From Armatimonadota bacterium (lineage in GTDB: Bacteria > Armatimonadota > Chthonomonadetes > Chthonomonadales > Chthonomonadaceae): a stretch of DNA of 64,000 bases. The stretch spans positions 1 through 64,000 of the forward strand of contig JAGWMJ010000006.1 in assembly GCA_028871815.1 (NCBI GenBank), in the 5' to 3' direction. Within the stretch, counting starts at the first letter, position 1. Each line of letters opens with the position of its first letter. A program made the translations under genes and the position numbers. Below are positions 1-64,000 of the stretch, piece by piece. The notes under the pieces are model-generated. The model worked only from the letters and a program-made list of their open reading frames with translations, was not told where the DNA came from and did not search any database.

Positions 1-2
1 TG

Positions 3-284
3 GACGAATACATCGTCGCGGACGCTGTCGAGGGCCTGGTGTCGGTGGAGCATGGGCTTGCCGTCGCCGCGCCGCTGCCGCAAGGGCGTGAGACTCTGCA
101 GTGGCGATACGACATCGGGCCGCAACTACTCGGTCTACCGGTACAGTTTGCTTGCGAAAGGATTCGCGGTGCGGTGCGGGAGAACGCCGCGAAGGCGCGC
201 GCACTCGACGCGGCCGCGCAGAACCATGTGCCCTCGGCGAGCGGTGCCAGCGGCGCGACCGGGATCGGCAAGCCGGGCCCGTGA
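3..284 (+). CDS. C-terminal part of an unrecognised protein, cut by the window edge
   Basis: The frame is open from the first bases of the window to a TGA at 282-284, so only the last 93 or so residues are visible. It begins DEYIVADAVEGLV and ends in a low-complexity Ser/Gly/Ala tail (PSASGASGATGIGKPGP). I do not recognise a family and see no signal or membrane segment. The stop overlaps the ATG of the next short frame (TGATG), which suggests both are read from one transcript. A tail like this could be a flexible end of a larger cytoplasmic or secreted protein. Moderate confidence that it is coding, none on function. Confidence 0.45.
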   Translation, partial: DEYIVADAVEGLVSVEHGLAVAAPLPQGRETLQWRYDIGPQLLGLPVQFACERIRGAVRENAAKARALDAAAQNHVPSASGASGATGIGKPGP

Positions 285-463
285 TGCGAGGCCGGCTGGC
301 ATCATGGCCGGCGGGTTCGAGCGCGCTCTCGGCCGATTACAATGAGGATGGCCACCTGCTGGGCCTTGCCGTCGGTGGCACGACCGCCTACGAATACGCC
401 TATGCCTTCGACGGTGGACGCGGCTGGAAGAAAGACATTTCGGCTGCCGTCTGGAAAGGTTGA
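284..463 (+). pseudogene. RHS/YD-repeat protein fragment ending at an in-frame TGA
   Basis: This 59-residue frame contains a YD-repeat-like stretch: YNEDGHLLGL, then YEYAYAFDGG and RGWKKD. That pattern matches the wall repeats of RHS/YD proteins, which are normally hundreds to thousands of residues long. Here only about one and a half repeats survive, and the frame stops at TGA 461-463. The same frame then continues without another stop to 670 in a Cys-rich stretch, so the TGA may interrupt what was once one reading frame. The start ATG overlaps the upstream stop. I read it as the remnant of an RHS gene; a real small protein or a sequencing error at the TGA remain possible. Confidence 0.45.
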
Positions 464-496
464 GGGCCCAAGTGCGACATCGATTACCAGAAGGCG

Positions 497-670
497 ATGC
501 GCGAGTGCATGCAGTCGATGAGTGACTGCATGAAATGGTCGTTTTGGATACCGACGATGTGCACCGTGAAGTTGGAGCTGCCTGACGCAAGCGCCCACGC
601 AAGGCAGGTTCGTTGTACCATGGACTCCTTGATCGCCTGGTATTCGGCAAACCACGGAGCCACGACATGA
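497..670 (+). CDS. Small Cys-rich frame downstream of the RHS remnant
   Basis: A 57-residue frame lies in the same phase as the YD fragment and directly after its TGA. From ATG 497 it contains four Cys residues in its first 23 positions (MRECMQSMSDCMKWSFWIP, then TMC) and one more later. Its TGA (668-670) overlaps the ATG of the next gene as ATGA, the usual sign of translational coupling. Cys-rich tails after the RHS core are known from RHS-type proteins, so this may be the tail of a broken gene rather than an independent peptide. No ribosome binding site is obvious. Function unknown. Confidence 0.35.
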   Translation: MRECMQSMSDCMKWSFWIPTMCTVKLELPDASAHARQVRCTMDSLIAWYSANHGATT

Positions 671-1500
671 CGCGGATTACCACCCTCCTGGCGCGGACCG
701 TACGGCGCAGCTGGCTGATCTGGTGGGTACTCGCTTGCGTCGGTTGGTACCTCGGTGCGGCCCGAGCAGTGAGCCAATATCGCCATGTCGCTCCGGTGCT
801 GTCCGGATCGCCGCGACTCGACGCTATCTCGCGGATACCGGCCAGCAACGGTGGTTTATTCGCGCGAGTTTCGTCGTCCGGCCCGGGCGCGTGGCAGTAC
901 GACATCACCGCTTCACGGCGGGCAAATTACGTTGTCGTCAGCGCCGCAAATGGCCCCCGAAGGTACAAGATTACTGCGTCAGATGGAAGGTTTTTGGTGC
1001 GAACCGTTACCACATCGCCGGCGTACGAACGATTTGGGGGTATCGCTTCGCGCGGGATGGGCGCTGTGGCCACGGCCGCTGTCCGCCTATTGGCACGCAG
1101 CCGCGATGGCCGGTCCCCGCACCTTCTTGCCGGCTGCCTCCTGCTCGGCATGCCCCCGAGCGACGTGCTTGAACCAGGCACGCTCCATTCGTCGATCGGT
1201 CACAGGAAAGGCGTGGCCTTTATACGCCTTTCCGGGTTGGCGACGCGCCGCGGCGCCGCTATGTTTCTTCGCGGCCGGGGTCGCCCACCAGTTGCTATCG
1301 CTCTCCATCTCAACCCCAAAACCGGCCGCTTGCTGGGGCTTGTCGCCACGTGGCCGGCGCGCGGCGCCCGGCCTGCGGGCCGCGTCACGGAAGATGTGAC
1401 TGCGGTGAACCTGCTCCCAAATGGACCGGCCCAGTCCGCGCTCCAATGGCGACCGCCAACGTCGGCGACGCGCGTCGCTGAATTCCACAGTTTGCCATAG
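667..1500 (+). CDS. Membrane-anchored or secreted hypothetical protein
   Basis: The gene encodes 277 residues if started at ATG 667, which overlaps the previous stop; an upstream ATG at 613 in the same frame is less likely. The N terminus is RITTLLARTVRRSW followed by a hydrophobic segment LIWWVLACVGWYLGAARAV, so it is probably inserted in or exported across the membrane. The body is rich in beta-prone stretches such as RRYKITASDGRFLVRTVTT, and near the end has PVAIALHLNPKTGRLLGLVAT. This layout resembles outer-membrane-carrier or sigma-E-regulator-like beta proteins, but I cannot assign a family. Neighbours give no functional clue. Confidence 0.55.
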   Translation: MTRITTLLARTVRRSWLIWWVLACVGWYLGAARAVSQYRHVAPVLSGSPRLDAISRIPASNGGLFARVSSSGPGAWQYDITASRRANYVVVSAANGPRRYKITASDGRFLVRTVTTSPAYERFGGIASRGMGAVATAAVRLLARSRDGRSPHLLAGCLLLGMPPSDVLEPGTLHSSIGHRKGVAFIRLSGLATRRGAAMFLRGRGRPPVAIALHLNPKTGRLLGLVATWPARGARPAGRVTEDVTAVNLLPNGPAQSALQWRPPTSATRVAEFHSLP

Positions 1501-1712
1501 CATGCTGCGGAACAGCTGGCGCAAACACCGATGGCTCGGCCAAACTAGCGTGCAACAAACTCTTCGACGCGTTCGGCGTATTGGTGGTCACGAGCGCGGC
1601 CGCCGCGCATGCGTTCGTGCGCGGCTCACGCGGCGTGGCCGCGCTCATGGTCAGCCCAGACGGTCTCATGGACTGCCGATGTGGCGAGGATCTACGGTGC
1701 GGCTCCGACTGA
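1482..1712 (+). other. Startless open frame, possible gene fragment
   Basis: Between two secreted hypothetical genes this frame is open for about 75 codons and ends at TGA 1710-1712. It reads as plausible protein: CCGTAGANTDGS, KLFDAFGVLVVTSAAAA, and a Cys-rich end DCRCGEDLRCGSD. No ATG lies near its beginning; only internal TTG/GTG codons could start it. It overlaps the end of the preceding gene in another phase. It may be a decayed gene, or chance openness in GC-rich DNA. Confidence 0.25.
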
Positions 1713-1731
1713 TGTACTCGGTAGTGTCACA

Positions 1732-2274
1732 ATGCTAGCGGCGAGGAGAACCACCAAGAATCGGCGAGACACAGCATTCGTTTTGGCCGGGGTTGCGGTT
1801 GGGGCGCTCGGCTCGCTCGCGTGGTCGATGCGGCCGGCGTTGCAGCTGGGTCCGCCGCCTGCACATGAGTTGATGCACTCAAACGGCGGCGCTGTGTTCG
1901 ACATCAGGACGAACCGCCTCCTCTCCGTCCACGGCGCCGCAACCGGGATGTACCTGACGATACAGCGGCCGACGAATGCCGCCGCAACGCAGATTCTGGC
2001 GAGCGAACACCGGCCGCACTCTCCCGGCCAATCGCTGGAGGGCCCGGTGAAGATCGGGCTGATGCCGGAGAACGCTCCTGCATCCTCGGCTTCGGCCGCG
2101 TGGTCGATCAGCCTGCCGGCCGGCCTACGCGTGCGCGAGAGCGCACTGGGCTCCCGCACTACCCTGGGCTTCAGGATGCCACCCACGGTAATGGTCGTGG
2201 TCTCGGCAGACAAGCCTGCAGGCGCTCAGCCCAAGGGAACCGCCGGCGCGCAATCGGCGAACCACGGCGGTTAG
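1732..2274 (+). CDS. Hypothetical protein with N-terminal membrane anchor
   Basis: From ATG 1732 the product is 180 residues. It starts MLAARRTTKNRRDT and continues with the hydrophobic segment AFVLAGVAVGALGSLAWSM, which fits a signal anchor or uncleaved signal peptide. The rest, including GGAVFDIRTNRLLSVHG and GLRVRESALGSRTTLGF, has no motif I recognise. An upstream ATG at 1609 in the same frame would hide the anchor in the interior, so 1732 is preferred although its ribosome binding site is weak. The following gap carries the metK promoter and riboswitch, so this gene is transcribed separately from metK. Confidence 0.5.
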   Translation: MLAARRTTKNRRDTAFVLAGVAVGALGSLAWSMRPALQLGPPPAHELMHSNGGAVFDIRTNRLLSVHGAATGMYLTIQRPTNAAATQILASEHRPHSPGQSLEGPVKIGLMPENAPASSASAAWSISLPAGLRVRESALGSRTTLGFRMPPTVMVVVSADKPAGAQPKGTAGAQSANHGG

Positions 2275-2338
2275 CGTGTGGAGGTAGGCCACAACCTGCC
2301 TGCAAAGTATCGGAGGCTGCTCGCCACGCCGCGACCGA

Positions 2339-2635
2339 ATGCTGGACCAGACACATTACGGGTATTGCGGTGGCGAACGGGGCATTATCGTGGCCGGCCG
2401 GCATGCCTGTGTTTATCGCTGGATGTATCGTGTTTCCTCGGTCTTCGCTGGAGCGGTGGGCATTTTTTTTGCGCCTCCACGATGGTTCCTTCCGACGAAC
2501 GTCCTGATGGTGGGTTTGGCGGCATTCGCCTGCGCGTGGATTGCGGCGCCCTTGTCTACGATGTCGCGTGCCTCGCGCGCGGCAACGCTGTTGACGGCGG
2601 CGACTGGAATGTGCTACACTTCTAGCTACAATTGA
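2339..2635 (+). CDS. Possible small two-helix membrane protein
   Basis: The frame contains two hydrophobic stretches, VSSVFAGAVGIFFA and VLMVGLAAFACAWIAAPL, separated by a short polar loop, as in small integral membrane proteins. The start is unclear: ATG 2339, GTG 2390 and ATG 2423 are all in frame and none has a clear ribosome binding site. Its 3' end overlaps the likely metK promoter (2591-2620), which weakens the case for a real gene. No family recognised. Confidence 0.3.
   Translation: MLDQTHYGYCGGERGIIVAGRHACVYRWMYRVSSVFAGAVGIFFAPPRWFLPTNVLMVGLAAFACAWIAAPLSTMSRASRAATLLTAATGMCYTSSYN
2591..2620 (+). promoter_or_regulatory. Probable sigma-70-type promoter of metK
   Basis: A TTGACG -35 box at 2591-2596 and a TACACT -10 box at 2615-2620 are separated by 18 bases. 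Transcription would start near 2627, about 20 bases before the first paired base of the SAM riboswitch, which is the expected distance for a leader-controlled gene. Confidence 0.6.
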
Positions 2636-2647
2636 ATAGCGCGGCTC

Positions 2648-2760
2648 ACTTATCGAGAGTGGTCGAGGGATCCGGCCCGATGACACCACAACAACCACCC
2701 GCATGTGGCGGGCAGGTGCTAAATCCGGGCAGTGCTCGCAACTGCGAACTGCAAGATAAG
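2648..2760 (+). promoter_or_regulatory. SAM-I (S-box) riboswitch in the metK leader
   Basis: The leader shows the conserved S-box parts in the right order. The closing helix P1 is CTTATC (2649-2654) paired with GATAAG (2755-2760). Inside it are AGAGtGGTcGAGGGA, GGCCCGATGACACC (the kink-turn side of P2), CAACAACCACCC, and the J3/4 signature GGTGCTAAATCC. SAM-I aptamers bind S-adenosylmethionine and normally switch transcription off. A strong terminator hairpin follows at 2825 and metK, which makes SAM, begins at 2987, so this is simple product feedback. Confidence 0.93.
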
Positions 2761-2824
2761 GGCGTGGATTGCGAATTGCAGCGCCTCCGGCTCCGTCCGG
2801 GCGTGCTTCGCCTTCTTCCGAACG

Positions 2825-2855
2825 ACCTCTTCTGCAGTGCAGGAGAGGTTTTTTT
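2825..2855 (+). terminator. Intrinsic terminator of the SAM riboswitch expression platform
   Basis: An 11-pair stem (ACCTCTTCTGC with GTGCAGGAGAGGT arms, three-base loop at 2836-2838) is followed by a run of seven T. It sits between the riboswitch and metK with no gene end nearby, so it should act as the SAM-dependent premature terminator. Confidence 0.88.
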
Positions 2856-2986
2856 GCACCTGGTTTCGGGTGCGCGCCCCGATAGCGGGGGAAGACCTCT
2901 ACCCGCATCCCAACAGGCATTGGCTGCCGGCGGCCCGGCTCTACACGCCGGGAAACGCCCCGAACCAGAAAGGAATGCAAAGTGTG

Positions 2987-4144
2987 ATGACCGATTACAA
3001 GCTGTTCACCTCTGAGAGCGTCACGGAGGGCCACCCCGACAAGCTGGCCGACCAGATCAGCGACGCCGTGCTGGACGAACTTCTGAAGCAGGACCAAACA
3101 ACGCATGCAGCCCTCGAGACGCTGCTGACGCGCGGGCTGTGCGTGGTCGCCGGCGAGCTGACGACCAACGCCTACGTGGAGATGGCCGATGTGGTGCGCT
3201 CCACGCTGATTGACGTGGGCTACTCGAACACCAACTACGGGTTCGACGGTCATACCTGCGGTGTCATGCTGGCTATTCAAAAGCAGAGCAGCGATATCGC
3301 CCGTGGCGTCGACCGTTCGGACGCGGCCGAGCAGGGCGCCGGCGACCAGGGCCTGATGTTCGGATTCGCGACCGACGAAACCGAGAGCTACATGCCGCTC
3401 GCGCTCTCGATCGCTCACGACCTGGCTCGCAGGCTCACATCGGTACGCAAAAAGAATGCGGGCCTCGGTCTTCGGCCCGACGGCAAGTCTCAGGTAACCA
3501 TCGCGTACGACGCCGACGATCGTGCCCATCACATCGATACGGTTGTGATCTCGACCCAGCACGACGACGACCTGGATCTCCACCAGGTGGAGAGCATCGT
3601 CAAGGAGCAGGTTATATCTCCGGTCCTGAAATCGTACGATCGTTATCTGCACACCGACGTCACGATGCATATTAACCCCACCGGCCGGTTTGTCATCGGT
3701 GGTCCTCAGGGCGATACCGGAGTCACCGGGCGCAAGATCATCGTGGATACGTACGGTGGCGCTGCGCGGCACGGCGGCGGCGCCTTCTCCGGCAAGGATC
3801 CATCCAAGGTAGACCGCTCCGCAGCCTACACGGCGCGCTACCTCGCCAAGAACATTGTCGCGGCGGGTCTTGCCTCCAGGGCGGAGATCCAGCTGGCCTA
3901 CGCCATCGGTGTGGCGGAGCCGATCAGTGTGCGTGTGGATACGTTTGGCACGGGCAAGGCCTCTGAGGCGGATATCGTGACCCGTATCACGGAAGCGGTG
4001 GACCTGCGTCCGCGGGCGATGATCGAGCGGCTTTGCCTGCTAAATCCGGAGCGCGTCAAGTATCTCAACACGGCACGCAACGGCCATTTCGGCAACCCCG
4101 CGTTCCCGTGGGAGGAGCTCGATCTGGTCGACCAACTGGCCTGA
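2987..4144 (+). CDS. metK: S-adenosylmethionine synthetase
   Basis: The enzyme joins ATP and methionine to make S-adenosylmethionine, the cell's main methyl donor. The 385-residue product has the normal family length. Diagnostic motifs are SVTEGHPDKLADQISD near residues 10-25 (ATP site His and Asp), GAGDQGLMFGFATDET near 115-130, and GGGAFSGKDPSKVDRS near 263. The start MTDYKLFTSESV at 2987 matches the family; an in-frame ATG at 2975 sits directly on the AAAGGA ribosome binding site and is less likely. The gene is alone behind a SAM-I riboswitch and terminator, so expression should fall when SAM is abundant, and it ends in a strong hairpin. Confidence 0.97.
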   Translation: MTDYKLFTSESVTEGHPDKLADQISDAVLDELLKQDQTTHAALETLLTRGLCVVAGELTTNAYVEMADVVRSTLIDVGYSNTNYGFDGHTCGVMLAIQKQSSDIARGVDRSDAAEQGAGDQGLMFGFATDETESYMPLALSIAHDLARRLTSVRKKNAGLGLRPDGKSQVTIAYDADDRAHHIDTVVISTQHDDDLDLHQVESIVKEQVISPVLKSYDRYLHTDVTMHINPTGRFVIGGPQGDTGVTGRKIIVDTYGGAARHGGGAFSGKDPSKVDRSAAYTARYLAKNIVAAGLASRAEIQLAYAIGVAEPISVRVDTFGTGKASEADIVTRITEAVDLRPRAMIERLCLLNPERVKYLNTARNGHFGNPAFPWEELDLVDQLA

Positions 4145-4175
4145 CCGCCGCGCGCGGAGCAATACGGACGGCGCA

Positions 4176-4214
4176 AAACGGAGAGGCCCGGCGTATCGCC
4201 GGGCCTCTCCGTTT
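4176..4214. terminator. Bidirectional terminator between metK and the convergent gene
   Basis: An 18-pair perfect stem (left arm 4176-4193, right arm 4197-4214, three-base loop) has TTT after the right arm on the plus strand and TTTT after it on the minus strand. It lies between metK and the convergent gene ending at 4347, so it can stop transcription from both sides. Confidence 0.9.
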
Positions 4215-4346
4215 GCATGGACGTCATCAGCCCCGGACTGCCGGCCCGGTCACGATGAGATTCCGTTCACTTTATGTGAGACAGATGTATCCTACTATTG
4301 CAACGCGGTCACGAAGCTGCGCACTGCGCTTCCTCAGGCTGATCGG

Positions 4347-7300
4347 TCACGGCAGGTCGAAATCGATGGTCGGCGGTGGCTGCTCGTTCGGCGTGGGTTC
4401 TTCGGCCGCCGGTTCAGGGGCACGACTGCGGTGCGGTGTGTTATGTCGCCGGCCGGAGCGCCTGGCATCCAGCGACCGGCCGCTGCTGTGCGGCTGGCGT
4501 TTCGTGCGTGACGGCGCCGTTCGGTGCGCCTCCTGGTCGGCATCGTCGCCGCCATGTTCCACCGGCGTCGCTTCGGGATAATCGTCGAAGTCCGCACTCA
4601 GCACAGCGCGCAACGTCTCCAGATGCTCCTGCATCTCCGGGTCGGTGCTCCACAACGGCTCACCACCACTTACCGGCGCGGTATCCTGCGATTCGGCCGG
4701 AGGAGGAGGCGTTGGCGCAGGTTCCGAGACGGTCACGATGGCCGATCGCGTATCGCCAGGCGGTATGTAGCCGGGCAGTCCGCGCTTGGCCAGGACCTCG
4801 GCCGATCCAACGCAGAAGATTCGTGTCTCACCCGCTTGCATCTCAATCTGCCAACTTCGCGTCTCGTCGGCTATGAGACGGCCTTCGGTGAGATCGTACA
4901 GGCCGGTCGCGGTCGGCAGCTCGATCTGCTTCATGCCGCCCACCGCTGCATGTACCGAGAGCCACCCGTTGCCGGCGCATATCTGGTCGCGGCTGCCGGG
5001 CATCCAGAGATGGACGCCAGCATACCGGCAGATGCCGGCCCAAAGCTCTGCCGGCAGTACGGGTTCGCCGATGAATATCGAATTCCAATCGGCATGCTGC
5101 TTCACGGCTATCGACGTGAGACCGGTGGCGGAGTACTCGGCAAGAGCAACCGCGTCAGGGTCACTCACAAACCACGAGGGATTGAGACGCTCTCTCGAGC
5201 CGATCTCGACTTCGCCCATACTGCTTGTGATGAGATGCCCGGAGTTGACGACGCGTGAGCCGGTCTCACTACCCCACTCCTGCTGTCGAAGTGACATGCC
5301 TACCACGCCGGCGGCTGCCTCCTCTGTTGCGATGCCTGACGCGGGGCGCTCTTCGCAACTGCCCGGCGCGTAGAGCCACACGATGGTGTGGCCCCGCCGC
5401 TGAAGCTTTTCGCGCACGGCAGCCCGGATCTTCTCCGGCAGGCGAAACGGAGTCATGAACAGGATGAGCCTGGCGTCTGGGAAGCGGGGGTGGAGGATAT
5501 CGCTCTGCAAATAGAGGCCCATCGAGATGCCGGAAGTTTGCAGTACCTGCCGCAAACCGCTTGTGAACTGCCGGTAGAACTCCTCGCCGCGCTGCAGGTG
5601 AAGGAGGCTGCGCTCATCAATTACGGCCGCAACCTGCGGCACGCGCGTGCGCTCGCGATTGCCGAGGAATGTGCTGTACAGCCGCGCGAAGTCGCCGCCA
5701 CGGTCCCAGATCCCCGCGCTATCCAGCCAGCCCTTGCCCCACAGGTCCATCCAGCCCACGGCTGTACCGGTCGCCAGCGCCCGACCTTCGCTCCGCGCAC
5801 GAACGCGAATGGTGGTCGTCTCATCCGGAAGCCGTTCGTTATACTCGTCGTCCGGCTCGCCGGGCGTGGCAAGCCAGGTTTTGGTGTCGTCTTCCGTGAG
5901 CCACAACTTGCCGTGCAGGCCGATCGAGTCGATCGGCGCCGGCAGCGATGCGGCGCCTCCCGGTGCGCGATCGCGGAACGATGGCGGTCCGCACACGAGG
6001 TCGATATCTTCACACTCCAGCAATTTGCCAAGAGCCAGGTGCCCGCTGCCGGCGTGGGAGAACTCCAGTGTATAGCCGTAACATACCGAGACGAGTGCGC
6101 GCCATGCGCACGCCTCCTTGGCTGCGCCGGCCAGATCGCACAGTCGCGACGCAGTGCACTCTGAGACAAACTCGCAATAGTCGATGATCGATCGCTGCCG
6201 GCGCCCGTCGAGAAATGCGGCGTGCGGCGCAGGTTCTGGAGTCGGTTTTGGCACGTCCACGGAGTCAAAAGTCACCGAGCCGCTGTACCAGGCGGCTCGC
6301 AGCGAGACCAGATTGCCCTTGTACCGGTGAATCAGCCAGTTGCGAAAGGCGTTTCGCGCGGCCGGTGATGTATCGAATCCGGCGTCGGCCGGCTGGAACC
6401 ACTCGGCATGTTCGAGGTGGTAGCCGGCAACGCGGTCGCCAATGGGGCACGCCACGAGGTGGTGTACCAGCGCCTTGAGGCCCTCAGCCGCCAGTTCCCA
6501 GAAGGCATCGCTTCCAATCGAGGGTTCGCTCGAGAGCCCCTCAGCCGTCCAGGCCATTTCGTTCCGATTGTTTTTGCGCCAGTCTTCTGCCGCCGAAAAC
6601 ACGATGCGTGGAATCACGTACGCCTGTGGGTCGGCCTCCAGCAGGGTTCGCACGCGCTGTTCCGCTACGGCCAGCGTGCCGGCCTCTTGGCTCACCGGAC
6701 AAGGCAGGTCGATCAGACAGGAGTGGAGATGTATTCCGGCTGCTGCCGCCTTTTCAACTTCGCGATGTACTGCTTCGCCAGGCGCATCGCCAGGGGAGCC
6801 GCCGAAGAAGAGGAGCGGCGGTATCGGTGAGCCGTTGATGTGGATCACCGGTATACCGAAGCTTGACACCAGGTGCACACCAACGGCCTTATCGATCTGT
6901 GGCCGAATACGCCTGGGCTTTGCGGGCGGCAGAACAACCACGGGCTGGGCGGCAGGCGTCGGTGTCGGACGGGTGCCCTTGGTTCCCTTTGGCTGTCGTG
7001 ACGGCTGTCTTACGGCGCTCGGCGCCGAGTCGACCTGTTCCGCCGGTTTATCTACTTTTGCCCGGCTTCGCCTTGCGGGCGGTTTGGCTTGTGTGGGCGC
7101 AGCGACATCCTGGGTCGATTCCGGCTCCGGCGCTGCCTTAACCGCCGCGCGCCGCCTTCGTGGCGCGGGCGCGACCTCTGCATCTGCAGAGGCTGCTTCA
7201 ACTTCGGTATCCGGCGCCTTGGCCGTGGTACGGCGGCGCCTCGGAGCGCGAGCCGGCGCGTTCGCAGAGGCCTGGTCGTCCGTCGGTTCTGCTGGTGCGG

Positions 7301-7445
7301 TAGTCTCGGTCTGGCTCGGCGCGGTGGTTGACCGCCTTGCCGGCCGTCTGCGCTGGCCTTTCGGCGCGTCGTTCGGTGTGCTGGCGCCGTCATCCTCGGC
7401 AGGACGCGGACTCGCCGAGCCCGACGGAATCTCGTCGTGGCTCAT
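4347..7445 (-). CDS. Glycoside-hydrolase-like protein with Arg/Pro/Ala-rich terminal arms
   Basis: The product is 1032 residues from ATG 7445, chosen because AGGAG stands seven bases upstream. Residues 1 to about 185 are a low-complexity arm with repeated basic blocks (APRRRRTTAK, APRRRRAAVK, PPARRSRAK). The middle looks like a TIM-barrel glycosidase of the GH42/GH35-like type: INGSPIPPLLFFGG, AGIHLHSCLIDL, a catalytic-acid-like GYHLEHAEWF, later LWLTEDDTKTW and a beta-galactosidase-like C-terminal part (PFRLPEKIRAAV, RGHTIVWLYAPG). The last 65 residues are again basic (RTKRQPHSSGRSLDARR). No signal peptide is seen. Intact sugar specificity cannot be told from sequence. Monocistronic, convergent with metK. 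Confidence 0.7.
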   Translation of the reverse strand: MSHDEIPSGSASPRPAEDDGASTPNDAPKGQRRRPARRSTTAPSQTETTAPAEPTDDQASANAPARAPRRRRTTAKAPDTEVEAASADAEVAPAPRRRRAAVKAAPEPESTQDVAAPTQAKPPARRSRAKVDKPAEQVDSAPSAVRQPSRQPKGTKGTRPTPTPAAQPVVVLPPAKPRRIRPQIDKAVGVHLVSSFGIPVIHINGSPIPPLLFFGGSPGDAPGEAVHREVEKAAAAGIHLHSCLIDLPCPVSQEAGTLAVAEQRVRTLLEADPQAYVIPRIVFSAAEDWRKNNRNEMAWTAEGLSSEPSIGSDAFWELAAEGLKALVHHLVACPIGDRVAGYHLEHAEWFQPADAGFDTSPAARNAFRNWLIHRYKGNLVSLRAAWYSGSVTFDSVDVPKPTPEPAPHAAFLDGRRQRSIIDYCEFVSECTASRLCDLAGAAKEACAWRALVSVCYGYTLEFSHAGSGHLALGKLLECEDIDLVCGPPSFRDRAPGGAASLPAPIDSIGLHGKLWLTEDDTKTWLATPGEPDDEYNERLPDETTTIRVRARSEGRALATGTAVGWMDLWGKGWLDSAGIWDRGGDFARLYSTFLGNRERTRVPQVAAVIDERSLLHLQRGEEFYRQFTSGLRQVLQTSGISMGLYLQSDILHPRFPDARLILFMTPFRLPEKIRAAVREKLQRRGHTIVWLYAPGSCEERPASGIATEEAAAGVVGMSLRQQEWGSETGSRVVNSGHLITSSMGEVEIGSRERLNPSWFVSDPDAVALAEYSATGLTSIAVKQHADWNSIFIGEPVLPAELWAGICRYAGVHLWMPGSRDQICAGNGWLSVHAAVGGMKQIELPTATGLYDLTEGRLIADETRSWQIEMQAGETRIFCVGSAEVLAKRGLPGYIPPGDTRSAIVTVSEPAPTPPPPAESQDTAPVSGGEPLWSTDPEMQEHLETLRAVLSADFDDYPEATPVEHGGDDADQEAHRTAPSRTKRQPHSSGRSLDARRSGRRHNTPHRSRAPEPAAEEPTPNEQPPPTIDFDLP

Positions 7446-7594
7446 AACGTTTCTCCTAATTCCGTAATCCCTGCGGCGACGGATGCCGCCGCTGCGCCCC
7501 CGGTTTGGCAACATTGCGCTTAACGCAGCGCATTTGGGCCGGCAGGGTGCTTAGTGTTGTGTGTGCCGAGCGGCTGCTGTTCGGGTGCAAGCGC

Positions 7595-8860
7595 TCAGCG
7601 GTAGCGTTTCAGAATGATCGATGCGTTGTGGCCGCCGAAACCAAACGAGTTCGACATCACCACGTCCAGGTCGGCTGTTCGCGGCTCGTTGGGAACGTAG
7701 TCCAGGTCGCACTCCGGATCCGGTGTCCGGTAGTTCCATGTGGGCGGTATCACGCCATGCCGGATGGCCATCAGCCCTAGAATGGCTTCGCACGATCCCG
7801 CGGCGCCGATCAGGTGGCCGGTTATCGATTTGGTGGAACTGACCGGTATTCTCCGTGCCGCGTCGCCAAATACCGACTTTATGGCCGCCGTTTCGTTCTT
7901 GTCGTTCAGCCCTGTGGACGTACCGTGCGCGTTGATATAGTCGACACTGGCGGGAGAAATGCCGGCCGAATTCAGGGCCGCCCTCATGGCGCGCGCAGCA
8001 CCGCGTCCTTCCGGCGCCGGCGCGGTGACGTGGTAGGCATCTCCCGACATGCCATACCCCACAATCTCGCCGTGGATGGTGGCGCCGCGAGCCAGTGCGC
8101 CTTGCAGTGTCTCCAGGACCAGCACGCCGCTGCCCTCAGCCATCACGAATCCATCGCGTTCCGCATCAAACGGCCGACAGGCTGTTTGTGGCGAATCGTT
8201 GCGCGTGGAGAGTGTGCGCGCCGTACAAAAGCCCGCCATACCGAGTGGTGTGATGCAGGCCTCCGCTCCTCCTGCGATCATTACGTCTGCATCTCCGCGG
8301 CGTATGATCTCCCATGCGTCGCCAAGGCTGTTGGTTCCCGTGGCGCATGCCGTTGTAACGCAGGAGTTGGGCCCTTGTGCACCCAGTTGTATCGAGACGA
8401 GGCCCGCTCCCATATCGCAGATGATGCCCGGGATAAGGAACGGGCTGACGCGACCAGGGCCCCGCTCCAGCAGAATCCGGTGTTGATCTTCGATCGTCTG
8501 CAGTCCGCCGATGCCGGAGCCGATGAAGACACCCACGCGCTCTCGATTTGCGTCGTCGATAACCAGGCCGGAGTGCTTTACGGCCTCCAGGGCGGCTGCC
8601 ACGGCGAACTGGATGAACCGATCCACGCGTCGCGCAGACTTCACGTCGAGCCACGGCGTGGCGTCCCAGCCCTTGATCTCGCCTGCGAAGTGGGTTGGGT
8701 ACTGCGAGACGTCAAACAGCGTGATGTCGGATATGGCCGACCTGCCTTGCAGGCAGGCATCCCACAGCGTTTCAGGCGACATTCCGGCAGCGGTAACCAC
8801 GCCCATGCCGGTTACAACTACTCTAGGCGTGCCGTCGGGGTGATCCGTGAGTTGGCTCAT
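7595..8860 (-). CDS. fabF: 3-oxoacyl-ACP synthase II
   Basis: FabF elongates acyl-ACP with malonyl-ACP in type II fatty acid synthesis in the cytoplasm. The 421-residue product carries the complete catalytic triad: Cys172 in TTACATGTN, His312 in NAHGTST and His349 in STKSITGHLIGAAG, and the C-terminal NSFGFGGHNASIIL. It is the last gene of the plsX-fabH-fabD-fabG-acpP-fabF block and starts 27 bases after acpP. The close spacing indicates co-transcription. Length and motifs are standard; a KAS I-type (FabB) role is possible, but neighbourhood with acpP favours FabF. Confidence 0.96.
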   Translation of the reverse strand: MSQLTDHPDGTPRVVVTGMGVVTAAGMSPETLWDACLQGRSAISDITLFDVSQYPTHFAGEIKGWDATPWLDVKSARRVDRFIQFAVAAALEAVKHSGLVIDDANRERVGVFIGSGIGGLQTIEDQHRILLERGPGRVSPFLIPGIICDMGAGLVSIQLGAQGPNSCVTTACATGTNSLGDAWEIIRRGDADVMIAGGAEACITPLGMAGFCTARTLSTRNDSPQTACRPFDAERDGFVMAEGSGVLVLETLQGALARGATIHGEIVGYGMSGDAYHVTAPAPEGRGAARAMRAALNSAGISPASVDYINAHGTSTGLNDKNETAAIKSVFGDAARRIPVSSTKSITGHLIGAAGSCEAILGLMAIRHGVIPPTWNYRTPDPECDLDYVPNEPRTADLDVVMSNSFGFGGHNASIILKRYR

Positions 8861-8887
8861 GCTGAATGTGACGTGCTCCGAGGGCAG

Positions 8888-9124
8888 TTACTGGGCCGCT
8901 TTCTTATCGATATAATCCACGATCTGGCCGACGGTTTTGATCGATTCCGCGTCTTCGGCCGGGATTTCGACATCAAACTCCGTCTCCAGCGCCATCACAA
9001 CTTCGACCACCTCCAGCGAGTCGGCGCCGAGGTCGTTTTCTATGCTGGCTTCGCGCGTGATTTTACTCTCGGGTTGATCGAGGTTGTCCATCAAAACTCG
9101 CTTTACGCGGTCAAACGTGTCCAT
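8888..9124 (-). CDS. acpP: Acyl carrier protein
   Basis: A 78-residue acidic four-helix carrier that holds growing fatty acyl chains on a phosphopantetheine arm. The attachment Ser36 lies in the canonical [15 protein letters not shown] motif, and the N terminus [14 protein letters not shown] is typical. It stands between fabG and fabF as in many bacteria. CoaD, which makes the precursor of the prosthetic group, is encoded upstream in the same cluster; the holo-ACP synthase is not in this window. Confidence 0.97.
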
Positions 9125-9171
9125 AGTGCGTGGGTCTCCAGAGTCCAGGATTATTGTGCGGCCGTAGCCGC

Positions 9172-9918
9172 TCAGGTTGAAAGCATTCCACCGTCCACGG
9201 TAATCACAGAGCCGTGAACATATGAGGCGGCGTCGCTGCAGAGGAACGCCACCACTCCGGCAACCTCTTCCGGGCTGCCGAAACGTCGCAGAGGTATCTG
9301 TCCGAGTATGGCCTCACGCCGGGCGTCCGGCAACTCCGCCGTCATCTCCGTCTCGATGAATCCGGGCGCAACTGCGTTGACGCGAATGTTACGAGCGCCT
9401 AACTCCCGCGCCAGCGAATGCGTCAGCCCAAGCAGACCGGCTTTGGAGGCCGCGTAGTTTGCCTGACCGGCGCTACCGGCGATACCAACGACCGAGCTGA
9501 CATTGATGATGACCCCTCTGCGCTGCTTCATGAGAAGCGGCGCTACGGCGCGGCAGCAGTGGAACGCTCCTTTCAGATTTGCCTCCATCACTGCATCCCA
9601 GTCTGCATCGCTCATCCGCATCATCAGTCCGTCGCGCGTAATTCCCGCATTGTTGACCAGTATATCCAGTCCGCCGAATGCCGACGTCGTCTCTTCCAGC
9701 AGGCGCTTTACATCATCGGCGCTGGCGACGTCTGCCTGAACAGCGATGGCGCGCCCTCCGGCATTTCGGATATGGCCCACGGTAGCTTCCGCCGCCGCGG
9801 CATTGTGCGCGTAATTCACCGTTACAGCAGCGCCGGCGCCGGCCAACGCGATCGCCGTGCATCGGCCAATGCCGCGCGACGCTCCGGTTACGACCGCCGT
9901 GCGATTCGTCAGGCTCAT
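9172..9918 (-). CDS. fabG: 3-oxoacyl-ACP reductase
   Basis: This short-chain dehydrogenase reduces 3-oxoacyl-ACP with NADPH in the fatty acid elongation cycle. The 248 residues show the nucleotide-binding TGASRGIG at 11-18, NNAG near 89-92, Ser141/142 and the catalytic Tyr155-x3-Lys159 in NYAASKAG. The C-terminal end [10 protein letters not shown] is typical of FabG. Its ATG overlaps the fabD stop by four bases (ATGA), so it is translationally coupled to fabD. Confidence 0.96.
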
Positions 9919-10868
9919 GCTGCCTGTTCCTGCAGCGCCTGAACCGCGGCTTGCAGCGTCGCGGCGCTGTTCACCGCAATGGCTTGAACGCCGGGCACCG
10001 TACGCTTTGCCAGGTTTGTAAGCACTTCGCCAGAGCCGAATTCTATGGTGATGTTCACCTCGCGGTCAACCAGCCACTGCATGGTCTCTTCCCACCGTAC
10101 CGTGCCGCTTACCTGCTGGGTGAGGCCGCCTATGATATCGGCCGGCGTCTCTACCGGCTGTGCGGTGACATTGCTTAAAACGGCGCACGCTGGTTTGCGG
10201 AAACCGGTAACGGCTAAGGTGGCGTACAGTTGGTCACCTGCACGAACCATCAGCGGCGAGTGAAAGGCGCCGCTTACCGCCAGCGGAAGTATCTTCCTTG
10301 CGCCCTGCAGCTTCGCGCGCTCCGATGCGTTGGCCACGGCCTCGGCGGATCCCGAAATGACCACTTGACCGGCGCCATTGAGATTGGCCGGCACAACCAC
10401 GCCACCGCCTGCCGCGCGTACCTCACTGCATATCCCGGTCACTACCTCGGCAGTCAGGCCCAGAACAGCCGCCATGCTGCCCGGATTCGCCGCCGCGGCC
10501 TCAGCCATCAGTTCGCCGCGGCGCATTACCAGGCGAACACCATCTTCAAATTCCAGCGCTCCAGCGGCCGTGAGAGCCGCATACTCGCCCACGCTGTGTC
10601 CTGCTGCCGCGAACGGCTGCACTTGCCAGTGTTCCTGCAGGCAGCGTACGGCGGCCACGCTGCACACATACAGAGCAAGCTGCGCGTTCTGCGTGCTTCT
10701 AAGCCGGTCATCGGGACCCTCGAAGCAGAGCTCTGCGACGTCGAAGCCGGCCACGTGCGATGCCAATTCGATCGCGTGCTGAGCTGCCGAACAGGCCTCC
10801 GCCAGCGAGCGGCCCATGCCAACCTTTTGCGACCCCTGGCCGGGAAATAGATAGGCGACACGCGTCAT
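9915..10868 (-). CDS. fabD: Malonyl-CoA:ACP transacylase
   Basis: FabD moves malonyl groups from CoA to ACP to feed fatty acid synthesis. The 317-residue product has LFPGQGSQKVGM at the start, the nucleophile Ser92 in GHSVGEYAALTAAG, and His203 in SGAFHSPLM. These are the standard active-site residues. It is separated from fabH by 100 bases that may hold an internal promoter, and it overlaps fabG downstream. Confidence 0.96.
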   Translation of the reverse strand: MTRVAYLFPGQGSQKVGMGRSLAEACSAAQHAIELASHVAGFDVAELCFEGPDDRLRSTQNAQLALYVCSVAAVRCLQEHWQVQPFAAAGHSVGEYAALTAAGALEFEDGVRLVMRRGELMAEAAAANPGSMAAVLGLTAEVVTGICSEVRAAGGGVVVPANLNGAGQVVISGSAEAVANASERAKLQGARKILPLAVSGAFHSPLMVRAGDQLYATLAVTGFRKPACAVLSNVTAQPVETPADIIGGLTQQVSGTVRWEETMQWLVDREVNITIEFGSGEVLTNLAKRTVPGVQAIAVNSAATLQAAVQALQEQAA

Positions 10869-10909
10869 CGGCAGTTTGGCCGAGCAAGTGCGAAGGGCAC
10901 ATTCTGGCT

Positions 10910-10915
10910 AGTATA
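10910..10915 (-). promoter_or_regulatory. Possible -10 box of an internal promoter before fabD
   Basis: Read on the minus strand, the 100-base gap between fabH and fabD contains TGGTATACT, a good extended -10 element, about 40 bases before fabD. No convincing -35 box lies 16-18 bases upstream, so this is tentative. Confidence 0.3.
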
Positions 10916-10968
10916 CCAGTCCCCTCCAGGGTTGGGAGCGAGTGACCCGTTGACCACGCTTCGGCCCA

Positions 10969-12027
10969 CTATACGCCGCCTCCCCAGCGTATAACGTTGG
11001 CGCCCCACGAAAGCCCGGAACCGAATCCCACGGTTACCACGATGGATCCGCGTGGCAGCATGCCATCGCGCGCCGCCTCGTTCAGCGCAATAGGAATTGA
11101 GGCTGCTGAGGTGTTGCCATACCGCTGCAAGTTGGTGTATACGCGCTCACGCCGGATGCCAAGCCGATCGGCCGCGGCATGCATAATCCGGATGTTGGCC
11201 TGGTGCAGCACCAGGAGGTCCACATCCTCCAGTGTGAGATTGGCGCGCTCGAGCGCCTGCTGCGTAACTCGCGGAACCACCTCCACGGCAAAGCGGTAGA
11301 CATCCGCGCCACGCATGTGGATGCGGTTACGTCCGGCAACGAGACCCTCGGGCGTTATCGGCTCGCGCGTGCCGCCGGCCGGTATCCAGACCTGTTCGAC
11401 GCCGGCGCCATCGCTGCCCAGCACCGATGCCAGCACACCCTCGTCGGGACTGCACGCCGTCATCACCGCGGCGCCGGCGCCGTCGCCAAACAGAACGCAG
11501 GTAGCCCGATCACGCCAATTGAGCTGTTTGGTCAGCGTATCGGCGCCAACCACCAGCACGGTGTCGGCATCGTTACTGCGGATCCAGGCTGCGGCCGTGG
11601 CGACGGCGCAGCAAAAGCCCGAGCATGCCGCCGCCACATCGAAAGCGGCGGCGCGGCGCGCCCCGATGCGATGCTGTACCAGACTTGCGGTTGCCGGCCA
11701 GAGGTAATCACCCGAAGTGGTTGCGCACAGGACCAGGTCGATCTGTTCGGCAGTAAAAGGTGATCGGCGAAGCGCATCCAGCGATGCGGCGACCGCCAGG
11801 TCCGACGTGAACTCGTCCGGACCGGCAACATGGCGCTGCTCGATACCCGTCCGCGAGCGTATCCACTCGTCGCTGGTCTCCACCATCTCCGCCAATTCGG
11901 CGTTCGTCAGTATCCGCTTGGGCACGGCTGCGCCGAGTGATGCAAAGCCCGCTCCAATGCGGGGAGAGGATATCGCCTCCTGCGCCAGATCGAGGCTTGA
12001 GGCGGGTAGGGCGTCTGCCGTCGTCAT
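10969..12027 (-). CDS. fabH: 3-oxoacyl-ACP synthase III
   Basis: FabH starts fatty acid synthesis by condensing an acyl-CoA with malonyl-ACP. From ATG 12027 the product is 352 residues, with Cys135 in AAACSGFCCA, His275 in LHQANIRIM and Asn305 in RYGNTSAAS, the complete triad. This start lies 37 bases after plsX; a longer frame from 12129 would overlap plsX and add residues outside the family. The first 25 residues (TTADALPASSLDLAQEAISS) are an extension relative to most FabH proteins. The motif GDGAGAAVM is also conserved. Confidence 0.95.
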   Translation of the reverse strand: MTTADALPASSLDLAQEAISSPRIGAGFASLGAAVPKRILTNAELAEMVETSDEWIRSRTGIEQRHVAGPDEFTSDLAVAASLDALRRSPFTAEQIDLVLCATTSGDYLWPATASLVQHRIGARRAAAFDVAAACSGFCCAVATAAAWIRSNDADTVLVVGADTLTKQLNWRDRATCVLFGDGAGAAVMTACSPDEGVLASVLGSDGAGVEQVWIPAGGTREPITPEGLVAGRNRIHMRGADVYRFAVEVVPRVTQQALERANLTLEDVDLLVLHQANIRIMHAAADRLGIRRERVYTNLQRYGNTSAASIPIALNEAARDGMLPRGSIVVTVGFGSGLSWGANVIRWGGGV

Positions 12028-12064
12028 GGCGCCGCGCCGGTTTCGATAGAGGGTGAGTTGCGGC

Positions 12065-13108
12065 TCAAGCCATCTCCATCGAGCAGAGTTGATCACGAAG
12101 GGCGCCAAGCATGTCATGCTCAACCGCACGATCTACCGCGTGGCAGGCATTTGCAACGGCTATGGCGTTAGAACGGCCGTGACCGATGAAGACGAGGCCA
12201 TTCACGCCGAGAAGCGGAGCTCCGCCATAGGCGCTGTACTCCAGCCGGCCCTTCAGCCTTCGCATTGCCGGAAGCAGCGGTACCAGCATCGGCTTCATCC
12301 ACCGATGCCGCTCCAACTCCTGCTTCACCAGGCGCATCACCATCTCTGCCACGCCCTCGCCGGTCTTCAGCACGACATTGCCAACGAAGCCGTCGCAAAC
12401 CACAACGTCCCAATCACCGCTGAAGATGGAACGACCCTCCACATTGCCTATAAAGTTCAGTTCAGTTCGCCGTTTGGCTGCGTCTCGAAGCAGTTCGTTC
12501 GCGCCTTTAACCAGGTAGTTACCCTTCGCGTCTTCCTCTCCATTCGAGAGCAAACCGATTCGTGGCTTCGTGATGCCCAGCACTTCGCGCGCGAAGATCG
12601 TTCCCATTACGGCAAATTGAAGCAGGTTCTTGGGTTCGCAATCGACTGTAGCGCCGGCATCCAGCATGACCATCGGATTGCGCATGGAGGGTAACAACGT
12701 CGCGATGGCGGGCCGATCGATTCCCTTGAGACGTCCGAACGTCAACAGGGAAACCGCCATCGCCGCGCCGGTGTTTCCGATGCTGAGCAGTGCATCCGCG
12801 TTGCCGAGCTTGACCTCGCGCGCAGCTACCACCAGGCTGGCATCGGGTTTGCTGCGCATCGCCTGGGCCGGCGGTTCATCCATCTGGATGACTTGCGCAG
12901 CATTAAGCAAGCGCACATTGCTCAGCGCCGGTTTGTGCCGGGCCAGTTCGGCCCGGAGCGCAGCTTCCGCGCCAACCAGCACAAACTCACTGGATGATTT
13001 GGCGGCGGCCTGTAATACGCCTCGGCAGACCTCTGCAGGCCCGAGGTCGCCGCCCATAGCGTCAACAGCTATACACTTGCGGCCGCCTTTACCGGGGCGG
13101 GCGGGCAC
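12065..13108 (-). CDS. plsX: Phosphate acyltransferase
   Basis: PlsX converts acyl-ACP to acyl-phosphate, the first step of phospholipid synthesis by the PlsX/PlsY route. The 347-residue product has the family's opening IAVDAMGGDLGP, the MDEPPAQAMRSKPDAS motif, SIGNTGAAMA, and GNVEGRSIFSGDWDVVVCDGFVGN. It begins two bases after rpmF, and the order rpmF-plsX-fabH is a widely conserved arrangement that ties lipid synthesis to growth. Confidence 0.97.
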   Translation of the reverse strand: MPARPGKGGRKCIAVDAMGGDLGPAEVCRGVLQAAAKSSSEFVLVGAEAALRAELARHKPALSNVRLLNAAQVIQMDEPPAQAMRSKPDASLVVAAREVKLGNADALLSIGNTGAAMAVSLLTFGRLKGIDRPAIATLLPSMRNPMVMLDAGATVDCEPKNLLQFAVMGTIFAREVLGITKPRIGLLSNGEEDAKGNYLVKGANELLRDAAKRRTELNFIGNVEGRSIFSGDWDVVVCDGFVGNVVLKTGEGVAEMVMRLVKQELERHRWMKPMLVPLLPAMRRLKGRLEYSAYGGAPLLGVNGLVFIGHGRSNAIAVANACHAVDRAVEHDMLGALRDQLCSMEMA

Positions 13109-13110
13109 GC

Positions 13111-13317
13111 TCAGGCCCCGTCCGCGGGATTCTCGTCGGCAACATCAAACACCTGACGACCGCGATAGCGACCCGTACCCAGATCTACGTGGTGCAAAAG
13201 CGCGAAGCCGGTGCGGGCTTCCATGCTTGGGATTATCGCCGGATGATGGCTCAGCTTGTAATGGGTACGTCGCTTACGGGTCCGCTGGTTGGAATGGCGG
13301 CGTTTTGGTAGTGGCAT
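13111..13317 (-). CDS. rpmF: 50S ribosomal protein L32
   Basis: A 68-residue basic protein beginning MPLPKRRHSNQRTRKRRTH, the standard start of bL32. Instead of the usual Cys zinc ribbon it has HHPAIIPSMEARTGFALLHH, so it looks like a zinc-free variant. AAGGA lies about ten bases upstream of the ATG. It stands between the DUF177 gene and plsX, the usual context. Confidence 0.92.
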   Translation of the reverse strand: MPLPKRRHSNQRTRKRRTHYKLSHHPAIIPSMEARTGFALLHHVDLGTGRYRGRQVFDVADENPADGA

Positions 13318-13337
13318 ATGCTCGGGTCCTTTTTAGT

Positions 13338-13919
13338 TTAGCCGCTGTCGGAGTGAGCAGCTGACGGCTCATCCTCTATCCTGCAGCGCAGGGCTTCAAG
13401 TGCGGCAAATGGGCTTGCAGGGTTGGCGCGCGCCCGCGCCAACCGACCATCTAGTATCTCGGCATCCAGTTTGCCGCACCCGCCGCACCGGTCGACCGTT
13501 ATGCGCGCTGGTTCCGGTCTGGATGGCGTTTCAAGGATAATGTACTGGCGCAGGGCCTCCACAAGATCGAAGTTGTGTCCGCTAAAGAGTTTACCCGCAA
13601 TCTCAGCGCCATCCTCCAGTAGGTTCACCTCGGGACGACGCCCGCGCTTCCCGGCAGGCACGCGTTCGATCTCGATCTCCTCTTCCAGATTCACAGCGAT
13701 CGGAAACTGAAACCAATGGCAACAGCGCGCGCACGGCACTTCGATGGCGGTTGTGGCGGCTCCGCGAAGAATGAGCGTGTCACCGGCGTTGGTAAAGGTT
13801 ACTTCGCCTTCCACATTCGTGACGCAGGTCACATCAGCATCCACAATCGGCGGCAGTGAGAATCTGAACGATGCTACGGCACCGATGTTGAGCAGAACTT
13901 CAGAGACATCGATGAGCAC
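13338..13919 (-). CDS. DUF177 (YceD-like) protein
   Basis: Started at GTG 13919, one base after the stop of the upstream gene, the product is 193 residues. The family signature is seen as VPCARCCHWFQFPIAVNLEEEIEIE, with a C-terminal DRCGGCGKLDAEI and SPFAALEAL, as in YceD/DUF177. In many bacteria this family precedes rpmF and has been linked to ribosomal RNA and L32 homeostasis; its exact action here is inferred from that context. The longest open frame begins 87 bases further upstream, but it overlaps the previous gene. Confidence 0.85.
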   Translation of the reverse strand: MLIDVSEVLLNIGAVASFRFSLPPIVDADVTCVTNVEGEVTFTNAGDTLILRGAATTAIEVPCARCCHWFQFPIAVNLEEEIEIERVPAGKRGRRPEVNLLEDGAEIAGKLFSGHNFDLVEALRQYIILETPSRPEPARITVDRCGGCGKLDAEILDGRLARARANPASPFAALEALRCRIEDEPSAAHSDSG

Positions 13920-13920
13920 G

Positions 13921-14661
13921 TCACTCGGTCGGCGCAGCCGCCTCCGGTTCCAGCGCCTGGCGCGCGCGCTGCACCCGTTCGAGGGCGTGCGCCACGCCGG
14001 CCTCAACTTCCATCAGCAAGCGCATCGAGTAATCGTCGGCGCCCTGGCGCATCGCATCCGATTCGGCGCGGGCATTGGCAATCATCCGGTTCGCCTCGTC
14101 TACCGCCTCGGCCATGACCTCGCTTTCCGATACCAAAAACTCGGCGCGTTCGCGCGCCGCGCTCAGGATTGCCGTCGATTCGGCGTGCGCGTCGGTGCGA
14201 AGCTTTTCCGCGTCGCGTTCGGCATCCAGGCGAACCGTGGCAGCGTACTCGTCGGCATCCACGCGCAGCGTCTTTGCTTCGTGCTGTGCGTGCTCCATGG
14301 CTTCGCGGGCGACCGTACCGGCACGATCGCGAATCTTGTCGGCCTCTTCAATCGCGCGATTCCGCGTAAGCTCCGACTCCTGCAGTATGGCTGAGCCGCG
14401 TTTTACCGATTCGGGCAGGTTCGCCCGAATCTTCATAATCAACAGCGCCACGCGTTCCTCATCCAGGCCGACTAGAATGCGGCCAGGCATGTGGCGCACG
14501 TGGGTAAAAAGCTCCTCAAGCTCGCTGAGCAGCTTCAGGATGTCGACGCCCTGCACGGGCGTGCTCAGTTTTGGTGGGGCTGCGGCGGTCGCCGGTGGAT
14601 TCTGAGCGGTCGATTCAGCCGCCCTCGTTTTGTCGTTGGTTTCGGAGCCGTCGTTCGACAC
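13921..14661 (-). CDS. Long coiled-coil protein, DivIVA/ATPase-B-like, unknown role
   Basis: The 246 residues begin at GTG 14661 inside the end of coaD, a 47-base overlap. A Thr/Pro/Ala-rich start is followed by the globular segment ILKLLSELEELFTHVRHMPG, then an almost unbroken charged helix from about residue 75 to 240 (EEADKIRDRAGTVAREAMEH, RLDAERDAEKLRTDAHAE). Such proteins are often labelled DivIVA or ATP synthase B-like because of the coil, and they commonly sit beside coaD and DUF177. It could be a cell-envelope or division scaffold; this is inference only. Confidence 0.75.
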   Translation of the reverse strand: MSNDGSETNDKTRAAESTAQNPPATAAAPPKLSTPVQGVDILKLLSELEELFTHVRHMPGRILVGLDEERVALLIMKIRANLPESVKRGSAILQESELTRNRAIEEADKIRDRAGTVAREAMEHAQHEAKTLRVDADEYAATVRLDAERDAEKLRTDAHAESTAILSAARERAEFLVSESEVMAEAVDEANRMIANARAESDAMRQGADDYSMRLLMEVEAGVAHALERVQRARQALEPEAAAPTE

Positions 14662-15115
14662 TTTCTGGCACCAGACCTTTCAGTGCGCCGCCCATGCGGG
14701 CGATCTCCTTCACGATGCTGGAGCTCAGGTAGGAGTACTCGGCTCCGGTCATCAAAAAGATCGTCTCCACCTGCGGGCACAGCCGGCGGTTCATCATCGC
14801 CATCTGGAGTTCGTATTCGAAGTCCGATACGGCACGGAGGCCGCGCACAATGGCGGTCACACCATGGCGGGTTGCATAGTTTACCAGCAGGCCCTCGAAA
14901 GTGTCCACAGAAACGGTTGACAGGTGTGCGCACACCTCGCGCGCCATGTCCAACCGCTCATGCTGCGAAAACATGGGTGACTTACCGCTGTTGGCTGCAA
15001 CGGCCACGGTAACACGGTCAAACAGTGTTACGGCCCGTTCAATGATATCGAGGTGGCCGGCTGTGAGAGGATCGAAGCTGCCGGGCACTACCGCGTGGGT
15101 TTCGCGGTCACGCAT
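14615..15115 (-). CDS. coaD: Phosphopantetheine adenylyltransferase
   Basis: CoaD makes dephospho-CoA from 4'-phosphopantetheine and ATP. The 166-residue product has the nucleotidyltransferase HxGH-type motif in PGSFDPLTAGHLDIIERA, RGLRAVSDFEYELQMAMMNR, and the C-terminal SSSIVKEIARMGG, all characteristic. Its 5' end overlaps the universal stress gene by eight bases and its 3' end overlaps the coiled-coil gene by 47 bases. Upstream position in the lipid cluster links CoA supply with ACP and fatty acid synthesis. Confidence 0.96.
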   Translation of the reverse strand: MRDRETHAVVPGSFDPLTAGHLDIIERAVTLFDRVTVAVAANSGKSPMFSQHERLDMAREVCAHLSTVSVDTFEGLLVNYATRHGVTAIVRGLRAVSDFEYELQMAMMNRRLCPQVETIFLMTGAEYSYLSSSIVKEIARMGGALKGLVPESVERRLRNQRQNEGG

Positions 15116-15953
15116 CGTGGCGCCGCATCACCAGTACCGGGCAGGGTGCATATCGCGCAACGCGATCGCTGACGGAGCCCATAATGGCGCGGCGAAACCC
15201 GCCAAAACCGCGGCTGCCCACCACAACAAGATCGGCTGGATGTTCGGATAGGTCGTGTAGGATCACGGTAGAGGCGTCTCCCGTGGCACGGTGGAAATCC
15301 AGCGCGACACCACTGGCGCCGGCAGCCGCCTGCGCCTGCTGCTCTGCAGCGGCCGCCTCACGGTCATGGCTCTCCGGTTGAGCGTAGATCGCGCGCAGTC
15401 GCGCACCGAACAGGTGGGCCATTTCGGCGGCTGTCGCTACCGCTTGAGCAGATCCCGGCGAGCCGTCTACCGCGGCGGTGATTGCCGCAATCGACGCGCC
15501 GGCGCCGGCTCGGTCGTGCACAATCAGCACGGGGCAATGCGAGGCGTGCAGCACGCCGGCTGAGACACTGCCGAGAAGCAGCATGCTTACATTGGAGAGT
15601 CCTCGGCTGCCGATCACAATGAGATCGGCATGTCGTTCTTTGGCCTCATCCACGATTGCCAGCGCAGGGTTTCCCCACAATTGCGCGATTTCCGGGGTTT
15701 GCGAAAGCCCGGCCAGCGCGGGCATCGCAGCCTGTTTCACAGCGTCCAGTTGTTCGCGAGCCAGGGCATCTGCATCCAATGCTGCCCAGGCGGCAGATGC
15801 CTCGCCGGTAACGGTGGTAACAAAGATGCGATCGTCGAACACGTTCAACGGAATCAGCGCCGCGTGCATCCGGCTGGCGAGAAGCACGGCAAAAGAGATC
15901 GCATGTGCGGATAGCTCGGATCCGTCGGCGGCTGCGAGAATGGTCTTGAACAT
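15108..15953 (-). CDS. Universal stress protein with two UspA domains
   Basis: The 281-residue product consists of two tandem UspA domains. The first begins FKTILAAADGSELSAHA and ends with GSRGLSNVSMLLLGSVSAGVL and CPVLIVHD; the second begins AAITAAVDGSPGSAQA and ends GSRGFGGFRRAIMGSVSDRV and CPVLVMRR. The G-x2-G-x9-G-S/T pattern marks ATP-binding Usp proteins. ATG 15953 has AAGGAA nine bases upstream and gives the standard start MFKTIL; a GTG at 15974 is possible. It is the first gene of the lipid/CoA run. Confidence 0.92.
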   Translation of the reverse strand: MFKTILAAADGSELSAHAISFAVLLASRMHAALIPLNVFDDRIFVTTVTGEASAAWAALDADALAREQLDAVKQAAMPALAGLSQTPEIAQLWGNPALAIVDEAKERHADLIVIGSRGLSNVSMLLLGSVSAGVLHASHCPVLIVHDRAGAGASIAAITAAVDGSPGSAQAVATAAEMAHLFGARLRAIYAQPESHDREAAAAEQQAQAAAGASGVALDFHRATGDASTVILHDLSEHPADLVVVGSRGFGGFRRAIMGSVSDRVARYAPCPVLVMRRHDA

Positions 15954-16051
15954 CGTTGGCGTTTCCTTGGTCACGGCCGCAGCCTGGCGGCCACTTGTGA
16001 AAGTTTACCCCGGCAGAGGTCGGCTGGGCGTACGGTGAGCTTCGCGAAAGC

Positions 16052-16777
16052 TTACGGTTCGTCGGCTCGTCCGTCGCTGCCATGTGGCGCTTCGCTACTG
16101 CCCAAGGCGGCACGCGTGGAAGCCGGATTGCGCGCCAGGGCCAATACTGCAGCGAAGTCGAATCCGGCCGGGTCGGTCTTGCGGCCCGGTGGAAGGGCGA
16201 TGGCAGCGTGGGATACGATGCGACTATCGGGAATGGTGTACCGCGAGCGCAGAAGGCGAATGATGCCGGCCACCGCGGCAACCTGCGCCGGTGGATATGG
16301 ATCCTTGCCGTCATTGCGGTTTACCATCTCAATGCCCACGCTGTAGTCATTGACGCGTGGTACGCCGTCGAGCACCGACACGCCGGCATGCCACGCCCTA
16401 CGCTCTACCGGCACCATCTGCACCACCGTGCCGTCTTTGTCTACAACGAAGTGCGCCGATACCTTGCGGTCCGGGTCTTCAAATGCCGCCACCGTTTCGT
16501 TAAGCGATGTGAGCACGGTGGCGTGAAGCACCACACAGTTGATGACCGTGTTTGCGGGACGGTTATCGTAATTGGGAGATGGTATGTAGATATATGGCAG
16601 GGCGATCGGCGCTTTAGACATGAGATTACGGTGCCTGTGGCCTTTGAACATCAGGAGGACGATGGCGGCGACAATAAGCCCCAGGATTCCGATGCGGATC
16701 GGCGCCTGGGGCCGTTTTCGAATTCTAGCGGCCAGGAAGCGGAGCGTGCCGGCACGGCGGCGGCTCGGCGGGCTCAC
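16052..16777 (-). CDS. Membrane-anchored N-acetylmuramoyl-L-alanine amidase (Amidase_2)
   Basis: The enzyme should cut the bond between muramic acid and the first peptide residue in peptidoglycan or its fragments. GTG 16777 overlaps the upstream stop as GTGA and gives 241 residues with a membrane helix (IGILGLIVAAIVLLMF) near 29-44. The amidase core follows, with zinc-ligand His85 in VVLHATV, HFVVDKDGTVVQMVP, WHAGVS, VGIEMVN, and the C-terminal SHAAIALPPGRKTDPAGF carrying the second His and the Asp. An internal ATG at 16621 would lack the anchor. Coupled to the GH26-like gene, suggesting paired cell-wall or polysaccharide action. Confidence 0.85.
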   Translation of the reverse strand: MSPPSRRRAGTLRFLAARIRKRPQAPIRIGILGLIVAAIVLLMFKGHRHRNLMSKAPIALPYIYIPSPNYDNRPANTVINCVVLHATVLTSLNETVAAFEDPDRKVSAHFVVDKDGTVVQMVPVERRAWHAGVSVLDGVPRVNDYSVGIEMVNRNDGKDPYPPAQVAAVAGIIRLLRSRYTIPDSRIVSHAAIALPPGRKTDPAGFDFAAVLALARNPASTRAALGSSEAPHGSDGRADEP

Positions 16778-18219
16778 TTCCTGCGCCGTCGGCGCGCGTG
16801 GTGGCGGCTGCCGGCAGGCGGAGGCGGTACTACGGGCAGCGCCGGACCGGTGCGCACCAGTACCGATTTGCTGGCGATGACATGCCAGGCCGAGTTGAAC
16901 ACGCGGAGGGTGATGCGGTGCAATCCGGGCTTGACCGAACCGGAATCCCACGTAAAGTCCCAGTCATTCGGCAGCGCCGCGGCGTAAATCCCACGGCCAT
17001 CCACGAAGTAACGCACCACGACCCGGTCGCTCCGGCCGCGTGCCCAGCAGGTGAGGTGGACGAGGCCGGAGAGGCGCGTACCGGCGAGCAGAGGCATGGG
17101 CTCGGCGGCAGGTGGATCGTCGGCGGGCTCCTCGGCGCCTAAAAACCAGGGCGACGAAATCGCCTCGCGATATGCGGCGGTTATTGTGGGGTCATCGGTG
17201 ATGCTGTAGTCATTGTACGGGTGGCCGGGCACAAAATGGATCGCGTCACCATCAAAGTAGTTAATGCACTTCACGCGTGGATAGATCCGCGGAAGCGAAG
17301 CGTATAGCGTCAGGATAGCGCGTATAGCGAAGGATGCGCGTGTGCGATCTTCCGCCGCGGCATCGTGGGTGGCGCCATATTCACAGATCATGATCGGTTT
17401 CCGGGCCGCATAGTGATCATATACGTACCGGAGCAGGTCGCACGGATGCTCCTCTGCGCCGGGTTCGGTCCAAAGGTTGTTGTGCAGCGTGACGCTGTAC
17501 ATGTTCACGCCTACCCAGTCCACGGCATCGTCTCCGGGATAGTAGGCGTCCATGCCCTTGGTGGGGATCATGTAGGGGCACCAGACCATCGCGACGTTTG
17601 GCGCCAGGCGCGCCATGACATCATGAACGAGGCGAAACTTTTCGCGAAACAGCGCCGGGTCGGGGTGGTAGGCGGTCCACGAACCGTTCATCTCCGCGCC
17701 GAATCGGAGGAAGATATGAGCGCCTGAGGCCTTCATCTGCTGCGCCAGCTGTGTCAGATAGGCGCCGTCACGAACGCTCTCCATTCCATCATTGGGCTCG
17801 AGCGCAACCTGCACCATTTTGCCTTCGGCCGCCAGATGCTTGACCCATGCAAGTGGTAGTGGCTTTCCATAACCGAGATAGAAGAAGTAGGTGGCGTGCG
17901 TCCGGCCGGTGATCGCCTCAAACTCCTTCGGATCACGATGGACAATATGGTTTGCGTCGGTTACCGTTTGCCGGAGGTCTCCGTCGAAGTCGATAAACGC
18001 TCCCAGGTAGCAGCCTAACTTCGGCTCGTATTTGGCGCCGGTGTACCACCGTGTCAGGTCGGGCCCAACCGGCTGCTGGTACATATAGAGTTCCGCGGCA
18101 GGCTCGCCGCGCACTACCTGACTGTGCGCCGGGCGCAGCCTACGAGCCCCGGGCGGCGGTGGCGCCGCTATAGAAGCGATGACGAGCAACGCACAGAGAA
18201 CAAGGTTACGATGATACAT
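16774..18219 (-). CDS. Secreted GH26-like endo-glycanase
   Basis: A 481-residue protein with a signal peptide (NLVLCALLVIASIAAPPP). The body resembles glycoside hydrolase family 26 (beta-mannanase and related): acid/base Glu176 in FLRFGAEMNGSW and nucleophile Glu280 in MICEYGATHD, spaced as in that family, with WCPYMIPTKGMDAYYPGDD between them. Residues from about 370 form an Ig-like beta domain (RVVVRYFVDGRG, DWDFTWDSGSVKPGLHRITL) and the tail is Arg-rich (HHARRRRRK). The substrate is unknown. Its stop overlaps the GTG of the amidase gene. Confidence 0.8.
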   Translation of the reverse strand: MYHRNLVLCALLVIASIAAPPPPGARRLRPAHSQVVRGEPAAELYMYQQPVGPDLTRWYTGAKYEPKLGCYLGAFIDFDGDLRQTVTDANHIVHRDPKEFEAITGRTHATYFFYLGYGKPLPLAWVKHLAAEGKMVQVALEPNDGMESVRDGAYLTQLAQQMKASGAHIFLRFGAEMNGSWTAYHPDPALFREKFRLVHDVMARLAPNVAMVWCPYMIPTKGMDAYYPGDDAVDWVGVNMYSVTLHNNLWTEPGAEEHPCDLLRYVYDHYAARKPIMICEYGATHDAAAEDRTRASFAIRAILTLYASLPRIYPRVKCINYFDGDAIHFVPGHPYNDYSITDDPTITAAYREAISSPWFLGAEEPADDPPAAEPMPLLAGTRLSGLVHLTCWARGRSDRVVVRYFVDGRGIYAAALPNDWDFTWDSGSVKPGLHRITLRVFNSAWHVIASKSVLVRTGPALPVVPPPPAGSRHHARRRRRK

Positions 18220-18311
18220 GCGAATCTATAAGTTCGGCGAAAGCAACGTGCGCCGAGTGCGATACGAAGCGGCTCCATTGTAGACCATAGGCAACGGAGT
18301 TGGCAGACGCA

Positions 18312-18353
18312 AACCAACCGCGCCGAGGCACTTTGCCGGCGGCGCGGTTGGTT
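18312..18353 (-). terminator. Hairpin terminator after the small lipoprotein gene
   Basis: Arms AACCAACCGCGCCG (18312-18325) and CGGCGCGGTTGGTT (18340-18353) form a 14-pair stem with a 14-base loop. On the minus strand it follows the gene ending at 18379 and precedes the GH26-like gene. The T-tail is short (TTTG), so termination may be partial. Confidence 0.55.
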
Positions 18354-18378
18354 GATCCGACTCGATTCGCGAACCCTC

Positions 18379-18642
18379 TTATGGCGGTCCGGGTACGGTG
18401 TGTGGGCGCGACGTGGTGAGTGCCGGAGGAGGCGCCGGCGCCTTGAGCCCTTTTCCCCCACCGGGCCTGGGAACGCCGGGAGGCGCGCCGGATGCTGCCG
18501 GTGCGCCCTTCGCCGCCGGTGAACTGTTGTCGAAACCAGAGTTTGGCGGCGGCGTCGCGGGTCCGTTATCCCCGCTCGAGCTGCAGGCCAGGGGGACAGC
18601 GCAGAGCGCCGCCAGCAGCACAGCCGCCAGATACTTCTTCAT
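18379..18642 (-). CDS. Small Pro/Gly/Ala-rich lipoprotein
   Basis: From ATG 18642, with GAGGA about ten bases upstream, the product is 87 residues. It begins MKKYLAAVLLAALCAVPLACSSS, a lipoprotein signal with the lipobox VPLAC and lipidation Cys at residue 20. The mature part is low-complexity (GVPRPGGGKGLKAPAPPPA), suggesting a surface spacer. Flanked on both sides by hairpin terminators, it is probably transcribed alone. Function unknown. Confidence 0.65.
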   Translation of the reverse strand: MKKYLAAVLLAALCAVPLACSSSGDNGPATPPPNSGFDNSSPAAKGAPAASGAPPGVPRPGGGKGLKAPAPPPALTTSRPHTVPGPP

Positions 18643-18686
18643 GGGTGCGAGTTCCTCTTCAAGATGCTCACGGTGCATGCGTGCGA

Positions 18687-18719
18687 AAGGAGGAGCTTCC
18701 GCTGCCGGCGCTCCTCCTT
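18687..18719 (-). terminator. Probable terminator after the prepilin gene
   Basis: Arms AAGGAGGAGC (18687-18696) and GCTCCTCCTT (18710-18719) make a ten-pair stem. On the minus strand it lies just after the prepilin stop at 18774, with a short T-rich end. The AAGGAGG arm also looks like a ribosome binding site but no start follows on the plus strand. Confidence 0.5.
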
Positions 18720-18773
18720 CCGGACGCCTTTATAGGCTGTTTGGTCCGGCAGATGCGCCGGACGGGAGCGGAC

Positions 18774-19742
18774 CTAGTAGCGCGGATCCCAGTACGGGTA
18801 GGTCCAAACAGCGCCGGTGGTGCTGTAAGCGCACTGTTCCAGCGAGTTAAACCGCATCGCCTTGGCGTGGCCATCGCAGAATGCGATATTGGCGAAGCCA
18901 CTGTTGATGCCGAGATCGAACTCCGTGTTGGCCGGGTTGTTGAACAGACCCACTCGCTGCGTGGCCTTGTGGACGTAGTACGTCCAGCCCGGATAGTAGT
19001 TGATGGGGTAGCCGCCCCAGTTGGTGCAGTTGGCCGAGTTGTTGTCATAAGCGGGCCACACGGCCATGTTGCCAACGCCCAGCTCTGGCGACGGATCGCC
19101 GTTCACGCCCTCGCCCCAGGTGCTGTCCGCGGTGAGCAGGATCAGCTCGGCCGGGCGCGCCCATGAGGATTGAGCGGCATCATTGGACTTGAAACCGGTA
19201 CCGTTGCCGCAACCACTCCAGTCGCCGCCGGGTCCGAATTCGGTGAGCAGCATGTTCACGGCCATCTGTGAGAAGCAGCCCTGGTAGATGCCGCGCTGAT
19301 CCAGCTGTGGTACGTACGGGAAGCTGGTGATGTACGGGTTACCGATAGCCGATGGCCAGTTTGTTTTGCCGATTTCGGGGCAGTATTGGATGTCGTGATT
19401 CTTCACATACGGGAAGATGACGCCTGTGAACATGGCGTCGGGCTCGTTGGGATCGGTGCCCGGCGTGCCCCAGTCAGGATAGCAAGTCGTACCGCCGCCG
19501 GCGCAGCATCCATATAGCGACGAGCCATTGTTATCCGTCAGTGGGATCTGCTCGTCGTAGTCCTCGGAGTACATGAGGGTGCCGAGCGCATACTGTTTGA
19601 CGTTGCTGAGGCATGAGGTCTGCCTTGCGGAAGCCCGTGCCTGAGCGAAGACGGGGAAGAGGATCGCCGCCAATATCGCAATGATAGCGATAACTACGAG
19701 CAACTCGATGAGCGTAAACGCCCGTCTGGTGTTGCGTGCCAT
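18774..19742 (-). CDS. Type II/IV pseudopilin of the DUF1559 (H-X9-DG) family
   Basis: The 322-residue product begins MARNTRRAFTLIELLVV, a class III prepilin leader cut before Phe by a prepilin peptidase, followed by a hydrophobic helix ending ILFPVFAQARASARQ. The next stretch TSCLSNVKQYALGTLMYSEDYDE is characteristic of such proteins in Armatimonadota and Planctomycetes. Near the C terminus ANIAFCDGHAKAMRF is the H-X9-DG-type signature. Many Cys, Trp and Tyr suggest a rigid secreted domain. ATG 19742 has GGAGG eight bases upstream; ATG 19748 is too close. No pilus assembly genes are adjacent. Confidence 0.88.
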   Translation of the reverse strand: MARNTRRAFTLIELLVVIAIIAILAAILFPVFAQARASARQTSCLSNVKQYALGTLMYSEDYDEQIPLTDNNGSSLYGCCAGGGTTCYPDWGTPGTDPNEPDAMFTGVIFPYVKNHDIQYCPEIGKTNWPSAIGNPYITSFPYVPQLDQRGIYQGCFSQMAVNMLLTEFGPGGDWSGCGNGTGFKSNDAAQSSWARPAELILLTADSTWGEGVNGDPSPELGVGNMAVWPAYDNNSANCTNWGGYPINYYPGWTYYVHKATQRVGLFNNPANTEFDLGINSGFANIAFCDGHAKAMRFNSLEQCAYSTTGAVWTYPYWDPRY

Positions 19743-20027
19743 ATACATAGCCTCCAGTCCTGCTCGATGTAAGTCTGCGGGCGGTTTGCCCGCCGGATGT
19801 GTGCTATGGCTGCTTACTGCTTTGCAGCTCGTAGGCTCCGGTCGCACGTGGTGACGAGAGCGCATCAGCGCGAAGAAGATATCACGCTGACAGTGGATTA
19901 TTACACAGCGGTCGCGCGATTCCTTCCGACTCACCAGTTTTTTGGAAGAATCTTTTGCTGCGCCCGGATCATGGCCGTAGACCACGGCTTTGCGCCTGTG
20001 TGTCACCGGTGGCGGAGTTGGAAAGGC
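19743..20027 (-). other. Intergenic region between typA and the prepilin gene
   Basis: About 285 bases without a supportable gene. It contains the prepilin ribosome binding site GGAGG and a small leader hairpin (GCGGGC 19777-19782 with GCCCGC 19788-19793). No clear promoter boxes were found. Confidence 0.4.
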
Positions 20028-20065
20028 AAAAAAGAAAGCGCCGATGGCGGCAGCCAACGGCGCTT
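20028..20065 (-). terminator. Intrinsic terminator of typA
   Basis: On the minus strand AAGCGCCG (20065-20058) pairs with CGGCGCTT (20043-20036) around a 14-base loop and is followed by TCTTTTTT. It starts 34 bases after the typA stop codon. Confidence 0.85.
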
Positions 20066-20098
20066 CGACTCTCTGCGCGGAGCAGACTGCAGTTCGCG

Positions 20099-21937
20099 TT
20101 AAACGGCTACAGCTTCGGCCCGTCTTTCGGAGCGCTTGCGCATATTGGAGTCGAGTATGCGTTTGCGCATGCGGATGTTGGAGGGCGTGACCTCTACCAA
20201 TTCGTCCGGACCGATGTACTCAATGGCACGGTCCAGTGACATGATTGTTGCCGGCGTGAGTCGCACTGCAATCTCGCTGTTCGAGGCCCGCATATTGGTG
20301 AGGTGCTTGGTTTTGCAAACGTTCACCTCAAGATCGGTATCCCGCGAGTTGCGTCCAACAATCATGCCCGCATAGACTTCGGTGCCGGCCGGTATGAAGA
20401 GGATGCCGCGTTCCTCGGCGTTTGCCAGGCCAAACGCGGTCGCGAGGCCATCATCCGTCGCGAGGAGGGATCCGTTCCGGACGCGTGAGATCTCACCGGC
20501 AAATGGCCGGTAGGCATCAAACACCGAATGTACGATGCCGGTGCCCCGCGTGGCCGTCAGCAGGTCGTTCCTGAACCCCAGCAAGCCGCGCGTTGGCGCC
20601 AAAAAGCTGAGGAAGGCGCTGCCACCATCGAGCCGCATCTGCTGCATCTCGCCCCGGCGCCGGCCCATCTCTTCGAGTACAACTCCCTGATACTCCTCCG
20701 CCACTTCCACCTCAACGCGCTCCCACGGTTCAAGCTTGTTTCCGGCCTCACCCGTTTTGAAGATCACTTCCGGCTGCGAAACCTGCAGTTCGTATCCCTC
20801 CCGGCGCATCGTTTCGATGAGGATCGCCAGGTGAAGCTCACCACGGCCGCTTACCAGAAACACATCGGGAACTTCCGTCTCGTCCACGCGAAGGCTCACG
20901 TTCGTCTCCAGCTCCGTGAAAAGGCGCTCCCGGAGTTTACGACTGGTGCTCCACTTGCCGTCGCGACCGGCCAACGGGCCGGTATTAACGCCGAACGCCA
21001 TCCGAAGCGTGGGCTCATCGACGCGCGCCGAATGCACGGCCACGGGGTCCGCGGCATCTGCAATCGTCTCGGCAATGGCCACGTCAGCCAGTCCGGTTAC
21101 AAGACAGATCTCGCCTGCTGGGGCTTCATCTACGGGCACCTTCTTGAGACCCTCGAAGATATAGACTCCTGTCGCCTTTCCCTGTCTCACATTCCCATTT
21201 CTATCGATCAGCGCAACCGTGCTGCCCGAACGCATGGCGCCGGACTGCACCTTCCCGATAGCATAGCGACCGCGAAACGAGTCGTAATCCAGGTTGGACA
21301 CCAGCATTTGAAGAGCGGCGGATGCGTCTCCCTCCGGCGCGGGCAGCTCGGCGAGTATCGTCTCGAACAGCGGCCGCAGGTCCACGCCCGGCTGAGCCGG
21401 GTCGAGGGATGCGACGCCTTCGCGCGCTCGGGAGTAGACGATGGGGAAGTCGAGCTGGCGTTCATCTGCGCCGAGCTCCACAAAGAGATCGAAGGTGCGA
21501 TCAATCACGTTGTCGGGCCGCGCATCTGCACGGTCCATTTTGTTCACCACAACGATGGCACGGTGCCCTGCGGCCAGCGCCTTGGACATCACGTAGCGTG
21601 TTTGCGGCATTGGTCCTTCAACGGCATCGACTACCAGAAGCACCCCATCCACCATGCCCATCACGCGCTCAACCTCGCCTCCGAAGTCGGCGTGGCCGGG
21701 TGTATCCACGACGTTGATTTTCACATCGTGATAGCTGATAGCCGTGTTCTTGCTGACGATCGTGATGCCGCGCTCGCGCTCCAGGTCGTTGCTATCCATC
21801 ACCCGTTCAGCAATCTCCTGGTTGGCGCGGAAAACGTTGCCCTGGCGGAGCATGCCGTCTACCAGGGTGGTCTTACCATGGTCAACATGCGCTATAATAG
21901 CTATATTACGTATTTGTGGACGAGCGATTTCCGGCAT
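20099..21937 (-). CDS. typA: Translational GTPase TypA/BipA
   Basis: A ribosome-associated GTPase of the EF-G superfamily involved in ribosome assembly and stress adaptation. From ATG 21937 the product is 612 residues, the normal size. Motifs are AHVDHGKTT at 16-24 (G1), ERERGITI (G2 region), [12 protein letters not shown] (G3), VVNKMDR (G4), then the C-terminal GDGxxL-type regions ([32 protein letters not shown]) and the basic tail. The longer frame from 21979 adds residues not found in the family. It is transcribed alone and ends in a strong terminator. Confidence 0.96.
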
Positions 21938-22120
21938 TACCTGCTTTCCGAACACCGGTGTCAACTCCACGGCACACACAAGAACGGCGCGGACGGCGTT
22001 ACCGACCGCGCCGCATCAGCGCGCGCAATGAAACCGGCGTTCTTACCTCTTCAGTATACCCCGTTGCGCGCAACAGACCAAACCGAGTCGACGTCGGCTT
22101 CCGCCAGGGTGACGGATGGG

Positions 22121-22126
22121 TATAAT
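22121..22126 (+). promoter_or_regulatory. -10 box of the tRNA-Glu promoter
   Basis: A perfect TATAAT lies 13 bases before the first base of the tRNA, the right distance for a tRNA promoter. The matching -35 region (around 22098) is weak. Confidence 0.6.
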
Positions 22127-22139
22127 AGAGCCTCTTCTC

Positions 22140-22211
22140 GGGGCTATCGTCTAGCGGTCAGGACGGCGGGTTCTCAGCTCGTTAACCGGGGTTCGATTCC
22201 CCGTAGCCCTA
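22140..22211 (+). tRNA. tRNA-Glu, anticodon CTC
   Basis: The sequence folds as a cloverleaf. Acceptor GGGGCTA pairs with TAGCCCT (one G-T at the end); D arm GTCTAGCGGTCAGGAC; anticodon arm GCGGG-TTCTCAG-CTCGT with anticodon CTC (reads GAG, glutamate); T arm CGGGG-TTCGATT-CCCCG. The anticodon stem has two G-T pairs. CCA is not encoded. Confidence 0.93.
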
Positions 22212-22332
22212 TCCTTACACACGAGAGCACTGGCTTACCGCCGTGTCGTGTGCTGAAAGCCGGCGCCTTGCCGACTGACCGGGCCACACTCCCTGCCTAT
22301 TGCGGTCAGCCCGAGAGACGCGGCGCTCCGGC

Positions 22333-23130
22333 TCAACCCATCCTGCTCCGCAGCCACGCAGCGCTCTTTGGAAGCGCGGAGTCGGCCGGCTCGGAGAGGC
22401 CGCACTCAAACGCCATGGCTCCCTGGAAGCCGATTTCACGTAGCGCCGCCAGGATGCCGGTGTAATCCGCGCTGCCCGTTCCAGGTTCCAGGCGTGTCGT
22501 ATCGGCCAGGTGTACATGTCCGATCACGTCGGCGCATTGGCGAATCGTCGCCGGCAGGTTGCGCTCCTCAATGCTCATGTGGAAGATGTCGCTCATCAGT
22601 CGGATCCCGCGCCCGTTCAGAGCGCGTACCACGTCGGCGCCATCCGCCTGTTTCGGCAGGCTGTTGGATTCATAACGGTTCAGTGGCTCCAGCAGCACGC
22701 AGACTCCATTCTGAGCCGCGTGATCTGCCAATGGAGCCAGCATCGCCAGCAGCAGGTCGCGTTCGACCTCGGCCCGTGACTTCCACGGCGATAGATCCGG
22801 CACGCGATCGTTACCGTTGAAGATCGGCACGATAATTGGGCCCAGTGCGCCAACCTCTGCCGCCTGGTCCAGCTTTTTGCGAAACGCATCCGAGCACGCC
22901 TGCCGCCGGCTGCGGTCCGGATGGACGACCTCCGACGAGAACCCGCCGCAGATCGACGAAGGCTTTACCGGGCTGCTCAGCAGCTCGCTTTTGCGCTCTG
23001 CCATACCGGCTGGATCGTTCAAACGTCCGCCATCGAGCTCTACCGCGTCGAATCCGTAGCGATGCAGATTCGCCAGCTTCTCTCCGAACGTGCTGCCCGG
23101 CACAAGACCTTCCTGACAAGAGAGTTTCAA
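22333..23130 (-). CDS. Sugar phosphate isomerase/epimerase-like TIM barrel
   Basis: The 265 residues resemble the xylose isomerase-like/AP endonuclease 2 superfamily, which binds a divalent metal in a TIM barrel and isomerises or epimerises sugars. Metal-ligand-like acids are seen in VCVLLEPLNRYESN, RLMSDIFHMSIEE, GHVHLADTTRLEPGTG and AMAFECGLS, in the usual order. It begins with TTG 23130, supported by AAGGA nine bases upstream. It follows the DUF4380-like gene in the same direction after a 92-base gap with a strong hairpin, so the two may share a sugar-related role. Confidence 0.85.
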   Translation of the reverse strand: MKLSCQEGLVPGSTFGEKLANLHRYGFDAVELDGGRLNDPAGMAERKSELLSSPVKPSSICGGFSSEVVHPDRSRRQACSDAFRKKLDQAAEVGALGPIIVPIFNGNDRVPDLSPWKSRAEVERDLLLAMLAPLADHAAQNGVCVLLEPLNRYESNSLPKQADGADVVRALNGRGIRLMSDIFHMSIEERNLPATIRQCADVIGHVHLADTTRLEPGTGSADYTGILAALREIGFQGAMAFECGLSEPADSALPKSAAWLRSRMG

Positions 23131-23158
23131 GTTGATAGTCCTTGGATCGTGTCACGCA

Positions 23159-23197
23159 GGGCTTAAGCCAGCCGGCATACGCGGCTGGCTTAAGCCC
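23159..23197 (-). repeat. Perfect 16-pair inverted repeat between two minus-strand genes
   Basis: GGGCTTAAGCCAGCCG (23159-23174) and CGGCTGGCTTAAGCCC (23182-23197) form a perfect hairpin with a seven-base loop. No T-run follows on either strand, so it may be an mRNA processing or stability hairpin rather than a classic terminator. Confidence 0.7.
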
Positions 23198-23222
23198 ATC
23201 TCAGCGCGGCTCGGCGGCGCAG

Positions 23223-24278
23223 TTACTGAGTGGTGGCGGCCTGCGTTTGGGCGAGCAGTGGCTCCATAGCCGCTGCGATGCCGGCTTCTCCGGTGCCGAG
23301 GTCTACCTTCGGGAACAGCCACCAGTTTTCCGTCCAGGTAATCGTCTGCCCAGGTTCCACGTGCCGCATCGGTCCCAACGTCTCCAGTTCCAGGAATACA
23401 TTGTTCGTAAACGACTCGTTGTTGCAATCGTAGTCGGGGTAGGTGGCTTTCGCGTCGAAGCTGAACCGCTTCACGAAGAGCGAGCCGTTGTGGTAGTACG
23501 CGGCCCAGCCCTCGCGATTAAGAATGCCGATCTTGTTCGGGTCGGTCACATTGGGATCCTGCCGAAGCGTAAAGAAGCGCTTTCCGAAGGTGAGGCGGGG
23601 ATCGGTGAGGTCGGTATACGACCACAGCACCATGGGCCTTACGGCGTCTATTTTGGTGTCGTGCGAAACGAACGGTTCCTGCGGGAAGATGGCTGTGCCG
23701 CCCTTGTTCATGGCCGACATGGCCCAGCATGCCATATCCACGGCAAAGAGGCCCTTATTCGTCAGGTGGTGCACCACGGTTACGTGCGACCCGCTGGGAT
23801 CCAGCGTTACGTCGATCTCCTTCTGGATTCCGGTTGGCTTCTCCACCGGCTCGATCAGCTTTATCGTGTTGCCGTCTGTGACGGCGTCAATCGGCGTGTT
23901 ATCGGGAACGTACGAACGCGGGATGCCTTCTGGTGCGTGCCACAACCGATGGCCGCCGCGGATGTACCAATCGCCAAGATCGGTGTGCAGCGTAACGCCG
24001 GGAATTGTTGCGAAAACATTGCCGTCGTCACCGGAGCCAACGAAGGCGTATCGCATGATCCTCGGGCCATAGTCGGTGGCCAAAATCAGCTCAACGTTGC
24101 CGTTAGTGATCCGGATGTTGTTTGGGCTGCCAAGATACGAAACCTTTTGCTCGATGGTAACACCTCCCTGTTGTGCAGCTGCAGTTTGTGCAACTGCGCC
24201 CACGGCGCACGCCATTAAGCCCGTCGCGATGCCGGCTCCCAATGTGCGTGCCGCCGCGCGGCCGAGTGAAAACGACAT
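23223..24278 (-). CDS. Secreted DUF4380-like protein (mutarotase-type fold suspected)
   Basis: The 351-residue product has a signal peptide (TLGAGIATGLMACAVGAVAQTAAAQ). The mature part matches the DUF4380 style: NGNVELILATDYGPRIMRYAFVG, then YIRGGHRLWHAPE, VHHLTNKGLFAVDMACWAMS, and the closing QTITWTENWWLFP. Such proteins have a galactose mutarotase-like beta-sandwich and probably bind sugar. GGAG is nine bases before the ATG. It precedes the sugar isomerase-like gene. Confidence 0.75.
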   Translation of the reverse strand: MSFSLGRAAARTLGAGIATGLMACAVGAVAQTAAAQQGGVTIEQKVSYLGSPNNIRITNGNVELILATDYGPRIMRYAFVGSGDDGNVFATIPGVTLHTDLGDWYIRGGHRLWHAPEGIPRSYVPDNTPIDAVTDGNTIKLIEPVEKPTGIQKEIDVTLDPSGSHVTVVHHLTNKGLFAVDMACWAMSAMNKGGTAIFPQEPFVSHDTKIDAVRPMVLWSYTDLTDPRLTFGKRFFTLRQDPNVTDPNKIGILNREGWAAYYHNGSLFVKRFSFDAKATYPDYDCNNESFTNNVFLELETLGPMRHVEPGQTITWTENWWLFPKVDLGTGEAGIAAAMEPLLAQTQAATTQ

Positions 24279-24298
24279 GATTGATCTCCGATCTGCTG

Positions 24299-24820
24299 TT
24301 AGTGTTCGCGATTTGCCGGTGGGTAGTTATAGACGATTCTAAGCCGCCGGATTTGGGCGTCGCCCGCCCGCAGCGTGCCGATTTTCAGTGGTGGCGAGCC
24401 GATGAAGTTCTCGAAGATATCCACCTTGTATTCGGTGCCGAATACCGCTCGCGCCTGGGTGAATGCCGTGAACGCCAAACGGTTGACGGCCCAGGGCTCC
24501 ATTCGGGGTGGAACCATCAGCCGCATACGGTCCGGCCCCATAAAGCGCATGCCAACCGCCATCCGCGGGCTGTGGTTGCGATACCGGTCCTCGAACAGAT
24601 GCGCGAAGGTGATATGCGTGTTGTCGATTCCCGGTCGTACGTCAGGACCACGTGGAACGGCGCCCACCATGCGCTTGAGTTGCGCGAGCGATGGCGGCCA
24701 CGAGTTGGCGGCCCGATACGGGTCGTCCGGCTGGTGCGGATTCCAGCTGTGAACTGCCATCCATGTTGCCGCAGTTACGATGGAAAGCGCCAACGCCAGC
24801 GGCAGAATCCTCTTGATCAC
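24299..24820 (-). CDS. Hypothetical protein with signal anchor
   Basis: From GTG 24820, with GGAGG four bases upstream, the product is 173 residues. It begins MIKRILPLALALSIVTAATWMAV, a signal peptide or anchor. The body (RNHSPRMAVGMRFMGPDRMRLMVPP, VDIFENFIGSPP) is unfamiliar. It ends 20 bases before the DUF4380-like start and is likely in the same operon. Confidence 0.6.
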   Translation of the reverse strand: MIKRILPLALALSIVTAATWMAVHSWNPHQPDDPYRAANSWPPSLAQLKRMVGAVPRGPDVRPGIDNTHITFAHLFEDRYRNHSPRMAVGMRFMGPDRMRLMVPPRMEPWAVNRLAFTAFTQARAVFGTEYKVDIFENFIGSPPLKIGTLRAGDAQIRRLRIVYNYPPANREH

Positions 24821-25096
24821 CGGCCTCCAACCAATCCGGACCAGCGGCGCGCCCGTTAACGTTGGGCACCGCCATGGTCAGGCGCCACACCATCCGTCTT
24901 GGCGCCTTTCATTTAACCATGCGTGTGCTTTGCACCTTCGCGGGATTGCGGCCGAGCCGATTTCTGTTACTTCGGAATACTGTGCGATTCCGGCGGAAAC
25001 GGGGACAGAACGCGCGCCCTGTGGAGTTGCATTTCGGGTAGATTCTGATACGATGTGCGCCTCACCTTCGCTTTCCTGACGTGACCAGGGCCAACT

Positions 25097-25804
25097 ATGA
25101 GAACTCAACGCAAATCCGGCGCTTTGCTATCCGGTTTCCGCGGCTTCATACTGCTGGCGGCGGCAAGCTTCGCGCTTGGCTTTTTCGTACTTTCGAACTT
25201 CTTTCCGGGAGCGGGCGACTCGACGCCGCCGGCTCCCGCGCCCCAAGCCGGAACGGCGCCGGCGGCCAAAGCTTCGCCGCCGGCAAAGCCCACAACCGTT
25301 TCGATGAGCAGTGAGCCCAGCGTCGCCGGCACGCAGCGTTCTGACCCTGGAATCGTCGTCGAGCCTGCATCGGGCTCGGGCGCGGTACCCGTAACGTCGC
25401 CGCGGCCGAGTGGGAGGAGCACGCTCCGGAGGGTCAGGAATCGAAGCCGGCGCCGGATAAACGACGTCGCAGCCGTGGCGCCGACGGGCGCGGCTGGCTC
25501 GGCCCCAGGCGTCGGGACGACGCAAGGTGTCGCCCCTGACGGAACGGCTCCGGTGGCGCCGCAATCTAGCGCACGGAGGCTTTACCATGTGCAGCTCGGC
25601 GTGTTTTCCACCACGGCCGCTGCGCAGCAGACGGTGGCAGCGGCCTCCGCCAAGGGATTGAAGACCTACATCGAGCCGTTTACTCGTCGTGGCCGTCTGT
25701 TATACCGCGTGCAGTACGCAGCTTACGGTTCGCGCCGCCGCGCCGACCGCGAGAAGCAGAGGCTTTCCTCGCAGGGAATTGACACCTGGGTGGCGAACCC
25801 GTAA
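25097..25804 (+). CDS. SPOR-domain membrane protein
   Basis: The 235 residues have a membrane helix near the N terminus (GFILLAAASFALGFFVLSNFF), a Pro/Ala-rich and basic linker from 35 to 155, and a C-terminal SPOR domain (YHVQLGVFSTTAAAQQTVAA, TRRGRLLYRVQYAAYGSRRR, SQGIDTWV). SPOR domains bind denuded glycan strands of septal peptidoglycan, so this is probably a cell-division or envelope protein facing the periplasm. It faces divergently from the 24299-24820 gene. Confidence 0.85.
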   Translation: MRTQRKSGALLSGFRGFILLAAASFALGFFVLSNFFPGAGDSTPPAPAPQAGTAPAAKASPPAKPTTVSMSSEPSVAGTQRSDPGIVVEPASGSGAVPVTSPRPSGRSTLRRVRNRSRRRINDVAAVAPTGAAGSAPGVGTTQGVAPDGTAPVAPQSSARRLYHVQLGVFSTTAAAQQTVAAASAKGLKTYIEPFTRRGRLLYRVQYAAYGSRRRADREKQRLSSQGIDTWVANP

Positions 25805-25837
25805 GGAAGTCGCACGATGCTCGCTGCACGAGCGTGC

Positions 25838-25866
25838 TTGCGGGCTGGCCTTCGGTTGTGTATAAT
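25838..25866 (+). promoter_or_regulatory. Strong sigma-70-type promoter of the lipoprotein gene
   Basis: TTGCGG (25838-25843) and TATAAT (25861-25866) are separated by exactly 17 bases. Transcription would begin near 25873, about 120 bases before ATG 25992, leaving a sizeable leader of unknown role. Confidence 0.75.
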
Positions 25867-25991
25867 AACGGTTAGGCGACACCTCTATCGCGGGCCCGGT
25901 GGCCTGTCGGCACAGGAGCGTCCATCCCTTCATCCCCCCGCAACCGTGGCGTTTTGAACTGGCAAACATTCGAGCAAGACAGGAAGGTGCT

Positions 25992-26495
25992 ATGAGGACA
26001 CGCGTGCTGTGGAGACGATGCCGGGCTGGCGTCCCCATTCTGTTTGCAGCGTCGCTGGCGCTGGCCGTTTCAGGTTGTGGGGGCGGAGGCGGTGGCGGCG
26101 GGAATTCCGGCAACAATCCGCCACCGGCCGCGAACACGTTGACGGGCAATGCCGTAGATGCCGCTACCGGCGCGGGCATCGGCGGCGTGAAGGTAACCAT
26201 ACCGGGCACAGCGTTCACGGCAACCAGCGACGCAACCGGTAAGTTTGTGATCAGCAACATACCGCTCACGGCTACCACGTTTGAAACCGCAACGCCCAAC
26301 GCCTCGGTGTACTCCACGATCGTGACGTACGAGGGCAACAACTACGAAACGAGCACGAGCCGGACCGGCGGCCCGTGCACGATGCCACTTCCACCACTGG
26401 TGAAGGGCGCAAATGTTCTTCCAGCGAGCGTGCTGATGTACAACATCGGCAATGGTGGCGGGCCGCCGCCGCCGCCGGTAACCAGCTGCCCGTAG
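25992..26495 (+). CDS. Lipoprotein with carboxypeptidase-regulatory-like beta domain
   Basis: From ATG 25992, with AGGAAGG just upstream, the product is 167 residues. The signal ends in a lipobox (LALAVSGCGGG) followed by a long Gly run. The mature domain LTGNAVDAATGAGIGGVKV and FTATSDATGKFVISNIP is the CarboxypepD_reg-like pattern (gain of structure, transform, refine) used as a beta-sandwich spacer in surface proteins. The tail is Gly/Pro-rich. It is followed 28 bases later by the Lpt-like gene and is probably co-transcribed. Confidence 0.75.
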   Translation: MRTRVLWRRCRAGVPILFAASLALAVSGCGGGGGGGGNSGNNPPPAANTLTGNAVDAATGAGIGGVKVTIPGTAFTATSDATGKFVISNIPLTATTFETATPNASVYSTIVTYEGNNYETSTSRTGGPCTMPLPPLVKGANVLPASVLMYNIGNGGGPPPPPVTSCP

Positions 26496-26523
26496 GGCCG
26501 GCTCGCCGGCCACCGGCAATTGA

Positions 26524-28308
26524 GTGAGGATGCAAGCGAGCGCACCGCCGGTTAGTGGGGCGAGCCGGTGGCAAGGGCCGGGGTTGTTCCGGCGCCTGAT
26601 CCATCGGATGCGCTGGCCGATTGGTATTGCGCTGACCGCAGCCGGTGTTGCGGCGGTTTATCGCGAGGGCGCCAGGTTTAATCCGACGGCGTCGCCGCCT
26701 GTCGGCCCGGCTGGCGAGCGATCCATTGAGTTGGACAACGTGGACTTCGCTTGCACCGTGGGTGGCGCCGCGCTCTGGCGGATCCACGCGGACCGCATTA
26801 CGATGCGTGCGGTGGCCGGCGCTATCGGCGCCATGCAGGAAGCGCATTGCGCGGGCCTGCGCGGTAGCGTCTATCAATCACGAGGTACCGGCGCGCCCGA
26901 GCTCACACCGAGCGACGCGGCTATGCCGCACCAATCCCCAGACGCCGACTTCACGGCCGCCTCGGGTGATTGGGATGTGGGAGGCTCGACGCCGCTGCCC
27001 GCAAGCCTCGCCTTCCTGTTTAACGAGAGATGGCAGCTGCAGTTGGACGGTGGTGTGAAGTTGAGTTTGCGAAATGGCCACCGCCTCGCAGCCGCCCGCA
27101 TGGTGATCTATGAGTTGTTGAATCGAGCCACGCAGCACGTGGAGCGGCGCGTGGTGTGCAGCAGCGGCGCGAAAGTAAGCGTTGGAAAGGCCACGATGAC
27201 GGCGGGAGGTGTGGTATACGATCCTCACGATCGGTCTGTGGAGGCCGACGGCGGCGTCGGCGTGACGATCCAACAGGCGCACTTGAGCGCGTCCAGGGCA
27301 TTCTGGTTGACTGCATCGCAGACGCTTCGGTGCCCAGAGCAATCCACAGGCGTCGTCCGAGGCATCCGGTTTCAGTGGACCGGCCTGGTCGTCAGCATGG
27401 CAAAATCCGATGCGATCTATCGCGCAACGGCGTTTCGGGCGCTCGTTCCGGTGGCGGCTGCGCTCATCGCTTTACAGCACTCGGCCGCAGGACAAACTCC
27501 GCTTCGCGTTGCGCCGGTTACTCCGCCGAAAGCCACGCGCAATCTGGATATCTCGGTGTCAGGAGGAGGCACGTACGACTCGCACACCCGCGAGGGGACG
27601 GCCACCGGCCTGATTGCGCTGGATGGGAAGACTCGATTTACGGCCGATAGCGCCACCTGGAGTGACGCGACGCACATCATGAAGGCAGACGGGCATCTTA
27701 CAATGGACGATGCCGCGCACCATGTCACCGCGAATCTGGCTACGGTTCACTACGCCTCACCTCGGCATGCGCTTTTGACCGGCGATGTGGTGATGGTGGT
27801 CAAGCCGGCGGAAACGCCGGATGCCGCCCCAGCTGCCGGCGGCCGGCCCAGTTCGGGCGCTGAACGGATTCATTCCGCACGCGCCCACGGCTTTACCGTC
27901 ACGTGCGACCAGGCGGACTACTTCTACGGCAAAGTGAAGCACGGCACTTTCGCCGGCTCGCTCAAGTTTCATCAGTTGTATACCGACGACGCCGGAAAGA
28001 CCGTAGAACGATGGGGCACGGCGAATCGGGCCGATTATGACGATAAATCGCAGACGCTGACGCTCTACCCGCCCGTCCACTTCTGGTCTAACCGCGGCGA
28101 AGATATCACCACGCAGCAAAAGCTGACGATCCACACCGAACCGGGCCACGAGAAGATCATCATTCCCGGCGCGTTTCATATGCTGCTGCCATCCGGGGAT
28201 GCGGATGGCACGGGGACATCCGCCCCACCGTTACCTCCTGCGAAGAGCCTGCCGGTTCACGGCAGTCCGGTTGGATCGCCGGCCGCGCCACCGAAGCCCA
28301 GCCACTGA
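26524..28308 (+). CDS. LptC-LptA-like fused protein
   Basis: One open frame of 594 residues reads like two Lpt proteins joined. Residues 15-45 form an anchor (WPIGIALTAAGVAAVY); the next 250 are OstA/LptC-like beta sequence (ERSIELDNVDFACTVGG, ARMVIYELLNRATQ, ATMTAGGVVYDPHDRSVEADGG). At 292-322 a second signal-like segment appears (MAKSDAIYRATAFRALVPVA), followed by a second OstA/LptA-like part (DGKTRFTADSATWSDATHIM, KADGHLTMDDAAHHVTANLA). LptC and LptA carry lipopolysaccharide across the periplasm. The internal ATG at 27397 may start a separate LptA. The first start codon is GTG 26524 or ATG 26530. Confidence 0.75.
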   Translation: MRMQASAPPVSGASRWQGPGLFRRLIHRMRWPIGIALTAAGVAAVYREGARFNPTASPPVGPAGERSIELDNVDFACTVGGAALWRIHADRITMRAVAGAIGAMQEAHCAGLRGSVYQSRGTGAPELTPSDAAMPHQSPDADFTAASGDWDVGGSTPLPASLAFLFNERWQLQLDGGVKLSLRNGHRLAAARMVIYELLNRATQHVERRVVCSSGAKVSVGKATMTAGGVVYDPHDRSVEADGGVGVTIQQAHLSASRAFWLTASQTLRCPEQSTGVVRGIRFQWTGLVVSMAKSDAIYRATAFRALVPVAAALIALQHSAAGQTPLRVAPVTPPKATRNLDISVSGGGTYDSHTREGTATGLIALDGKTRFTADSATWSDATHIMKADGHLTMDDAAHHVTANLATVHYASPRHALLTGDVVMVVKPAETPDAAPAAGGRPSSGAERIHSARAHGFTVTCDQADYFYGKVKHGTFAGSLKFHQLYTDDAGKTVERWGTANRADYDDKSQTLTLYPPVHFWSNRGEDITTQQKLTIHTEPGHEKIIIPGAFHMLLPSGDADGTGTSAPPLPPAKSLPVHGSPVGSPAAPPKPSH

Positions 28309-28582
28309 GCCGACGCGATCTCCCCGGCAGGAACGCCGCTGCAAGGCCGTGCGTCAGTGGTATGCCGGATTAGCGCATCTCGACCGGGGGAACGCAGCAG
28401 GCCCGAAGCAACGGTCACCAACTTGTCTGCAGTACGCCAATTCCGTGACGGCGACCCCTCTGCATTGCACGAAGTACGCTGGGATTGCAATAGTCCAGCG
28501 ACCGACCCATTTTGACAACGCGTGCCGTGCGCGCTCGCGCCGCCGTATTCGAGCTGTAGTACACACTTAAGAGAGCACGAGA

Positions 28583-29791
28583 TTGAAGCCTTTATCCAAC
28601 CGTTCCAGGCACCATCGCGGATCCATGCTGATTGCGGCGCTGGCCTTCATCGGTATCACCAGCGTTATCACTGCCGGCATCCTTACACTGGCCACCGCGC
28701 ACTACAGCCGGTCGCGCACCGAGGCGAACTATGCAGCCGCGCTGGATGCGGCGGAGGCCGGCGCGAACTACGAGCTACGCAAAGTCAGCGACGATGCTTC
28801 GCAAGCCGACTCGGCGGGTACCACGGGCGGTGTTCAATACACGCTGCCCGAAGGCACGTTCAAAGTCTATTGCACCAGCCGTACCGGCGGTAACTGGACG
28901 GTCGGTACGCCGATGTACATCTACTCAAGCGGTACGGTGCACGGACTTACGAGAACCGTTCAGCTGGCAGCCAAGCCGCTGTGTGGAACCGGAGCGGACA
29001 ATTACGTGCTTTATGGCGTGAATTCCGGCACGCTTAATGGGTCCGCATCCGCGACAGGAGATATCGGCTCAAACGGGCTGCTCGCCTGGAATGGCGGCGC
29101 TTCAGTTACCGGAAAGGCCATATTCAATGGCCCTGGCGCCGGCTGGGCAAAGAACCCAGGCGGGAATATCACAAGCGTCTATAACACGACGGCGCTGGCA
29201 TGGCCCACCGTAGAAACCCTTGCCGCCAATGCGTTCCCACTGGGTGGTCTCTCCTGGCTCGCCACGAACAACGATAACGCGCTATCCGGTATCAGCAACG
29301 ATGCCGTGAACCTGAGCGGCTCCAGCCAGTTCACCTTTCAGAGCAAAGCCGGCGGGGCGAACTACTACCTGACCTCGCTCAGTACAAAAGGCGCTTCGTC
29401 ACTCTACTTTGCCAACAGCCTTGGCCCAATTACAATATGGGTCGGCCCAAGCGGCGCCAGTACGTCGGTAACCATCAACGGCGCGATGTCGGCTGTAGCA
29501 ATGTCGCAGGACCCGACGAAAATGGTGAAGTTCTATTTCGCCACAACCGGCAACGTTACATGGAACGGCGCCGCATCGCTCGATGCCGGCATCTACAACG
29601 TCAACAACGCCGGAACGGGCGCCGTGGTGATCCACGGATCATCGAGCCTGCTTGGTCAGATTATCGCCAATAGCTATACCATCGACGGCGCAAACGGCCT
29701 GCAGTACGAGGGCAGCTACTTTCCATCGCCCGGCGCGAGCTACTACGGAATGGACAACGCCCTGTTCGAGGACAACGGCGCCTGGAACTGA
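28583..29791 (+). CDS. PilX-like pilus-associated protein, paralog 1
   Basis: The 402-residue product starts with TTG 28583, with GAGAG upstream. After a basic head (MKPLSNRSRHHRG) comes a pilin-like helix SMLIAALAFIGITSVITAG, then HYSRSRTEANYAAALDAAEAGANYELRK, the PilX-type N-terminal pattern. The exported body is rich in Asn, Ser and Gly with a beta-helical look (GNVTWNGAASLDAGIYNVNN, GQIIANSYTIDG), resembling the adhesin-like domain of such proteins. It ends DNALFEDNGAWN. Two paralogs follow. The role is probably in a type IV pilus or pseudopilus tip, inferred. Confidence 0.75.
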   Translation: MKPLSNRSRHHRGSMLIAALAFIGITSVITAGILTLATAHYSRSRTEANYAAALDAAEAGANYELRKVSDDASQADSAGTTGGVQYTLPEGTFKVYCTSRTGGNWTVGTPMYIYSSGTVHGLTRTVQLAAKPLCGTGADNYVLYGVNSGTLNGSASATGDIGSNGLLAWNGGASVTGKAIFNGPGAGWAKNPGGNITSVYNTTALAWPTVETLAANAFPLGGLSWLATNNDNALSGISNDAVNLSGSSQFTFQSKAGGANYYLTSLSTKGASSLYFANSLGPITIWVGPSGASTSVTINGAMSAVAMSQDPTKMVKFYFATTGNVTWNGAASLDAGIYNVNNAGTGAVVIHGSSSLLGQIIANSYTIDGANGLQYEGSYFPSPGASYYGMDNALFEDNGAWN

Positions 29792-30043
29792 CCTCCGGTT
29801 TTGCCGCATGCTGAGCGGGCCGGTGAGCGTGTTTCGCCCGGTCGGGCGATCTGGGTCTTACCGCGCGCATCCCGGCACGGGCCGTCGCACCGGGAGCAGC
29901 TGATCGCAGAAGGCACAAGCGCCGATTCGAGCCAGAGCGTCTGCTGCACAAAATGCAATGCAAATGCAATATCGGATGGACAGCTTCACGGCCGTGAGCC
30001 AAGCTACCAGCGTGGTATGGCGTCGATTCCATGCCGAAAAGAG

Positions 30044-31255
30044 ATGACGAAAATGATCTGTTTGGGTAAACGTCCGGCGAGCCATTCCGGCACTATACTG
30101 ATCGGCGCAATGATATTTATTGGTATTGTCAGCATGATCACGGCAGGCGTGCTGACGCTTGCCACAGCGCACTACAGCCGGGCGAGCACCGAAGCGAACT
30201 ATGCCGCCGCGCTGGATGCCGCCGAGGCGGGAGCGAACTTCGAACTGCGCAAAATCAGCGACGATGTGACTCAGGCCGATGGGGCCGGGTCCACCGGTGG
30301 CGCTGCATACGCGCTTTCCGACGGAGGATTCAAGGTCTACTGCACCAGTCGTACCGGAGGTCCGTTCATACCTGGACAGACGCTGTACATCTACTCAACA
30401 GGCACGGTAAACGGACTCAGCCGGACGGTACAACTTGCGGCGAAACCCGGTTCGGCCCAGGGGAAGGACAACTATGTGCTGTACGGCGTGACTTCCGGAT
30501 TCAGGAGCGGAAACAGCCGCGCGGTGGGCAACATTGGGTCGAACGGCGACCTCTCGTGGAGTGGGCCGGCAACGGTCTCCGGCAAGGTGATCTTCAATGG
30601 ACCGGGCGCGGGCTGGTCGAAGCAGCCAAGCGGAACGCTATCAACGGTCTACAACCCCAATGCACTTGCCTGGCCAACGGTAGAGACGCTGGCCAGTGAA
30701 GAGTTCCCTCTCGGCGGGCTGACGTGGCTTGCGTCCAACAACGACAACGCACTCTCCGGCATCAAGAACAACTCGCTTACGGCTTCCGGTTCGTTCACGT
30801 TTCAAAGCAAAGTCGGCGGAGCGAACTACTATCTCACCGGGTTGACGACCGGTCTCAACACGGCGTTGTACTTCAACAACTTACTGGGTCCGATCACGGT
30901 TTGGATAGGGCCGAGTGGGGCCAACACCAACATCACGATCAGTGGCGCCTCCTCGATGCTCGACGCAACTCAAGACTCGACAAAGCTTGTCAGGCTTTAT
31001 ATTGCCACTTCAGGAAACGTTACCTGGGATGGTTCCGCCTCAATTGACGCGGGGATCTACAACGTCAACAATTCGGGTACCGGTTCCATAATCTTCAATG
31101 GCGGCGCGCAAGTTCTTGGCCAGGTCATAGCGAACTCGTATAGCCTCGAGGGCGCCGGCAGCCTGACTTATCAGGGTGGGTACTTTCCGGTGCCCGGAGC
31201 GGACTATTACGGAATGGACAACGCCCTTTTTGAGGATAATGGCGCCTGGAACTGA
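30044..31255 (+). CDS. PilX-like pilus-associated protein, paralog 2
   Basis: The product is 403 residues from ATG 30044 (ATG 30053 is also possible). It is very close to paralog 1 along its whole length: the helix TILIGAMIFIGIVSMITAG, the stretch HYSRASTEANYAAALDAAEAG, the motif ALAWPTVETLASEEFPLGGL, and the same C terminus DNALFEDNGAWN. Such similarity points to a recent tandem duplication. No prepilin cleavage Glu of the FTLIE type is present; the leader is of the PilX kind. A weak terminator hairpin follows at 31281. Confidence 0.75.
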   Translation: MTKMICLGKRPASHSGTILIGAMIFIGIVSMITAGVLTLATAHYSRASTEANYAAALDAAEAGANFELRKISDDVTQADGAGSTGGAAYALSDGGFKVYCTSRTGGPFIPGQTLYIYSTGTVNGLSRTVQLAAKPGSAQGKDNYVLYGVTSGFRSGNSRAVGNIGSNGDLSWSGPATVSGKVIFNGPGAGWSKQPSGTLSTVYNPNALAWPTVETLASEEFPLGGLTWLASNNDNALSGIKNNSLTASGSFTFQSKVGGANYYLTGLTTGLNTALYFNNLLGPITVWIGPSGANTNITISGASSMLDATQDSTKLVRLYIATSGNVTWDGSASIDAGIYNVNNSGTGSIIFNGGAQVLGQVIANSYSLEGAGSLTYQGGYFPVPGADYYGMDNALFEDNGAWN

Positions 31256-31280
31256 TGGGCGATCCGACACGTTGCTCAAA

Positions 31281-31313
31281 AGACCCGATTGCACTCAATG
31301 TGCAGTCGGGTCT
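31281..31313 (+). terminator. Hairpin terminator after PilX-like paralog 2
   Basis: AGACCCGAtTGCAC and GTGCAgTCGGGTCT form a stem of about 13 pairs with a five-base loop, flanked by AAAA before and TTT within and after the right arm. It lies 26 bases after the paralog 2 stop, so paralog 3 is probably transcribed separately. Confidence 0.6.
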
Positions 31314-31519
31314 TTCGCATTTTGTGGCCCGCATCCACTGCCGGGCATTTTAACCGCGAGCCGTTTACCAAAATCGGTACGAATACCCCTCTTGCGGACC
31401 GCTCCGCCCGTTTACAATAGTGGGCGGCGGTAACCTGCGCTGCCTAAAAAGCGCAGCGTAGTCCGTCGGTTGAAGTGGCAAGCCAACTCTGGTGTGGCCC
31501 TTCGCCGAAAGGAGTGCGA

Positions 31520-32746
31520 ATGTACGTGGCAACGACGAACAAGAGCCGAATGAACGGCAGCGCGCTGATTGGGGCGCTGGCGTTCACCATTGCAACCAGC
31601 ATGATCCTGGCAGGCGTTATCACGCTGGCGACCTCACACTATTTACGCACGAATACCGAGGCGGCCTATGCGGCCTCCTACGATGCGGCGGAGGCCGGTG
31701 TCAACTACGAGATCCGGAAGATCAGCCAGAGCCCAAGCAGCGCAGACCAGGCGGGCAGTACCGGCGGCTATACCAGTGCGCTGGCCGACGGCACGTTCCG
31801 CGTCTATTGCTCGGAGCGCTCAGGCGGGACGTGGACACCTCCGGACCCTCTCTACATCACGTCAACCGGTACGGTGGAGGGCGTATCGCGCACCATCCGC
31901 GTTGCTGCTCACGGTGTGGGGCAGGCCGCCACCGGGACCTTTGCGCTGTTTGGAACTGAAGACAGTGACATCGGCACGCTTTCCGGCAACCCCGTCGTGA
32001 TCGGCGATGTGGGCACAAATGGCCTGCTTACATTCAACGGCCATCCGTCTGTCTCCGGCGATGTGGTATTCGACGGCCCCGGATCGAACTGGACCTCGGG
32101 CGGGACAAACCCGAATTACACCGTAATATACAATCCCAGCGCATTGAGTTGGCCGACGGTTGAGTCGCTGGCTGCCGGCCAATTTGCGGGTGGTGGTCTA
32201 ACGTGGCTGGCAATCAACAACGACAACAGCCTGGCGGTACCGCCGATCACCAGCACCAACGTGAACCTTGGTGGTGGTTCCTCGCTCACTCTGGTCGGCA
32301 AGGCCGGTGGCGCCAACTACTACCTCAACAGCCTGACGATGACAGGAAACGCCACGCTCACGTTCAACAACTCAGCAGGTCCGATCAATGTCTGGTTCGG
32401 ACCGAGCGGCGCGCCCGGCGGCCTAACGTTGACCGGTGCGGCCGCCACGGTGAAGATGTCGACCGACCCGTCGCGAGCCGTGCGCTTCTATGTGGCAACC
32501 AGCAACAACATTTTTCTCACAGGAGACAGTGAGTTGGACTGCGGTGTTTATGCGATGAACGAAGCCGGCGACGACACGATCGGATTCAACGGCAACGCAA
32601 CGGCTTATGGACAGTATATCGCTCCACAGTTTTCGGTCGAGGGCACGCCGACGGTAACCTACCCGGGATCGATGTACTCCTCCAACTCACCTGCCTTCTT
32701 TGGATTCGACAGCGCCATGGCCGAGCAGAACGGCGCCTGGAACTAA
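31520..32746 (+). CDS. PilX-like pilus-associated protein, paralog 3
   Basis: From ATG 31520, with AAAGGAG seven bases upstream, the product is 408 residues. It is the more divergent third paralog: helix SALIGALAFTIATSMILAGV, HYLRTNTEAAYAASYDAAEAGVNYEIRK, ALSWPTVESLAAGQFAGGGL, and the C terminus FDSAMAEQNGAWN. A possible promoter (TTGCGG near 31393, TACAAT 15 bases later) and a CTGCGCT/AGCGCAG hairpin precede it. It converges on the GxGYxYP gene with only 13 bases between the stops. Confidence 0.72.
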   Translation: MYVATTNKSRMNGSALIGALAFTIATSMILAGVITLATSHYLRTNTEAAYAASYDAAEAGVNYEIRKISQSPSSADQAGSTGGYTSALADGTFRVYCSERSGGTWTPPDPLYITSTGTVEGVSRTIRVAAHGVGQAATGTFALFGTEDSDIGTLSGNPVVIGDVGTNGLLTFNGHPSVSGDVVFDGPGSNWTSGGTNPNYTVIYNPSALSWPTVESLAAGQFAGGGLTWLAINNDNSLAVPPITSTNVNLGGGSSLTLVGKAGGANYYLNSLTMTGNATLTFNNSAGPINVWFGPSGAPGGLTLTGAAATVKMSTDPSRAVRFYVATSNNIFLTGDSELDCGVYAMNEAGDDTIGFNGNATAYGQYIAPQFSVEGTPTVTYPGSMYSSNSPAFFGFDSAMAEQNGAWN

Positions 32747-32759
32747 TAGTGGCTCCCGG

Positions 32760-35726
32760 TCACGGCGCGCGCCACAAGCCCACCACGTCGGCTTCCAGCG
32801 CCGCGCTGCCGGTCCAGACCAGACGGGTTTCCAACTGCCCACCGGCGTGCCTGAACTCCACCGATACCCAGCGCCACTTGCCGCGCGGAAGCTGCTCGGC
32901 GGTGATCGGCGTATCTGCTTCCACCGTAAGTCCGCCGCCGACGCAGGGATCGAGGCGAGCCACCGTGCTGGCCGCATCACACTTGCCAGTTCGCTTCAGC
33001 CGGTAAAGGGCGGTATACGTGCCCGGCGGCTCCGAAGCGTAAGGCCCATAGAGTGCATGCTTGCCTGCCGGCATCCCACCGACAATCTGCCACGCGTTGG
33101 CGCTGAGGGCTGTGGCGTCTGCGACCGGCGCGCCCTCCTCGTGCGCCAGCGACGACGCGTCAAATGACTGGACGAAGCGCATTCCACGCGGCAGGTTCCC
33201 CACAACCTCACGTGCCTTCAGATTAAGTACCTCCACGGATTTGTCCCAGAGCTCCGATCCACTGACTGCCCGAAGCAGTAGCTTTGGACCGGTGGCGAAA
33301 CCCGAGACGTCGCAGTGGAGCGCTTGCCCGGACGCGAGAGCGGCCCTGTCCGGACGAATGGCGACCGAGGACATACCCCCGGCGGCAAGCAGGCGTAGTT
33401 CCAGAGGGCGATCGGTAACATTCTGAACAGTCACGCTCAGGTGGATGCGTCTTCCTGGAAGCGCCAGTGCCATGTGGGCCGCTCGCACCAGCACTTTGGC
33501 ACGTTTCAACTGTTCGCGGTAGAGCGCGGCCAGCTGCCCGGGCCGAACGCACACATATCCCGGTCCAAGCCGATCCATCACCTCTTTCAGCATCGGCAGC
33601 GTGGTATCCCAGTTCATCGCGAACAGATGCATGAACGCGGGCCGCTGCTTTGGCGTGAACTGCCGGATTTGGCTCACCAGGCTGGCTACCTGCGCCGGCT
33701 CACTCAGACCATCCTGAACCTGCGTGAGGGCACGGAACACCGGCGTAAGCCCGGCCACTGGAAAGTCCGCCGCACTGTAGCCGGCCACCTGCCGCCCATA
33801 ATCGGGAAAGATTGCCTGAATGCCGGGAATGGCGCGGGCGTATGCGTTGTACTCCCAGTGCTGCGTGGCGTTCATCACCCAGATGCTGCGCTCGCCCATC
33901 AAACTCATTTCAGCTGCGGTCTGGTGCAAGAACTCGTTCCAGACCCTCTGCCTGTACGGAGCGCGGAACCGGTCGCCAAAAAAGTCTGGGTACGTGTAAC
34001 CGGCGCCCGATACTGCCGCGAGAAACGCGTCGTCCGGCGTTGCGGTTTCGGTGTAGTAATCCACGATGTCGGGTATCAGCACCGCAGCCGATGGCGACAT
34101 GGTCCAGCCCAACGGTATCGTTCCGCGCTGTTTCTCGGCCCACAGTTGCGGAAAGTTGTTGTTGGTCAAAACCGGCAGGTTATCGCCGTCGGAGATGATC
34201 CAACTTGCGTAAACCTTGCCGGCATCCAGTTTAGGAGCAGGCGGCGGCGCCGGGCGATGGATTCTGACCCGTATTCCCGAGTGGACGCTGAGATTGGTGC
34301 AGTCGATCGACCCCACCAGATACTTGCCGAACTCGGCAAGCAGCTTCACGCCGGGCCCCTCTCCGATGCCGACATCCTTGCCGGCCCACGGGTAGCTCAT
34401 CACCGGTATATCGGCTGGCATGCGCGCGAGCAGCTGCTCCATCAGCCTGGCCTCGGCGGTCGGGTCGCTGAAAGGTTCCGCTCCATCAATCGGACCGGAT
34501 ATCCAGAAGCAAAAGATGCTCTTTTCAACCAGATAGTCGCGCAGACCAATATGATCGGGCCACGCGCATGCGATCACATGGTGGGTGAGCTGTGGCCAGA
34601 GGTGCTGAAACGACCAGAGGCATGCTTCCACGGTAGTGTGCCACTTGCCGCGCAGATCCATACCCACCGGCAGATTGAGAGACTTAGCGATGCGCGGAGA
34701 AGCGATCAGCCAGCCCTTCACAGCCGCGAGCATCGTTGCTGTATTGATCGTGGCCGGCAGTTCCGGGTCCGTGATCACCAGAGCGTGGAAGAACCGGCCG
34801 CGAAACCGGCCCAACAGGGATGAGGGGTGGTTCACGCGTTCGTAGCCCTGAATCCAACCGCGCTTTACCATCCATGCCAGCCACATGCGGTCACTGGGTT
34901 GAAAGATGCAATAGATCCTGGGCTGCGAGCGGTTCACCAACCCTTCCAGGCTCAGGAAGAGAAGCTGTCGATCCGGCGGCATCTTCTCGAGATCCACCAC
35001 CAGCAGGTGATGGGCCGGCGGCGCCGAACGAGGGAACAGGTCTGGAAACGGCCGCGCCTCCTGGTCCGGAACGATGCCATTCGGCACGCCGCTTAACTGT
35101 GCGGGAGCCGCCATCGGCAGCGCCTGGCTCACATTGCCGCCCGTCAGCTTGAACAGCGTGATCTTATCCACCGCAAGATCGGTGTATCCGCGCCAGTTGA
35201 TGCGCACTTCCAGCGCGCCACCGGGGCAGTGGAACGCCAGCGCCGCCTGAACGTAGTGACCGGGCGCGAGTTCCCTGCCGCGAACCTCCCGAGATGCCAG
35301 GATGTTCTGGCCGTGCCCGGTACAGGCGTCGAGCGTGGCCACCACCTCTGCGCCGGCGTCACTGCCGGACTTCAAGCGTACAAAGGCCACATAGTCGCCC
35401 GCTGCGGTGCGTCGATACGGGCCATACACCATTTCGCGGCCCGGCGTCGCCTCTCCCGATGCGGCCACCCACGCCGTGCCGCCGGCAGCCTGTGCATCGG
35501 ACTCGGCGCCGCCCGTCTGGTGTCCCTCGCCGACCCCGGCCGCAGACCACGATGCCCGCAGCGCGTATTGACCCACCGGCACGTACTTCAGGCTGCGTAC
35601 CTCGCCGAGAATGGATGCAGGTACGTTCTGCGCGGCCGCGGGCCGCGGCGCCGCGATCAAGATCAATAGCAATAGAAAGAGCAAGCGGATCCCCCGTTCA
35701 CGCCCGACTTCGGCAGGGCCAATCAA
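32760..35726 (-). CDS. Secreted GxGYxYP-domain protein with duplicated flanking modules
   Basis: About 988 residues, secreted by a signal peptide (LLFLLLLILIAAPRPAAAQ). The central part is the GxGYxYP domain, named from the motif seen here as SGAGYTYPDFF; related sequences occur beside polysaccharide-degrading genes and are suspected glycosidases. Before and after it stand two similar beta modules with the shared pattern GPY..GxYxAxxRLK....VAxLDxC.G.G....GGxLExRxxW. The start is uncertain: TTG 35726, 20 bases after the previous stop, is used; no ATG gives a sensible signal peptide. It follows the ADP-ribosylglycohydrolase-like gene in one operon. Confidence 0.8.
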   Translation of the reverse strand: MIGPAEVGRERGIRLLFLLLLILIAAPRPAAAQNVPASILGEVRSLKYVPVGQYALRASWSAAGVGEGHQTGGAESDAQAAGGTAWVAASGEATPGREMVYGPYRRTAAGDYVAFVRLKSGSDAGAEVVATLDACTGHGQNILASREVRGRELAPGHYVQAALAFHCPGGALEVRINWRGYTDLAVDKITLFKLTGGNVSQALPMAAPAQLSGVPNGIVPDQEARPFPDLFPRSAPPAHHLLVVDLEKMPPDRQLLFLSLEGLVNRSQPRIYCIFQPSDRMWLAWMVKRGWIQGYERVNHPSSLLGRFRGRFFHALVITDPELPATINTATMLAAVKGWLIASPRIAKSLNLPVGMDLRGKWHTTVEACLWSFQHLWPQLTHHVIACAWPDHIGLRDYLVEKSIFCFWISGPIDGAEPFSDPTAEARLMEQLLARMPADIPVMSYPWAGKDVGIGEGPGVKLLAEFGKYLVGSIDCTNLSVHSGIRVRIHRPAPPPAPKLDAGKVYASWIISDGDNLPVLTNNNFPQLWAEKQRGTIPLGWTMSPSAAVLIPDIVDYYTETATPDDAFLAAVSGAGYTYPDFFGDRFRAPYRQRVWNEFLHQTAAEMSLMGERSIWVMNATQHWEYNAYARAIPGIQAIFPDYGRQVAGYSAADFPVAGLTPVFRALTQVQDGLSEPAQVASLVSQIRQFTPKQRPAFMHLFAMNWDTTLPMLKEVMDRLGPGYVCVRPGQLAALYREQLKRAKVLVRAAHMALALPGRRIHLSVTVQNVTDRPLELRLLAAGGMSSVAIRPDRAALASGQALHCDVSGFATGPKLLLRAVSGSELWDKSVEVLNLKAREVVGNLPRGMRFVQSFDASSLAHEEGAPVADATALSANAWQIVGGMPAGKHALYGPYASEPPGTYTALYRLKRTGKCDAASTVARLDPCVGGGLTVEADTPITAEQLPRGKWRWVSVEFRHAGGQLETRLVWTGSAALEADVVGLWRAP

Positions 35727-35746
35727 CGGTCGACGCGGCGTGGTGG

Positions 35747-38056
35747 TTACCAGCCCGTATTGCCGATATCGGCTATACCGCAGCCGGAGCCATCTGCCAA
35801 CCCGACAACAAAGCGGATCGGTTCGGCGCTGCGCACCCACTTCACCATAATCACATTATCGCCTGCGCGCAGCGATATATCCACTGCCCAGGGTCCCGAG
35901 CCAACCTGCGGCAGCCATGGATCTTTGTTGAGCCGGCGAAAGACCAGCGCGCCATTGAGCCAGACCTTCACGCCATAGTTGCTGTTCACGACCAGACGCG
36001 CATCGCGCGCGGCACGGCTCCGAAATACGGTCTGGCCGTAGCAAACACCCTCGGAAGAGCGGAACAGCGACTCAAGGTCCATGCTCGCTTCAGCGAACAC
36101 ACGTCGCTCCCAGCCGATGGATTGCTGCAGACGGCTGGTGTACCGTTCGGCGAGGCCCGGTCTGTCTTCCGGCGCGCCGGCCCGGTCATAGCCGTCGCCG
36201 CCAAAGCTGGCAAACGGCCCGGTTACAACCCAGCAGGAGGCGCCAAGGATCACGAATTCGGCGAACATCGTCGATCCGCCGTCCGAGGGGTCCAGACGCA
36301 AGGTCAATGCGTTGGCAATATCAATGAAAGCGCTGCCTTCCCGTACCATCACGGCGAAGCCGAATCGGGCAGCCGCGCCGGCGGCGATCACGTGCCGCTG
36401 TCCGTAATCGGGCGGCGCCGCCACCTGCCAACCAGCGGGCGCCAGCAGCGACACACGGCCATCAAATGGCTGATCGGTCGTGTTGAGTACCGTGAACTGC
36501 AGCTGCCGGTTCTCGTTGTAGGCAACGGCTGCGTTGGCGCCCATATCCATGGTAACCGTGAATGCGCCCGCCGGGCTGGAGGTGGAGCAGGGAGGCGCTA
36601 CCAGCAGCGGCTTGATGGAGGTGCTGTCGGCCCACGCAATTGCGCCACTCCAGTCCGGCGCCGCAGGCGCAGCGGTGACCTGAGGTGGCGCGGTAAGCTG
36701 TTCGGCCTCGTCCTGCTCGAGTACTTCGGTTTGCGGTACGGTCGCGGCGTCCGAATTGATGGGCTGCGGTATGGCGGCCGTTGCCACAGGGAGAGGCGCC
36801 GGCAGGTCGGACGGAACCGCAGCCTGTGGCGTAGGCACCGGTTCCGTTAGATCGGTATCGTCCGGTACCGGCGAACTCGCCGGGGCTTCGGCTCTCTCGG
36901 TCGGCGCGACGGATGGCGGAGCGACCAGTGCGGCGGCCGGCTCCGCGGCGCCACTTGCAGCATGTGCCGGGTCAGCGACATCCCGGGCGCCATCCGCGCT
37001 CGGCGGCGCTGCAGGTTGCTGCACATCCGGCGACTCCGGCACGGCAACGGTTTCGCAGATCGCGGTGTCGTGGCAGCATGCCGACACAATTTGAGCGCCG
37101 AGCGCAGCGGTGCGATCGGCAAGCTCCTGCGTGGTCGCCGCGGCGCGGAAGTTGACAAGGCCCACACCCGGGATGATCACACCGGCCAGGGGCGCGATCC
37201 ACGCAGGCGGCAGCCCTCGGGCGCCGAGCAGGATACCCAGTGTGGAACCCACTGCGCCGGCAGCTGCTTCGGACTCGAAGCCACAGTTGGCCGCGGCGCA
37301 GATCGCTTCGCCGAAACCGCCAAGTGCGGCGAGGAAGCCGATTGTGAAGAAACCGGCTGTCAGCGCTGCGTCGTTGCCAACTCCGCCGCCCAGCGAGTTC
37401 ATAACCGCTTCGCGCGCGGTCAGCCATGTACGGCCCTGCTGCCAGGTGGCAAGCGCCGCCTTTACGGCGATGGCGGTGCGGCATGTGCGCGGTATCATCG
37501 CCAGGCCGATGGTGAGCAGCGACATCGTGTCACTGAGGAAGAAGGCCGAACTCTGGAGCGCCGCAAGGAACATGGCGGACCACACGCCTTCTTCCGCGTG
37601 ATCCATACGCGAATCGTAACACGCTCGTGCCGCCGCTATCTGCGGTGCGCCCGGCGCCGTCAACGCCCAAATCTCAGCGCGGGCAAAGCCGGCAACGCCG
37701 TGTTTAGCGGGGTTGCTGTGAAAGCCGGACGCAGGCGGCCGGAGCCCCCGCCGCATGTTGAGCGCGGCGAAGCCCAACTCCGACTGGTTGTACGCCAGGT
37801 GGTCCATCCATGCGGCGGCCAGATCCTCCGGAGTCACCTCGCCAGGGCGCTGCTCCAGCGTGGCCAGCCAAACCAGCGGAAAGTCCATCCATGGGCCCGC
37901 GTACGGCTGAGATGGTGTGGTTGGCCAGCCGGCTAGCGATCCAGGAAACGCACTGCCCTGAAGGTTGCTGCCCAGAGTCAGGCCGGCCAGGCGGCCTTGC
38001 CAGGCTCCCAACACCTTGTCTGCATAGTCGGCTGTTGAGATTTCCAGAGATGCCAT
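35747..38056 (-). CDS. ADP-ribosylglycohydrolase-like protein with C-terminal beta domain
   Basis: The 769-residue product starts at ATG 38056 (GAAAGG eight bases upstream). Residues 10-340 look like the all-helical ADP-ribosylglycohydrolase fold: YADKVLGAWQGRLAGLTLGS, GPWMDFPLVWLATLE, DHAEEGVWSAMFLAALQSSAFF, and NCGFESEAAAGAVGSTLGILLG. Classical enzymes show Asp-rich metal motifs (TDDT, DTDT) at these sites; here they read MDFP and ESEA, so catalysis may be altered or lost. A Pro/Ala/Val-rich linker (about 350-470) leads to a beta region ending in a lectin-like module (NYGVKVWLNGALVFRRLNKD, AGDNVIMVKWV). No signal peptide is seen. Confidence 0.75.
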   Translation of the reverse strand: MASLEISTADYADKVLGAWQGRLAGLTLGSNLQGSAFPGSLAGWPTTPSQPYAGPWMDFPLVWLATLEQRPGEVTPEDLAAAWMDHLAYNQSELGFAALNMRRGLRPPASGFHSNPAKHGVAGFARAEIWALTAPGAPQIAAARACYDSRMDHAEEGVWSAMFLAALQSSAFFLSDTMSLLTIGLAMIPRTCRTAIAVKAALATWQQGRTWLTAREAVMNSLGGGVGNDAALTAGFFTIGFLAALGGFGEAICAAANCGFESEAAAGAVGSTLGILLGARGLPPAWIAPLAGVIIPGVGLVNFRAAATTQELADRTAALGAQIVSACCHDTAICETVAVPESPDVQQPAAPPSADGARDVADPAHAASGAAEPAAALVAPPSVAPTERAEAPASSPVPDDTDLTEPVPTPQAAVPSDLPAPLPVATAAIPQPINSDAATVPQTEVLEQDEAEQLTAPPQVTAAPAAPDWSGAIAWADSTSIKPLLVAPPCSTSSPAGAFTVTMDMGANAAVAYNENRQLQFTVLNTTDQPFDGRVSLLAPAGWQVAAPPDYGQRHVIAAGAAARFGFAVMVREGSAFIDIANALTLRLDPSDGGSTMFAEFVILGASCWVVTGPFASFGGDGYDRAGAPEDRPGLAERYTSRLQQSIGWERRVFAEASMDLESLFRSSEGVCYGQTVFRSRAARDARLVVNSNYGVKVWLNGALVFRRLNKDPWLPQVGSGPWAVDISLRAGDNVIMVKWVRSAEPIRFVVGLADGSGCGIADIGNTGW

Positions 38057-38655
38057 CGGCAAAACCTTTCGCCCGAAGCACATGAGAGCCAGAGCAGGCC
38101 GGCTTAACGTAATATGATGACAGATGCAGTTGGTCAGATGGTGGAGGCGTGCCGCAACCCATTCGCGAAGCGCTGGCTGTGGCGTGCGCTCCGGCCAGCC
38201 TCAGTACGATTGCCCTTGAGTGCGACATGCCGCGGCGATAGAGTAAAGCTGCCAGCCGCGGCAGCGCCGGCCAGGGCGCAGAGCGCACGCACGAACATCC
38301 GTTGACGGATGGCGCCCTTCGCGAGAACGATGGAACAGACGATGGCGGTCTTCGACCCGAAGCCTCAAACCAGGTTTGCAGCGGCTGCCGGAAGGCAGAC
38401 TTTGCACAACATGCTGCTGCAGGACAAAGCTACCAAAGCCAAGAATATATGCGGTGTCACGAGCCTACTCGTCGCATAGTTCACGCATCAGCGCGCCATC
38501 CGTGTTACCTGTCGCATCGGTGAAATGCGGCAACGAGTGGAAGGCGCTGAGCAGCATCATGACCAGGCAGCACATTATGATCAACGGAAAGACACTCAAC
38601 GCCGGATAGCGTCGGGCGGCGTTTCGCCTGTCAAATCGACCCAAGGGAGACACGC
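38057..38655 (+). other. Gap of about 600 bases without a supported gene
   Basis: No frame here has a convincing start, ribosome binding site and protein-like content together. The most protein-like stretch is on the minus strand near 38465-38615 (LSVFPLIIMCCLVMMLLSAF, a hydrophobic segment), but it lacks a proper start codon. The GGGAG ribosome binding site of the next gene lies at the right end. Confidence 0.4.
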
Positions 38656-39174
38656 ATGACGAACCTAAGCACATTTGCACTCGTTCTGCTCGCCGCTGCC
38701 GGCCCCGGCGGCAAGGCAAAGCCCTCGCCGGCTGCCGCATTGGCCCGGAAGCAGATTGAACAAGCCATGCTGGTGCTTGACAAAGCCACAATAGCGAGAT
38801 CGATCGCCCAAACGATGGCGATGCTCGATAAAAAGTTCGTAGGGCATGAGCCGGGCGGCGTTACAACAAACTATGCCGCGATCGAGCTGAGGCTGAAGCA
38901 GGAGTACAAGCTGATAACCAAGGTTTCGACATCTACTGCCAGAATAACCAGCTTTGCGTTCCACGGTAATACGGTAGTGACCACGATTGCGCAGTCCGAG
39001 ACCGGCACACTGAACGTGCCGGCCGGGTCACCCCGGTTTAAGGCGGGTCCGCAGCCTTACAAAGATGTCTCGACCGACCGCATTACCTGGGTGAAGCGTG
39101 GAAAAAGCTGGAAGGTGCTGGTGGACACGCAGTTGACGGATACAACTACCGTGAGTGGCAAGAAAGTCAGCTAG
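38656..39174 (+). CDS. Secreted hypothetical protein with NTF2/SnoaL-like appearance
   Basis: The 172-residue product begins MTNLSTFALVLLAAAGPGGKAKP, a short signal peptide, and has GGGAG about eight bases before the ATG. The body (IARSIAQTMAMLDKKFVGHE, ITSFAFHGNTVVTTIAQSETG, RITWVKRGKSWKVLVDTQLTD) has the helix-then-curved-sheet rhythm of NTF2-like domains, with the typical ending W-x-R-G-K-S-W-K-V. No catalytic residues can be assigned. It is transcribed alone. Confidence 0.6.
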   Translation: MTNLSTFALVLLAAAGPGGKAKPSPAAALARKQIEQAMLVLDKATIARSIAQTMAMLDKKFVGHEPGGVTTNYAAIELRLKQEYKLITKVSTSTARITSFAFHGNTVVTTIAQSETGTLNVPAGSPRFKAGPQPYKDVSTDRITWVKRGKSWKVLVDTQLTDTTTVSGKKVS

Positions 39175-39674
39175 CGCTCGGCTGGCCACGAGACGGGCGC
39201 ACAGACGCTCAATGGCTGCGTCGACTTGCTGCAAGTGTTGTACTTGAGCCGCCTTCAGCTGCCGGATGAGAACCTCTTCGAGCGGTTCTGTCGGCTTTCG
39301 TCGCTTGATGCTCGCCGGCTCCTCCTTGCCCGGCGCGGCCTCGTCGTTTGATCGGGAAACAGGCGCCGCGGCTGCTGAAATGGCCCGCAAACGAGGTTGC
39401 TGCTCAGATGCATCGCGCCACCGATACAGAGCAGCCAGGCTTACCAGGAGTCCTTCAACACCATCTGAACAGAGGCGCCTTCCGCGAGGGGTGCGAGCGC
39501 CTTCGCTCTAAGGCGATCGGATGGCTCCGCAAACGCCACATCCTCACCGCTTGACCGGAGCTCACGCAAGAGGCAGCAGGCTTTGGTACCCGCGATGCCG
39601 CAGCGGTCGATGAGATCCTCAGGCGTAGTGCTGGACCGAACTGAAGCAAGGACCCCGTCGCGAACGGAGTCCGG
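39175..39674 (-). pseudogene. Frameshifted helix-turn-helix gene remnant
   Basis: On the minus strand one frame, open from 39674, reads TPEDLIDRCGIAGTKACCLL, LRAKALAPLAEGASVQMVLKDSW and stops at TAA 39443-39441. The neighbouring frame resumes at the same place with VSLAALYRWRDASEQQ, so a single-base shift restores an HTH of the type LAEGxSVxxV...VSLAALYRWRD found in transposase OrfA and related regulators. It continues with a basic linker and a coil, EPLEEVLIRQLKAAQVQHLQ. No start codon is seen upstream. It is a decayed gene, perhaps from an insertion element; no inverted repeats were identified. Confidence 0.45.
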
Positions 39675-39782
39675 TTAACGTCGCGTCATGACGCGTTGTC
39701 ACGTTATTGGGCAGAAGGGATCTCCGATAGGCGCCCATTGCCGCGCAGCGCCAACGGAAGCGCCGCCCGCAACATCGTGCGC

Positions 39783-41156
39783 CTAGCTGCCGGCATCGCG
39801 GTCCGAATTCTCTACTTTGCGGGCAAGCAGCCGAATCGGTGTGCCTTCCAGCGGCCAGACTTTGCGGATCTGGTTTTCGAGATATCGCTGATACGAGAAA
39901 TGAAACAGGCTTGTGTCGTTGCAAAAGAGAACAATCGTAGGAGGTCGGACGCGCGCCATGGTAGCGTAGTAGATGCGCAGTTCGCGCCCGCTCTCCAGGT
40001 ATGGGTGCTTTTCGGCGGCTTCGCGGATGAGGCGGTTCAGTTCGCCGGTTGGTATGCGGTGTGCGTGGTTTTGTGCCGAGGCAATCGCCGTCTCCATTGC
40101 GGCCCGGATACCGAAGCGTTGCGTGGCGGAGACGAATACGAGCGGCGCCCAGGCCAGGTAGGGACACTCCTTGCGAAACGCAGCCGTAAAGGCCAGCATC
40201 AGCTTGCGGTCGGGCTTTCGGGCGTTGCCGCCGTCGCGACGGATGACGCCAGGGTCGACCAAATCCCACTTGTTCACGGCGATGATACAGGCGCGGCCGG
40301 CATCGTTGGCAAATGATGTGACCCGCTTGTCGCCATCCATCACGCCGGTGGAACCATCGATGACCACCACACCGACATCACTGCGCTCGAGGCCGGCGCG
40401 GGCGCGCATCGCCATGTAGTACTCCACCGTGCCCTGGATTTTGCGGTTGCGGCGGAGGCCGGCCGTATCCAGCAGCATCAGCGGCGTTCCGGCCCATTCC
40501 AGCGGCATGTCGATGGTATCGCGCGTGGTGCCGGGTATTGGACTGGTTATCGCCCGATCCTCCCCGAGGATCGCGTTCACCAGTGAGGACTTTCCAACAT
40601 TAGGCCGGCCAACAATGGCAAGGCCGATCCGGTCGGAATCCTCCGCTTCACTCTGCTCAGCGGGGAGAGACTGAACAATGAGGTCCAGCAGCTCGGCCAC
40701 GTTGTGGCCGTGGACGGCGGAGATGGCGAGAACCTCGCCAAGTCCCAGGCCGTAAAACTCGCCAGATTCATTCTGGAGACGTGAATTGTCGGCCTTGTTC
40801 GCCACCACAATGACCGGAACAGTAGCCGATCTCAACGGATTGGCGATTTCGCGATCTGCGGGCGTGAGGCCGTGCGCTGTATCCACCATGAACAGGATCA
40901 CGTCGGCTTCGGCCATCGCCACGTCGGCCTGGGCCTTCACCTGCTGCAAAAGCGGATCGGATTCGTCGGGCAAGATGCCGCCGGTGTCGATCAGGATGAA
41001 ACCGCGCCCATTCCATTCTGCCGGCTGATAGAGCCGGTCGCGCGTGATACCCGGCGTATCCTCCACGATGGCCACGCGGCGGCCAATGAGGCGGTTGAAC
41101 AGGGTCGATTTCCCCACGTTGGGGCGGCCTACAACGGCGACGATTGGCTTGGGCAT
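39783..41156 (-). CDS. der: Ribosome assembly GTPase Der (EngA)
   Basis: Der has two GTPase domains in tandem and helps mature the 50S subunit. From ATG 41156 the product is 457 residues. Domain 1 has GRPNVGKST (10-18), DTPGITRDR and DTGGI; domain 2, from about residue 180, has VGRPNVGKSS, PGTTRDTIDM, DTAGLRRNRKI and VNKWDLV. The C-terminal KH-like domain ends with YATMARVRPPTIVLFCND. An upstream in-frame start at 41213 lacks family support. It is transcribed alone. Confidence 0.97.
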   Translation of the reverse strand: MPKPIVAVVGRPNVGKSTLFNRLIGRRVAIVEDTPGITRDRLYQPAEWNGRGFILIDTGGILPDESDPLLQQVKAQADVAMAEADVILFMVDTAHGLTPADREIANPLRSATVPVIVVANKADNSRLQNESGEFYGLGLGEVLAISAVHGHNVAELLDLIVQSLPAEQSEAEDSDRIGLAIVGRPNVGKSSLVNAILGEDRAITSPIPGTTRDTIDMPLEWAGTPLMLLDTAGLRRNRKIQGTVEYYMAMRARAGLERSDVGVVVIDGSTGVMDGDKRVTSFANDAGRACIIAVNKWDLVDPGVIRRDGGNARKPDRKLMLAFTAAFRKECPYLAWAPLVFVSATQRFGIRAAMETAIASAQNHAHRIPTGELNRLIREAAEKHPYLESGRELRIYYATMARVRPPTIVLFCNDTSLFHFSYQRYLENQIRKVWPLEGTPIRLLARKVENSDRDAGS

Positions 41157-41328
41157 GACAAGAGGGTCGTTTCGCAGCACGCAGGAATCGGTTCGCGGCG
41201 AACGGATCACCATTCTACCTGCTCCGTGTCGGCGCCTCCGGCGCAGAAGCGGGACGGAACAGTAAAGCGCAGCGACTTTCGGAAGTGCGCGCGCCGTGTT
41301 TTGCAGTGTCGGTGGCGGTACGCAGGGG

Positions 41329-41334
41329 TATAAT
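41329..41334 (+). promoter_or_regulatory. -10 box before the transglutaminase-like gene
   Basis: A perfect TATAAT stands 60 bases before ATG 41394 in the divergent region between der and the transglutaminase-like gene. No strong -35 box is seen at 16-18 bases distance. Confidence 0.45.
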
Positions 41335-41393
41335 GGCAGGGTGACTCCGGGATGCGCGTTAGCCCATGGCGGCCCGCAATGAGGGGACTGCGA

Positions 41394-42977
41394 ATGACCT
41401 GGCCATTTGAGCGATGCGGCCGGGCCGTGGCGCGCCCGGTGTTTTTTGCGAGTTTAATTGTTTGCGCGCCGTACGTGCTGGCGCAAGCCCAGGGCGGTGC
41501 GCCACCACCCGACCAGTACTTTGGTATTTACATGGGCGGCGCACGGGTCGGTTACACGCAAACCCGTACCGTCCGGGCGGAATGGATGGCGAAACCGGCG
41601 TGGCGGATGACTACGTCCGGCAAATTCAGGATCAACCTGCTTGGCCAAAGCCTGGAGCAGGATGAAGCCACCGACACGGTGACCGACCTGCGGTTTCAGC
41701 CCCTTCACCAGGTGTTCAATGTCACCTCCGGTGGGAGCGCGATCCACGTGACGGCCGACTACGATTATGCGACCCGCAAAATCAGCTGCGCGGTAGGCCG
41801 CGGCGCCAACGCCTCGCGCAAAGTGCTGAGCATTCCTCCGGGCGCCGACCTTGCCGCCGATTCCGACTTTGCCACCGAAGGCAAGAGCCTCAAGGCAGGG
41901 CAGACCCAGGTCATCTGGTATCTGGAGCCGACTACCGTTGAGCTTGATCGGGCGACAGCTCGCGTTACCGGCCGGACGCAAATAACCGATCCCATCACCA
42001 ACCAGCCCGAGGTGGCATGGAAAGTGGTTACAGCCACAACGCTGGGTGATATGACATCGATCCAGACAGCCGACGGCCGATTGATCTCGCAGGATATGAG
42101 CCTGGGCCCGATCAGCATTTCGTTTCGCGCCGAGTCGCCCCCAGCGGGCGCGGAGAAGCCGATTGCATCGTACACGCCGCCCATGGATTTCGCGTTGGCA
42201 ACGGCCGTAGTGACCAATCTGAACATCGCCGATCCGCGCGCTATCACCGGCATGCAGGCGGTGATAACCGGGCTGCCGAAAACCGCTGTGATCTCCGACA
42301 TGCGCCAGCGGATGAATCCGGATGGAGAGGCCTTTAGTATCCGCGTGCACGCCCTGCCTCTACCGCAGCACAGTGCGCTTAATGTGGCCTCAAACGCTGC
42401 TGGAATGCAACGCTGGCTGGAGGATGCTGCTTATCTGGACTTGGGAAACGCAACGATCAAAGAGATTGCGGCGCGACTGAGGCACGGCAGCACGGACCCG
42501 GCCGCAGTTGCAACGCGAATCCGCGATTGGGTTCATCAAAAGATCACACCCGACGCGGAAATTGGCGTGCCGCGAAGTGCGGCGGATGTGCTGAGGAACC
42601 CACGCGGCGTGTGTCGCGACTATGCCACCCTGTTCGCCGCAGTGGCACGGGACGCGGGGATACCAACCCGACTGTGTGCCGGCATCGTCTACTTCCAGGG
42701 ACGGTTCTACTATCACGCGTGGGACGAATGCTGGCTGGGCAAATGGATCGCCGTTGATCCCACGCTTTACAATCCGAAGCATCCAGAGGCATTCGTGGAC
42801 GCCACACATATCAAGTTCGCCGAGGGTGATCCTGAGAATATGTTTGCAGCCGTTCAGGTTGTGGGCAAAATCGGCGTGCACATCACGTGGGTGCAGCCCG
42901 CCGCTGAGAGTGTGGGAGACGGGCAGAATCGCGCAGTCAGCGGTAGAAAGCGGGTGGCGACTCGTGTTACGCCGTAA
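41394..42977 (+). CDS. Secreted transglutaminase-like protein
   Basis: A 527-residue protein with a signal peptide (PVFFASLIVCAPYVLAQAQ). The N-terminal two thirds is beta-rich (YFGIYMGGARVGYTQTRTV). The C-terminal transglutaminase-like core has the full Cys-His-Asp triad: Cys407 in NPRGVCRDYATLFAAVARDA, His441 in YYHAWDECW and Asp455 in WIAVDPTLYN. Bacterial members act mostly as proteases or cross-linkers outside the cytoplasm; the substrate is unknown. ATG 41394 follows AGGGG by about seven bases; ATGs at 41352 and 41379 are alternatives. Its end overlaps the next gene. Confidence 0.88.
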   Translation: MTWPFERCGRAVARPVFFASLIVCAPYVLAQAQGGAPPPDQYFGIYMGGARVGYTQTRTVRAEWMAKPAWRMTTSGKFRINLLGQSLEQDEATDTVTDLRFQPLHQVFNVTSGGSAIHVTADYDYATRKISCAVGRGANASRKVLSIPPGADLAADSDFATEGKSLKAGQTQVIWYLEPTTVELDRATARVTGRTQITDPITNQPEVAWKVVTATTLGDMTSIQTADGRLISQDMSLGPISISFRAESPPAGAEKPIASYTPPMDFALATAVVTNLNIADPRAITGMQAVITGLPKTAVISDMRQRMNPDGEAFSIRVHALPLPQHSALNVASNAAGMQRWLEDAAYLDLGNATIKEIAARLRHGSTDPAAVATRIRDWVHQKITPDAEIGVPRSAADVLRNPRGVCRDYATLFAAVARDAGIPTRLCAGIVYFQGRFYYHAWDECWLGKWIAVDPTLYNPKHPEAFVDATHIKFAEGDPENMFAAVQVVGKIGVHITWVQPAAESVGDGQNRAVSGRKRVATRVTP

Positions 42978-44193
42978 GGGCTTCCGGTGGTTCTTCACTG
43001 CCGTAATCTGTACAGTTTTTCTACTGGTTGGCGCTTATATCGGCTATGCGCTGCCGGGGCTGCGCTGGTTCCACGACGTTCAGGCGCAAGTGCCCCACTA
43101 CGTGCTGCGTGTGAGGATCGGCATGGCCTTTGTGGGCCTCTTCGCGGGTTTTTGGGTTGGTCCGCGAGCGGCCGATTTGCTGATGACACTTGGCAGGAAC
43201 CTGGAACGGATGAAGCCGGCCGACAAGATCGCCGTCGCTGTAGGAGTGTGCATCGGCGCTGTAATAACGCTGCTCTTCTACCAGTTTCTCTCTAACATGG
43301 CGACGCAGCTCAAGGTGCCCGTAGCCATACAGATTGCCTTTCAGTTTGTGCTGCTTGTCGCGATGGTCTACCTCGGCGTGGTGGCGATGTTGAGCATGAG
43401 GGCAGAAGTGGCGGCGATGTTGGCCCGCGGACAGGGAGGCAACCAGACGGAATCGGGCCCACAGGCCAATTGCAAAATCCTGGATACCAACGTGATCATT
43501 GACGGCCGCATCGCCGATGTGTGCCGAGCCGGGTTCGTGGAGGGCACCCTGTATGTACCGGGCTTTGTATTGGAGGAGCTGCAGCACATCGCCGATTCGC
43601 CAGATTCACTCAAGCGCGCCCGCGGGCGGCGCGGCCTGGATATTCTGAACGGTATGCGCGAACAGCTGCCGATGGTCGTCCGGACCTGGGACAAGGCCCT
43701 GGAGAGATCGGCCTCCGGGGACACGGTTGACACCAAACTGGTGAAGCTGGCGAAGGCGCTTGAAGGCGCCATTATTACCAATGACTTCAACCTGAACAAG
43801 GTGGCGCTGCTGCAGGGCGTAACGGTGCTGAACGTTAATGAACTGGCCAACGCACTGAAGCCGGCCGTGCTTCCTGGCGAGATTATGCAGGTCAAGGTTG
43901 TGAAGGAAGGCAAGGAGGCTGAACAGGGTCTTGCCTATCTGGATGACGGTACGATGATCGTGGTGGAGGATGGCCGCCGGGTCATTGGCGCCACGGTGGA
44001 GGTTGTGGTTGCCAGCGTTATTCAAACGGCAGCCGGCAAAATGATCTTCGCCAAGCTGCCGACCGAAGACGATACCGATTACTCACACGGCCGGCAGCGC
44101 GCCACCGCGGAGCATCCAGAGGAGCAGAATGTCACCTCATTTACCAACCACGGCAGTACTTCCGGCCGCGGGACAGGGAAGGCGGTTCGGTAG
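42964..44193 (+). CDS. YacL-like membrane protein with PIN and TRAM domains
   Basis: GTG 42964 lies inside the previous gene's last codons and yields 409 residues. Four hydrophobic helices (FFTAVICTVFLLVGAYIGYA, IGMAFVGLFAGFWVGP, IAVAVGVCIGAVITLLFY, IQIAFQFVLLVAMVYLG) precede a PIN nuclease-like domain with Asp174 in CKILDTNVIIDGRIADV, and DTKLVKLAKALEGAIITNDFN. The TRAM domain is QVKVVKEGKEAEQGLAYLDD and near. This is the YacL family, frequently upstream of ispD. Its 3' end overlaps ispDF by 65 bases, and its RNA role is inferred from the domains. Confidence 0.92.
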   Translation: MLRRKGFRWFFTAVICTVFLLVGAYIGYALPGLRWFHDVQAQVPHYVLRVRIGMAFVGLFAGFWVGPRAADLLMTLGRNLERMKPADKIAVAVGVCIGAVITLLFYQFLSNMATQLKVPVAIQIAFQFVLLVAMVYLGVVAMLSMRAEVAAMLARGQGGNQTESGPQANCKILDTNVIIDGRIADVCRAGFVEGTLYVPGFVLEELQHIADSPDSLKRARGRRGLDILNGMREQLPMVVRTWDKALERSASGDTVDTKLVKLAKALEGAIITNDFNLNKVALLQGVTVLNVNELANALKPAVLPGEIMQVKVVKEGKEAEQGLAYLDDGTMIVVEDGRRVIGATVEVVVASVIQTAAGKMIFAKLPTEDDTDYSHGRQRATAEHPEEQNVTSFTNHGSTSGRGTGKAVR

Positions 44194-45346
44194 CGAAGGC
44201 AACAAGATTTGGGAGCGCATTGGCGGTCGGTCGCTGTTGCTGCGCAGCGCGATGGCATTTGCAGAGCATGCAGCTATCGACGACGTGGTGGTGGTTGCCG
44301 CGGCGGGCGAGGCGGATCGGGTGGCGGCCGAGTTGGCCGGGTTGCCCAAGCCGCTGATCGTTGCAGGCGGTGGCGCAACGCGGGCCGAGTCGGTGCACAA
44401 TGGCGTCCTCGCGGCGCCAACAGCCACCGAGCTGGTGCTGGTGCACGACGCTGCCCGACCGCTGGTATCGCCCGAGTTGATTTCGCGGGTAGCGCACGCC
44501 ACCGCAAGCGCCGGCGCAGCGGTGCCCGCGCTTGCGGTAAGCGACAGCATAAAGCGGGTCGAGTCGAGCAGGATCACGGCTTCTATTCCGCGCTTGTCGG
44601 CGTGCGATGACGGATCCGGCGGCGTGCTGACCGCGGTTCAAACGCCGCAGGGCGCCCGGCGTGACTGGTTGCTGGCGGCGTGGGAAACATGCCTGCGTGG
44701 GCAGCATGAACCGACGGATGAGGCCAGTCTGCTCGAACTTGCAGGGTATGCCGTAACTACCGTACCAGGCGACGAAGTCAACATCAAGATAACGACGCGC
44801 GAGGACCTGCTTATGGCTGAAGCGCTGCTGGGAACCGCCCGGATGCCGGCCACCCGTACCGGGCTGGGATATGACGTCCATGCGTTTGCCTCGCGTGACG
44901 CCTGCCGCCCGTTGATTTTGGGCGGCGTTACTGTTCCTCATGACCGCGGCCTGCTTGGCCACTCGGATGCGGACGTGGTGCTTCACGCTATCTGTGACGC
45001 GCTCCTTGGCGCCGCGGCGCTGGGCGACATCGGCCAGCACTTTCCGAATACGGACGCAAACTATAAGGATATCAGCAGCCTGCTGCTTCTGGCTGAGGTA
45101 GCTCTGCGACTGCACGAGCATGGATTCGACCCGGTGAACATCGACTGCGCCGTGGTGGCCGAGTCGCCCAAGCTGGCGCCACATATAAGCGCCATGCGCG
45201 AAGTTATCAGCGATACGCTCAAGCTGAACGCCGGCTGCGTCAGCATCAAGGCGACCACCTCGGAGGGCCTTGGCTTTGCGGGTCGGCGCGAAGGGATAGC
45301 GGCCTGGGCGATCGCCACGCTGCAACCACGCGTGCTGCAAATGTAG
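44129..45346 (+). CDS. ispDF: Bifunctional IspD/IspF isoprenoid enzyme
   Basis: One 405-residue chain carries two steps of the non-mevalonate isoprenoid pathway. The N-terminal IspD part (MEP cytidylyltransferase) has TAVLPAAGQGRRFGSEGNK, HDAARPLVSPELI and a TPQG motif (QTPQGARRDWLL). From about residue 240 the IspF part (MEcPP synthase) shows GLGYDVHAFA with its metal-binding Asp and His, GLLGHSDADVVLHAICDALL, and ATTSEGLGFAGRREGIAAWA. Fused IspDF is known in several bacteria. The intervening IspE is not in the window. GAGGAG lies five bases before the ATG. Confidence 0.96.
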   Translation: MSPHLPTTAVLPAAGQGRRFGSEGNKIWERIGGRSLLLRSAMAFAEHAAIDDVVVVAAAGEADRVAAELAGLPKPLIVAGGGATRAESVHNGVLAAPTATELVLVHDAARPLVSPELISRVAHATASAGAAVPALAVSDSIKRVESSRITASIPRLSACDDGSGGVLTAVQTPQGARRDWLLAAWETCLRGQHEPTDEASLLELAGYAVTTVPGDEVNIKITTREDLLMAEALLGTARMPATRTGLGYDVHAFASRDACRPLILGGVTVPHDRGLLGHSDADVVLHAICDALLGAAALGDIGQHFPNTDANYKDISSLLLLAEVALRLHEHGFDPVNIDCAVVAESPKLAPHISAMREVISDTLKLNAGCVSIKATTSEGLGFAGRREGIAAWAIATLQPRVLQM

Positions 45347-45535
45347 TTGTTAGTACCTTTATAGGCGTGATAGCTTTAGAGTTGTAACGAGACTTGGCGC
45401 CTAAAGATCGCCCAGTCGTGCGTCCGTGCGGCCGGCACGGGTACACTTTCACCAGCACTACGGATGTGAAAACGCCCCGGCTTTGAATGAGGGCGAGCCC
45501 GCCGCAGGCTGTCAGGCTCTTAACTGGAGGACGGC

Positions 45536-46567
45536 ATGAAGGTCGGCATTCTTACGGGCGGTGGCGACTGCCCGGGGTTGAACCCTGCCATCCGCGGCTT
45601 CGTGATGCGCGGGCTCGACTTTGGTCTGCACGTAACGGGGATTCGTCAGGGTTGGCGCGGTCTGGTGCAGGGAATCGTCGACTCCGAGCCACTCACAGTG
45701 GCCGATGTAGAGCCTCTCATCTGGCAGGGTGGCACCGCGCTCCTCTCCTCCCGCACCAACCCCTACGCGTCACCGGCCGATCTTGAAGCGACACGAGCCA
45801 ATATACGCAAGTACGGGTTTGAGGCTCTTGTGGCTCTTGGTGGTGAGGACACACTTGGCGTTGCTTCCAGGCTGTTCGACGAGGGCATTAACACGGTTGG
45901 CGTGCCCAAAACAATGGACAATGACCTGGACAAAACGGACTACACATTTGGCTTTGACTCGGCATTGGGCGTTTGCGTGGAGTGTATCGATCGGGTTCGC
46001 GACACAGCGCGCTCTCACCGTCGGGTGCTGGTTGTTGAGGTGATGGGTCGTCACGCAGGCTTTGTGGCGCTAAATGCCGGCATCGCGGGCGGCGCCGACT
46101 GGATTCTGCTTCCCGAGGAGACGCCCGATATCGGCGCCATGTGCCGGCACCTGGAAACCGTGTACGCGCGGAAGGGTTACGCCATTGTAGTGGCCTCGGA
46201 GGGCGCCGTGCTGGCAGGGGCTGATGCCGGCGCCGGCGGCGGGCTGGATAGCTTTGGCCATCAGTCCCTGAGCGCCGTAGAGGTTGGCCGCACAGTCGCG
46301 GCCGAGATCGAGCGCCGAACCGAAATTGAGACGCGCCATGTGGTATTGGGTCACATCCAGCGCGGTGGCGCGCCAAGCGCATTTGATCGTGTGCTCGCCA
46401 CGCGCCTTGGCATTCACGCGGCCGAATGCGTGCATGAGGGCGACTTCGGCAAGATGGTTGCGCTCCGAGGCAACGCCATCATCCGTGTGGAGCTCCGCGA
46501 TGCGGTGCGAGCGCGGCAGGTTCCGACGAAGTTGATAGCAGAGGCCAGAACGTTGACCAACAAGTAG
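45536..46567 (+). CDS. pfkA: 6-phosphofructokinase, GGEDT (group III-like) type
   Basis: The enzyme phosphorylates fructose 6-phosphate in glycolysis. The 343-residue product has TGGGDCPGLNPAIRG at the start, GGEDTLG at 102-108, VPKTMDNDLDKTDYTFGFDSA with catalytic Asp128, and VMGRHAGFVALNAGIAGG. GGEDT rather than GGDGS marks the group III family found in Actinobacteria, in which the donor (ATP or pyrophosphate) cannot be read from sequence alone; the VPKTxDND form with GGEDT is most often ATP-dependent. GGAGG lies six bases before the ATG. Confidence 0.92.
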   Translation: MKVGILTGGGDCPGLNPAIRGFVMRGLDFGLHVTGIRQGWRGLVQGIVDSEPLTVADVEPLIWQGGTALLSSRTNPYASPADLEATRANIRKYGFEALVALGGEDTLGVASRLFDEGINTVGVPKTMDNDLDKTDYTFGFDSALGVCVECIDRVRDTARSHRRVLVVEVMGRHAGFVALNAGIAGGADWILLPEETPDIGAMCRHLETVYARKGYAIVVASEGAVLAGADAGAGGGLDSFGHQSLSAVEVGRTVAAEIERRTEIETRHVVLGHIQRGGAPSAFDRVLATRLGIHAAECVHEGDFGKMVALRGNAIIRVELRDAVRARQVPTKLIAEARTLTNK

Positions 46568-46615
46568 GTGTCGCGGCATACCGACCCGGTTCATGGTGCG
46601 GCGCAGGCCTGAAAC

Positions 46616-48943
46616 ATGCCAATACTTGAAACACTGCCCGATGAGGTTCAAAACCGGCTCCGCGAGCTGCGCAGCGAGTTCGGCTCTGCGTTCGGTCGCG
46701 CGCCGGGCGAAGGAGTGGAGGCCCTCGGTGAGCGCGACGAGATGGCGGACGAGACCGGTCCCGAGGACTCCGAACCGCCCGAGCCGCTCTCTCCCGTAGC
46801 ATTTGAAACCGACATCAACCAGGTTGGTGAGTTCGGCGCGGAGTGGTTGGTGGTAGATACCGGGCGTGTGTTTGTGATGGCGCCCAACGGCAATCGGATA
46901 GCGCATCTCATCCGCTCGGTGCCGATCTCGGAAATCCGCGATGCACGTACCGAAATGAAGGCCGGTAACGGCGTTCTGGAGGTACGGACGGCGAGCGAAG
47001 TGGTGCCGTTGGTGCGCTTTTCGCACAGCACCGTGGGCGACGCCAATCTGGTGGCTCGCCACATCTCCGCGCTGGCAAAGGGCGAAACGGCCCAGCCGCT
47101 GGTTGGCGAAGAGAATCAGCGGCAGTGCCCGAAGTGCAAGCGGATTCTGCCCAAAGATACGAATGTATGCCCGGCGTGTGTGGACCGGCGCGCCGTGATG
47201 CTGCGGCTTTTCAAGTTCCTCGCGCCCTACAAGGTGACCGCCTGCGCCAGCGTCCTGGTTTTGCTATGCACCACCACGGTTACGATGGCGCCGCCCTACA
47301 TCATTGGCCGCCTTGCAAATATCGTGGTGCACGGCAACGTTAACCTCCAGCTTCGCTATGCCGACGTCGTGAGGTGGGTGTCCCTCCTCATCGGTGTTCA
47401 GGTGGTGCTTGCCGTCCTTCAGTACTTCCAGCGTCGGATCAATGCGTGGCTCGGTGCACGTGTACTGGTGGATATCCGGATGGCTCTGTACCGCAAGTTC
47501 AACGAGCTTTCTCTGCGGTACTACGACAAGCGCACTACCGGCTCGGTGATGGCGCGCATCACGAACGACAGCGACAACCTGTGGGATTTCCTCACGGACG
47601 GCATTCCGTGGCTGATACAGACGCTTCTGACGCTGGTGGAGACCAGTATAATCCTCTTTCGCCTGGACTGGTCACTCGCGATGCTGCTGTTGATTCCCGG
47701 GCCGTTCATCTTTGCATTGAATCGCTGGTTTATGCCCCGTGCACGACGCCGGTGGCGGCATGTGTGGCACCGCATCAGCCGCATGTACAGCACATTGAAC
47801 AGCACCATCAACGGGATGCGAGTGGTGAAAGCTTTCGCGCAAGAAGACCGGGAGATTGACCGGTTCCAGCGGCGCAACGAGCAGGTCTTTGAAGCCAGCT
47901 ACGCCGCGAACTCCATGTGGGCAACCTACTTTCCGGTCCTCAGCCTGCTCACCGCCAGCGGCACGATCATCATCTGGCTCGTGGCGGGCCATGCCGTCGT
48001 GTTCGGCTCCATGACCATCGGTCTGCTGCTGATGTTCACCGGATACGTGGGCCAGTTCTACATGCCGTTTCAGAACTTCAGCCGCGTCATGGATTGGTCG
48101 GCACGCTCAATGACCGCGGCCGACCGGGTGTTTGAGGTGCTGGATACCGTGCCGGAGATCGCGGAAGCTGCAGAGCCGGTAGCGGCGCCCCACATTCGAG
48201 GCGACGTGGAGTTCCGCCATGTCAGCTTCAGCTATGAGAAAGCGCATCGCGTCTTGGAGGATTTTGACCTGCAGGTTGCCGCGGGTGAGATGATCGGCCT
48301 GGTTGGGCCCAGCGGCGCCGGCAAAACCACGATCATCAATCTGCTCTCGCGCTTCTACGATGTGGAAGAGGGCAGCATTCTTATCGACGGCGTGGATGTA
48401 CGCAACATGCGGATGGAGGACTTTCGCAGCCAGATCGGCATCGTGCTTCAGGAGCCGTTTCTTTTCCCCGGCACGGTTCGCGATAACATTGGCTATGCCA
48501 AACCCGGCGCCACGCATGAGGAGATCCTGCGAGCGGCAAAGGCGGCCAACTGCCATCAGTTCATCCTGAAGTTCCCTGATGGTTACGATACCTATGTAGG
48601 AGAGCGTGGCCAGCGACTCTCTGGTGGCGAGCGTCAGCGCATCTCCATCGCGCGCGCGATCCTGCATAATCCCCGCATCCTCATCCTGGATGAAGCTACT
48701 GCCAGCGTGGATACCGAAACCGAGCAGCTGATTCAGCAGGCGATCATGCGCCTCGTCAAGAACAGAACGACGTTCGCGATCGCGCACCGGCTCAGCACAC
48801 TGAGGTACGCGCATCGGCTGGTGGTGATGACCGAGGGCAAGATGGTGGAGTGCGGGTCACACGATGAGTTGATGGCGTTGGATGGTGTATACGCCAACCT
48901 GGTGAACATTCAGCTGGAAGTTAACCAGATCAGGGCTGTATAG
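46616..48943 (+). CDS. ABC exporter with N-terminal PH-like region and zinc ribbon
   Basis: A 775-residue transporter half. Residues 1-165 are an extension with a beta-rich, PH-like portion (EWLVVDTGRVFVMAPNGNRIA, ISEIRDARTEMKAGNGVLEV), followed by a zinc ribbon CPKCKRILPKDTNVCPAC near 171-188. Six membrane helices follow, then the ATPase domain with Walker A GPSGAGKTT near 563-571, signature LSGGERQRISIARA and Walker B ILILDEATASVD. This layout matches the ABC transporter associated elsewhere with DUF1854 and cyanophycin genes. DUF1854 is encoded at 57324-57875 in this window. Substrate unknown. Confidence 0.88.
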   Translation: MPILETLPDEVQNRLRELRSEFGSAFGRAPGEGVEALGERDEMADETGPEDSEPPEPLSPVAFETDINQVGEFGAEWLVVDTGRVFVMAPNGNRIAHLIRSVPISEIRDARTEMKAGNGVLEVRTASEVVPLVRFSHSTVGDANLVARHISALAKGETAQPLVGEENQRQCPKCKRILPKDTNVCPACVDRRAVMLRLFKFLAPYKVTACASVLVLLCTTTVTMAPPYIIGRLANIVVHGNVNLQLRYADVVRWVSLLIGVQVVLAVLQYFQRRINAWLGARVLVDIRMALYRKFNELSLRYYDKRTTGSVMARITNDSDNLWDFLTDGIPWLIQTLLTLVETSIILFRLDWSLAMLLLIPGPFIFALNRWFMPRARRRWRHVWHRISRMYSTLNSTINGMRVVKAFAQEDREIDRFQRRNEQVFEASYAANSMWATYFPVLSLLTASGTIIIWLVAGHAVVFGSMTIGLLLMFTGYVGQFYMPFQNFSRVMDWSARSMTAADRVFEVLDTVPEIAEAAEPVAAPHIRGDVEFRHVSFSYEKAHRVLEDFDLQVAAGEMIGLVGPSGAGKTTIINLLSRFYDVEEGSILIDGVDVRNMRMEDFRSQIGIVLQEPFLFPGTVRDNIGYAKPGATHEEILRAAKAANCHQFILKFPDGYDTYVGERGQRLSGGERQRISIARAILHNPRILILDEATASVDTETEQLIQQAIMRLVKNRTTFAIAHRLSTLRYAHRLVVMTEGKMVECGSHDELMALDGVYANLVNIQLEVNQIRAV

Positions 48944-49073
48944 GTCCGGTTCCAGAGCAGGAACGCGCGCTGCGCGAAACCAACTGCCGCGCCGTGACGT
49001 CAGTTGCTTGAACCACCTCGGTCGGTCGCTTCGCGTGCCTCCATAGCCGGACCGCTCAAGATAACGCGCCATC

Positions 49074-49988
49074 ATGTCTGTTGCCACCATATCCCACCTC
49101 ACAGTACGTTATGGGACGCGCACAGCCGTGACGGATTTGGATCTCGAAATCCCGGAAGGAAGTGTGGGCCTGCTTGGTCCCAACGGCGCGGGCAAAACCA
49201 CGCTGATCAAAACGCTTCTGGGGCTGCTGCGGCCGGCATCCGGAAGCGGCTCCGTTTTAGGCCTGGATATTGTGAGCCAGGCTCTGCAGGTTCGACAGCA
49301 TGTGGGGTTCATGCCCGAGCAGGATTGCCACATCCCCGGCATGAACGCCGTCACGTTTGTCTCGTTCGCCGGTGAACTCTCCGGCATGCCACCCCAGAAT
49401 GCGATGCAGCGCGCGCATGAAGTCCTTCAGTACTGTGGGCTGGGCGAGGCCCGCTACCGGAATGTGGAGACCTACTCCACGGGGATGAAGCAGCGCATCA
49501 AGCTGGCTCAGGCCCTGGTGCACGGACCCAAGCTCCTCTTCCTGGATGAGCCGACCAATGGGCTGGATCCCGGCGGGCGCGATGAGATGCTGGCGATGAT
49601 CCGTGACATCTCCCATGCGAAGGGCGTCTCCGTCATCGTTTCATCGCATCTGCTGCCCGACATCGAACGCACGTGCGACACCGTCGTGGTTCTGCGCCGC
49701 GGCCAGGTAGTTGCGCAGGATAAGATCACCACGCTGCTCGGCATGGGAACGCGTCTGATCGATGTGGAACTCCGCATGCCCAGCGCCGCGTTTGGAACGG
49801 CGGTGGAAAAGGCCGGCGCCAAGATCGTCAGTACGCTGGGCACGCGCCTGCGGCTGAACCTTGCGGGCGTTGATGGCGATATCGGCCGCCTTCTCTTTAC
49901 ATGCGCTCGCGATTCATCCTCGCAGGTGCGTGGCTTCAAGCCGGCGCTTCGCACGCTGGAAGATGTCTTCATGGAGTCGGTGGAATGA
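49074..49988 (+). CDS. ABC transporter ATP-binding protein (first pair)
   Basis: A 304-residue ATPase of the ABC-2 export type. It has Walker A GPNGAGKTTLIKT, signature YSTGMKQRIKLAQAL, Walker B LLFLDEPTNGLDPGG and the switch His in VIVSSHLL. It is the first gene of a four-gene run and overlaps the permease downstream by four bases (ATGA). Both the ATPase and permease are duplicated in the run, so each pair may form its own transporter or the four proteins may work as one complex. Substrate unknown. Confidence 0.93.
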   Translation: MSVATISHLTVRYGTRTAVTDLDLEIPEGSVGLLGPNGAGKTTLIKTLLGLLRPASGSGSVLGLDIVSQALQVRQHVGFMPEQDCHIPGMNAVTFVSFAGELSGMPPQNAMQRAHEVLQYCGLGEARYRNVETYSTGMKQRIKLAQALVHGPKLLFLDEPTNGLDPGGRDEMLAMIRDISHAKGVSVIVSSHLLPDIERTCDTVVVLRRGQVVAQDKITTLLGMGTRLIDVELRMPSAAFGTAVEKAGAKIVSTLGTRLRLNLAGVDGDIGRLLFTCARDSSSQVRGFKPALRTLEDVFMESVE

Positions 49989-50947
49989 GCTTCGATCTTA
50001 CACCCCCACCGGCCCCGGCGCCGATTGCCGACCTGAGCTACCGCGGATATGCGGGTCCGCTGAACCGGCGGACGCTGCGTTGGTGGTATATCACCTCGAT
50101 ATCGGTACGGCTGATGCTGAGGAAGTGGGCGTTCTGGGTGCTGGCGGGAATATCGATTCTGCCGTTTGTAATGTTGGGCGTGCTGACGTACGAACTCGGC
50201 CAGGCTCGCCAGGGTATGATCGGTTCCTCGTTCGGCGGCAACTTTCAGGCGTTATTTGCCCAGCAGTTGGCGTCGGCGCAGGCGCTGCAGTACCTGTGGC
50301 TCTTGTTTGTCGGCCTGTTGGGCGCCGGCGCGATCGCGGCCGACAATGCCGCCAACGCGCTCCTGGTCTACCTGTCGCGTCCGTTAACACGTTTCGACTA
50401 CCTTGTGGGTAAGTGGCTGGGCCTGTTCCTGCCCCTGTACGGCATCGCGCTGGCGCCATCGTTACTGCTGTACGCGTTCCTGGCCACAGCATTTACCGGA
50501 CCGAATGGCTGCTTTGCGGCCGACAGGCTGATGGTATTCCGCCTGTTACTGACCGCGGCCATTCCTGCCGCCGTGCATTCCAGCGCGCTGCTTGGGCTGT
50601 CGGCCTGGTCCAAAAGCGGCCGGATGGCCGGTGCAATATGGGCCGGATTCTACTTCGTGAGCTTTATCACGTCGAACATCGTTGGGTTCATTGAGTTTGC
50701 GGCCAGCGATCGAACCAGGCAGTCGGTGGCTGGCCGCATGAACGTACCAGCGCTTATGGGCGACATCACGCATCGCATCCTTCATGTCAGTAACCAGGTG
50801 AACCCGCTGACGGGTGGCGGGTTTCGGCGTTTTGTGCCGCCGCACGAAACATGGCCGATGCTGTTGGCGCCGCTGGCCGTGCTCGTCGTGATCGGCTGGT
50901 TAGCGGCCGCCATGCGCGTTCGTGCCGTCGAGGTTGTGCGCGGTTGA
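49985..50947 (+). CDS. ABC-2 type permease (first pair)
   Basis: The 320-residue product starts at ATG 49985, overlapping the ATPase stop. A cytoplasmic Pro-rich head (DLTPPPAPAPIADLSYRG) precedes membrane helices including WAFWVLAGISILPFVMLGVL, YLWLLFVGLLGAGAIAADN, LFLPLYGIALAPSLLLYAFL and MLLAPLAVLVVIGWLAAAM. The motif NALLVYLSRPLTRFDYLVGKW is typical of ABC-2 permeases. Its stop overlaps the TTG of the second ATPase as TTGA. Confidence 0.88.
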   Translation: MSFDLTPPPAPAPIADLSYRGYAGPLNRRTLRWWYITSISVRLMLRKWAFWVLAGISILPFVMLGVLTYELGQARQGMIGSSFGGNFQALFAQQLASAQALQYLWLLFVGLLGAGAIAADNAANALLVYLSRPLTRFDYLVGKWLGLFLPLYGIALAPSLLLYAFLATAFTGPNGCFAADRLMVFRLLLTAAIPAAVHSSALLGLSAWSKSGRMAGAIWAGFYFVSFITSNIVGFIEFAASDRTRQSVAGRMNVPALMGDITHRILHVSNQVNPLTGGGFRRFVPPHETWPMLLAPLAVLVVIGWLAAAMRVRAVEVVRG

Positions 50948-51864
50948 TTGCGCTGAACCGGGTGTCGCGCTGGTATGGTCAGGTGCTTGGCATCAACGAC
51001 GTTACCTGCAGCCTGGGCCCCGGCATTACCGCGCTGCTGGGTCAGAATGGCGCCGGAAAATCGACCATGCTAAAGCTGATCACGGGTCAGCTGCGCCCGA
51101 CGACCGGAACGCTGCAGGTGTTTGGTAAAACGCCATTCGCCAACCCGGCAGTAGCCCGGACCCTGGGCTATTGCCCGGAGTCGGATGGTTTTTACAATGA
51201 CATGACCGGGCGCCGGTTTGTAGCGCTCTTAGCGGTTATGAGCGGGCTGCGGGGCGCGGAGATCAACGCGCGCGTCGAAGAGGTTATTGCCACCGTTGGT
51301 ATGGCGGAGAACGCCGATCGGCAGCTCGGTGGGTATTCCAAAGGCATGAAGCAGCGGATCAAGCTGGCGCAGGCGATTGTGCACCGGCCGGAGATCCTGG
51401 TGCTGGACGAGCCGTTGAATGGACTTGACCCGGTCGGGCGTCGGGAGATGGGCGTCATCATCCACAAAATGGCGGAAGCCTGCAAAACCATTATTGTCTC
51501 CAGCCACATCCTCCATGAGGTGGAGCAGATGACCCGGCAGATACTGGTACTGCACCACGGCCGCCTGATGGCAATTGGTGATACCGTACAGATACGCGGG
51601 CTTATCGATGCGCATCCGCACCACATCACGATGCATGCGGACCGGCCGAAAGAGCTTGCCAAATGCCTGATTGACCTGCCGTATGTGCTTGCCGTTCGGT
51701 TCAACCCGCAGGTGCCGAGTGTGGTGGAGGTGGAGACGCGGTCACCGGACCTGTTCTACGTGCAGTTTCCCGAACTTGTGCTGAAGCACGGTTTCGAGAT
51801 CAGCGAGTTCGATTCTCCCGACAACAATCTTGAAGCAGTTTTCAAGTACCTGGTGGGTGCATGA
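50944..51864 (+). CDS. ABC transporter ATP-binding protein (second pair)
   Basis: TTG 50944 overlaps the preceding stop by four bases and gives 306 residues, the normal length for this type; the longer frame upstream lies within the permease. It has Walker A GQNGAGKSTMLKL, signature YSKGMKQRIKLAQA, Walker B ILVLDEPLNGLDPVG and the His of IIVSSHIL. Its sequence is similar to the first ATPase, so the pairs probably arose by duplication. It overlaps the second permease by four bases. Confidence 0.92.
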   Translation: MIALNRVSRWYGQVLGINDVTCSLGPGITALLGQNGAGKSTMLKLITGQLRPTTGTLQVFGKTPFANPAVARTLGYCPESDGFYNDMTGRRFVALLAVMSGLRGAEINARVEEVIATVGMAENADRQLGGYSKGMKQRIKLAQAIVHRPEILVLDEPLNGLDPVGRREMGVIIHKMAEACKTIIVSSHILHEVEQMTRQILVLHHGRLMAIGDTVQIRGLIDAHPHHITMHADRPKELAKCLIDLPYVLAVRFNPQVPSVVEVETRSPDLFYVQFPELVLKHGFEISEFDSPDNNLEAVFKYLVGA

Positions 51865-52640
51865 CCGAGTACTGGATAGTTCGCTATGCGCTTTTCGACA
51901 TGCTCCGGCCAAAGCGGCTGCTCGGAGCGCTGGTACTCGTGCTGGTGCCGGTGTTGCTGGCCCTGTTCTGGCGGTTCGTGCCGCCGCCGGCAGAGTACCA
52001 TGGCGTTCAGGCCTACTCGGTCATCTCCCCGCTGGTCGTATTCGGCTTCGTGTTGGTCATCGGCGCGGTTCTGTTCGGAACCGGTGTTCTTTCGGCGGAA
52101 ATGGAGCAGAAAACGATCGTCTATCTGTTGACGCGGCCGGTGGTACGTTGGCGGTTGCTGATGTGCAAGGCGTTGGCCGCCTTTGTGGCTGTAGCCGTGG
52201 TAGCGGAGGTTGCCGCTATCGTGACTGCCTTCATCTCAATGGGGACATCCGCCCTGCACAGCCACGAACTGCTGCGGGACCTGGCCATTATGCCGGTCGG
52301 CGCCGCCGCGTATACCTCCCTGTTTGTGTTGATGGCCACCGTGCTGGATCGTCCGCTGATCTACGGCCTGTTCTTTGGGTTCGGGTGGGAGACGCTGGCT
52401 CCGGAGCTGCTGGGCGCCTACAAGAAGCTGACGATCATGGGATACATCCGCGTTCTCGCGCCGCATCCCAACGTTCCGGCCGGATTCACGGATCAGGCGG
52501 CTGTGAGTATCTTTGTGGCGCAGGGCGTCTCCATGCATGCCGCGTGGCTCACGCTGGGCGGTATTTGCTGCGTTTGCCTGTTGCTGGCTTGCACGGTATT
52601 CTCCAAACGCGAGTACTCTCCGCGCGACGACCTGGTTTAG
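51861..52640 (+). CDS. ABC-2 type permease (second pair)
   Basis: A 259-residue membrane protein with about six helices (LLGALVLVLVPVLLALFWRF, YSVISPLVVFGFVLVIGAVLF, FVAVAVVAEVAAIVTAFI, and LGGICCVCLLLACTVF). VYLLTRPVVRWRLLMCKALA is the ABC-2 loop motif. The ATG overlaps the ATPase stop as ATGA, closing the operon. It converges on the FAD oxidoreductase gene with 14 bases between the ends. Confidence 0.88.
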   Translation: MTEYWIVRYALFDMLRPKRLLGALVLVLVPVLLALFWRFVPPPAEYHGVQAYSVISPLVVFGFVLVIGAVLFGTGVLSAEMEQKTIVYLLTRPVVRWRLLMCKALAAFVAVAVVAEVAAIVTAFISMGTSALHSHELLRDLAIMPVGAAAYTSLFVLMATVLDRPLIYGLFFGFGWETLAPELLGAYKKLTIMGYIRVLAPHPNVPAGFTDQAAVSIFVAQGVSMHAAWLTLGGICCVCLLLACTVFSKREYSPRDDLV

Positions 52641-52654
52641 CGCACGCCGGGCAC

Positions 52655-53917
52655 TCAGCCCAGCGAGACCACATCAAACCCTGGCGCGGCTATTTCGGCG
52701 CTTCGAGCGGCTATGTTCACGCGCTGTTCAATTTGCCGCTCCAGTGCGTCTGCGATTGCGTCCATGCGGTCGCCGTCATGGCTCACGACCAGACCGGCGA
52801 CCAGCGTGCCGTCGCCGCTGTGGCGCAACTCGGTGAACTCACCGCCATGCAGGTCTCCGGTGACAATGGCGCCGGCAGCATATCCGGGATCACCGCGCAG
52901 GGCGGCATGCACATCGAAGAGATCGCTGAAGAAGTAGGGTACGCGGCGAAACGGCTGGTTCTGGCCGGCCATGTTGGCGCCCGCCGTCTGCCCTTGCCAT
53001 TTGGCGTTCAGGAAGTGCTCGTGGCGAACGGTACGCTGCAATGCCTGGTCGGGATAGAGCGCAATATCGCCGGCGACAAAGATCCCCGGCACTCGGGTTT
53101 GTAGAGACTGGTCGACGGTGACGCCGTCGTCCCCATCCTTCGCCAGTCCCGCGCCGACTGCCAGATCCAGATTGAGCGTGGCGCCTACCGCGGCAAGGAC
53201 CACTTCCGCCTCGATCCGCTTTCCACCTTTGGTTCGCACGTGCGTCACGGCGCCGTTCTCCGTGGCGCCATCAAACGCGGCCGGTTCGTCACCGAACAGG
53301 GCCTCGATGCCGTTTGACGAAAGGAGCGATGCAAGGTAGCCGCCAATGGCGGCGCCGGCGAGGCGTCCCCATGGAGCAGGTGATGGCTCGATCACCGTGA
53401 CCCGCTTACCTCGGCCGGCCAATCCACCGGCGACCTCCATGCCGATAAACCCTGCGCCGCAGATTGCCACCGTATTGGCGGCGGCGAGCGCCTCGCGAAG
53501 TCCCAATCCGTCATCCACCGTCCGCAGAGTCCAGACGCCCGGTCGACTGCTTCCCGGAACGCTCAGCGGGCGCGCACGCGCGCCGGTGGCCAGCAGGGCC
53601 TTCGCAAACGCGATGGTGTCGCCGTTTGCCAGCCTGGCACTACGGGCGCCGGTGTCGAGCGACGTGACCGGCTGACCCATGAGGAGCTGGATGTTGTTCT
53701 TGGGGTAGTAATCATCGAACTTGCTATAGCAATCGTCGGCGGTCATGTCCGGATTCGTGAGCAGGTTCTTGGATATTGGCGGTCGGTCGTACGGCGGATG
53801 GGGTTCACCGCACACGATGGCGGTTGAGCTTTCGGTGTCAAAGGTCCGCAGGTTCTGTGCGGCCCAACAGCCGGCCAGACCGCCGCCGATAATCAGGTTT
53901 TGAACGCGATGCTCCAC
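52655..53917 (-). CDS. FAD-dependent NAD(P)H oxidoreductase, ferredoxin-reductase-like
   Basis: From GTG 53917, with AGGAGA about nine bases upstream, the product is 420 residues. It has the FAD-binding QNLIIGGGLAGCWAAQNLR, the conserved YDRPPISKNLL of the rubredoxin/ferredoxin reductase group, a second dinucleotide motif AICGAGFIGMEVAGGLAGRG for NAD(P)H, and VPGIFVAGDIALYP (third FAD motif). It should pass electrons from NAD(P)H to a small iron-sulphur or rubredoxin partner, which is not adjacent. TTG 53935 is an alternative start. Confidence 0.9.
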   Translation of the reverse strand: MEHRVQNLIIGGGLAGCWAAQNLRTFDTESSTAIVCGEPHPPYDRPPISKNLLTNPDMTADDCYSKFDDYYPKNNIQLLMGQPVTSLDTGARSARLANGDTIAFAKALLATGARARPLSVPGSSRPGVWTLRTVDDGLGLREALAAANTVAICGAGFIGMEVAGGLAGRGKRVTVIEPSPAPWGRLAGAAIGGYLASLLSSNGIEALFGDEPAAFDGATENGAVTHVRTKGGKRIEAEVVLAAVGATLNLDLAVGAGLAKDGDDGVTVDQSLQTRVPGIFVAGDIALYPDQALQRTVRHEHFLNAKWQGQTAGANMAGQNQPFRRVPYFFSDLFDVHAALRGDPGYAAGAIVTGDLHGGEFTELRHSGDGTLVAGLVVSHDGDRMDAIADALERQIEQRVNIAARSAEIAAPGFDVVSLG

Positions 53918-54036
53918 GGGATACGCTCTCCTCAACCCGGTATTGCCCAGGCGCCATGCTGGCGCACTTGCAGTATATCACGGCGGGGCGCCGAGGGTGA
54001 CCGACCGGGCCGATGCAGCCGTTTGGCTTCAGCCGC

Positions 54037-55503
54037 TTACCGCGAGATCGGAACCCAATCGGTATCCGTTCCCGTTGAGATGTATCCGCCGCCGGTGTGC
54101 GTCAGCCCATTTAGGATCCAATAGACCACAGCGCCGTTCTGGGTATTGTGCCAGATAAGATCGGGCTGCCCATCGGCCTGCAAATCTGCAGTCCCCACAA
54201 TTTGCCACGCCGGATTGTTGCCGGCGGAGATAAATCCGCTCTGGGTTCGCGTCAATCCATCCATCAGCCAGTAGACCACTCCGCCGGTGGTGCTGTTCTG
54301 CCAGATCAGGTCCGGCGAGCCGTCACCATTCAGGTCCGCCGCGGCTACCACGTTCCATGACGGATCAACCCCCGTAGAGAGTGTGGCCGTACCGATACGC
54401 TGCGTTCCGTTCATCAACCATGCTGTAACGACGCCGGTGGCCTTGTCCTGCAGGATCAGGTCGGGATGGCCATCTCCATTGAGGTCTGCCGTGGTGACCA
54501 GTACCTCGTTCGCATCGCCACCGTACGAGACGTAGCCGGAACTGTATTTGCGGCTGCCAGACATCAGCCAGAAGACGATGGCGCCGTTCGTTACGTTTTG
54601 CCACAGTATGTCGGGCGTTCCGTCGCCGTTCAGGTCTACAATCGCGGCCGGACGCCATAGGGGCGAGCTGCTCGGCAGCGTGCCGGTGGAGAGGATACTC
54701 GTGCCATCGAGCAGCCAGGTGGAAAAGCCTTGCGTCCTGGTATTGAACCACCAGAGATCGGGTTCACCGTCGCCGTTGGCATCACGCATTGCGCCAACCG
54801 GATCCTGCTCCTGGTTGTAGATCTGCATCTCATCGAGGATGCCGTTGAACGGCAGCTGAGCGGCCGCTGACGCGTCCGGGACGTTTCCTATTCCGACGCC
54901 CGGGTTGTTTGCGGCGCTCAGCGCGCCGCCCGGCCGCACGGTGGTGGTGTCGGATCGGAGCAGCACTCCGTCAACCAGCAGCGCCATGCGTCCGGTATCT
55001 CCATCCAGCAGCGCTTGAACGTAAATAAAACGCCCGCGCGGAATGGAGGCATAGACGTAGTGGTATGCGGTTCCGGAAGCTATCTGAAAGTAGAGATGTC
55101 CGTTGGAGTCGACGGCCAGCAGGTAGGGCGCGTAACCGGTGTCATCAATTCGCGCCAATATGACGGCATATCCCTGGGCGGCCGACGGAAATGCCGTTAC
55201 GTTAACCCAACCGGAAATCGTGAGGGAGCTTGTGATCTGGAGATTGGGTGCGTCGGCAACCGAGACGCGACCGTTTCCGCCCGTGAACTGCCAGGCTTCG
55301 CCGCGAACGCCGGTTGTGTACGACACACTGCCGCTCAGAAGCCCGTCGTTACCGCCGGTGACGTCGGTGGCGTTTCCATTGGCCGGCCAGTAGCTTACCG
55401 GAGCCCCCTGGGCGCGTGCGCCTTCCGATGCCGATGAGAGCGCGACAACCAAGAGCAGCGCAGCCGCGAGCCCGCGGATCCGCTGTCTCAACGAATTTGA
55501 CAT
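54037..55503 (-). CDS. Secreted LamG/FG-GAP repeat protein, paralog 1
   Basis: The 488-residue protein has a signal peptide (GLAAALLLVVALSSASEGARA). Residues 35-225 form a LamG-like jelly roll (SYWPANGNATDVTGGNDG, LTISGWVNVTAF, NGILDEMQIYNQE). The rest is about five FG-GAP/VCBS-type repeats of roughly 48 residues with the pattern DLNGDGxPDLIWQNxxTGxVVYWLM, whose Asp-rich loops bind calcium in related proteins. This builds a beta propeller used in adhesion or surface display. It lies directly downstream of a paralog. Confidence 0.88.
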   Translation of the reverse strand: MSNSLRQRIRGLAAALLLVVALSSASEGARAQGAPVSYWPANGNATDVTGGNDGLLSGSVSYTTGVRGEAWQFTGGNGRVSVADAPNLQITSSLTISGWVNVTAFPSAAQGYAVILARIDDTGYAPYLLAVDSNGHLYFQIASGTAYHYVYASIPRGRFIYVQALLDGDTGRMALLVDGVLLRSDTTTVRPGGALSAANNPGVGIGNVPDASAAAQLPFNGILDEMQIYNQEQDPVGAMRDANGDGEPDLWWFNTRTQGFSTWLLDGTSILSTGTLPSSSPLWRPAAIVDLNGDGTPDILWQNVTNGAIVFWLMSGSRKYSSGYVSYGGDANEVLVTTADLNGDGHPDLILQDKATGVVTAWLMNGTQRIGTATLSTGVDPSWNVVAAADLNGDGSPDLIWQNSTTGGVVYWLMDGLTRTQSGFISAGNNPAWQIVGTADLQADGQPDLIWHNTQNGAVVYWILNGLTHTGGGYISTGTDTDWVPISR

Positions 55504-55634
55504 ACTATCTCCCGGTCAGCCTGGTGTGGCCGCCCCGATCTTCGGCGGACACTACGATTTGACGTCTGGGGAGTGCCGAGCGTTCCAAACTCATGTGCTT
55601 CCGCGACGGCGGTGCGCGGCGCCCCTGAATACGA

Positions 55635-55666
55635 TTGGCCCCTGCGCGGTGCGGCACAGGGGCCAA
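55635..55666 (-). terminator. Hairpin between the two FG-GAP genes
   Basis: TTGGCCCCTG (55635-55644) and CAGGGGCCAA (55657-55666) form a ten-pair stem with a 12-base loop, 23 bases after the upstream gene's stop on the minus strand. No T-run follows, so termination may be weak. Confidence 0.5.
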
Positions 55667-55688
55667 CCTGGTACTGCTGGTTTATCCG

Positions 55689-57134
55689 CTAATTGGCGAC
55701 CGGCTGCCAGCGCGATGCGGTGCCGCTGCTGATCACGCCACCGCCAACATGCGTTACGCCCTGCATCTGCCACCAGTCCACGGAGTTCACGGAGGTGTTC
55801 TGCCAGATCAGGTCGGCATTGCCGTTATTCATCAGGTCGGCGGCGCCAATCAGGCGCCACGCCGGGCTCATTGCCGAAACGATCATGCCGCCTCCGATGT
55901 GGCGCGTTCCCTGCATCAGCCAGTAGGCAACGGCGCCGGTTTTACTGTTCTGCCAGATCAGGTCGGGGTAACCGTCACCGTTAACATCGGCGACCGCAGC
56001 CAGTCGCCAGGCGGGATCCAGCCCGGACGCCATAACGGTAGTGCCCGCAACTGCCGACTCGAAGAAGCTCCAGTAGACCACGTCACCAGTCGCCTGGTTC
56101 TGCCACACAATGCCTGGGAAGCCATCACCATCCAGGTCGACCATGGTCACCACGTGCCAAACCGGGTTGATACCGGCGGCGAGCACACCGGTCTGGTTGA
56201 TCATGCCGGGACGGATTACCCAGTAATCGACTTCGCCCGTTTGTGTGTTTTGCCACACCTCGTCGGGGTAGCTGTCGCCGTTCAGATCCAGCGTGGATAC
56301 CAGGCTCCAGGGTTTCAGCGGGCCCTGGCTGTATGATTCACCGCCTGTGTGTGCGCCATTGACCAGGTCCCATACCGCTACGTTGTTCGAAAGTGCATCC
56401 ACCCAGAACAGGTCCTGGTGGCCGTCGCCGTTTGCATCTCGCACGGGCGTAGATGGCATTTTCGCCACGTTGTACACCTTCAGCTCATCCACCACGCCGT
56501 CAAGCGGCATCTGATCGGGATTTATAGCTTGTGGAACATTACCGATCCCAATTCCGGGCAAGCCCACCGCATACAACTGAGCGTCCGGCAGAATCGTGGT
56601 GTGCTCGTATATACCGGCCGCGCCATCTACATCCAGGTGCGCAAATCCGGTAGCGCCGTTCACCACCGCCTGAACGAGCATGAATCTTCCGAGCGGTATC
56701 CTGGACGAGATGGATCCGGTATCGGGGCCATCGGACCAGTTGAAGGTGAGGAACTGGTCCTGATCGACGCCGAGCTGCCACGTGTAGTCGCCGAAACCGT
56801 CCTCGCGAGTGGCGATTATGGCAAAACCTTGAGCTGCAGATGGCGCCGCATCCACCCGGACCCAGCACGAGACCGTTACGCAGGTCGGCGTAGCAAACGC
56901 CGGCACATCCGGTGCAAAAACTCGGCCATCGCCACCAACGAAGTGAAAGCCCTGATTTACCACTGCCGGGGCGAAACCGGCGTCGCCGAGCAGCAGGCCA
57001 TTGCTGTGGCCAACAATATCCCTGGTTGTTCCGTCGCCAGACCAATAACCAACGGGATTGACGTTCTGCGCACGCGCGGCGAGTGCGGCTGCTACGCAGA
57101 CGGCGGCGACCAAGCCGCGCACAATAGTCTTCAC
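55689..57134 (-). CDS. Secreted LamG/FG-GAP repeat protein, paralog 2
   Basis: GTG 57134 is preceded by AGGAG at eight bases and gives 481 residues. The signal peptide is VKTIVRGLVAAVCVAAALAARA. A LamG-like domain (YWSGDGTTRDIVGHSNGLLL, VTVSCWVRVDAAPSAAQG, VVDELKVYNVAK) is followed by five FG-GAP-type repeats (DVNGDGYPDLIWQNSKTGAV and similar). It has the same domain order and near-equal length as the gene downstream, so the pair is a tandem duplication. Probably surface-exposed or secreted; ligand unknown. Confidence 0.88.
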   Translation of the reverse strand: MKTIVRGLVAAVCVAAALAARAQNVNPVGYWSGDGTTRDIVGHSNGLLLGDAGFAPAVVNQGFHFVGGDGRVFAPDVPAFATPTCVTVSCWVRVDAAPSAAQGFAIIATREDGFGDYTWQLGVDQDQFLTFNWSDGPDTGSISSRIPLGRFMLVQAVVNGATGFAHLDVDGAAGIYEHTTILPDAQLYAVGLPGIGIGNVPQAINPDQMPLDGVVDELKVYNVAKMPSTPVRDANGDGHQDLFWVDALSNNVAVWDLVNGAHTGGESYSQGPLKPWSLVSTLDLNGDSYPDEVWQNTQTGEVDYWVIRPGMINQTGVLAAGINPVWHVVTMVDLDGDGFPGIVWQNQATGDVVYWSFFESAVAGTTVMASGLDPAWRLAAVADVNGDGYPDLIWQNSKTGAVAYWLMQGTRHIGGGMIVSAMSPAWRLIGAADLMNNGNADLIWQNTSVNSVDWWQMQGVTHVGGGVISSGTASRWQPVAN

Positions 57135-57323
57135 AAAGCGATCTCCTGGCCGGTGCATTTGGCAATGTTCCGGATCGCGCTCCGCAATCCGGTCGAGGAT
57201 GCCCAGACCACGCATCCTGCAAGCAGTATGCCGGTACAGTGAGGCGATTGTGCACGTTCGGGGCTGAATTACCATGCGTCGACGCGCGAGCACGGTACGA
57301 TGGCGCCGTCACCCGGTCGCGGG

Positions 57324-57875
57324 CTACATGTATCGCATCAAGATCCCGAGGCTGCGGTTATCGAGCTTGTGAATGTTCGGAAACTCGAATCGGTTGCCGT
57401 CCACATCGGTCATGAGGAGCCTTCCGCCAGAAACCTCCTGCAGATTGTCCTTCACTTCCCGTACAGCCACTTCCCGCTCGCCGCGGTCGGTCATTACCTT
57501 CCAGTAGAGGGCGCCGTGCTCTTCGGTAACCGAGATAACCTTTAGCACCACAGGGACGAAGTAGCGCCGCTCCAACTCTTCGGCCACGATTTTACGGGAC
57601 TCAGCGTCCAGATGGTCCGCTTCAGGCAGCACGCCAATATCTTTACCGGCGCCATCCAGAAAACCGATGTAGTGGTCTGGGTCGGAGAGCGGAAAGGCGC
57701 GCGCCACGGTTACCCTCAGGTAGCAGCGGTCGCCTGCCAGCACCAGCCGAGTCTCTCCGGCAAGGCGCAGCAGTTGCACTTCCTGTGGCTGCAGTATCCG
57801 CAGATCGATCGCTGACGTGTCTTCATCCTGGTTGTCAAGCGGTCCCACGGCGGCGGACGTTGGTTGCGTTTCCAT
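57324..57875 (-). CDS. DUF1854 protein, probable partner of the ABC exporter
   Basis: The 183-residue product matches DUF1854: YLRVTVARAFPLSDPDHYIG, LDAESRKIVAEELERRYFVP, YWKVMTDRGEREVAVREVK and LMTDVDGNRFEFPNIHKLD. In other bacteria this family is encoded beside a zinc-ribbon ABC exporter and often beside cyanophycin genes. Such an exporter is at 46616-48943 here, on the other strand. ATG 57875 overlaps the hom stop (TGATG); GTG 57878 is an alternative, and GAGGA lies upstream. Confidence 0.85.
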   Translation of the reverse strand: METQPTSAAVGPLDNQDEDTSAIDLRILQPQEVQLLRLAGETRLVLAGDRCYLRVTVARAFPLSDPDHYIGFLDGAGKDIGVLPEADHLDAESRKIVAEELERRYFVPVVLKVISVTEEHGALYWKVMTDRGEREVAVREVKDNLQEVSGGRLLMTDVDGNRFEFPNIHKLDNRSLGILMRYM

Positions 57876-59224
57876 CACTTGAGGTCCTCTATGCGTATGG
57901 ACGCACCGATACTCTCAACGCCATTCATGAGCTCGATCGTAGCCAGTGCGCTGCGCACGGCGCCCCATGGCGCCAGATGCGTGAGCCAAACGACTTCGTT
58001 ATATCCGAAGCTTACCTCCTCCGGTTGCAGCGATAGTACCGATTGGATTGAAATCTGGTGCTCACCCAAAACGCCTGCAACCTCGGCCAGTGTCCGAGGG
58101 CGGTCGCGTAGCGTCATTCGGAGATAATGGCGCGTTACGGCCTGGTCTGGGTGCACCTGCTGCAAGGGGAGTGCACACGTGCACGGCACGCGACCCGTCG
58201 CGCCGTGCCGGATGTTACGGAAGACATCCATCAGGTCCCCCACTACGGCGCTGGCGGTTGGTCCGGCGCCGGCGCCTCTACCGTAAAACATCACCTCGCC
58301 CACGGGTTCGCCGCGGAGCAAGACGGCGTTGTTGACGCCATGCGTAGCGGCCAGCGGGTGATCGGTGCGCACGAGGGCTGGATTGACGCGCACTTCCACG
58401 TCGGTATTCGTGACACGGCGAGCCACGCCGAGCAGCTTGATTGCGAAGCCGAGGTCGCGCGCATACTTGATATCGCGCGGGGTTATGTGCGATATGCCCT
58501 CTACAGGCACGGCGGCCACGTTGATCCGGCCGGTAAACGCGATTGAGGCCAAAATGGCGATTTTGAACCGGGCGTCGTGCCCTTCAATGTCGCTTTCCGG
58601 GTTTGCTTCCGCGTAACCCAGGTCCTGGGCGGAGCGCAGGGCCGTCTCAAAATCGCCGTGCCCGGCCTCCATTTCACTCAGAATGTAGTTGGTGGTGCCA
58701 TTGATGATGCCCGCAACCAGCCGGATCTCGTTGGCAGCCAACGCGTTCTTCATTGGCTGGATGAGCGGAATGCCGCCGCATACACTGGCTTCAAACTGAA
58801 AATCGAGCGCGCCGGCTTCGGCTTCTTCCATCAGGCTGTGCCCGGCGCAGGCCAGCAACTGCTTGTTCGCCGTGACCACATGCTTTCCGGCCGCCAGGGC
58901 GCGATGCAGGTAGGTCGCAGCCGGCTCAATGCCGCCGATCAACTCGCAAACCACGTGGATTGCCGGGTCGTCGATCACCTCTTCGACGTTGGCAGTAACA
59001 ATGTTTTGCGGAACGATGGCGGCGCGCCGCTTGTCCGGGTTGCTCACGGCAATACGGGCAATCTCAAACTGGACGCCGCTCTTGCGCTGGATCGTCTCCC
59101 TCTGCTTGAGCAGCAGCTCCACAACGCCGGTACCAACCACGCCCATGCCGAGAAAGCCGATGCGGATCGGCCCGCAGTGCTCAGGTGGCGCGGCTCTGTT
59201 GGCTGGATCGGTGCGTTCGGTCAC
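57875..59224 (-). CDS. hom: Homoserine dehydrogenase
   Basis: The enzyme reduces aspartate semialdehyde to homoserine, the branch to threonine and methionine. The 449 residues carry IGFLGMGVVGTGVVELLL (nucleotide binding), VTANKQLLACAGHSLMEEA, and the central catalytic GIINGTTNYILSEME, YAEANPESDIEGHDARFKI with the active-site Asp and Lys. A C-terminal ACT domain (RPRTLAEVAGVLGEHQISIQ) suggests feedback by an amino acid. The gene overlaps both accB and the DUF1854 gene by short stretches, so the three are co-expressed. Confidence 0.96.
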   Translation of the reverse strand: MTERTDPANRAAPPEHCGPIRIGFLGMGVVGTGVVELLLKQRETIQRKSGVQFEIARIAVSNPDKRRAAIVPQNIVTANVEEVIDDPAIHVVCELIGGIEPAATYLHRALAAGKHVVTANKQLLACAGHSLMEEAEAGALDFQFEASVCGGIPLIQPMKNALAANEIRLVAGIINGTTNYILSEMEAGHGDFETALRSAQDLGYAEANPESDIEGHDARFKIAILASIAFTGRINVAAVPVEGISHITPRDIKYARDLGFAIKLLGVARRVTNTDVEVRVNPALVRTDHPLAATHGVNNAVLLRGEPVGEVMFYGRGAGAGPTASAVVGDLMDVFRNIRHGATGRVPCTCALPLQQVHPDQAVTRHYLRMTLRDRPRTLAEVAGVLGEHQISIQSVLSLQPEEVSFGYNEVVWLTHLAPWGAVRSALATIELMNGVESIGASIRIEDLK

Positions 59225-59706
59225 TCGCCATCGTCCGGCAGTATCTCAACCAGCGGCGCGCCGGCCTGAACCAGCGCGCCATCTTCAGCCGGAATCGCCA
59301 GGACGGTGCCGCCGCGTTCGGCCGGCACATCCGAAAAGATCTTCATCGCCTCTATGACGCCGATGGATTGGCCGGCCGCGATGTGATGCCCGACCTCGAT
59401 AAAAGGCGGCGCTCCCGGTTTATCGGCTCTGTAGAAGATGCCGACCATGGGAGATGTGAGCATTACGCCGGCGGAGGATACTTCCGGCTCGTCGTCGGGC
59501 ACCGTGGGCGCCGCGATCTGCCGCAGAGCGGCGTTGGCCGGAATGGTGGCGGCATGCTCCGGCGGCGCAGTGGTGCCTGCCGCCCTGGGAGCCTTGATAC
59601 GGATCGATCGATGTCCGTCGCAGTATCGGATTTCCGCCAGGTGCTCGTCTCGGGCAAGCTCCAACAGGCGGCGAATCTCTTCCAGTTCGAATCCAAGGAG
59701 GGGCAT
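59221..59706 (-). CDS. accB: Biotin carboxyl carrier protein of acetyl-CoA carboxylase
   Basis: AccB carries carboxyl-biotin in the first step of fatty acid synthesis. From ATG 59706 the product is 161 residues, the usual length. A helical start (FELEEIRRLLELARDEHLAE) is followed by a Pro/Ala linker and the biotinyl domain (LTSPMVGIFYRADKPGAPPF) with the biotin-accepting Lys122 in GVIEAMKIF. The longer frame from 59826 adds an unrelated hydrophobic head. The stop overlaps the hom start. AccC is not adjacent. Confidence 0.93.
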   Translation of the reverse strand: MPLLGFELEEIRRLLELARDEHLAEIRYCDGHRSIRIKAPRAAGTTAPPEHAATIPANAALRQIAAPTVPDDEPEVSSAGVMLTSPMVGIFYRADKPGAPPFIEVGHHIAAGQSIGVIEAMKIFSDVPAERGGTVLAIPAEDGALVQAGAPLVEILPDDGE

Positions 59707-59944
59707 GGCGGCTGGGTTTCGGCGCGCTGTGGCCGCGGTGCAGAGCAGCACCGCAAAGGGAACAAGAGCCGCCTGAGGCGGCTTCGACACACTCGGCAGT
59801 ATACCCATGAGGCGGTTCACCGTCAAGCGCGTCCGTTGGGGGCAACGCTACCGGCGGAGGCAGGGACTGGTAAACTACAAGGACCCGTGCAGGTCTCCGG
59901 CTGCGACCACGGGCGTTCTGTAATCCCACGCGGAGGTCACTTCA

Positions 59945-60940
59945 TTGTCCTCGTTTGATGTGTTCGGCATGTGCAATCCCTTGTTCGACGTGCAGGCGGA
60001 AGTCTCGGACGCACTGCTTGCCGACATCGGACTGCAAAAGGGCACGATGTCGCTTCTTGAAGAAGCCGAGGGGCACACGCTGCTTGCCCGCGTTGCGGAG
60101 CATATTGTCAATGCCGAGCCGGGTGGCTCAGGTGCGAACACGATGATCGGAGTTGCGATGCTTGGCGGCTCGGCATGCTATACCGGCAAGCTGGCGGATG
60201 ACGAGCGCGGTCGCCTTTATATGCAGGGCATGGAAGATCGCGGCGTCACCTTCGCGGCTCCGGTCGGGGCCGGTGCCACGGGGACCTGTGTGGTGCTGTT
60301 GACGCCGGATGCGGAGCGCACAATGGGCACGTTCCTGGGAAGCTGCCGCTCGCTCGCGCCGCCGGACGTGGACGTGGAGCGGCTGAAGTCCAGCAGATAC
60401 CTGTACGCCACCGCTTATCTTTGGGATACGGCGTCGCAGCGCGAAGCGGTTACAAAAGCCATGCTCGAGGCGCGTGCCGGCGGAACCCGGGTGGCCTTCA
60501 GCCTTTCCGACACGTTTTGCGTTACGCGGAACAAACCGGAGATTCTCGCGCTCATGAAGGAGCACGTAAACATTGTCATCGGCAACGAGCAAGAGGCCTG
60601 CACGCTTACCGGCGAGCACGACGCGCGCCGTGCGGCTGCCCGCCTGGCCGAGCACGCCGATATCGCGGTGGTGACGCAGGGCGCCAACGGATCGGTGATC
60701 ATTGAGGACGGACACGCTGTAACCGTACCGGCATATCCCGCCACGCCCGTTGATACCACCGGCGCGGGCGACGTATACGCAGCAGGCATCCTTCACGCTG
60801 TCACGCACGACCTCGGACTTCAGTGTGGGGCACACATCGGCGGATTGCTGGCTTCGCGTGTGGTCAGTAAGCTGGGCGCGCGCCTCGACGAGATTCCGTG
60901 GTCGGATGTAGACCGTATCGTGGAGCGGTACGCGGCCTGA
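59945..60940 (+). CDS. PfkB-family sugar or nucleoside kinase
   Basis: The 331-residue product starts with TTG 59945, with GGAGG nine bases upstream. It opens with DVFGMCNPLFDVQAEVSDALL, typical of adenosine-kinase-like PfkB members, and has the first signature PGGSGANTMIGVAMLGG and the second, DTTGAGDVYAAGILHAV, with catalytic Asp276. The likely substrate is adenosine or a related sugar. It is followed 19 bases later by a SAM hydrolase, whose product is adenosine, which supports adenosine as substrate by inference. Confidence 0.87.
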   Translation: MSSFDVFGMCNPLFDVQAEVSDALLADIGLQKGTMSLLEEAEGHTLLARVAEHIVNAEPGGSGANTMIGVAMLGGSACYTGKLADDERGRLYMQGMEDRGVTFAAPVGAGATGTCVVLLTPDAERTMGTFLGSCRSLAPPDVDVERLKSSRYLYATAYLWDTASQREAVTKAMLEARAGGTRVAFSLSDTFCVTRNKPEILALMKEHVNIVIGNEQEACTLTGEHDARRAAARLAEHADIAVVTQGANGSVIIEDGHAVTVPAYPATPVDTTGAGDVYAAGILHAVTHDLGLQCGAHIGGLLASRVVSKLGARLDEIPWSDVDRIVERYAA

Positions 60941-60959
60941 CCGAGCCTGGGGCCAATGG

Positions 60960-61796
60960 ATGACGCATCCAGCCGTTATAACACTCACCACCGATTTTGG
61001 GCTTGCCGATCCGTTCGTTGGTGTGATGAAGGGCGCCATCCTCAGATGCGCCACAGCGGCACGGATCGTAGACATCACGCACGCGATTCCGCCGCAGGAT
61101 GTCATGGCTGCCAGCTGGTTGCTCTCCAGCTCCGTCGGCTGGTTTCCTCATGGCACGGTGCATGTGGCTGTTGTCGATCCGGGGGTTGGATCGGCCCGGC
61201 ACGCACTGGCGATCCGGTGCGGCACGTTCTTCCTCGTCGGTCCCGACAATGGCATCTTCACCGAGACTCTTCTGCAATATCCGCAGCTTGAAGCAGTGGT
61301 CATCGAGCCCGAAGCAATACCTGTACCGGCGATGAGCGCCACCTTCCATGGCCGCGATCTGTTTGCTCTCGCCGCGGCGGAGATCGCTCTGGGCCGACCG
61401 ATTCGGGAGCTGGGGCTATCGGTATCGGCCGCCGATCTGGTTCGGCTGGCGCTGCCACAACGGCATGCCACGGAAAACGCCGTGGCCGGTTTCATCCGAT
61501 GGATAGACCGGTTCGGCAACCTGATTTCCGATATCGTGCCTGAGTTGCTGGATGCCGCGCTCAGCAGGTCCGGCTCCGGCCCGCTGCCCGCGCCACGCGG
61601 CCCCTGGCTGGTCACAGTCGGGTCGTGTACGGTGCGCGGCATTCGGCGTACATACACCGATGTCGACACTCTTGAGCCGATTGCCCTGTTCGGCAGCAGC
61701 GGCACGCTGGAGGTCGCCGTGCGAAACGGCTCTGCCGCCGAACTTGCGGGAATCGGAATCGGCGAACCGATCCGGCTGTGTCGCAACCTGGTTTGA
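60960..61796 (+). CDS. SAM hydrolase (adenosine-forming), DUF62 family
   Basis: The 278-residue product belongs to the family (formerly DUF62) that splits S-adenosylmethionine into adenosine and methionine using water or hydroxide. Motifs in order are LTTDFGLADPFVGVMKGAIL, VVDPGVGSARHAL, GPDNGIF, TFHGRDLFALAAAEIALG and WIDRFGNLISDI; the Asp, Asn and Phe residues shape the SAM pocket. It is encoded just after the adenosine-kinase-like gene, so adenosine formed here could be rephosphorylated at once. Related chlorinases share the fold, but their distinct residues cannot be judged here. Confidence 0.9.
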   Translation: MTHPAVITLTTDFGLADPFVGVMKGAILRCATAARIVDITHAIPPQDVMAASWLLSSSVGWFPHGTVHVAVVDPGVGSARHALAIRCGTFFLVGPDNGIFTETLLQYPQLEAVVIEPEAIPVPAMSATFHGRDLFALAAAEIALGRPIRELGLSVSAADLVRLALPQRHATENAVAGFIRWIDRFGNLISDIVPELLDAALSRSGSGPLPAPRGPWLVTVGSCTVRGIRRTYTDVDTLEPIALFGSSGTLEVAVRNGSAAELAGIGIGEPIRLCRNLV

Positions 61797-61821
61797 TTTC
61801 ACGCCGCGCATGTGATAAACT
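61793..61821 (+). promoter_or_regulatory. Probable promoter of the sigma factor gene
   Basis: TTGATT (61793-61798) and TAAACT (61816-61821) are separated by 17 bases. The -35 box overlaps the last codons of the SAM hydrolase gene. Confidence 0.55.
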
Positions 61822-61908
61822 CAATAGGTAACGCGGCCCGCTGGAACAGCCTTGGCACCAGCACAGGCTACGCGTAGGATCAGGTTGTGGTGCCGGGACG
61901 TCGAATCC

Positions 61909-62565
61909 ATGCCCTGCGAACGCACTTTCATCGAGGATCGCGACAAGCCCGCAGCGGGTGTAGCGCATTCGACCGACCCAGCGATATTTCAGGCTCTGTG
62001 GGACCGACACTGGCCGGCACAGTATCGCTTCTTCCGGCGCCGTGGCTTGCGGGCTGAAGAGGCGGAGGATCTGGCCGGCGAAACTCTTCTTGCGGCGTTT
62101 GCCAACCTGCATCAGTTTGAGGGGCGCGGCCGCGGCCAGTTTGAGGGGCGCTCGTGCTCCGTGGAAACCTGGCTGGGCTCCATTGCACGTCGAAAACTGG
62201 CGGCGTACCTCGCCGGGAGATCCCGGCTGGTGACGATCGACTCGGTCGATGGCGCCGGAGTAATCGACGCCGGCCATCGCGGTTCAGGCGCGGGCGACCA
62301 TGATCGATTGCCGGGGGATTCGGCCAATGAGCCGATCCGCGCGCTGCTCAAGCGCGAGCTGGCGGAAGAGACGTGCGACGCGTTAATATCGGTTGGGATG
62401 CGCTCCGAAACGCAATTCGCTGCGCTATTGCTGCACTATTGCTGCGACCTTTCGCACAAGGATATTGCTGAGTTGTGGCACGTAGACAGCAAAACCGTGA
62501 ACTCACGCCTGCAGGAAGGTCGCAAGAGTTTGAAGCGGGCGATCGCTGCGCCGCTTGATGGATGA
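61909..62565 (+). CDS. RNA polymerase sigma-70 family (ECF-type) sigma factor
   Basis: From ATG 61909 the product is 218 residues. Region 2 is LWDRHWPAQYRFFRRRGLRAEEAEDLAGETLLAAF; region 4 is a HTH, LSHKDIAELWHVDSKTVNSRLQEGRKSL. Between them is a short duplicated stretch QFEGRGRGQFEGRS. ECF sigma factors direct polymerase to a regulon in response to a signal and are usually held by a partner protein. A TTG start at 61852 is possible. The next two genes may be its control partners. Confidence 0.87.
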   Translation: MPCERTFIEDRDKPAAGVAHSTDPAIFQALWDRHWPAQYRFFRRRGLRAEEAEDLAGETLLAAFANLHQFEGRGRGQFEGRSCSVETWLGSIARRKLAAYLAGRSRLVTIDSVDGAGVIDAGHRGSGAGDHDRLPGDSANEPIRALLKRELAEETCDALISVGMRSETQFAALLLHYCCDLSHKDIAELWHVDSKTVNSRLQEGRKSLKRAIAAPLDG

Positions 62566-62622
62566 ACGTGGAAATCGCCACTGGCGACGGATTGGCCATT
62601 TTGTGACGCGAGGAGACTCTGC

Positions 62623-63384
62623 TTGAGGCATCGAGCGCCGACAGCCTGGAGGAGCGACGATAAGAGTGGAGCAGAGGTCACGAATCACGCCACGGGACCC
62701 GAAGCCTCTCTGCTCTTCTATACCGGTCTTGTGCGCGCTCCACTGTGGTTGGGTGTGCCTCATGTGGAGGGGATTTCACGCTACAGGTTTTCCATCGACG
62801 CGCCGCCGGGCGCCGGTCTGCTGGCGCCGCAGCAGTTGATGCGCACCGACCTGAGAACCAGTTCTGTTCCCGTACGGCATCTCGACCTGCAGCCCGGCGG
62901 TTTTTACCAGTGGTGTGTGGAAGGAAGTCGCCGGACGAGTTCGCCGTGGTCTCAACTGGCGTCCGGCCTCTTCTGGATGCTGGATTCCGACGGGCTCGTA
63001 GCGTACGACGGTATCCGAACTGCGCTCACGCGGGCGCCGGATCTTGAGTTTGCGGCGCTTGCCGGCAGTATGCTGCTTTCGCGCATTGGATTGTACAACG
63101 ACTCCGTAGCGCTGATCTGCCGCCGTACCGGCGAACCGGTTCAAGCCGGGCGCGAGCGGTTGCGACATATGGCGCTGGCGTTGGTCTACAAGAACATGAC
63201 CGCGAACCTGCAAGCCCTGTGCGCCTCGGGAGACCATTCCAGGGTGATACCGCCGGAGTTCGTCGCGTGGAGTATGGCGCGTGCGGACCGCCATAGGGCT
63301 CTGGCTGGTGGCGCCACGACGGACTTATGCACCGTTTCTGTACCCGGTGAAAGCGAAATACCGGAGCGCACGATGAGCTCATGA
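62623..63384 (+). CDS. Unknown cytosolic protein with FN3-like and helical parts
   Basis: From TTG 62623, with GAGGAG eight bases upstream, the product is 253 residues. The middle reads like the ligand-type beta domain seen behind many anti-sigma or zinc-finger proteins: ISRYRFSIDAPPGAG, then DLQPGGFYQWCVEG and GLFWMLDSDG. The C-terminal half is helical (LEFAALAGSMLLSRIGLYND, HMALALVYKNMTANLQAL). No membrane segment is seen. It follows the sigma factor and overlaps the XRE gene by four bases, so it may be a control partner; function not established. Confidence 0.6.
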   Translation: MRHRAPTAWRSDDKSGAEVTNHATGPEASLLFYTGLVRAPLWLGVPHVEGISRYRFSIDAPPGAGLLAPQQLMRTDLRTSSVPVRHLDLQPGGFYQWCVEGSRRTSSPWSQLASGLFWMLDSDGLVAYDGIRTALTRAPDLEFAALAGSMLLSRIGLYNDSVALICRRTGEPVQAGRERLRHMALALVYKNMTANLQALCASGDHSRVIPPEFVAWSMARADRHRALAGGATTDLCTVSVPGESEIPERTMSS

Positions 63385-64000
63385 TGAAGAATGCTCACCT
63401 TGAAAACGGCAGCCGTCCGCAGAGTCCGCAGCGACGCGCGCGCATGGGCGAGCGCATCAAGATGGCCTCAACACATGCCGGGCTCAGCCTGAAAGACCTG
63501 GCGAACAGGCTGGGCGTTAAGCCCGACACCGTGTACCAGTATGTGCGAGGCATTACAACAACGCCGGTTCGCACTCTGGAACAGATCGCCAGCATCACCG
63601 GTCTGCCGGCCAGCTACTTCGACCCGGATGTTCCGGTTACCGAGGTAGGTACGCCGGATCCGGCGCCCGCGCCCGGCGGCGGAGCGCGAAGTGGGCCGGC
63701 GATTGCACTGCCCGATCGCATCCAATTGGAAATGGGGCACCTCCAGAGCCTCGCGCAGGCTCAGAACTTCCCCAAGCGTGACCGTGCGGCCTATATGTCG
63801 TCGTTGGAGCAGTTGTTGGCGTTGGCCCGCGCGATTCAGAACAAGGATCAGGAGGCATGGAGCCTCTGGATGCTCGGATGCGCGCAAATGGAAGATAACA
63901 ACCTGGAGAAGGCGCGGGAGCTGACCGACCATGCCGTCCAGTTGTTCGAGGAAGCCGGCTTATCCAACTACCGCGACCTTGCGTCACTCGACCTGTCGCT
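63381..64000 (+). CDS. XRE-type HTH regulator with TPR-like C terminus, cut by the window edge
   Basis: The frame starts at ATG 63381 (overlapping the previous stop as ATGA; ATG 63384 is an equal choice) and is open to the window end. Residues 20-90 form an XRE/Cro-type HTH (MGERIKMASTHAGLSLKDLA, NRLGVKPDTVYQYVRGITT, LEQIASITGLPASYF). A Pro/Gly linker follows, then helical repeats that look like TPRs (WSLWMLGCAQMEDNNLEKARELTD, HAVQLFEEAGLSNYRDLASL). Such proteins sense peptides or ligands through the TPR part. The rest of the gene lies beyond the window. Confidence 0.82.
   Translation, partial: MMKNAHLENGSRPQSPQRRARMGERIKMASTHAGLSLKDLANRLGVKPDTVYQYVRGITTTPVRTLEQIASITGLPASYFDPDVPVTEVGTPDPAPAPGGGARSGPAIALPDRIQLEMGHLQSLAQAQNFPKRDRAAYMSSLEQLLALARAIQNKDQEAWSLWMLGCAQMEDNNLEKARELTDHAVQLFEEAGLSNYRDLASLDLS

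Follow-up and report, generated by a model that had tools for sequence, protein, structure and literature searches.

A tandem triplet of candidate ComZ-like solenoid pilins in an Armatimonadota genome and its C-terminal NGAWN ending

In ComZ of Thermus thermophilus, a large β-solenoid sits between the penultimate and the last strands of the pilin sheet (PMC6561018). The pilin domain of this protein is GspK-like, its authors argue for a position at the pilus tip, and DNA binding has been demonstrated (PMC6561018). The same authors name an ice-binding protein as the nearest relative of the solenoid, which carries no conserved ice-binding residues despite this fold relation (PMC6561018).

Here we describe three tandem genes in a 64,000-nucleotide stretch of Armatimonadota DNA (the window), whose products we consider probable lineage-specific duplicates of a ComZ-like minor or tip pilin, with the C-terminal pentapeptide NGAWN as a shifted anchor of the final strand and no sorting tag. 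As proteins, the three are of an ordinary kind, but their C-terminal feature is interesting and testable.

Three tandem genes ending in NGAWN

An initial annotation of the window had pointed to three tandem paralogs that end in NGAWN. These are borne out as three open reading frames on the plus strand, each running into NGAWN and a stop codon, and a DNA pattern search for this ending returned exactly three occurrences in the 3.68 Mb genome, all within the triplet. The features are as follows:

28583..29791, plus strand: copy 1, 402 aa, TTG start, with PilX-type helix, pilin strands, β-solenoid, last strand and NGAWN tail
28616..28792, plus strand: PilX-type N-terminal helix of copy 1 (residues 12-70), with a cleavage-like G13, no Glu at +5, and DAAEAGxNxExRK
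29774..29791, plus strand: NGAWN-stop of copy 1, from the DNA pattern search
30053..31255, plus strand: copy 2, about 400 aa, likely ATG start at 30053 or 30044, 67% identity to copy 1
31238..31255, plus strand: NGAWN-stop of copy 2, from the DNA pattern search
31279..31315, plus strand: strong terminator-like hairpin of 16 pairs, 3' of copy 2, a consensus match only, as hairpins overall are not enriched relative to shuffled sequences
31520..32746, plus strand: copy 3, 408 aa, ATG start with AAGGAG upstream, 48% identity to copy 1
32729..32746, plus strand: NGAWN-stop of copy 3, from the DNA pattern search

The mechanical open reading frame of copy 2 begins earlier, at 29801. Because the hairpin comes after copy 2, copy 3 is probably a separate transcription unit. 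The triplet is solitary, lying away from the pilus clusters of the same genome. Immediately upstream, 26524-28308 on the plus strand encodes a 594-aa protein with no Pfam match and, by eye, an LptA/LptC-type look. On the other side, 32760-35840 on the minus strand encodes a 1026-aa protein with GAGYTYP, a string that resembles the motif of the GxGYxYP family. A separate pilin-like protein, matching N_methyl and DUF1559 (SBP_bac_10), is encoded at 18774-20057 on the minus strand, and N_methyl matches number 37 in the genome as a whole.

Family, predicted fold and gene neighborhood

Of 291 genomes from the phylum Armatimonadota, 32 encode homologs at E ≤ 1e-20, and the named relatives of the window genome belong to Chthonomonadales. 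The family alignment used throughout has 23 members, comprising the three window copies and 20 sequences from outside the window. DUF7305 (PF23981) is matched by 15 of these 23, over the C-terminal half of the body (best E 1e-8), and PilX_N (PF14341) by eight (best E 4.3e-7). In the window proteins themselves, copy 3 gives the best DUF7305 score of the triplet, 29.4 bits with neighboring in-frame matches summed and 22.4 bits alone against a cut-off of 27 bits, with copies 1 and 2 at 15.7-19.4 bits; PilX_N has no match in any of the three at E ≤ 1 (cut-off 25.5 bits), nor does any NCBIfam model match them. The features of a PilX-type N terminus are nevertheless present in the window copies, namely a prepilin-like Gly before a hydrophobic helix, no Glu5, and AEAG, and G13 is conserved in at least 90% of the alignment.

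An AlphaFold model of copy 1 (pLDDT 82.6, pTM 0.63) places a helix at residues 12-70, strands at 84-136, a β-body at about 141-375, a last strand at 383-397, and the NGAWN tail (398-402) as a low-confidence overhang just past that strand. The model of a distant homolog, L075 (pLDDT 84.7, pTM 0.67), has the same long N-terminal helix, small sheet, long β-body, and single long final strand (389-407), which here includes the motif W-M-E. The two models are not fully independent, because both were built from the same 23 sequences. In Foldseek searches, ComZ (6QVI) is the first match for both, with E values of 1.8e-7 and 3.9e-5, followed by DUF3494-type ice-binding solenoids at 12-16% sequence identity. 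This top match and the order of secondary structure elements in the two models both correspond to a pilin fold with an inserted β-solenoid. With normalization by query length, TM-scores against ComZ are low at 0.26-0.37, which reflects either differently oriented domains or imperfect models; sequence searches against solved structures gave no link for the window family, and no sequence-level similarity to ComZ was detected. Hence, the likeness to ComZ is a statement on architecture. From ComZ topology, it would follow that the last strand pairs with the pilin sheet in the window proteins as well.

Gene order among the relatives points toward pili. In five of them (L072, L073, L074, L077, and L080), the family gene follows one or two small N_methyl pilin genes on the same strand, at a distance of 34-186 bp. 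The nearest related pilins in the window genome are encoded on a contig other than that of the triplet, contig C11: the adjacent pilins of L072, L073, L074, and L077 are 59-67% identical to those of C11, and those of L080 32-38%. The C11 cluster also contains T2SSE, T2SSF, and PilM/PilN genes, with a secretin nearby, and the window copies probably serve this pilus system as a set of tips. Two near-identical small pilins lie next to each other in the C11 cluster (L136, 5692-6066 and 6676-7050), apparently from a recent duplication. Elsewhere in the genome, a cluster on contig C1 encodes PilB/PilT-type ATPases and a prepilin peptidase.

Tandem copies of the family gene also occur in other lineages, with two in L070/L071 and three each in L083 and L084. 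The three-gene arrays of L083 and L084 have repeated NN, not NG, at the turns of the body, and W-x-E right before the stop. The window copies may offer alternative surfaces for one secretion or pilus system, as the annotation suggested. In these copies, conservation of the solenoid is only a little below that of the pilin part; we dropped this as a sign of diversifying selection, since the differences are small and synonymous sites are near saturation. Taken together, homology, fold comparison, and gene neighborhood support what had been proposed in the initial annotation for the rest of the protein, that is, a PilX-type N terminus, a β-helical body, a role at the pilus tip, and duplicated copies.

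The NGAWN tail and the family-wide tryptophan

The claim that NGAWN is a special conserved tag fared differently. None of the 20 aligned homologs from outside the window ends in NGAWN, nor does any further homolog listed, which is the loss from other family members that the annotation itself had named as counting against the motif. A C-terminal sorting tag would be invariant across its family or recur on several unrelated proteins, and NGAWN does neither; with the ending confined to three proteins in the genome and absent from homologs, we rejected it as a family-wide tag. The window copies form one clade (support 97/94), with homologs from genomes G012 and G015 as the nearest sequences (86/83). 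Because the homologs lack NGAWN and the three copies are one clade, a single recent origin is indicated; most simply, NGAWN arose once.

Within the triplet, retention of NGAWN is slightly above chance. Invariant runs of at least five residues number five (GGANYYL, DAAEAG, NGAWN, GPSGA, and WPTVE) against about two expected by shuffling, and the probability that the last five columns are invariant is 0.007 by column shuffling of the three copies. Across the wider family, GGANYYL, WPTV, and GPSG are strongly conserved, and DAAEAG is conserved as xAEAG, but NGAWN is not.

What the family does share at this end is a tryptophan. The motif W-x-[ED] lies within the last 12 residues in 20 of the 23 aligned members, i.e., in all 20 from outside the window, and is followed in these by a variable tail of 0 to 6 residues. 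Their endings include FDNNSWFEVNPSGY, YDNSWMEINGR, FDNSWVEVNPR, TPWSEIGGFY, NGTWYDLFKVNE, DWREFE, and VWQE, and distant members keep YGFxxxWxE, with endings FYGFDRSWEEVDAL, IYGFSDTWQEI, and YYNSWEWQESNPR. At the corresponding site, the window copies have L, L, and M in place of W (L-F-E or M-A-E), retain the E, and continue into the NGAWN extension, whose own W stands two from the C-terminal end. As the window copies have lost the W-x-E tryptophan and gained that of NGAWN, the 12 C-terminal residues contain a single Trp in each of the 23 aligned members, compared to a Trp frequency of 1.3% elsewhere. DUF7305 proteins that do not belong to the aligned family have a Trp among their 12 C-terminal residues in 13 of 16 cases with PilX-type N termini and in none of six with Tad-type N termini (Fisher p 0.001, or 0.009 with close pairs collapsed; N termini were typed by pattern and visual inspection). 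The suggestion that the C-terminal motif tracks with PilX-type N termini therefore holds for a C-terminal Trp, usually as W-x-E, but not for NGAWN. On these sequence comparisons, NGAWN is best read as a local version of the family-wide C-terminal tryptophan, with no sign of a new sorting tag.

In other Armatimonadota (L110, L115, L124, L129, L131, and L133), DUF7305 follows Tad-type N termini with a VDIGR helix, and the C-terminal Trp is absent, so that the same body is carried on a second kind of pilin-like base.

Proposed role, alternatives and comparison with known systems

In the mechanism that we propose, the N-terminal PilX/GspK-type helix, with its Gly before the hydrophobic stretch and no Glu5, would be processed by a prepilin peptidase. 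Once processed, the proteins would be packed in at the base as a type IV pilus or pseudopilus starts to form and finish at its tip with the solenoid exposed; a tip position is the most likely one, given the large β-solenoid that interrupts the pilin sheet ahead of its last strand. Past the solenoid, the C-terminal strand would complete the pilin sheet and carry the conserved Trp-x-acidic motif with a short overhang, which in this lineage is NGAWN. The NGAWN Trp probably replaces the lost W-x-E Trp as the anchor of the final strand, serving fold closure. The ligand would be DNA or a surface.

It is improbable, in our judgment, that NGAWN is instead a true C-terminal recognition signal by which a dedicated partner in this lineage directs assembly, docking, or export. 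The tail is identical at five of five positions, whereas identity of copy 3 to copies 1 and 2 drops to 23-32% over the 22 residues that precede it, and such a contrast, like the shuffling probability given above and the prediction of the tail as a low-confidence overhang, would suit a signal. Against this, the ending is absent from every homolog found, including the relatives whose genes lie beside pilins, it has a single origin in one clade, and its three carriers in the genome leave it no wider clientele; the 16 identical nucleotides encoding it may also be due in part to a preference for GC-rich codons or to local gene conversion. The higher identity of the tail than of the strand before it could nonetheless mark an extra function, and the modest signal from shuffling may leave room for one that is specific to this lineage. 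The Trp (usually in W-x-E) at the far end of the last pilin strand could also characterize PilX-type solenoid pilins in general and serve as the point where the next pilin or the machine docks or assembles. In the NGAWN triplet, this site would have moved onto the overhang, with three alternative tips available to one pilus; we regard this as unlikely, if somewhat less so than a lineage-specific signal.

Two further alternatives concern the assembly and its ligand. The window proteins could act as GspK-like pseudopilins in type II secretion and build a pseudopilus in the periplasm instead of a surface pilus. This would be in keeping with the GspK-like pilin domain of ComZ (PMC6561018), with the missing Glu5, and with the GspE/F clusters that the genome has in addition to its C1 pilus genes, and the C11 cluster itself could be a type II secretion system. 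A recognizable GspK with T2SSK and HHH domains, however, is already encoded in the type II secretion cluster of contig C4, the window proteins have no T2SSK match, and the C11 cluster encodes PilM/PilN-type proteins, so that we give this assignment a small chance. More open, though still doubtful, is whether the solenoid acts as an adhesin, for ice or for some other surface, in place of a DNA receptor; this concerns the ligand and is compatible with the tip-pilin reading. The DUF3494-type proteins that rank next among the fold matches suggest it, but their sequence identity is just 12-16%, and the solenoid of ComZ is related to such proteins in fold in the same way yet lacks conserved ice-binding residues (PMC6561018). 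A ComEC homolog encoded in the window genome keeps DNA uptake possible, but ComEC is common.

If the triplet does consist of ComZ-like tip pilins, then solenoid pilins of this kind, represented by a single solved protein from Thermus, would be extended by fold comparison to a poorly studied phylum, and DUF7305 proteins with PilX-type helices would gain a testable structural role. A supposed novel tag would give way to a C-terminal Trp shared by the whole family and open to testing by mutation. That tandem duplicates recur in several lineages is a hint that the exposed part has diversified.

Among known systems, GspK resembles the window proteins through the GspK-like pilin domain of the ComZ type and their lack of Glu5, and differs in that the true GspK of this genome is encoded on contig C4; the T2SSK search, for which that cluster served as a positive control, gave no match in the window proteins. 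The PilX_N minor pilins share the cleavage-like Gly, the absence of Glu5, and AEAG in the helix, but their model is a 51-position helix, and the large solenoid body of the window proteins lies outside it. DUF7305 is also found behind Tad-type N termini, there without the C-terminal Trp, unlike in the window family. ComZ itself comes from another phylum and differs in solenoid length ("shorter solenoid"), and the window genes form a solitary triplet. Like the window proteins, it combines a pilin helix and sheet with a large β-solenoid and a final strand after the solenoid, and comZ adjoins pilA2, much as the family gene comes after pilin genes in the five relatives.
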